Origin: a virus
Direction: 5' to 3' (one strand)
IMG/VR virus record: IMGVR_UViG_3300009433_000068
Span: 1-22,068 of that record
DNA length: 22,068 nt
Below the pieces are notes generated by a model that worked only from the letters and a program-made list of their open reading frames with translations, did no database searches and was not told the DNA's origin. Below, piece by piece: positions 1 to 22,068 of the stretch. Every line of letters begins with the position of its first letter. Within the stretch, counting starts at the first letter, position 1. The position numbers were made by a program, and so were the translations under genes.

Positions 1-1
1 A

Positions 2-1867
2 CTAAGCAAGCTCCAGTTCAAGCCGGGAATCAACCGAGAGGGCACCAACTACTCTAACGAAGGGGGTTGGTTTGACGGAGATAAGATCCGTTTTAAGTCT
101 GGCTATGTAGAGCGCATTGGTGGGTGGGACCGAGTAGCGACGACAACCTTTGAGGGTAGCTGTCGCAATATGCTAGACTTTGTTACTCTCGCTTCCGATA
201 ACTTCTTGTTTATGGGTACGCACAAGAAAGCATACCTGGAGGACGGTGGTACATATAACGATATAACCCCGCTTCGCACGACCTTGACCCTCGGATCTAA
301 TCCCATCACGACAGGAACAGCAGGATCAGGAACTATAACAGTAACAGCAAACTCTCACGGATCTGATGTGGGGGACTTTGTTACATTGGCTGGAGCCACT
401 GCTGTAGATGGAATAACTGCTGCTCAAATAAACCAAAACTTTGAGATATTAACGGTGGCTTCTAATGGTAATTCGTTCACTGTAAACACAGGTGGGGCAG
501 CATCATCTGGTTCAACTGCGGGTGGGGGTGGTTCTGTTACAGCCGCTATGGAAATAAGCATTGGCCTTGATACAACGCTATTAGGTAATGGTTGGAGTGC
601 AGGAACTTGGGGCCGTTTTACTTGGGGATCTGGTGCAGGGTCGTTAGCTGGGCAAAACCTACGTCTTTGGTTTTCTGACTCGTGGGGCGAGGATCTTGTG
701 GCTAACTTAGTGGATGGAAGCCTTTATTACTGGGATGCCACAAACGGTAAGACTACTAGATTGGCGGAGTTAAGCACTGTATCTGGGGCGTCTAACGTTC
801 CAACGACTGTTCGAAGAGTCATGGTATCTGATACAGACAGACACGTCCTGTGTTTTGGGTCTAACCCTTTAGGCAGTGCCACATTTGATCCATTGTTAAT
901 TCGTTGGTCTAGTCAAGAAAGCGTTCTGGATTGGACTCCTACAGCTACAAACACGGCGGGGGATCTTAGGTTATCTCAAGGATCTGAGATTGTTACAGCC
1001 ATTCGAACAACGCGACAAATTCTTGTATTTACAGAAAACAGTTTGCACAGCGTACAATTTATCGGGCCTCCGTATACGTTTGGTACAGCAATCATAGGTA
1101 CAAACGTTCGTATTGCAGGTCCTAATACGGCTATTAGTGTAAACGATTTAGTATTCTGGATGGGTCAGGAAAACTTTTACATGTATGATGGTCGAATAAA
1201 TCCTCTACCGTGTAGTGTTCGACAGTATGTGTTTGATGACATTAACCGACAGCAATCATTTAAGTTCTTTGCTGGGAGCCTATCGAGCAACTCAGAGGTT
1301 TGGTGGTATTACTGTTCCGCAGGGAGCACCGAGGTGGATCGGTATGTAATTTACAATTACCTAGAAAAGACTTGGTATTACGGTACTCTTGCAAGAACAG
1401 CTTGGAACGACAGGGCTTCGGGTTCTAGATTATATCCACAGGCTCCAGGAACAGACGGCATTCTTTACAACCACGAGTTTGGTTTGGATGATGGAAGTCA
1501 GACTCCTGCTATACCTGTCAATGCTTTTATTCAGTCTTCGGACTTCGACATTGGCGACGGGCAACAGTTCATGTTAATTAACAGGGTGCTTCCGGATTTA
1601 AACTTTGAGTCGTCTACGGCAACAATACCACAGGTTACATTTAGTATGGGCGCACGAAACTTTAGTGGAAGTGCAGCGGGTCAAGGTAGCGTAAGCGGTA
1701 ATGTGGTTCGTTCGTCTGTTGTTTCAGGAACAGATAACTACACAGATCAAGTACAAATGCGATTGCGCGGACGACAAGTTAATCTAAAGGTTGAGAGCGA
1801 TACAACAGGAGTTAAATGGAGGCTGGGTGCACCTAGATTAGATGCTAGACCAGACGGTCGTCGATGA
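2..1867 (+). CDS. Tail stabilization protein, P22 gp10-like (5' end outside window)
   Basis: The reading frame is open from base 2, so the gene starts upstream of the window. About 621 residues are visible. The ATG at 170 is internal, because the upstream codons read LQFKPGINREGTNYSNEGGW and continue into a FDGDKIRFKSG-YVERIGGW segment. That opening (FKPGI...NY..EGGW...D..RFR.G...KIGGW) is what I associate with the tail accessory or head-tail stabilization proteins of P22-like and marine podoviruses, which sit below the portal and close the channel. The rest is beta-rich with many Trp, Gly and Ser residues (for example GNGWSAGTWGRFTWGSG), which suits a beta-propeller or tail-hub fold. A Gly/Ser/Thr-rich insertion lies around residues 100-185. 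It is followed by, and overlaps by 4 bases (ATGA), the next gene, so translation is probably coupled. The family call rests on motif memory, not a search. Confidence 0.75.
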   Translation, partial: LSKLQFKPGINREGTNYSNEGGWFDGDKIRFKSGYVERIGGWDRVATTTFEGSCRNMLDFVTLASDNFLFMGTHKKAYLEDGGTYNDITPLRTTLTLGSNPITTGTAGSGTITVTANSHGSDVGDFVTLAGATAVDGITAAQINQNFEILTVASNGNSFTVNTGGAASSGSTAGGGGSVTAAMEISIGLDTTLLGNGWSAGTWGRFTWGSGAGSLAGQNLRLWFSDSWGEDLVANLVDGSLYYWDATNGKTTRLAELSTVSGASNVPTTVRRVMVSDTDRHVLCFGSNPLGSATFDPLLIRWSSQESVLDWTPTATNTAGDLRLSQGSEIVTAIRTTRQILVFTENSLHSVQFIGPPYTFGTAIIGTNVRIAGPNTAISVNDLVFWMGQENFYMYDGRINPLPCSVRQYVFDDINRQQSFKFFAGSLSSNSEVWWYYCSAGSTEVDRYVIYNYLEKTWYYGTLARTAWNDRASGSRLYPQAPGTDGILYNHEFGLDDGSQTPAIPVNAFIQSSDFDIGDGQQFMLINRVLPDLNFESSTATIPQVTFSMGARNFSGSAAGQGSVSGNVVRSSVVSGTDNYTDQVQMRLRGRQVNLKVESDTTGVKWRLGAPRLDARPDGRR

Positions 1868-2148
1868 GTAAAAAGATTATTCGATCTATCATTCCGATTG
1901 CTCCGCTTCAGTATGACTCTGCATATGTGAATCAATTAGCGCGGTCCTTGGACAACTTTATTGATGAGTCCCGTAACCCAATTGTAAACATCCCAAACAT
2001 GCCGACAGTGGGTGCGGCGAATATATTAGAGGTAGGAGACTTGTACGAAGCTAATGGGTTTGTAAAAATCAAACGTGCAGGTGATGTATTTTCAGGTTCC
2101 TCTCAGGCTGCAACAGCAGTAGGAACAGTAACGGTGGTGATTTCATGA
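1864..2148 (+). CDS. Small virion-module protein of unknown function
   Basis: This 94-residue protein starts at an ATG that overlaps the stop of the tail stabilization gene (ATGA) and ends in another ATGA overlap with the next gene, so it is embedded in a coupled late operon. It has no strong Shine-Dalgarno of its own. The N-terminal half (SIIPIAPLQYDSAYVNQLARSLDNFI) looks like an amphipathic helical region. The C-terminal half is short beta-like segments ending in TAVGTVTVVIS. No catalytic motif, signal peptide or membrane helix is visible. Similar small proteins sit next to tail genes in marine phages, so a minor structural or assembly role is a guess from context. Confidence 0.7.
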   Translation: MSKKIIRSIIPIAPLQYDSAYVNQLARSLDNFIDESRNPIVNIPNMPTVGAANILEVGDLYEANGFVKIKRAGDVFSGSSQAATAVGTVTVVIS

Positions 2149-2372
2149 CAGACATACTTATTATGCCAGACGGAAGCAGGTGGAAACCTTCTTCAAGTTC
2201 TGATACAGTGGAATGTGTAAACTGTGATAACGCAGTGGACACGCCAGAAGAGATTGCTTCTTATCCAGATGGAAACTGCCCAGATTGTGGTGAGTCATGG
2301 ACAGGAAGCGAAAAGCGCAGTACAACTATTGTAGTAACTATGCCTGAACAGATTTCAGGAGGATCGGGTTAA
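2145..2372 (+). CDS. Small zinc-ribbon protein
   Basis: This 75-residue protein has two CxxC knuckles, C24-x2-C27 and C45-x2-C48 (sequence CPDCG at the second), 17 residues apart. That is the pattern of a structural zinc ribbon. The N terminus (MTDILIMPDGSRWKP) precedes the knuckles, and a short beta-rich tail (TTIVVTMPEQ) follows. The start overlaps the previous stop (ATGA) and the stop shares a base with the next start (TAATG), so it is in the late operon. Nothing links it to a specific partner. It could be a minor virion component or a regulator acting late in infection. Coding status is strong and function is unknown. Confidence 0.7.
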   Translation: MTDILIMPDGSRWKPSSSSDTVECVNCDNAVDTPEEIASYPDGNCPDCGESWTGSEKRSTTIVVTMPEQISGGSG

Positions 2373-3001
2373 TGGCTGAAGACAGACAAGGTTATTTTCT
2401 TGGAGGCATAATAAGCAGCCTAGTAGGTAAGGCTCTCTTACCTAAAATCCTTGGTGGTATAGCTGGGACGCTTGTTTTAAATAAGTTATTTGGATCTAAA
2501 GGTGGTGATGACGGGGAGAGTAAAGAAGAACGACTTGCAAGGTTTAATGAAGCTCCTAAAACTACAGATCCATTAAAAAATCTGTACAAGTCAAAGTATA
2601 TTGACCCAGAAACAATGGAAGCTCCTCAGTTCGACACGCCAGAAGAGCTACTTGCATATGATAGAGATTATTTAGAAAAGTATGGAGATCCATTACAGGT
2701 GAGAAAACCATACACTATGACAGCGGCAACTGGTGGTATGATGGAAAGTGGTATTGGGGGCTTGATCCAAGGTCCTGGAAACGTGATTAGTGATTCAATA
2801 CCTGGTGGTATTATGCAGAACGGTAATAAGGTAGAAGAGATTTTAGTATCTAACGGTGAAGTTATTTTGTCAGGAAAAGATTTGGCGGGATTAGATCCAG
2901 ATGGTAACATGGAAAGAGCGGGTATGAGATTAGGTGGCGCAGCCAATGGTACTCGTGGTGCAGAAGCGGCAAGAATGTTCGCTGAAGTTAATAAAGCATA
3001 G
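2372..3001 (+). CDS. Probable phage structural protein with SDSIP motif
   Basis: This protein is 209 residues long. AGGAGG at 2357-2362 precedes the ATG by nine bases and supports this start. Residues about 8-40 (GGIISSLVGKALLPKILGG and following) form a hydrophobic, glycine-containing stretch that could be membrane-active or an assembly helix. A charged middle (residues 45-110) follows. Residues about 135-180 carry IQGPGNVISDSIPGGI, then VEEILVSNGEVILSGKDL. This resembles the 'GPGTG.SDSIPA.LSDGEFV' motif common in marine phage virion proteins, some of them internal or injected. It lies between the zinc ribbon and the next structural protein. A virion role is inferred from motif and position; no enzymatic residues are seen. 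Confidence 0.6.
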   Translation: MAEDRQGYFLGGIISSLVGKALLPKILGGIAGTLVLNKLFGSKGGDDGESKEERLARFNEAPKTTDPLKNLYKSKYIDPETMEAPQFDTPEELLAYDRDYLEKYGDPLQVRKPYTMTAATGGMMESGIGGLIQGPGNVISDSIPGGIMQNGNKVEEILVSNGEVILSGKDLAGLDPDGNMERAGMRLGGAANGTRGAEAARMFAEVNKA

Positions 3002-3013
3002 AAGGGTAAGACT

Positions 3014-3868
3014 ATGGCAGAAACAACATCCACACAGATATCGGACTTACCCGAATACCAGAAACAATATCTACAAGAAATTTTACAACGGGCACAGGCT
3101 TTAGGAAAACAATCCTATACGCTTCCAGAATATCAAGTTGCTGGTCGTACACCCATACAGCAGTCCGCCACTGATCTAGCGACACAAGGCATTGGATCAT
3201 ACATGCCTATGTTACAGGCAGGGGAGAAAGCTACGTCTGCGGGTATTGCTGCCACAGAAAGTTTATTAGATCCAAACGCTGCGATGGCGTACATGAATCC
3301 TTATCAGCAAGCTGTAATTGATCAGTCTATGGCAGACATAGACCGTGCTGGGCAAATGCAAAAAACACAGGCGGCGGCTCGTGCTGTTGGAGCGGGAGCC
3401 TTTGGTGGATCTCGTGAGGGCATTGAACGAGCGGAGATCGGACGTAACATCTTGGATCAACAAGCTCGAACAGCTTCTGGTTTAAGACAGCAAGGTTTTG
3501 CTCAAGCACAGCAACAGCAATTACAAAGAGCACAGGCGGCGGCGCAAGGTCTGGGTAGCTTGGGTATGCAACAGGCCAAACTTGGCGAGGCGTTCCAAGG
3601 CATGAACATCAACGACATTAATATGTTATCTGCGATTGGCGGTCAGGAACAGCAGCAGCGTCAGAAAGAATTAGACGCGGCAAGACAGACACAGTATCAG
3701 AATGTCATGCAGCCGTATCAACAGCTTGGATTTTACTCAGACATATTCCAAGGTATGCCAACGTCTCAGAGTGTGTTTACATCACAGCAGACTCCAGATC
3801 CTAGCATGTTGTCACAAATTGGCGGACTTGGTATGGGGCTATATAGTCTCGGCAAAACCTTTTCTTAG
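3014..3868 (+). CDS. Probable internal virion/structural protein, Gln/Ala-rich
   Basis: This 284-residue protein is preceded by GAAGGGTAAG, a modest ribosome site. The middle (residues about 95-140) reads MNPYQQAVIDQSMADIDR followed by ARAVGAGAFGGSREGI. I know this motif pair from uncharacterised virion proteins of marine podoviruses. Residues about 145-235 are a long Gln/Ala-rich helical region (QQGFAQAQQQQLQRAQAAAQ), likely coiled coil. The C terminus ends with a Gly-rich hydrophobic segment (SQIGGLGMGLYSLGKTF) that could associate with membrane. Its place between other large structural genes suggests an internal core or ejection protein. The exact role cannot be read from sequence. Confidence 0.6.
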   Translation: MAETTSTQISDLPEYQKQYLQEILQRAQALGKQSYTLPEYQVAGRTPIQQSATDLATQGIGSYMPMLQAGEKATSAGIAATESLLDPNAAMAYMNPYQQAVIDQSMADIDRAGQMQKTQAAARAVGAGAFGGSREGIERAEIGRNILDQQARTASGLRQQGFAQAQQQQLQRAQAAAQGLGSLGMQQAKLGEAFQGMNINDINMLSAIGGQEQQQRQKELDAARQTQYQNVMQPYQQLGFYSDIFQGMPTSQSVFTSQQTPDPSMLSQIGGLGMGLYSLGKTFS

Positions 3869-3878
3869 GAGAGTAGAC

Positions 3879-5585
3879 ATGAATGTAATGAACCGCAAAA
3901 TGTTTGCTAATCGGAATGCTCGTCGGAGACTGGCAAACATGGGCGGTATAATGACATCCTCTCCGGAGCTTATGCAAGCAGCGCAGACTTATCAAGTTGG
4001 TGGTAACGTTGGTTCCCCTACAAGTTCTCTTCTAAAAACCGTTGAGCTTAATGGTGTAAGATATAAAGTATATACAGATGGGCGTGTTACTCCAGACTTC
4101 GGCCCTGGCATTCCCACACAACCGATGGACCCAAACAACGCAAGTCAAGCAAATTTAATTGAAGAATTAAAAGTGTTACCTGATATTTCCGTTTCTCAGG
4201 AAATGGGATCTACAACACAGGACATGGCCTTACAGTCAATCATGGATCGGGCGGGAGATCTAACAGGTAGAGAACAAGCAGCCGCATCTTTGGAAGCATT
4301 GATTGCAACAAATAACATGGACAATCTAGATCCTCAGTTAGCTGGTCAACTACTGCCCCCTCCTATTGAAGAGGACAAAAGTTTTGGTCAGAAAGTAGGG
4401 GACTCTTTGAGATCTTTGCTCAAACCTATTGGAGACAAAGGAAAAGAAATTGGGCAACCTATAGGTGATAAACTAAAAGAGATTGGCGAACCCATAGGAC
4501 CAGCCATGAGAGAAGGGTATGCTTCAGCTTATAGCAATCCTAATTTGTTGAGTGGTATTGTTACAGAAGTTCCTGAAATGCTCAATACTATGTTGACTGA
4601 ATCTGATAAACTTCCAGTTTTTCCCCCAACAGAAGAGTACACTGAGAAAGTAAAGGAGGAAACTCCGAAGTTGATTTCCCCTGAATTACCTCCGCAGGTT
4701 TTTCCTCCAACAGATGAGTATACTAAAAAAATAACAGATGGAGACGCCGCCGCCGCAAGAGAATCAGGGATAGATCAACCTGCTTCGGTGGGGGGTGATA
4801 AAGAAGCTAGTATAGAAAACTTAGAAGCTACAGCCAATGACCCGAATGCATCGTCCGATCAACGTAGTTCTAATGTGTCTACTAAAGTTTTAACAGACGC
4901 TGGGTTCAAGGACGTGGGTAACATGTCCACAAAGCAGCGTGTTGCAGCATATCAAGAAATGTTCAAAGAGTTTCTTGGAGAGGGCGACGAGGATGCGAAC
5001 GAGGAGAAGTGGCATAATCTAGCCATGATTGGATTTGCCATAGCCGCAGGACAAGACCCTAGTGCATTAGCAAACATCGCCAACGGTATGCTCGAGGGAT
5101 CTAAGGTTATGAAAGGTGACCGAGCCGCTAGACGTAAGCGTGAAGATTCAATCACAAGCATGGCTATTGAACAGGTGTTCTCAGAAAAAGCAGCAGAAAG
5201 AGATGCTCAATTACGTAGGGATATTGCCGCAGCAAAAGGTGGCTCTGGTTTTAGAGATCCTCGTAGCCCAATAGATGCCTTCTTAAATGCCAAGAGTGAT
5301 GCGGAAGATTTACTCAAAGATAATCGTTACCGTAGCATTTTGCTTAAACAAAACAACGTTGCTCCCGAAAATCAAGAAGCTTGGTTAGACCAATGGTCAA
5401 CCAATAAAGCAATGACGACTGTTCAAAGTGCATACGGTAGCCAAACACCGGAGTTTGGTGGCACACAGACGCAAACAACTCCGACTGCAACAGATCTACC
5501 TACGGTAAGCACACAACAAGAATACGACGCACTCCCGCCTGGGTCTGAGTTTATTCAGAATGGACAGAAGCGTAAAAAACCCTAA
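3879..5585 (+). CDS. Probable virion protein with internal short repeats
   Basis: The frame is open upstream to an ATG at 3702, but that would overlap the preceding gene by 167 bases. The ATG at 3879 has AGGAGAG at 3867-3873 and gives a 568-residue protein beginning MNVMNRKMFANRNARRRLAN. The early segment GGIMTSSPELMQAAQTYQ matches a motif I associate with marine phage structural proteins. Two internal repeats are visible. PIGDKGKEIG / PIGDKLKEIG / PIGPAMREG occurs around residues 183-215. VFPPTEEYTEK and VFPPTDEYTKK occur around 247 and 274. An acidic, disordered-looking stretch follows, then a more ordered helical part (residues about 330-500) with charged residues. The C terminus is polar and low complexity with basic residues (NGQKRKKP). 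It probably works with the giant protein encoded 11 bases downstream. The function is inferred from position only. Confidence 0.6.
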   Translation: MNVMNRKMFANRNARRRLANMGGIMTSSPELMQAAQTYQVGGNVGSPTSSLLKTVELNGVRYKVYTDGRVTPDFGPGIPTQPMDPNNASQANLIEELKVLPDISVSQEMGSTTQDMALQSIMDRAGDLTGREQAAASLEALIATNNMDNLDPQLAGQLLPPPIEEDKSFGQKVGDSLRSLLKPIGDKGKEIGQPIGDKLKEIGEPIGPAMREGYASAYSNPNLLSGIVTEVPEMLNTMLTESDKLPVFPPTEEYTEKVKEETPKLISPELPPQVFPPTDEYTKKITDGDAAAARESGIDQPASVGGDKEASIENLEATANDPNASSDQRSSNVSTKVLTDAGFKDVGNMSTKQRVAAYQEMFKEFLGEGDEDANEEKWHNLAMIGFAIAAGQDPSALANIANGMLEGSKVMKGDRAARRKREDSITSMAIEQVFSEKAAERDAQLRRDIAAAKGGSGFRDPRSPIDAFLNAKSDAEDLLKDNRYRSILLKQNNVAPENQEAWLDQWSTNKAMTTVQSAYGSQTPEFGGTQTQTTPTATDLPTVSTQQEYDALPPGSEFIQNGQKRKKP

Positions 5586-5596
5586 AGGAGTTTCCA

Positions 5597-8500
5597 ATGG
5601 CGGAAGAAAAACTGTTTGGAGTTCCTGTAGAAGAAACCCCACTATTTGGTGAGCCTGTAGAAGAAACCCCTGAAGCTAAACCAGAGGGAGAGTACGACCC
5701 AGAAGAGTACGAAGGTGTTCCTCAAGAGTTTTTTGAAGGCATCGCTTCTGGTGGTACGAAAGTAGTTCAAGGTGTCGTGGAACTTGGGGCGTTGCTTTCT
5801 GACGCAACTAGAGGAACTGATTATCACGAGGATGTGGTTGAGTCCTTTGAATCTTTTCGTGCAAGACTAGGTATAGATCCCAAAGGTATAGCAGGAGCTA
5901 TTGGTGAAGTAGGAACTCAGTTTGTTGTTCCAGGTGTAGCCGCTGCTCGTGTGGTAGGTGGACTCAATGCTTTAGCTAAAGCAGGTAGGTTTAGCAAGAC
6001 TGCGGCACAATTAGGTGCCGCTGGTGTAGCTGACGCTGTTGTTGCAACGAATGATACTATGACAATAGGAGATTTTTTTGACGGAGGTCCTACCAAGACA
6101 GGGGATTTGGTTGGTTTAGAGGCGGAAGAAAGAGCTATAGAAGGTTTGGCAAACAAACTCAAAGTTGGTTTTGAGGGTGCCGCAGGGGTTGTAGCTGCTC
6201 CTTTTATTATTCGTGGAGTAAGTGAAGTAGCGGGTAAAGGTGCTACAGCGGTGGGTCAAATACCCGGAGCTACCCAACTAGCAACGGGTGTGAAAGCTAT
6301 AGGTAAGAAAATAGGTAGACCAATTGCCCAGATCGAAGAAGCTCGTCGAATGGGGGAAACACAAAGCCCTTTTAAAAATGGGGTTGCAGACGCACTGGCT
6401 ACGCTTCGATACCGAGGTATCCTTCCACAGGAAGTTGCAGATTCCCGATCCTTAATTCCTGGATTGACTGAAGCTGAAGTTCGTGTCGCCAATAAACTCA
6501 CTACACGGTTAGATCAAGAGATTGATAAGGTTGTTAAGATAGCCGCCAAGAACACAGAAGATTCTACTGCGCTTGCAAAGAGTGACGTGTTTAATACTAT
6601 TGATAAATATTTAACTGACCCAGTGAGAGCAGAGAAAGCAAAGTTTTTAAAATCCTTGCCAAAAGCTTTACGACAGCCAGTGTCCAAAATGCGTACTCAC
6701 CTTGATCAGTTGAGTCAACGTATTGTTGACAGTGATTTTATTAAGACCAATGACTTCTATGTAAAAGAAACCAAGAAGACCATATCTGAAACAATCAAGG
6801 GAAACCTTGGATCGTATCTAGCTCGTAGATATAGGGCACTTGAAGATCCTGCATTTAAACCATCTGATGAAACCCTACAAATGGCAGCGTCAAAGTTTAG
6901 AGAAGATCCTGTTGCAGTGCAGAATGAACTACAAAAGATAGCGGAAAGTGGTAAGAAGACTACAGCGGAGCTTGGTTTAGCTGATGATTTTAAACTTCTT
7001 GGACAAGTAACCGAGGAGCAAGCTCGTATTGCTCGTGATAATTTTCTTGAAACTTGGAAGAAAAGAGCAGTGTCTAAACCTGTCAAAGGTGTTAGTCGTG
7101 TTGCCGAGCAAAGGTTAAAAACAGGGCAGTTTATAAAACGTCAGAACATAAAGGATTATCAACGTGCGCTGGTTGGTGAGATTAAGAACCCATTAGAAAA
7201 CTACGTTGCAACCGTTTCAAACATGGCAGAGTTCAATGCGGTGGATAATTATTTTGCAAACATCCGTAGGGTAGCGGAGCAAACTCCTGACGGTATAGGT
7301 AAAATCTTTCGTAAACCACCTGAAGGGGGTTTTTCTAAGACAGCAAAAGACACGCTCAACGAAGAAGGGTACGTGGTTCTCGGGTCTGGGAAGGGCAGTA
7401 GCAGAGCAGACAAGAGTGTTGAAGAAACTCTTGATACCTCTGGTTGGGGATCGTTGCATGGTTTTGCTGTACCAGAACGTGTATATCAAGATCTGACTCG
7501 TACGGTTGTGGGTGACACAGGTTGGATAGGTAATTCTTTACGTGCTACTTACTCTGGTTTTCTTAGAACCAAAGGTCTTACCCAGTACGGTAAAACTATT
7601 CTATCTCCTGTTACGCAGATACGAAACGTTACCACAGCTTCTGCATTTGCAGCGGCACAAGGAAACATTGGTAAAGGTGCAAACCTTTATGAGTCCGTAC
7701 GTCTTGTCTTTGAGAATCTTAGAAGACTTCCAGCGGAAAAACTTGCACAAGAATATGCCGACCTACAGAGGCTCGGTATTGTAAACAGTCAGGCTGAATT
7801 ACGGGAGCTACAAGAACTTGTGCGTAAGGGTTTTGGTTTTGCTGACGATGTAGATGGGGCAGTAACAAAAGGTTTTGGCTCAAAGATCTCTGAACTTCCA
7901 GTTATAAGATGGTCAAAGAAAGCCGAAGCTTTATATCAAGGTGGCGATGATATTTGGAAGGTATATAACTTTGTCTTCGAACAAAACAAATTACGCAATG
8001 CTTTAGGTAATATGTCGGATGAAGGTCGAGCAAGCTATGTTGCTAGAAAAGGTGGTAACATAAATGAGCTAGACAAGTTAATAAAAGAAGAGTCCGCAAG
8101 TATTGTTCGTAACAACGTGCCAAATTACAACTTAGCTCCCGAAGCTATTAAATCATTGCGTCGTGCTCCTGTCGGTAACTTCATAGCCTTTCCATATGAG
8201 ATCATTCGAACAGGGATGAACACGATTGCTCGAGGTATTGACGAACTTGCAGATGCAAACGTTGAGATTCAAAAGATTGGGTTGCGTAGGCTGACAGGTG
8301 CAGCAACGACGTTTGCGGTTTTACCCATGGGGTTATCCGCTTTAGGTTACGCTGTATCTGGAGTCAGTCGAGAAGAAATGAAATCGTACCAACGGTCTTT
8401 GGCTGCTCCTTGGGAAAAGAATGCTCGTCTAATTCCAACAGGTCGTCATGAAGATGGCACACCTCAGTATGTCAACTTTAGTTACTCCAACCCCTATGAC

Positions 8501-9670
8501 ATGTTAGAACGCACAGCTATCTCTGCTCTCAATGCTTTCCAACGAGGAGAACTAGAAGGTAGGTCAACCACTAGACTGGTATCTGATGCAGCGTTTGCTT
8601 CTCTTGGGGAACTGATCTCTCCATTTACAGAAGAGTCCATGGCTCTTGCTGCTTTCAGAGACGTGCTAGATCCTGAAGCAGAAAACCCGCTTATGAAAAC
8701 GTTAGGGCAAATTGGTCGTGGCGGTAAGACGGTTACAGGAGCCAAGATCTATAACCCTGAAGATAGTGTTGGAGATAAATTAGGTAAGTCTTTCAATCAC
8801 ATAGTTGATACAATTCTTCCATCTATAGTTCCTTTGGACGAAAGCGGTGGAAGGCTTGAGCCTAGCCGTTTCGCTCGAGGTTTTATAAATGATTTAAATC
8901 TCAACGAGACACTAGGTATAAAAGAAGAAGATCGAATGGGACGTGTTCGAGACCTGTCTCAAGAACTAGCCAGAGCCTTCACAGGTATTACAGAGTCCGA
9001 TTCACAAGCTAGTCAGGGTTTGAAATACAAAGGATACGAGTTTGCAAAAGCAAGGCAGGATGCTTCAAACATATTCAACTCTTTGGCTCGTCGTCCCAAT
9101 GTAACAAAAGAACAATTGCTTGAGGCATACAAAGATGCAAACGAAGCAAGGTTCAGAGCATACAATAGATTTTACAACACCATGAAAGATGTTGAAAGTT
9201 TAGGATTAGACGATTCTGAAATAATGCGGATTCTAAAAGAAGCAAACGTAAGTGGTGTAGATGCTTTGTCCGTTGGAATATACGAACCCTTTGAGGTTAG
9301 TAAGTCCGTTCTAGACAACATGGCGATAAATGGAACTCTGGATGAAGTTCCTTGGAGTGAGATCACAGATCTGATGAGCGATTCTATGGACAGAAGTTTT
9401 TTTAGGGACGAAGAGCCTACAGAGCAACCCGATCCTGTGATAAAACAAGAACCTGGTTTGTTTGGAGTTCCTGTCCAAGAAGAAATAAAACTATTTGGAC
9501 TTCCTGTGGATGAGTCTGCTAGACTTCCTGTGGCTCCTGCACCAGCACCAGCACCAAAACCAAAAACTCCAAAACAGGTTCAGGAAAAACAAAGAACTGT
9601 ATTGGGTACAGCAAGCAATCCTGCGACAGCGTTAGCCGATCTCTTGATCTCTCAGGGATCTACAGGTTAA
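5597..9670 (+). CDS. Giant internal virion (ejection-type) protein, 1357 residues
   Basis: AAAGGAG at 5584-5590 lies six bases before this ATG. The N terminus carries two copies of LFGxPVEETP, and the C terminus carries LFGVPVQEE and LFGLPVDES followed by a PAPAPAPKPK linker. Between them is a long, mostly helical protein. Residues about 85-215 are Ala/Gly-rich. Around residue 670 is SPVTQIRNVTTASAFAAAQG, and around 901-922 a hydrophobic segment (ATTFAVLPMGLSALGYAVSG) that could cross a membrane. After that come APWEKNARLIPTG and YVNFSYSNPYDMLERTAIS. These motifs recall the large polyvalent or internal virion proteins of marine phages. No lysozyme, protease or RNA polymerase catalytic motif could be recognised. 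As the largest and last late gene, a DNA-ejection or core protein is the best guess. Its stop codon overlaps the stop of the convergent minus-strand operon. Confidence 0.6.
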   Translation: MAEEKLFGVPVEETPLFGEPVEETPEAKPEGEYDPEEYEGVPQEFFEGIASGGTKVVQGVVELGALLSDATRGTDYHEDVVESFESFRARLGIDPKGIAGAIGEVGTQFVVPGVAAARVVGGLNALAKAGRFSKTAAQLGAAGVADAVVATNDTMTIGDFFDGGPTKTGDLVGLEAEERAIEGLANKLKVGFEGAAGVVAAPFIIRGVSEVAGKGATAVGQIPGATQLATGVKAIGKKIGRPIAQIEEARRMGETQSPFKNGVADALATLRYRGILPQEVADSRSLIPGLTEAEVRVANKLTTRLDQEIDKVVKIAAKNTEDSTALAKSDVFNTIDKYLTDPVRAEKAKFLKSLPKALRQPVSKMRTHLDQLSQRIVDSDFIKTNDFYVKETKKTISETIKGNLGSYLARRYRALEDPAFKPSDETLQMAASKFREDPVAVQNELQKIAESGKKTTAELGLADDFKLLGQVTEEQARIARDNFLETWKKRAVSKPVKGVSRVAEQRLKTGQFIKRQNIKDYQRALVGEIKNPLENYVATVSNMAEFNAVDNYFANIRRVAEQTPDGIGKIFRKPPEGGFSKTAKDTLNEEGYVVLGSGKGSSRADKSVEETLDTSGWGSLHGFAVPERVYQDLTRTVVGDTGWIGNSLRATYSGFLRTKGLTQYGKTILSPVTQIRNVTTASAFAAAQGNIGKGANLYESVRLVFENLRRLPAEKLAQEYADLQRLGIVNSQAELRELQELVRKGFGFADDVDGAVTKGFGSKISELPVIRWSKKAEALYQGGDDIWKVYNFVFEQNKLRNALGNMSDEGRASYVARKGGNINELDKLIKEESASIVRNNVPNYNLAPEAIKSLRRAPVGNFIAFPYEIIRTGMNTIARGIDELADANVEIQKIGLRRLTGAATTFAVLPMGLSALGYAVSGVSREEMKSYQRSLAAPWEKNARLIPTGRHEDGTPQYVNFSYSNPYDMLERTAISALNAFQRGELEGRSTTRLVSDAAFASLGELISPFTEESMALAAFRDVLDPEAENPLMKTLGQIGRGGKTVTGAKIYNPEDSVGDKLGKSFNHIVDTILPSIVPLDESGGRLEPSRFARGFINDLNLNETLGIKEEDRMGRVRDLSQELARAFTGITESDSQASQGLKYKGYEFAKARQDASNIFNSLARRPNVTKEQLLEAYKDANEARFRAYNRFYNTMKDVESLGLDDSEIMRILKEANVSGVDALSVGIYEPFEVSKSVLDNMAINGTLDEVPWSEITDLMSDSMDRSFFRDEEPTEQPDPVIKQEPGLFGVPVQEEIKLFGLPVDESARLPVAPAPAPAPKPKTPKQVQEKQRTVLGTASNPATALADLLISQGSTG

Positions 9671-9870
9671 TCCTCAATCTCAATCCTAACGCCTTTGCCT
9701 CCGAACATTCTAACCAGTTCGTCAGCCGATCCCTCTGTTTCCTTTAGGAGATCTTCATCACCGACCAGTGCAGCTAGGTCAATGGCCCAACCCACAAAGT
9801 CCATGAGTGATTCGACCTGCATTGGATGCATGTCTCTCAGTCCAAGTGTTTTCATATCTGGTTCAATCAT
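9667..9870 (-). CDS. Small acidic protein at end of replication operon
   Basis: This 67-residue protein starts MIEPDMKTLGLRDMHPMQVE. An upstream in-frame ATG (9885) exists, but the ATG at 9870 overlaps the polymerase stop (ATGA) and has GGGGAGAAG just upstream, so it is preferred. The protein is helical and acidic (MDFVGWAIDLAALVGDEDLL) and ends in a beta-like GVRIEIED. No known motif is seen. It is the last gene of the minus-strand replication operon and is presumably translated by reinitiation after the polymerase. Its stop codon overlaps that of the giant virion gene on the other strand. Function is unknown. Confidence 0.65.
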   Translation of the reverse strand: MIEPDMKTLGLRDMHPMQVESLMDFVGWAIDLAALVGDEDLLKETEGSADELVRMFGGKGVRIEIED

Positions 9871-11768
9871 TCTACTTCTCCCCAATCTGGTTTAATATCT
9901 ACGTCAATTCTGGAAGGGACCTTGAGTGGCACCCCCGTTTCCATAATCTCTTTGATCTTTCCTACCTGATCTTGGTTCTCTATGTTAAAGCATAACTCAT
10001 CATGAACCGTGAGCATAGGAATAAGTCCCTCGTTGTAACAATCAAGCATCGCCTTCTTTGTTTGGTCGGCTGCTGATCCTTGGATTAATCTGTTCAGTGC
10101 CTTGTATGTAAAGGCCCGTCTAATCTGTTTTCCATATTCCTTCTGTGCTTCCCCGTGAGGTAGGGGTTTGCCTACTCCGAAGGTGACAGGTTCATAAAGG
10201 TGAAACCTGCACTTACGGCCCAGTAGAGTGCGTATCTGACCGTTGTCTGATGCCTGTTTAGTAGCTAAGTCAGCCAGTCCTTTAACAAACGGCACCTTGT
10301 CCCTGTGTTGTCTGATCAAACTCTTCGCATCATCCGCAGGTATGCCTAGCTGATCTGCTAACTTTGCTACGCCCATACCGTACATGATGCCAAGGTTCAC
10401 GGTCTTCGCTTGCTTTCTCGTAATCCCTGCTAGATCTGCCACCATCTGATGGAGATCCACGTCCCCTGTATTGAACTCATCCACGATGTTATCAACCACA
10501 GCATGTCGTAGATGTGTGGGTACGGACGCTGCAAAGTGCACCAGTAACCTCGGCTCTTGGCTAGAGTAATCGAATGATCCCCACTGGCAACCGTCCTCCG
10601 GTATAAACAAACCACGAATCATCTTCTTGATGTCGGGATCTCGCGCAGGAATTTGCTGTAAGTTTGGGTTGGAAGATGAAAATCTACCAGTAACCGTGCC
10701 CCCTTCGTCTCTTCGTGTGGAGTGTAACTCAGTATGTATCCGTCCGTTGTGCTCGTGGCGCAGTATGCTATCGATAAACGTAGAGTCTGCCTTATCGAAC
10801 TCACGTAGTTTAACCAAAGCCTGACAAACCTTTGATGGGTGATCGATCAAAAACGATTTGGTAAACGATGGCGCACCCTTTTCTGTGGTCAGGTATTCCA
10901 TATCCATCTTATCAAACATCTTTTGGATAGAAGCAGAAGCCCAGATGTCTACCTTCATCCCTGCTTCCTTTTCGATAAACGAACGTAGCTCCTTGGTCTT
11001 GGCGCGAATTATCTTCTTGTTCTTGTCTGCCTTGTCGAGATCCACACGCACACCGTTGGTTCTCATGTCCAACATGCAGGGTATAAGATCCGTCTCTACA
11101 TTCCAGATGTGCCAGAGTTCTTGCTCCTCGAGTTGTACCTTCAGCGCATCCCATAGTTTAAGCGTAGCAACTGCGTCTTGCTCGGCATAGGCACCCACAT
11201 ACTTAGGCGGTAGCTTGTACATCTCTGCCTTTGGATCTACGCCCCACTCCTTGGCTGCTGCCTGTAGGAGTTTCTCATCCTTTCGAAGCTGTACGAAGTC
11301 TCGAGCCATTGCATCTAGACCAAAGGACCAACGGTTTTCGTCTACCAATGCGCCAGTAATCATCGTGTCGATGATCCTGCCCTGTATCTCTATGCCCTCG
11401 GCCCTCATCCAACCTGCATCGTAGGTTGCATTGTGCATGATCACGTTCATGTCAGGCACAGCCATCTGTTTCTTCAACCACTTGAGTGTGAACTTTGGAT
11501 CTAGATTGTGTGAGTTCTCATGACGAATAGGGAAGTACCCTTTGTATTCCCCTGCTGCCACAGCTATGCCAATGATGTGACCGTCCTTACGTGCCCAACC
11601 TGGCCCCAATGTTTTTATATTAGGATCGTAGGTCTCAAGATCTACAGCCACATCTTTGTAGCCTGTCAGGTCTGGATACTCTGGCGGTATGTTCCAGTCC
11701 TTGTCTATTAGATCTAGTTCCCCTTTGATCTGATGGTGTAATGCGCTGCCAAACAGGTTTACCTGCAT
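9867..11768 (-). CDS. polA: Family A DNA polymerase with 3'-5' exonuclease domain
   Basis: The protein is 633 residues from the ATG at 11768, which has GAGGAG upstream inside the previous gene. An in-frame ATG at 11795 is less likely. The proofreading domain is intact: ExoI VDLETYD (D43, E45), ExoII HNATYDAGW (N113, D117) and ExoIII YAEQDAVAT (Y194, D198). The polymerase domain has TGRFSSSNPNLQQIP (360-374), motif A FDYSSQEPRLL (D400, E405, R407), motif B/O-helix RKQAKTVNLGIMYGMG (R451, K455, Y463) and motif C TVHDELCF (H589, D590, E591). The residue equivalent to E. coli Phe762 is Leu459. Motif A has Ser-Gln-Glu-Pro where Pol I has Gln-Ile-Glu-Leu. There is no 5'-nuclease domain and no zinc-finger insertion. 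It is the phage replicase, working with the helicases, primase and SSB-like protein encoded in the same operon. Confidence 0.97.
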   Translation of the reverse strand: MQVNLFGSALHHQIKGELDLIDKDWNIPPEYPDLTGYKDVAVDLETYDPNIKTLGPGWARKDGHIIGIAVAAGEYKGYFPIRHENSHNLDPKFTLKWLKKQMAVPDMNVIMHNATYDAGWMRAEGIEIQGRIIDTMITGALVDENRWSFGLDAMARDFVQLRKDEKLLQAAAKEWGVDPKAEMYKLPPKYVGAYAEQDAVATLKLWDALKVQLEEQELWHIWNVETDLIPCMLDMRTNGVRVDLDKADKNKKIIRAKTKELRSFIEKEAGMKVDIWASASIQKMFDKMDMEYLTTEKGAPSFTKSFLIDHPSKVCQALVKLREFDKADSTFIDSILRHEHNGRIHTELHSTRRDEGGTVTGRFSSSNPNLQQIPARDPDIKKMIRGLFIPEDGCQWGSFDYSSQEPRLLVHFAASVPTHLRHAVVDNIVDEFNTGDVDLHQMVADLAGITRKQAKTVNLGIMYGMGVAKLADQLGIPADDAKSLIRQHRDKVPFVKGLADLATKQASDNGQIRTLLGRKCRFHLYEPVTFGVGKPLPHGEAQKEYGKQIRRAFTYKALNRLIQGSAADQTKKAMLDCYNEGLIPMLTVHDELCFNIENQDQVGKIKEIMETGVPLKVPSRIDVDIKPDWGEVE

Positions 11769-11769
11769 A

Positions 11770-12054
11770 TTATTTCTCCTCAATGAACTCCGCACCCAAG
11801 GCGGTGTATCCTGCTTTATCGATCCACGAATCCTCGTGGTTTATTGTTTCTATTAGTCTGCTCGTTTTTACCCAGTCCATCATCAACGTAACATGGGCCG
11901 GGGTTATCTGACCGTGTTTCTTTATGGCTCCTTCTATTATTATATTCCATCCATCGGCTATGCGTTGGTGATTTTCGTATGCATCACCGTAGTCCTTGGC
12001 CCTGTCACCATGGATTAGTTTTGCTGCTGTCTCTAAAACCTGTTGGCGTTTCAT
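11770..12054 (-). CDS. DUF6378-type phage protein
   Basis: This 94-residue protein reads ETAAKLIHGDRAKDYGDAYE near the N terminus, then ITPAHVTLMMDWVKTSRLIE, then DSWIDKAGYTALGAEF. The order 'GDR..DYGD..ENH.RIA', 'ITP.....MM...K..RL' and 'DSW.D.AGY.ALG' is the pattern I associate with the DUF6378 family, common in phages. The helical fold and conserved acidic residues recall MazG-like nucleotide pyrophosphohydrolases, but a catalytic EExxE-type cluster is not clear, so no reaction is assigned. Its ATG overlaps the stop of the zinc-ribbon gene (ATGA), and its stop is one base before the polymerase ATG. A role in nucleotide supply for replication is possible from context only. Confidence 0.75.
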   Translation of the reverse strand: MKRQQVLETAAKLIHGDRAKDYGDAYENHQRIADGWNIIIEGAIKKHGQITPAHVTLMMDWVKTSRLIETINHEDSWIDKAGYTALGAEFIEEK

Positions 12055-12209
12055 TGTATTGTTTGCTCCTCTTCCTCATTCGGAAAATAGAACAAAGAAA
12101 AAGAACCACACTTCGGGCAAGAGAAATTTGATACCATAAGGAACTCATCCTCCTCCGTGTCGTGATCACCACCCTGAATCATCTGTTCTCCGCAGTATAA
12201 ACATTTCAT
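12051..12209 (-). CDS. Small zinc-ribbon protein
   Basis: A longer frame starts at 12254, but the ATG at 12209 overlaps the helicase stop (ATGA) and gives a compact 52-residue zinc ribbon. C3-x2-C6 (MKCLYCG) pairs with C31-x2-C34 (SCPKCG). Between them is a conserved-looking GGDHDTEED segment and a beta strand (FLMVSNF). The C terminus is very acidic (NEEEEQ). I recall similar 'MKC..C...GGDHD...' miniproteins in other phages, without known function. It sits between the UvrD-like helicase and the DUF6378-type gene in the coupled replication operon. It could be a nucleic-acid or protein-binding accessory factor; that is inference. Confidence 0.7.
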   Translation of the reverse strand: MKCLYCGEQMIQGGDHDTEEDEFLMVSNFSCPKCGSFSLFYFPNEEEEQTIQ

Positions 12210-13735
12210 ATCGTGTACCTGTAATTTGTTTTTGCTTGTAGTAAGTAGAGACAATGTCTTGCTCTGGTTATACCAACGTAGAACGCTCGATGCTCATCGT
12301 CGGGGTAATCGCTTTCGCTGCATGCTTTGGTCGTTCCTAGATACACCAAACAGTTGTCATCCTCACCACCCTTCATAGCATGGAAAGTAGACAGGTTGAT
12401 TCTAGGTTCCGACAGCAAGTCATCTCCGCGTCTTGCCATAGCTGCAATGTAATCTTGTTCCACTGATCCAACACGTAGGACTTCGTATCCACTATGCTCT
12501 GCTCCTACCAGTAGCCCATACTCTTTTTGCAACTCCTCCATCGTTAACTCTGCATCAGGAGCCAACACATCTAACCTCTGTGTAAACCCACGTTTAACCA
12601 CTGCGTTCTGTCCCTGCTTGGGTACAGACGAATACAGATCCTTGATCCTTTGTAGCCCCACCTTCTTGTCCTGACACAGATCACTCCATGTAAACAGATT
12701 AGAAACCAGTTTGTTTGAGATACTTGGCCTACCCTTGATAGAAAACTTAAATCCCATCTCCTTGATTTTCTTCGCCATGTCATGGACAAACCCATTGGTT
12801 CGAGCCATCAAAGTCCACGACCCTTCGTGCAGAGGTGCATCCTCGAGGTGGTATATCCACTCGACAAGTCCCTCTTCTTCCCGAGGTTTGAATACTTTCA
12901 AATGCCGATCATCAATCCTGTTCGCAACAATCTTTGCTAGGTTATGCACAGAACTTGGGATTCTATACGATTGATCCAACACCTCTATGTTATCCGTACA
13001 TTTGTTGAACAGTTGTACATCCACCCCTGTCCATCGGTGGATCGCTTGGTCATCGTCCCCTGCAATAAACACCTGATCAGCATGCTCCGCTATCTTCGAC
13101 ACCATCTCCCACTGCATTGGGGTAAAGTCTTGAGCCTCATCAACAAACAGATAGTCCAAACTCGGTGGCTCCCCGACCTGAATGTACTTGTCAATCATGT
13201 CCACGTAGTCGAACTTGTTTGTGGATCGTTTGTATTCCTCAATCTGATTGTGTAGTTGTAACAACTTAGGGTAATGAAGGGATCTATCAGCAGCTTCATT
13301 GTACTCCTGATCCAAAGTTACCATGCGTAAACGTGCACGGCCCACCATCTGTAAGTAGTCGGCTCCCGATCCACCAATCGATGGCACTGCTAAACCATCA
13401 TCAAGTGCATTCGACATCCTACCTTCGAACGTCAGCCCTACATCACGGCCCACGTTGTCGTAGTCTTCCTTGTTCATGATGTCCGTTACCTGTAAACCCA
13501 AACCCCTGAACCCAAACGAATGGCTCGTCCGCATAAACGGAAAGTCTTTTGGCTCTAACTGAAACTCAGCGCAAGCACGAGTTACCATCTCCTCAATAGC
13601 CTTACGTGTAAAAGATATAACTCCAATGCGAGAAGGACTTGTGCCTCGGTCCAACGCACCACGGATCTCCTCAATCAAACGGTAGGTCTTACCGCAGCCA
13701 GGTGGCCCCAAGATTAATTTAGCTTTCGGGATCAT
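12206..13735 (-). CDS. UvrD/Rep-like superfamily 1 DNA helicase
   Basis: The protein is 509 residues from the ATG at 13735, preceded by AAGGGGAAAAGAAT; the in-frame ATG at 13774 is less likely. SF1A motifs are complete. Walker A is GPPGCGKT (10-17) and motif Ia is ISFTRKAIEEM (40-50). DEAQD (199-203) is followed by GDDDQAIHRWTG (226-237), QSYRIP (255-260), STFHAMKGGE (449-458) and VGITRAR (487-493). This is a 3'-5' ATP-driven DNA unwinding enzyme by family knowledge. It is shorter than E. coli UvrD (about 720), with reduced 1B/2B subdomains. With no DnaB-type helicase in the window, it is a candidate for the replicative or repair helicase paired with the polymerase. The gene overlaps the upstream HTH gene by 17 bases and the downstream zinc ribbon by 4. 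Confidence 0.93.
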   Translation of the reverse strand: MIPKAKLILGPPGCGKTYRLIEEIRGALDRGTSPSRIGVISFTRKAIEEMVTRACAEFQLEPKDFPFMRTSHSFGFRGLGLQVTDIMNKEDYDNVGRDVGLTFEGRMSNALDDGLAVPSIGGSGADYLQMVGRARLRMVTLDQEYNEAADRSLHYPKLLQLHNQIEEYKRSTNKFDYVDMIDKYIQVGEPPSLDYLFVDEAQDFTPMQWEMVSKIAEHADQVFIAGDDDQAIHRWTGVDVQLFNKCTDNIEVLDQSYRIPSSVHNLAKIVANRIDDRHLKVFKPREEEGLVEWIYHLEDAPLHEGSWTLMARTNGFVHDMAKKIKEMGFKFSIKGRPSISNKLVSNLFTWSDLCQDKKVGLQRIKDLYSSVPKQGQNAVVKRGFTQRLDVLAPDAELTMEELQKEYGLLVGAEHSGYEVLRVGSVEQDYIAAMARRGDDLLSEPRINLSTFHAMKGGEDDNCLVYLGTTKACSESDYPDDEHRAFYVGITRARHCLYLLQAKTNYRYTI

Positions 13736-13943
13736 ATTCTTTTCCCCTTGGTCTGGTGTTAACCCAGTCCTCAATCTCTGTCAGAACCCAACGGCTCGAG
13801 GACCTTTTGTTTGTCTCGTCTCCCAAGACAATAGGTTTCGGAAAGTCTCCGGTCTGCGATAATTTATATATGTAGGATTTCGATACGCCTAACATCTCGG
13901 CGACCTCACCCACTCGCAGCAGTCGATTAGAATGGGATTTCAT
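13719..13943 (-). CDS. AlpA/excisionase-like helix-turn-helix protein
   Basis: This 74-residue protein has an N-terminal winged HTH of the MerR/AlpA type: LLRVGEVAEMLGVSKSYIYK (residues 8-27), then LSQTGDFPKPIVLG and a wing ending SRWVLTEIEDWV. By family knowledge such proteins bind DNA as transcription activators or recombination directionality factors. AAAGGAG stands seven bases before the ATG. It overlaps the primase gene by 17 bases and the helicase gene by 17 bases, so it is made with the replication proteins. No integrase is visible in this window, so a regulatory role (for example a switch of gene expression or an initiator-like DNA binder) is more likely than excision. That is inference. 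Confidence 0.85.
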   Translation of the reverse strand: MKSHSNRLLRVGEVAEMLGVSKSYIYKLSQTGDFPKPIVLGDETNKRSSSRWVLTEIEDWVNTRPRGKEYDPES

Positions 13944-15462
13944 TGCTATACTCCTTTACAGGTAATTCTATTTCTTCCTCTTCGAACGCAGGGACAAACC
14001 AACAACGCACGTTTGTTCTTACTTCACCCTTTGGCCCACGCTTAACTATGTTTTGTTTTGTTGAGTCTCCCCCCAAGTCTCGTATCATCTGAGTTATCTG
14101 TCCCCGACTTGTAATGTTAAACCGTCTGTTGTGTAAGAACTCGAGTAGTCCTTCCAGTTTAAACTTGGTGGTTCCTGCATCTGTCCAAGGCTTATTCATT
14201 AGGATCTCTTCCGGTGCCATGGCTCTGATGTTACTTGTGCAGTATGTTTCTAGCAGATCTTTGAACTGTCCCGATATAGTAAGTTCATCTGGCACATCGA
14301 TGTACGTTGCCTGATTCATTAAACTATTGACCATCTGCTGCCACTTCTGTGGCTTGGTAGTCGGTGGCATGAACATACATTGCTCCATGCATGCACGTTG
14401 CCAAAGCATTTGATTCTGCAACTGCTCTGTCGAAAGCTGTATCCTTGTGCCGTTCACATCCATGAAATACAGACGTGGTTCGGACAGCATGATCGTTAGC
14501 CCCCCAACCTGTGGTGCATCCGGTGCATCTTGACCTATACCGAACTTAGCCAACACACACATAGACGGATCGCAGTACGACTTGAACGGCTCTTCCTTAC
14601 AAGTGTACCCCCAGTCTTTCTTCTCATGCTGTTTGATTACGGTCTGCACCTCTGAGGATGGAAGGGGCGGAGAGAATAACGTTCGGTTGTATTCCTCCAG
14701 AGACGATTGCCAACTGTCTGGAAACTTCTTCTTGCAGTACACACCCATAAAAAACAGAAGCTTGTTCCTTGGCTCTGACAAAGGTCCGTCTGAAAACAAG
14801 TGCCGTAAGCAAGGAGGTCCATCTTCGAAATGATTCCTCACAGTTTGTGTGGCTCGTATAGCTTCCAAGTCAGATAGGTTTACTCTGTTCTTGTCCACTG
14901 CATCCAGGAACTCATCCAGTTCCATCGCTTCTATTTTCTTATTGTAGCAAAACCTTTGTGGCATTTCAGCATCAAAGTACGGCATGTTAATAAAGTTACC
15001 AACATCTCCACGCTCGGCTATGATCTTGTCTTGCTTTGGAAATATCTCACACCCGCTGTGACCCAAGAGTATGGACATCTCTGTCAGATACTCACGAATA
15101 ATAGCAGCAGGTTCCCAGTCTTTTAGGAACACATACAAATGTGCACCCCCCGATTTAGATCGGCAATGTAATAAGGGGAGATCCAACTTGCGGATCTTCT
15201 CCTGTAATTCTTTGTGGTTAAGATCGTAGACATCTACATCGATGGCCCCAAACTTACACATGTTGTCTTCGTTAATCGGGATGGCCCCGACACCTTGCTT
15301 GCCGTCGATGTGCCCTTGCACAATCTCCTCAGTCAGTGGCTCCCGAACGATCCTACTCTTGCCTTCGGCCTTACCGTCACGTCCCACTCGACCAACGGTA
15401 GTCGTTCCATGTGCCGCTGCTGCACCCATATAGGCAGCAAGCAATCTTTTTGCTTGTGACAT
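13927..15462 (-). CDS. AEP-type primase with SSB-like C-terminal tip
   Basis: This 511-residue protein has AGGAG six bases before its ATG. The N-terminal domain shows archaeo-eukaryotic primase features. FGAIDVDVYD holds metal ligands D75 and D77, SKSGGAHLYVF holds the S/H pair with H108, and CEIFPKQ carries E139 as a probable third acid. These are the family's nucleotidyl-transfer residues. Cysteines C218, C288, C297 and C302 (CKEEPFKSYCDPSMC) in the following helical domain look like a metal-binding PriCT-like module. Residues 310-511 have no recognised domain; no helicase motif is present. The last residues are ELPVKEYSNEIPF, a tip like that of bacterial SSB and of the SSB-like protein encoded upstream. 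It probably primes, and may also extend, DNA for the phage polymerase. A stem-loop lies between it and the SSB-like gene. Confidence 0.85.
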   Translation of the reverse strand: MSQAKRLLAAYMGAAAAHGTTTVGRVGRDGKAEGKSRIVREPLTEEIVQGHIDGKQGVGAIPINEDNMCKFGAIDVDVYDLNHKELQEKIRKLDLPLLHCRSKSGGAHLYVFLKDWEPAAIIREYLTEMSILLGHSGCEIFPKQDKIIAERGDVGNFINMPYFDAEMPQRFCYNKKIEAMELDEFLDAVDKNRVNLSDLEAIRATQTVRNHFEDGPPCLRHLFSDGPLSEPRNKLLFFMGVYCKKKFPDSWQSSLEEYNRTLFSPPLPSSEVQTVIKQHEKKDWGYTCKEEPFKSYCDPSMCVLAKFGIGQDAPDAPQVGGLTIMLSEPRLYFMDVNGTRIQLSTEQLQNQMLWQRACMEQCMFMPPTTKPQKWQQMVNSLMNQATYIDVPDELTISGQFKDLLETYCTSNIRAMAPEEILMNKPWTDAGTTKFKLEGLLEFLHNRRFNITSRGQITQMIRDLGGDSTKQNIVKRGPKGEVRTNVRCWFVPAFEEEEIELPVKEYSNEIPF

Positions 15463-15476
15463 TTACTGCTCCTGTG

Positions 15477-15516
15477 AATTAAAGGGAGAGCAAGTGGACT
15501 ACCTCACCCTCCCAAG
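15477..15516 (-). terminator. Stem-loop between SSB-like and primase genes, possible partial terminator
   Basis: Read on the minus strand, an 11-base arm GGGAGGGTGAG can pair with CTTGCTCTCCC (plus-strand arms 15503-15513 and 15484-15494) through eight Watson-Crick and three G-T pairs. The loop is eight bases, and TTTAATT follows. The T tract is short, so readthrough into the primase is expected. The likely effect is to make more SSB-like protein than primase from one transcript. An RNA-processing site is the alternative. Confidence 0.5.
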
Positions 15517-15521
15517 GCTGC

Positions 15522-16322
15522 TTAAAACGGTATTTCTTCTCCGTCGTTATCAGAAGAACTAGAGGTGGAGTCACCATGATCTTCTGGTGCAGCTTTCACT
15601 TCACCTGCGGCTACACTGTCACGAAATGACTTAGCCTCAAGCAGTAGTTCTCGGTTCTCTAACAAACCGATCTTTTCGATAGCGTAGTTGAACCACGTAC
15701 CTTGGTCGTTCGACTCTTCGACAGTGGTAAATTTCCACTGAGTACCAAACAAAGGTGGCGTAACCAACTGACCAGTCTTTGGATGCTTAACCTTTTGCAT
15801 CGCAATCTGTGTCTTCCAACGACGGCTGACCTTCAACTGGCTAGACTTCATGTCCACCACAACAGGTTGAAAAGAACCCTCGTCATCCACAATCAAGCAG
15901 TAATGCTGATCTGATTTTACCAATTCGTTTCCGCTTGGTAGGATTTCCTTTGCGCCTTGGCGCTCGGTCTTTGTCAAAACTGGATCAGTCGCGGCAATCT
16001 CCCCACGAAACCCACCGCCTTGTTCACGCGGTGTGAACTCAAGGTACTTGGTAGTTTGAAAACATGGGACAATTGAAACACCGTCATCCCCTGTCCAGAA
16101 CTGCTTAGTCACAGTGTTAAACATATCGCCCTGCTCTGAGCCATCAATGTACTCAGCCTCACGCTTCTTTAACTGTGGTGACATAGCTTGCAGGATACGA
16201 ACGAACGGGATCTGCATCTCCGAACTATCATATGCTGCGCCTTCCCCCGCAAATTCAAAGATGTCATCCATGACATCGGTAGAAACTGCGGTCTCTTTTT
16301 TATTTGCAACTGCATTAGCCAT
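15522..16322 (-). CDS. ssb: Phage single-stranded DNA-binding protein (SSB-like)
   Basis: This 266-residue protein has a strong AAGGAGG before the ATG. The body (residues about 35-235) is rich in beta segments and aromatic residues (FWTGDDGVSIVPCFQTTKYL, QWKFTTV, GTWFNYAIEKIGLL). It is followed by an acidic, Ser/Asp-rich flexible tail that ends DSTSSSSDNDGEEIPF. A disordered acidic linker ending in (D/E)(D/E)IPF is the hallmark of bacterial SSB, whose tip binds replication partners. The body does not look like the canonical 110-residue SSB OB domain, so this is a diverged or analogous phage SSB. It is second in the replication operon, two bases after the coiled-coil gene. The SSB assignment rests mainly on tail and context. 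An annealing or recombination protein is the alternative. Confidence 0.72.
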   Translation of the reverse strand: MANAVANKKETAVSTDVMDDIFEFAGEGAAYDSSEMQIPFVRILQAMSPQLKKREAEYIDGSEQGDMFNTVTKQFWTGDDGVSIVPCFQTTKYLEFTPREQGGGFRGEIAATDPVLTKTERQGAKEILPSGNELVKSDQHYCLIVDDEGSFQPVVVDMKSSQLKVSRRWKTQIAMQKVKHPKTGQLVTPPLFGTQWKFTTVEESNDQGTWFNYAIEKIGLLENRELLLEAKSFRDSVAAGEVKAAPEDHGDSTSSSSDNDGEEIPF

Positions 16323-16324
16323 CT

Positions 16325-16882
16325 TTATTTCCTCCTTAACTGTGCTGCATTTGAAATGAATGCCCCGAACATATCGAGGTCAATAGGTTTACCATCCGTT
16401 ACTCTCTCCCTTACAAAAGCTTTGAGTGTGGATGGATGCACATGGGTCTTGGTTGCAGGGTCGAATCCTGCGTCTTGTAAGATAGCAATCACATTCTTTG
16501 CGCTGTTATCTTGACCCTTGCCGAATGAACAGGTGACATCGTTCTTTATAATATCATCGCATCCATTCTCACGCAGCCATGAATAGGCTTCGTCTTTCCG
16601 ATCCTTCGGGATCGAAGCACTGACAATCATCTTGCGCTCAACAGTAAGACCGTCTACGTCGAGACGCTCTACCCCCATTTCATCCATGAGTGCAGGAATG
16701 TTTTCTACAGAGAGCCTATGCTTCTCTTGCTTCAGTGCCTTTACGTGGTTCTCTGCGTCCTCGATTTGATTCTCGACGTTGCGGAGATTTCGAACCAGTT
16801 GACTTAATTGTTTTCCGGTTCCAGTATCGACTGACGACAAGGCTGTCGATTCGTCAAACATGTCTTCAAATATATCGTTCAT
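16325..16882 (-). CDS. Coiled-coil protein, first gene of the replication operon
   Basis: The protein is 185 residues, with GAAGAGGA before the ATG. Residues about 24-60 (KQLSQLVRNLRNVENQIEDA and onwards to LKQEKHRLSVE) form a clear heptad-like coiled coil. A mixed domain follows with VERLDVDGLTVERKMIVSAS and KDEAYSWLRENGCDDIIKND. The C-terminal part (DAGFDPATKTHVHPSTLKAF, then ERVTDGKPI) looks helical and may be a small binding domain. I cannot place it in a named family. Standing first, directly ahead of the SSB-like gene, it could be a replisome loader or a nuclease inhibitor of the Gam type, but no specific motif proves either. The divergent SNF2 gene starts 73 bases away. Confidence 0.7.
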   Translation of the reverse strand: MNDIFEDMFDESTALSSVDTGTGKQLSQLVRNLRNVENQIEDAENHVKALKQEKHRLSVENIPALMDEMGVERLDVDGLTVERKMIVSASIPKDRKDEAYSWLRENGCDDIIKNDVTCSFGKGQDNSAKNVIAILQDAGFDPATKTHVHPSTLKAFVRERVTDGKPIDLDMFGAFISNAAQLRRK

Positions 16883-16955
16883 AAGTTTTTCCTCTTCAGG
16901 GTTGATTTATATGGTAGCCTCGTGCTATCCACATAGAGGACAATAGTGGAGATAT
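16883..16955. promoter_or_regulatory. Divergent intergenic region with small dyad
   Basis: These 73 bases separate the start of the minus-strand replication operon from the start of the plus-strand SNF2 gene, so promoters for both must lie here or within the genes. GGTAGC at 16913-16918 can pair with GCTATC at 16924-16929 around a five-base spacer (one G-T pair), suiting an operator between two promoters. A TATAAA on the minus strand (about 16905-16910) and TTGATT on the plus strand (about 16902-16907) are weak promoter-like hexamers without good partners. A phage-dedicated promoter type cannot be excluded. Confidence 0.4.
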
Positions 16956-18422
16956 ATGATGACTGTCAACTACAAATTTAAAATAAAACCATTTGATCAC
17001 CAGATCACGGCACTCGAACGTGGGTGGCAAAGACCAGAGTTCGGACTGTTCATGGAGATGGGGACTGGTAAATCAAAAGTTCTGATCGACAACTTAGGTA
17101 TGCTGTACCAAGAAGGGGAGATAAACTTTGCTTTAATCATCGCACCAAAGGGTGTGTATAGGAACTGGACCTCCAAAGAAATACCAGAGCATATGTCAGA
17201 CGACATACCTCATCGAGTAATCCGATGGGTGGCCTCACCAAACAAAACCCAACAGGCAGAGATGCGATCCGTTGGTGAAGCATTCGAGGGACTTACAATC
17301 TTTGTAATGAACGTCGAATCTTTTTCCTCGGTCAAAGGTAGAACCGCAGGGGAATGGATGGGTCGTACGTTTGGACGAAATGGATTGATTGCTATCGACG
17401 AATCAACAACGATCAAGAACCATAAAGCCAAACGTACCAAAGCACTAATGAAGATAGCGTCGGCCTTCAAGTACAAAAGACTACTGACGGGTTCTCCTGT
17501 AACTAAAAGCCCGATGGATTTATATTCGCAGTGTGAGTTCCTAAGACCCGGTCTCCTGGGTTACGATTCCTTCTACGCATTCCAAGGCAGATATGCAGTG
17601 GTGCAAAGAAAAACTATGGGTAGCCACGCTTTCCAACAGATCGTGGGCTTTCGAAACCTTGACGAACTGACGTTCAAGATAGATCAGTTCTCCTATCGTG
17701 TATTGAAACAAGACTGTCTGGATCTACCGGACAAGATCTATACCGTGCGATACGTTGGTCTGACCAAAGAACAACGAGATATGTACAACTCAATCAAGCA
17801 ACACGCTCTCGTTATGTTGGACGATGGTGAACTGTCCACGGCTCCCGCTGTCATCACGCAGATGCTCCGGTTGCAACAGATCCTATCGGGACATCTCAAG
17901 ACTGACGAAGGTGATACAGTATACTTTGATTCGAAACGTATGGATGCATTGAAAGAGATCCTAGAGGAGCACGATGGTAAAGCAATCATTTGGTCACGCT
18001 TTCGATACGACATCCAACAGATCACCAAGATGCTGAACGAAACCTTCGGGCAAGGATGTGCTGCCTCATACTACGGTGATACGTCCGACGACGAAAGACA
18101 AAGGGCTGTCAATGATTTTCAAAACAGTGAACACCTGAAGTTCTTTGTCGGCAATCCATCCACCGCAGGATACGGACTGACTTTGACTGAAGCCAATCTT
18201 GTGATATACTATGCCAATGACTTCAATCTCGAAACACGGGCACAGTCTGAGGATCGTGCTCACAGGATTGGACAAAAGAATAACGTAACCTACGTTGATC
18301 TAATATCTGAAGGCACAATCGACGAGCGTATTGTCAAGTCCCTTCAATCAAAGATAGACATAGGTGCAAAAGTATTAGGTGAAGAGGCTAGAGAATGGCT
18401 GACATTGACCCCAAAGATATAA
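16956..18422 (+). CDS. SNF2-like superfamily 2 helicase/translocase
   Basis: This 488-residue protein starts at either of two adjacent ATGs (16956, 16959), with GTGGAG upstream. SF2/SNF2 motifs in order are FDHQ near the N terminus, GTGKS (36-40), IAPKGVYRNW (62-71) and a DExx box DEST (148-151). After these come LLTGSPV (176-182), AIIWSRFR (343-350), GYGLTLTEANLVIYY (405-419) and QSEDRAHRIGQ (430-440). The HRIGQ motif VI is typical of SNF2 ATPases, which translocate on duplex DNA, and small SNF2 proteins are common in phage replication regions. No extra nuclease domain is fused. The gene runs opposite to the surrounding replication genes, so it is separately controlled, and it overlaps the next small gene by 28 bases. 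Its role may be fork remodelling, branch migration or displacing bound proteins. Confidence 0.93.
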   Translation: MMTVNYKFKIKPFDHQITALERGWQRPEFGLFMEMGTGKSKVLIDNLGMLYQEGEINFALIIAPKGVYRNWTSKEIPEHMSDDIPHRVIRWVASPNKTQQAEMRSVGEAFEGLTIFVMNVESFSSVKGRTAGEWMGRTFGRNGLIAIDESTTIKNHKAKRTKALMKIASAFKYKRLLTGSPVTKSPMDLYSQCEFLRPGLLGYDSFYAFQGRYAVVQRKTMGSHAFQQIVGFRNLDELTFKIDQFSYRVLKQDCLDLPDKIYTVRYVGLTKEQRDMYNSIKQHALVMLDDGELSTAPAVITQMLRLQQILSGHLKTDEGDTVYFDSKRMDALKEILEEHDGKAIIWSRFRYDIQQITKMLNETFGQGCAASYYGDTSDDERQRAVNDFQNSEHLKFFVGNPSTAGYGLTLTEANLVIYYANDFNLETRAQSEDRAHRIGQKNNVTYVDLISEGTIDERIVKSLQSKIDIGAKVLGEEAREWLTLTPKI

Positions 18423-18598
18423 CCAAGATCCTCGAGGAGCGTAGCGTCGGCTACGCTTCCGAACAAACCGCAGCAAAAGAAATCGCAGAACTAACTGGAC
18501 TTGATCCAGATGTAGCTAAAGCTTTCTCTCGAGGATGGTCACGCATGACCGCTGCCCAGGTGCGAGGCTACAAAAAATCTAACAAGAAAAAAAATTGA
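18395..18598 (+). CDS. Small basic protein downstream of SNF2 gene
   Basis: This 67-residue protein starts inside the 3' end of the SNF2 gene, with GAAGAGG and AGAG before the ATG, so the two are co-expressed. The N-terminal part (MADIDPKDITKILEERSVGY) and middle (AAKEIAELTGLDPDVAKAFS) look like short helices, perhaps a HTH or UBA-like bundle. The C terminus is strongly basic (RGYKKSNKKKN), ending in a run of eight A bases in the DNA. A nucleic-acid-binding partner of the SNF2 ATPase is plausible, but this rests on context only. Confidence 0.65.
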   Translation: MADIDPKDITKILEERSVGYASEQTAAKEIAELTGLDPDVAKAFSRGWSRMTAAQVRGYKKSNKKKN

Positions 18599-18727
18599 CC
18601 CCGACGTTGCAGTGCGAAACCTAACCAGTCAGGGTCCAGTGAGACAGTAAGACACAGGAAAAGAGTCTTACTTAATCCGAGGCAAGCCACAGGCTGTGGA
18701 CTTACTCGAGCAGTGTTTACTATTATA
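18599..18727. other. Convergent intergenic region with two hairpins
   Basis: These 129 bases lie between the ends of the plus-strand SNF2 unit and the minus-strand RHH gene. AGTAAGAC (18646-18653) pairs perfectly with GTCTTACT (18665-18672) around an 11-base A-rich loop, and CCACA-GGC-TGTGG (18688-18700) forms a second, small hairpin. Neither is followed by a T run on either strand, so they are not classical terminators. They may still block converging transcripts or be part of a small RNA. No gene or tRNA is seen. Confidence 0.4.
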
Positions 18728-18898
18728 TCATGCAGGTTGCCGTTCGGCAACAGCTTTCCGAATAATCACAGAGAGTTGTCGAGCCATGGACCTTTGCTCC
18801 CGCTCCGCTAAAGTTCGAAGCATGTCATGATCCTCTTTAAGCAGTCCAACATTCTGAAACTGTACTTTATCTTTTTCATTTAATTTTTTACGAGGCAT
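18728..18898 (-). CDS. Ribbon-helix-helix (Arc-type) regulator
   Basis: The ATG at 18898 has GGAGGGG directly upstream and starts a 56-residue protein, MPRKKLNEKDKVQF and onward; an in-frame ATG at 18946 would lie in the promoter and is rejected. The sequence fits an RHH fold. A short strand (KVQFQNVGL) is followed by helix A (KEDHDMLRTLAEREQ) and helix B (SMARQLSVIIRKAVAE), with basic residues at the N terminus. By family knowledge such proteins dimerise and insert the strand pair into the major groove. It has its own sigma70-like promoter and ends opposite the SNF2 unit, so it may repress early phage or host genes. A 6-bp hairpin (18736-18751) falls at its 3' end. Confidence 0.75.
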   Translation of the reverse strand: MPRKKLNEKDKVQFQNVGLLKEDHDMLRTLAEREQRSMARQLSVIIRKAVAERQPA

Positions 18899-18931
18899 AG
18901 TCCCCTCCAGTTGTAGTGTATTTGTATTGGA

Positions 18932-18960
18932 CTTATACAGCAGCAATAATCTATTTGCAA
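18932..18960 (-). promoter_or_regulatory. Sigma70-like promoter for the RHH gene
   Basis: On the minus strand TTGCAA (18960 to 18955; four of six consensus matches) is followed after exactly 17 bases by TATAAG (18937 to 18932; five of six). Initiation would fall near 18925, some 27 bases before the RHH ATG, leaving a short leader with the ribosome site. The promoter sits in the 63-base gap behind the preceding small gene. Confidence 0.6.
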
Positions 18961-18961
18961 G

Positions 18962-19225
18962 TTATTCCTCGTCGAAGCATTTAATGCAACGCCAAGGTAT
19001 ATCGTCTCGTTTGTCTGAGTAATTTGGTATGCAATGGGCCTCGACCTCATCGCCCTCCTCCAAATTAGTTCTGTCCACTAGCCGCTTGCTAAAGAATACA
19101 GCGTCACCTTCCTCGTTCACACCAAATGCGCTACCAGAATATGTCTTTGCTTCTATTAACACCAACATCCTTTGTGTTTCGAAACTCTTTTGTGTCTCAA
19201 AATTTTGGCTCATAGATAATCCCAT
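18962..19225 (-). CDS. Small OB-fold/cold-shock-like protein
   Basis: This 87-residue protein is taken from the ATG at 19225, which has AGGAG ten bases upstream; the ATG at 19213 is an alternative with a poorer site. The core reads MLVLIEAKTYSGSAFGVNEE, then GDAVFFSKRLVD, GDEVEAHCIPNY and DIPWRCIKC. This is five beta-like segments with a 'G.GFG....EAVFF' and 'L..GD.V.A..VPN..D' pattern similar to cold-shock/OB folds found in small phage proteins. Such folds bind single-stranded nucleic acid, so an RNA- or ssDNA-binding role is plausible but unproven. It overlaps the preceding 54-residue gene by 29 bases. Confidence 0.65.
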   Translation of the reverse strand: MGLSMSQNFETQKSFETQRMLVLIEAKTYSGSAFGVNEEGDAVFFSKRLVDRTNLEEGDEVEAHCIPNYSDKRDDIPWRCIKCFDEE

Positions 19226-19361
19226 TCTCTTCTTGCTCCTTGTAATAATTGAGTTCTTGTAAAAGGACCTCGATCCTTGGATCTTGTTGGTCCTCCCATT
19301 CTATATCGTCAATCTGCTTCTGCGTTTTCTTTATCAGATCGCTGATCAAATCTATGCTCAT
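19197..19361 (-). CDS. 54-residue helical protein, unknown
   Basis: This small gene begins MSIDLISDLIKKTQKQIDDI and ends NGIIYEPKF. GGGAG seven bases before the ATG supports translation. It is charged and almost wholly helical, possibly coiled coil (KKTQKQIDDIEWEDQQDPRI). It overlaps the gene before it by 53 bases in a different frame and the gene after it by 29, so its third-codon bases are tightly constrained. No family is recognised. Confidence 0.5.
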   Translation of the reverse strand: MSIDLISDLIKKTQKQIDDIEWEDQQDPRIEVLLQELNYYKEQEENGIIYEPKF

Positions 19362-19467
19362 CTTCTTTCTCCCATGGTGCTTCCTTCAAAGACACCTCTT
19401 GTTTTCCATATGCAAGCTTACGTCTGTACCCCTGCCATTCCTTTTGCAACTCCGTCCATCGACCCAT
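19309..19467 (-). CDS. 52-residue charged protein, unknown
   Basis: The sequence opens MGRWTELQKEWQGYRRKLAY and continues GKQEVSLKEAPWEKEDEHR. CAGGGTG precedes the ATG, which lies five bases after the stop of the preceding gene, so the arrangement suits an operon. The protein is highly charged with a Trp/Tyr-rich basic N-terminal half and an acidic C terminus, suggesting a helix that binds another macromolecule. The long overlap with the following gene is the main reason for caution. No homolog is recalled. Confidence 0.45.
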   Translation of the reverse strand: MGRWTELQKEWQGYRRKLAYGKQEVSLKEAPWEKEDEHRFDQRSDKENAEAD

Positions 19468-19472
19468 GTGTA

Positions 19473-19688
19473 TCACCCTGCCCAAGATTTTCTTCTGTGT
19501 TCTATTACAATACCATGTTCTTTTAAGGCTTCAACATAATCGTCTAACTCTTCCATCGCCGCCCACAACTCTCGTTCTATTCCAGGTCGAGGATCTTTTC
19601 GTCCCTTTTCGTCCTGTAAATTATCTACCTGTCTTTTTAACCACTTGAGTTGTGCAGCTTGGAACATACTCAACTGCTCGTTTCCCAT
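19473..19688 (-). CDS. 71-residue helical protein, unknown
   Basis: AAGGAGGAG, which also encodes the end of the preceding protein, stands four bases before this ATG, and the two genes are one base apart. The protein (MGNEQLSMFQAAQLKWLKRQ and on) is helical, with a coiled-coil-like N-terminal half and an acidic helix (ELWAAMEELDDYVEALKEHG) before a basic end (EHRRKSWAG). There is no known motif. It belongs to the small-gene operon. Confidence 0.6.
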   Translation of the reverse strand: MGNEQLSMFQAAQLKWLKRQVDNLQDEKGRKDPRPGIERELWAAMEELDDYVEALKEHGIVIEHRRKSWAG

Positions 19689-19689
19689 A

Positions 19690-19929
19690 TCACTCCTCCT
19701 TGTTGGGTCTTAACTTCGGTTTAATTAATCTCGATACTCGGTCCGTTGTCTGACATGTCATCATGATGTCGTTGCCATAGAGGTCGTACAGATGGTTATA
19801 AATCCCATCTGCACTCCCACTATTCATAGCCGAAGCACAATGCTTCTCACTTCGAAACCAAACAGCCGTCTCAATCTCCTGATCTTGTACCGTGTACGCA
19901 ATCACCATCGCTGTAAAGTATTCGATCAT
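19690..19929 (-). CDS. 79-residue phage protein, unknown
   Basis: The ATG overlaps the stop of the preceding 56-residue gene (ATGA), and AAAGGA lies six to nine bases upstream. The N-terminal part (MIEYFTAMVIAYTVQDQEIE) then TAVWFRSEKHCASAM alternates strand and helix. I recall the pattern 'AYTV....ETAV.F.S...C' from short uncharacterised proteins of marine phages. Two cysteines (C31, C59) do not form a zinc motif. It is part of the small-gene operon. Function is unknown. Confidence 0.65.
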   Translation of the reverse strand: MIEYFTAMVIAYTVQDQEIETAVWFRSEKHCASAMNSGSADGIYNHLYDLYGNDIMMTCQTTDRVSRLIKPKLRPNKEE

Positions 19930-20096
19930 GCAACATCCTTTGTTTTTTCATCATCACGTCGCTCTCTAAGCAATCTAATATTAGCATGATATCTTTCTAA
20001 ACTCGGTTTGCTTAAAATAAAATCTTCTAGTCTCTTGTGAAAAGTCGGATCAAAGTCTGGATCATTTACGACCATATACGGAACCCACAATGTCAT
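19926..20096 (-). CDS. 56-residue protein, unknown
   Basis: Reading MTLWVPYMVVNDPDFDPTFH first, then a basic helical half (KRLEDFILSKPSLERYHANI, then RLLRERRDDEKTKDVA), this gene is linked on both sides. Its ATG shares a base with the stop of the upstream gene (TGATG) and its stop overlaps the next ATG (ATGA). This exact fit makes it credible despite its size. The basic C-terminal helix may bind nucleic acid. No family is recognised. Confidence 0.6.
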   Translation of the reverse strand: MTLWVPYMVVNDPDFDPTFHKRLEDFILSKPSLERYHANIRLLRERRDDEKTKDVA

Positions 20097-20593
20097 CACG
20101 CAACATCCTCTTCGACACCACGTAGAGTCTGCGCTACATCTTCAAACCCACTTAGATCAATCCCGATGTTCTCTGCACACCCTCGGTATCTTGATAACCA
20201 AGATGCCAAAGCTGTCGCTGCTTGTCTACGAAGTTCTTGCTGCGAACCCTCATCATCAGGATCAAACCGCTCGTAGCCTCCGCCCTTCCTGCGTAAATTC
20301 ACAGGACTTATAAACGTAGGATATTCCCTCACGGTTATGTTAACCACTTGATCCTCGGGGTCCGAGTCTTGAACCACGATCCTCAGTCCACTTGCCATCT
20401 GACGAGCCAACTGAATGCGATGCTGCTGTGCAGCTTCCGCATCGTCCATACCATAGAACCAGTCGTATGCTTCATGGTCAGGATAATCTCTTAACCAATC
20501 CACAAACTCCCTTGGTATAAACATATTGCGGCCTGACGCCGCTAAGTATTCGTCAATAATTCTTTGACGTTCTTTCTTTGGAAATCCAGCCAT
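20096..20593 (-). CDS. Phage protein of unknown function, first of small-gene operon
   Basis: This 165-residue protein has a strong AGGAGGATAAAGT before its ATG. It begins MAGFPKKERQRIIDEYLAAS, then GRNMFIPREFVDWLRDYPDH and EAYDWFYGMDDAEAAQQHRI. The central part has ARQMASGLRIVVQD and a REYPTFISP segment with a GGGYERFDPDD stretch; the end is helical (QELRRQAATALASWLSRYRG). I recall proteins of this layout in several phages and in some bacterial prophages, always unnamed. It is soluble, with no membrane or signal segment. The order of motifs suggests a small globular domain followed by a helical tail. It is the gene closest to the five-base-periodic array, which begins 30 bases upstream of its start, so it is a candidate partner of that element. 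Confidence 0.72.
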   Translation of the reverse strand: MAGFPKKERQRIIDEYLAASGRNMFIPREFVDWLRDYPDHEAYDWFYGMDDAEAAQQHRIQLARQMASGLRIVVQDSDPEDQVVNITVREYPTFISPVNLRRKGGGYERFDPDDEGSQQELRRQAATALASWLSRYRGCAENIGIDLSGFEDVAQTLRGVEEDVA

Positions 20594-20605
20594 ACTTTAT
20601 CCTCC

Positions 20606-20611
20606 TATAAT
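20606..20611 (+). promoter_or_regulatory. TATAAT -10 element before the periodic array
   Basis: A perfect TATAAT on the plus strand would start RNA near 20618, six bases before the first GACCGCC of the array. No good -35 hexamer lies 16-18 bases upstream (TTGACG at 20564-20569 is too far), so a phage factor or a chance match must be considered. It lies in the leader of the minus-strand gene, next to its ribosome site. Confidence 0.35.
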
Positions 20612-20623
20612 AGCTGTTTAATT

Positions 20624-21134
20624 GACCGCCTTAACTGACCAAGTCACACCGCGCCGTACCCGACCCCGACTCGACCGCCAAACCTCTTCTAAACACAACA
20701 GATCGCAACAAGCCTGAACTCTACACGCCACAACTCGACCGCCAAACCTCGCCATAGCCTGACATATCATGCATCGCCTCAACACGACCGCCTTAACAAA
20801 CCTTGACCCAACGCAACCCGACACACACCGCCGTACCCAACCTAGACCGACTTAACTTACCTGACCTACCACGCCCCGCCTGAACTAACCCACCAGGACC
20901 GCCCTAACTTGACCGACCGCACCTAAACAAAACCGATCTTAACATAACTCGACCGACTGACCATACCAATCCATAACACAACTAAAGCTGCCATAACTCA
21001 ACTCGACCGCCCGAACACAACAAGCCCCGCCTGAACTCACGCTACCGAACCACGACCGCCTAGCCCTGACTGACCCCGACATAACGTACCGAAACATATC
21101 GCAACATACCGAAACACGACCGACTAACCTTGAC
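20624..21134. repeat. Five-base-periodic array with GACCGMC phase-slip motifs
   Basis: This stretch has no credible gene. On the plus strand a C occurs every fifth base: 20630-20675 (10 of 10), 20679-20739 (13 of 13), 20743-20788 (9 of 10), 20792-20847 (11 of 12), 20903-20953 (11 of 11), 20957-21007 (10 of 11), 21011-21056 (9 of 10), 21060-21120 (13 of 13), with three shorter blocks between 20851 and 20899. The unit is about RMC-NN (purine, A or C, C, two free bases); on the minus strand GKY-NN. Each block is out of phase with the one before by -1. Slips fall at GACCGCC (20624, 20673, 20737, 20786, 20897, 21005, 21054) and GACCGAC (20845, 20951, 21118), plus CCCCGCC at 20874 and ACCCACC at 20888. 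ACTCGACCGCCAAACCTC occurs exactly twice (20669, 20733). Composition is A/C-rich and T-poor. Function is unknown. Confidence 0.9.
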
Positions 21135-21135
21135 C

Positions 21136-21165
21136 AAATGAAAGGGGCATTGCTGCCCCGATCTT
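21136..21165. terminator. Hairpin terminator, possibly bidirectional
   Basis: GGGGCA (21144-21149) pairs with TGCCCC (21154-21159) around TTGC. On the minus strand it follows the stop of the 259-residue gene and is trailed by TTTCATTT. On the plus strand it follows the array and is trailed by GATCTTTATT. Both T tracts are modest. It probably ends the minus-strand gene's transcript and could end an array transcript coming from the left. Confidence 0.65.
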
Positions 21166-21944
21166 TATTCTGCGGCAATAAGAGTGATGTCTCTTCGTGC
21201 TCGTTCTTCTTGAATGAAATCCATCAACTGAGCCGTCTGTTCATCGGCATACTCTGGATTGTCCAAGGATTCTTTCTGTGCCTCGCGACCTTCGAGCATC
21301 AATTCATCCCAAAGTTCTTGGTGTCCGCCCATGCTGTCCTCAGTCACCACATCGAAACAACCAAACGAACCTTTACCTTTTTCCTGACGGAAGTCTCCGA
21401 TACCAACAATCGATCCTGCGTTCGTCAACAAAGACACAATCGAATACGCACTGAGCGTCGGTTGAACGTAGGTTATGTCAACCTCCGCACACCAACGTGG
21501 CAAGTATGCCCTCGTCCGCATGTCTGGTGTCTTGTTCATGTCCGCTGATCGAACCACATCAATCTTCAACTGAGGCTTGCCCCAAATCTGGATGTGTGTT
21601 TCTGGTAAAAAGATCAGGCGTTGTACACTAGACTTCGTAATGCCGTCTGTTTCCAAGGCCGCTGTCGCCATCGCCTGTTTAACTCCAGGTGCAGGGAAAC
21701 ATAACAGTGTTTCATCTTTAGGTTTTCTGTAGACGCTGTCGCGAAACTCTTCCTCTGGATTGTGCTTGATCTCTTTCTTCTGTGCGGCTGTCTTCTTGCC
21801 GCCTCCCACAAGTAAATCACGCATGGCTTTTGAACTCATGCTGTTAAAATACATCGGGGTTGTCCCAATCATCCGTAATGTAACTTTACCCGTTTTAAGT
21901 GGTTGAATTTCTAAAGCTGTTGCTTCTATTTTTTTAGTTGCCAT
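21165..21944 (-). CDS. 259-residue phage protein with C-terminal Gly-rich loop, unknown (RAMP-like?)
   Basis: AAAGGAGAG six bases upstream supports the ATG at 21944 over the in-frame ATG at 21995. The protein begins MATKKIEATALEIQPLKTGK, then VTLRMIGTTPMYFNSMSSKA (21-40), a basic region with GGGKKTAAQKK, and LCFPAPGVKQAMATAALETD (81-100). Next are VVRSADMNKTPDMRTRAYLP (130-149) and AEVDITYVQPTL (153-164). Finally a loop GIGDFRQEKGKGSFG (181-195) is followed by a strand and an acidic helical tail. The loop is reminiscent of the glycine-rich loop of RAMP/Cas7-type RNA-binding proteins, and the strand-helix alternation could suit such a fold, but I cannot prove homology. I recall this 'VRSADMN.TPD.RTRA' protein from other phages as hypothetical. 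It has its own promoter region with inverted repeats and its own terminator, and lies beside the periodic array. Confidence 0.65.
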   Translation of the reverse strand: MATKKIEATALEIQPLKTGKVTLRMIGTTPMYFNSMSSKAMRDLLVGGGKKTAAQKKEIKHNPEEEFRDSVYRKPKDETLLCFPAPGVKQAMATAALETDGITKSSVQRLIFLPETHIQIWGKPQLKIDVVRSADMNKTPDMRTRAYLPRWCAEVDITYVQPTLSAYSIVSLLTNAGSIVGIGDFRQEKGKGSFGCFDVVTEDSMGGHQELWDELMLEGREAQKESLDNPEYADEQTAQLMDFIQEERARRDITLIAAE

Positions 21945-21986
21945 TGGTTCTCTCCTTTTGTTGGCTTCTAATTGAAAGTAAATTGT

Positions 21987-22030
21987 GTATGACACGCAAG
22001 TAATATGCGTGTCAAGTTTTTATTTGACAA
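21987..22030 (-). promoter_or_regulatory. Promoter/operator region with nested inverted repeats
   Basis: TGACACGCA (21990-21998) and TGCGTGTCA (22006-22014) form a perfect 9-base inverted repeat around seven bases. A second one, TTGACA (22024-22029) with TGTCAA (22010-22015), is nested against it. On the minus strand TTGTCA (22030 to 22025) and, 17 bases on, CATATT (22007 to 22002) form a fair sigma70 promoter. A perfect TTGACA (22015 to 22010) lies inside the dyads but has a poor -10. A repressor binding the dyads would cover the promoter of the 259-residue gene. Confidence 0.6.
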
Positions 22031-22068
22031 CTTCCCAAACGCTTTCTTTTTTTGCGTCTATTCCAGTG
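22020..22068 (-). CDS. Possible 3' end of an upstream minus-strand gene (partial)
   Basis: At the right edge, one minus-strand frame reads TGIDAKKESVWEVVK followed by a stop at 22020-22022. A second frame is also open to the edge and reads much more basic, so the choice rests only on the protein-like look of the first. The gene would begin outside the window, and its end overlaps the promoter region of the 259-residue gene. Confidence 0.3.
   Translation of the reverse strand, partial: TGIDAKKESVWEVVK

What the first reader, a model, noticed from the sequence alone, without database searches (positions are those of the whole stretch)
20624..21134. Half-kilobase array with a cytosine at every fifth base
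Seen directly: across about 510 bp a C recurs at exact 5-base spacing in about 100 of 105 expected positions (hand count). Long runs without a miss include 20630-20675 (10), 20679-20739 (13), 20903-20953 (11) and 21060-21120 (13). The unit is roughly RMC-NN: the first two of these three bases are restricted and two bases are free. This is not a tandem repeat in the usual sense, because the free bases vary, and it is not coding, since a five-base period breaks any frame. I know no described phage element with this grammar. Mean period (about 4.9) is shorter than half a B-DNA turn, so a helical-phasing explanation fits poorly; recognition of a single strand by a repeating protein surface fits better. 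Slip positions were chosen after looking, which inflates the total slightly, but the long unbroken runs need no fitting.
Basis: seen in the sequence. Interest (0 to 1): 0.95.

Follow-up and report, generated by a model that had tools for sequence, protein, structure and literature searches.

The report
Phage guide-RNA array against rival phages
The strange five-base rhythm is a marine phage's array of about nine small guide RNAs, sitting next to the gene of a CRISPR-related RNA-binding protein (a VIPR system, first described in 2026), and its readable guides match genes of competing T7-like phages.

Summary
Read on the minus strand, the strand of the neighbouring genes, it is (G-K-Y-N-N)n. Shorter 4-nt units, GKC-G-GTC, cut it into about nine blocks of mostly 9-12 units, which explains the mean period of 4.9. 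Directly upstream on the same strand (21165-21944) lies a 259-aa RAMP/Cas7-like protein related to the Vipr protein of phage SUSP1. This is a VIPR guide (vrRNA) array, a system described in one 2026 preprint (PMC13142463). Nearly all of 80 IMG/VR relatives carry the same gene-array pair. I decoded 376 guides and searched marine T7-like podophages under the preprint's 1-nt-skip rule. Seventeen matched at E<1e-3 (up to 22/22 bases); skips 0, 2, 3 and shuffled guides gave none. In all 17 the skipped base is the codon wobble base. One guide of this window (20789-20847) matches a podophage terminase at 21/22 positions. So: a new member of a known kind, with variant features (GKY instead of GGY, butt-joined tail-less guides, unrelated downstream gene). 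Expression and binding are inferred, not shown.

The parts
21165..21944 (-). vipr gene, 259 aa, RAMP/Cas7-like protein with G-loop GIGDFRQEKGKGSFG and a C-terminal helical extension
   Evidence: phmmer/hmmsearch best relevant hit SUSP1 Vipr 36pp; hhalign to SUSP1-clade Vipr Prob 95.8, E 8e-9; fold matches almost all Cas7/Csm3/Cmr4
21144..21159 (-). GC-rich hairpin GGGGCAGCAATGCCCC between the vipr stop codon and the array; present with changed but paired stems in relatives; weak T-run after it
20628..21138 (-). whole guide (vrRNA) array, units G-K-Y-N-N
21121..21134 (-). leader of the array: two units (GTCAA GGTTA) before the first boundary GTC-G-GTC
   Evidence: leader GGTCAAGG common in relatives
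21057..21120 (-). guide 1, 12 NN: GT TC AT GC AT TC AC AT GG CA AG TA
21008..21056 (-). guide 2, 9 NN: GT TC AG GA CA GG TT GT CG
20954..21007 (-). guide 3, 10 NN: GA GA AT AG TA GT AT TT AT CA
20900..20953 (-). guide 4, 10 NN: GA AT AA CG TT TA GC CG AA AG; variants in L019 and L023
20848..20899 (-). irregular block with two extra 1-nt spacers; perhaps a degenerate or differently phased guide
20789..20847 (-). guide 6, 11 NN: TA TG AC GG GT GG GC GG AA TT AA; identical in L002, L037 and L047, variants in many relatives; matches podophage terminase (LNLPAPTPVQY) at 21/22 bases with 1-nt skip
20740..20788 (-). guide 7, 9 NN: GT GA GA AT AT AG AT GA TT
20676..20739 (-). guide 8, 12 NN: GA GT GT GA CA TT GC CT GT TA GA TT
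20628..20675 (-). guide 9, 9 NN: GA GG CG AC GC GT TT CA AA, closed by GGCGGTC
20096..20593 (-). 165-aa protein directly downstream of the array, candidate accessory (vap-like) gene; follows the array in 60 of 61 relatives with enough sequence
   Evidence: no Pfam or NCBIfam family, only weak PHROG hits; not similar to SUSP1-clade vap1

Best explanation
This is a VIPR locus: a gene for a RAMP (Cas7-like) protein followed by an array of about nine guide RNAs. Each guide is a run of 9-12 five-base units. The scaffold bases G-K-Y of each unit are held by one Vipr subunit, and the two free bases NN pair with target DNA, skipping one target base between pairs (the 1-nt-skip rule). Guides are separated by a single short unit (GKC-G-GTC), probably the place where the transcript is cut or where a guide starts and ends. 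The guides of this phage family are aimed, at least in part, at genes of competing T7-like podophages of marine roseobacters, above all the large terminase gene. Because the skipped base falls on the codon wobble position, most synonymous changes in the target do not help it escape. Shown here by sequence: array anatomy, linkage to the Vipr gene, the skip rule, podophage targets, wobble phase. Inferred: transcription and processing of the array, Vipr filament on the RNA, DNA binding and silencing (shown for SUSP1 in the preprint, not for this clade), host identity.
For: Protein: phmmer/hmmsearch to SUSP1 Vipr 36pp over the G-loop; hhalign E 8e-9 to the SUSP1-clade Vipr family, and E 2e-18 to Gordonia/Mycobacterium phage homologues, themselves E 4e-16 to SUSP1-clade Vipr; the wV8 homologue used matches 36pp over its full length; fold hits almost all Cas7/Csm3/Cmr4. 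Array: directly 3' of vipr in nearly all of 80 relatives; 64 distinct arrays give G .96, K .94, Y .97, then two free bases; the Gordonia/Mycobacterium homologues carry GGY-NN arrays with 4-nt GGCA boundaries. Guides: with skip 1, 17 of 376 guides match marine podophages at E<1e-3; skips 0, 2, 3 and three sets of shuffled guides give 0 (first corpus). All 17 have the skip at codon position 3. One guide hits 56 places that differ at the skipped bases (24 different skip strings). The window's own guide 6 matches terminase at 21/22. NN frequencies follow those of sense codon positions 1-2 (r 0.79, best in 1000/1000 bootstraps; other frames of the phage's own genes at most 0.1). Homologous guides differ by Arg- and Leu-synonymous changes far more than expected: AG/CG 37 vs 7, CG/CT 35 vs 6, AA/AG 55 vs 22.
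Against: Only one of this window's nine guides has a found target; exact scans for guides 8 and 4, and a genome-collection scan for guide 6, found nothing. One relative's guide found only a chance-like hit. E-values assume equal base frequencies, and shuffled guides also favour codon position 3 (21-22 of 40), so the wobble phase is weaker evidence than it looks; two of the 17 targets are low-complexity collagen-like repeats and five guides share one terminase site. The AlphaFold model is poor (pLDDT 59), with VIA-align Z at most 5.8. No RNA or binding data.
Confidence: 0.93

Rival explanations
1. The array is one long structured RNA or protein-binding platform, read as a whole by a ring or filament protein as TRAP reads 11 (G/U)AG triplets, with no guide function; the NN bases are just unconstrained.
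For: Exact 5-nt period and about 10-11 units per block resemble TRAP sites (own knowledge). Scaffold bases are strongly constrained.
Against: The third scaffold base is C/T in 97%, not G. Free bases would be random, but they carry a codon 1-2 signature and match podophage genes at up to 22/22 positions under skip 1 only.
Confidence: 0.03
2. It is a VIPR array, but its main targets are close relatives or satellites of this phage rather than unrelated podophages.
For: The preprint reports satellites and resident prophages as targets for other clades. Two guides from different arrays match L022 about 100 nt apart in a holin/lysis region.
Against: In about 1.4 Mb of relatives (2.8 Mb both strands) only 2 guides reach E<1e-3, one of them low-complexity-like, against 17 in about 2 Mb of podophages.
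Confidence: 0.12
3. Diverged ordinary tandem repeat (minisatellite) kept by slippage, without function.
For: Some units recur.
Against: Units differ freely at NN while GKY and phase are kept across 64 arrays; the array is linked to one gene; block content is replaced between arrays whose proteins are 90-98% identical.
Confidence: 0.01

Closest known systems
VIPR system of Escherichia phage SUSP1 (type II; Vipr + vrRNA, PMC13142463)
   Same: RAMP protein with G-loop; phage-encoded; adjacent non-coding RNA of 5-nt units with three scaffold bases and two free bases; 9-12 units per guide; targets follow the 1-nt-skip rule with skip at wobble; targets are competing mobile elements
   Different: Scaffold GKY (T at second place in a third of units) instead of GGY; about nine guides butt-joined by a 4-nt unit instead of separate ~100-nt RNAs with a structured 3' tail; Vipr is 259 aa with a C-terminal extension (SUSP1-clade wV8 homologue 195 aa); downstream gene not similar to vap1; targets found are T7-like podophages
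Gordonia/Mycobacterium phage homologues (Ecliptus gp19, UmaThurman gp39, Brocalys gp45; PHROG 4652-like)
   Same: About 30-35% identical protein; array of GGY-NN units cut by a 4-nt unit next to the gene
   Different: Boundary GGCA instead of GGCG-GTC; GGY scaffold; no targets searched here
Class 1 CRISPR-Cas effectors (Csm3/Cmr4/Cas7 backbone)
   Same: Predicted fold of the protein; periodic interruption of guide-target pairing by RAMP subunits
   Different: Period 5 with two pairing bases per unit instead of 6 with five; no CRISPR repeats, no Cas1/Cas2 or other cas gene seen in the window
TRAP (trp RNA-binding attenuation protein) sites
   Same: Triplets with 2-nt spacers, 5-nt period, about 11 per site (own knowledge)
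   Different: Triplets are GKY, not (G/U)AG; free bases carry target information

Membership tests
VIPR | Vipr protein homologous to known Vipr | tested here: met
   hhalign A1 vs SUSP1-clade family Prob 95.8, E 8e-9; hmmsearch to 36pp E 0.011
VIPR | RAMP fold (RRM core, G-loop, thumb) | tested here: inconclusive
   model of low confidence, but its best matches are almost all Cas7/Csm3/Cmr4 (Z up to 5.8); glycine-rich motif nearly invariant in A1
VIPR | adjacent non-coding RNA of 9-16 units with alternating GGY (or related consensus) and NN | tested here: met
   GKY-NN, 9-12 units per regular block, directly 3' of the gene
VIPR | targets matched by NN with 1-nt skip | tested here: met
   17 guides of the clade at E<1e-3 for skip 1, none for skips 0, 2, 3 or shuffles
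VIPR | invariable structured 3' tail on each vrRNA (type II) | tested here: not met
   guides are joined by a 4-nt unit only; so not type II as described; the preprint says array architectures vary between types
VIPR | vipr-accessory (vap) gene | tested here: inconclusive
   a conserved 165-aa gene follows the array in 60/61 loci; no similarity to vap1; vap2-6 sequences not available
VIPR | expressed guide RNAs that co-purify with Vipr and silence targets | not testable with these tools
   needs experiments
Class 1 CRISPR-Cas | CRISPR repeats and other cas genes | tested here: not met
   no CRISPR-type repeats in the array region; no cas family among the scanned window proteins
TRAP binding site | (G/U)AG triplets | tested here: not met
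   third base C/T in 97% of units

The most novel reading that the evidence does not exclude
A VIPR type not among the seven of the preprint: tail-less, butt-joined guide arrays with a relaxed GKY scaffold and a new accessory protein, used by marine phages as a rapidly renewed multi-guide weapon against unrelated lytic T7-like phages, with guides written so that wobble changes in the terminase gene give no escape.
Probability: 0.3. Interest if true: 0.8.

Novelty: new member of a known kind. Interest (0 to 1): 0.72.

Why it matters
VIPR rests on one preprint with experiments in a few systems. This clade gives an independent, purely sequence-based confirmation of the 1-nt-skip code, an array layout with many guides per array, and a natural enemy: marine T7-like podophages. 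It makes phage-phage warfare in ocean bacteria readable from metagenomes: one can decode who targets whom.

Tried and rejected
Similar DNA in phage records: only chance hits. Guides against flanks and genomes of relatives that carry the array: little above controls. Exact scans for guide 8 and guide 4 in IMG/VR: none. A guide shared by L004, L029, L048 and others: one hit in a high-GC phage, judged chance. Guide 6 in bacterial genomes: none. Distant vipr relatives in bacterial genomes by peptide pattern: none confirmed. Rfam, tRNA: none in window. Downstream 165-aa protein: no Pfam or NCBIfam family, only weak PHROG hits, fold matches weak, partly sigma-factor-like helices at Z about 3. TRAP-like, minisatellite and helical-phasing readings considered and dropped. 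The preprint's supplement (types, figs S17-S18) could not be read, so the type of this clade is not assigned.

Full report
1. The observation. Cytosine recurs at 5-nt spacing between about 20628 and 21138 on the + strand. Fourier power near period 4.9 is 30.6 against a maximum of 9.5 in shuffles. A slip-tolerant phase model scores 88 here and 13-14 elsewhere or for other bases. The period is below 5 because one 4-nt unit occurs per block.

2. Anatomy. Both flanking genes are on the minus strand. Read that way the unit is G-K-Y-N-N: over 64 distinct arrays G .96, G/T .94, C/T .97, then two free bases. The 4-nt unit has the form GKC-G followed by GTC, and cuts this array into about nine blocks: eight of 9-12 units and one irregular block. 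A GC-rich hairpin lies between the upstream stop codon and the array here and, with other stem sequences, in relatives.

3. The neighbour. The upstream gene (21165-21944) encodes 259 aa without a Pfam family; PHROG 4652, function unknown, matches. phmmer gave a weak but telling hit to the PDB entry 'SUSP1 Vipr protein' over the glycine-rich loop. A 22-sequence alignment matches a family of SUSP1-clade Vipr proteins by profile comparison (E 8e-9); the wV8 member of that family matches 36pp over its full length. It matches Gordonia and Mycobacterium phage homologues more strongly (E 2e-18), and these match the Vipr family too (E 4e-16). The predicted structure is of low confidence (pLDDT 59), but almost all best matches are Cas7, Csm3 or Cmr4 chains.

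4. Relatives. 80 IMG/VR loci encode the protein at 66-99% identity. Nearly all have the array immediately 3' of it, and 60 of 61 with enough sequence then have the same 165-aa gene. Array content turns over fast: identical guides are almost never shared below 98% protein identity. The Gordonia and Mycobacterium homologues carry GGY-NN arrays with 4-nt GGCA boundaries.

5. What the free bases say. The preprint PMC13142463 shows for SUSP1 that NN dinucleotides pair with DNA with one target base skipped between them, usually the wobble base. In this clade the NN dinucleotide frequencies follow those of codon positions 1-2 on the sense strand (r 0.79, best in all 1000 bootstraps; other frames at most 0.1 with the phage's own genes, 0.2 with podophage genes). 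Homologous guides differ by Arg-synonymous (AG/CG 37 against 7 expected; its reverse complement CG/CT 35 against 6) and Leu-synonymous changes (AA/AG 55 against 22). The guides therefore track protein-coding sequence.

6. Targets. Guide 6 of this window, shared with L002, L037 and L047, was scanned as an 18-base gapped pattern through IMG/VR. Two of three hits are one podophage terminase. The match extends to 21 of 22 bases, the skip falls on codon position 3, and the one mismatch is a Leu-synonymous first base. Relatives of that podophage include isolates on Paracoccaceae and Pelagibacter. 376 guides against 89 and then 205 loci of such phages gave 15 and 17 guides at E<1e-3 with skip 1, none with skips 0, 2, 3 or shuffled guides. 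The 17 hit about a dozen sites, five of them in the terminase. All have the skip at codon position 3, though shuffled controls also lean that way (21-22 of 40). One guide has 56 near-exact places with 24 different skip strings. Against relatives that carry the array itself, hits hardly exceed controls.

7. Mechanism. Best reading: transcript from the minus strand, cut into guides at or near GKC-G-GTC; Vipr subunits hold GKY; NN pairs with target DNA; binding silences genes of a co-infecting podophage. Sequence evidence covers anatomy, linkage, code and targets. Transcription, processing, binding and silencing are carried over from SUSP1 and not tested here. The host is inferred to be a marine alphaproteobacterium, probably of the roseobacter group, because the closest isolates of the target phages grow on such hosts.

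8. Novelty. VIPR is described, so this is a new member of a known kind. The preprint mentions seven types, related consensus motifs and staggered arrays; its supplement was out of reach, so I cannot say whether this clade is already one of them. Variant features are the GKY scaffold, tail-less butt-joined guides, a longer Vipr and a downstream gene unrelated to vap1.

Noticed in passing
L006, L008 (about 2690-2820), L011, L013, L020, L026: between the hairpin after vipr and the first guide: A conserved ~140-nt element predicted to form several hairpins, with paired changes in one hairpin (AU to GC); no Rfam match. Absent from the window.
   Followed up: partly
L003 4225-4330: The start of the array (hairpin plus leader GGTCA) occurs twice, with a different hairpin (GATGGGCGACTCGGCTAAATCGCCCATC) between; looks like a duplicated or inserted array start.
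   Followed up: no
L022 7373-7500: Two guides from two other arrays match, without mismatch and with 1-nt skip, sites about 100 nt apart in a holin/lysis region of a relative: possible targeting within the phage family.
   Followed up: partly
L294 3127-3342, L295 3110-3433, L296 2075-2312: Gordonia and Mycobacterium phages with unannotated GGY-NN guide arrays next to 'hypothetical protein' genes: many actinophage records may carry unrecognised VIPR loci.
   Followed up: partly
window 15522-16322 and 13927-15462, minus strand: Pam3 gp34-like protein and primase both end in an -EIPF / -NEIPF tail reminiscent of single-stranded-DNA-binding proteins; the former may be the phage SSB.
   Followed up: no
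window 20848-20899: One block of the array breaks the phase twice with single-base spacers; it may be a decayed guide or a guide with bulged pairing.
   Followed up: no
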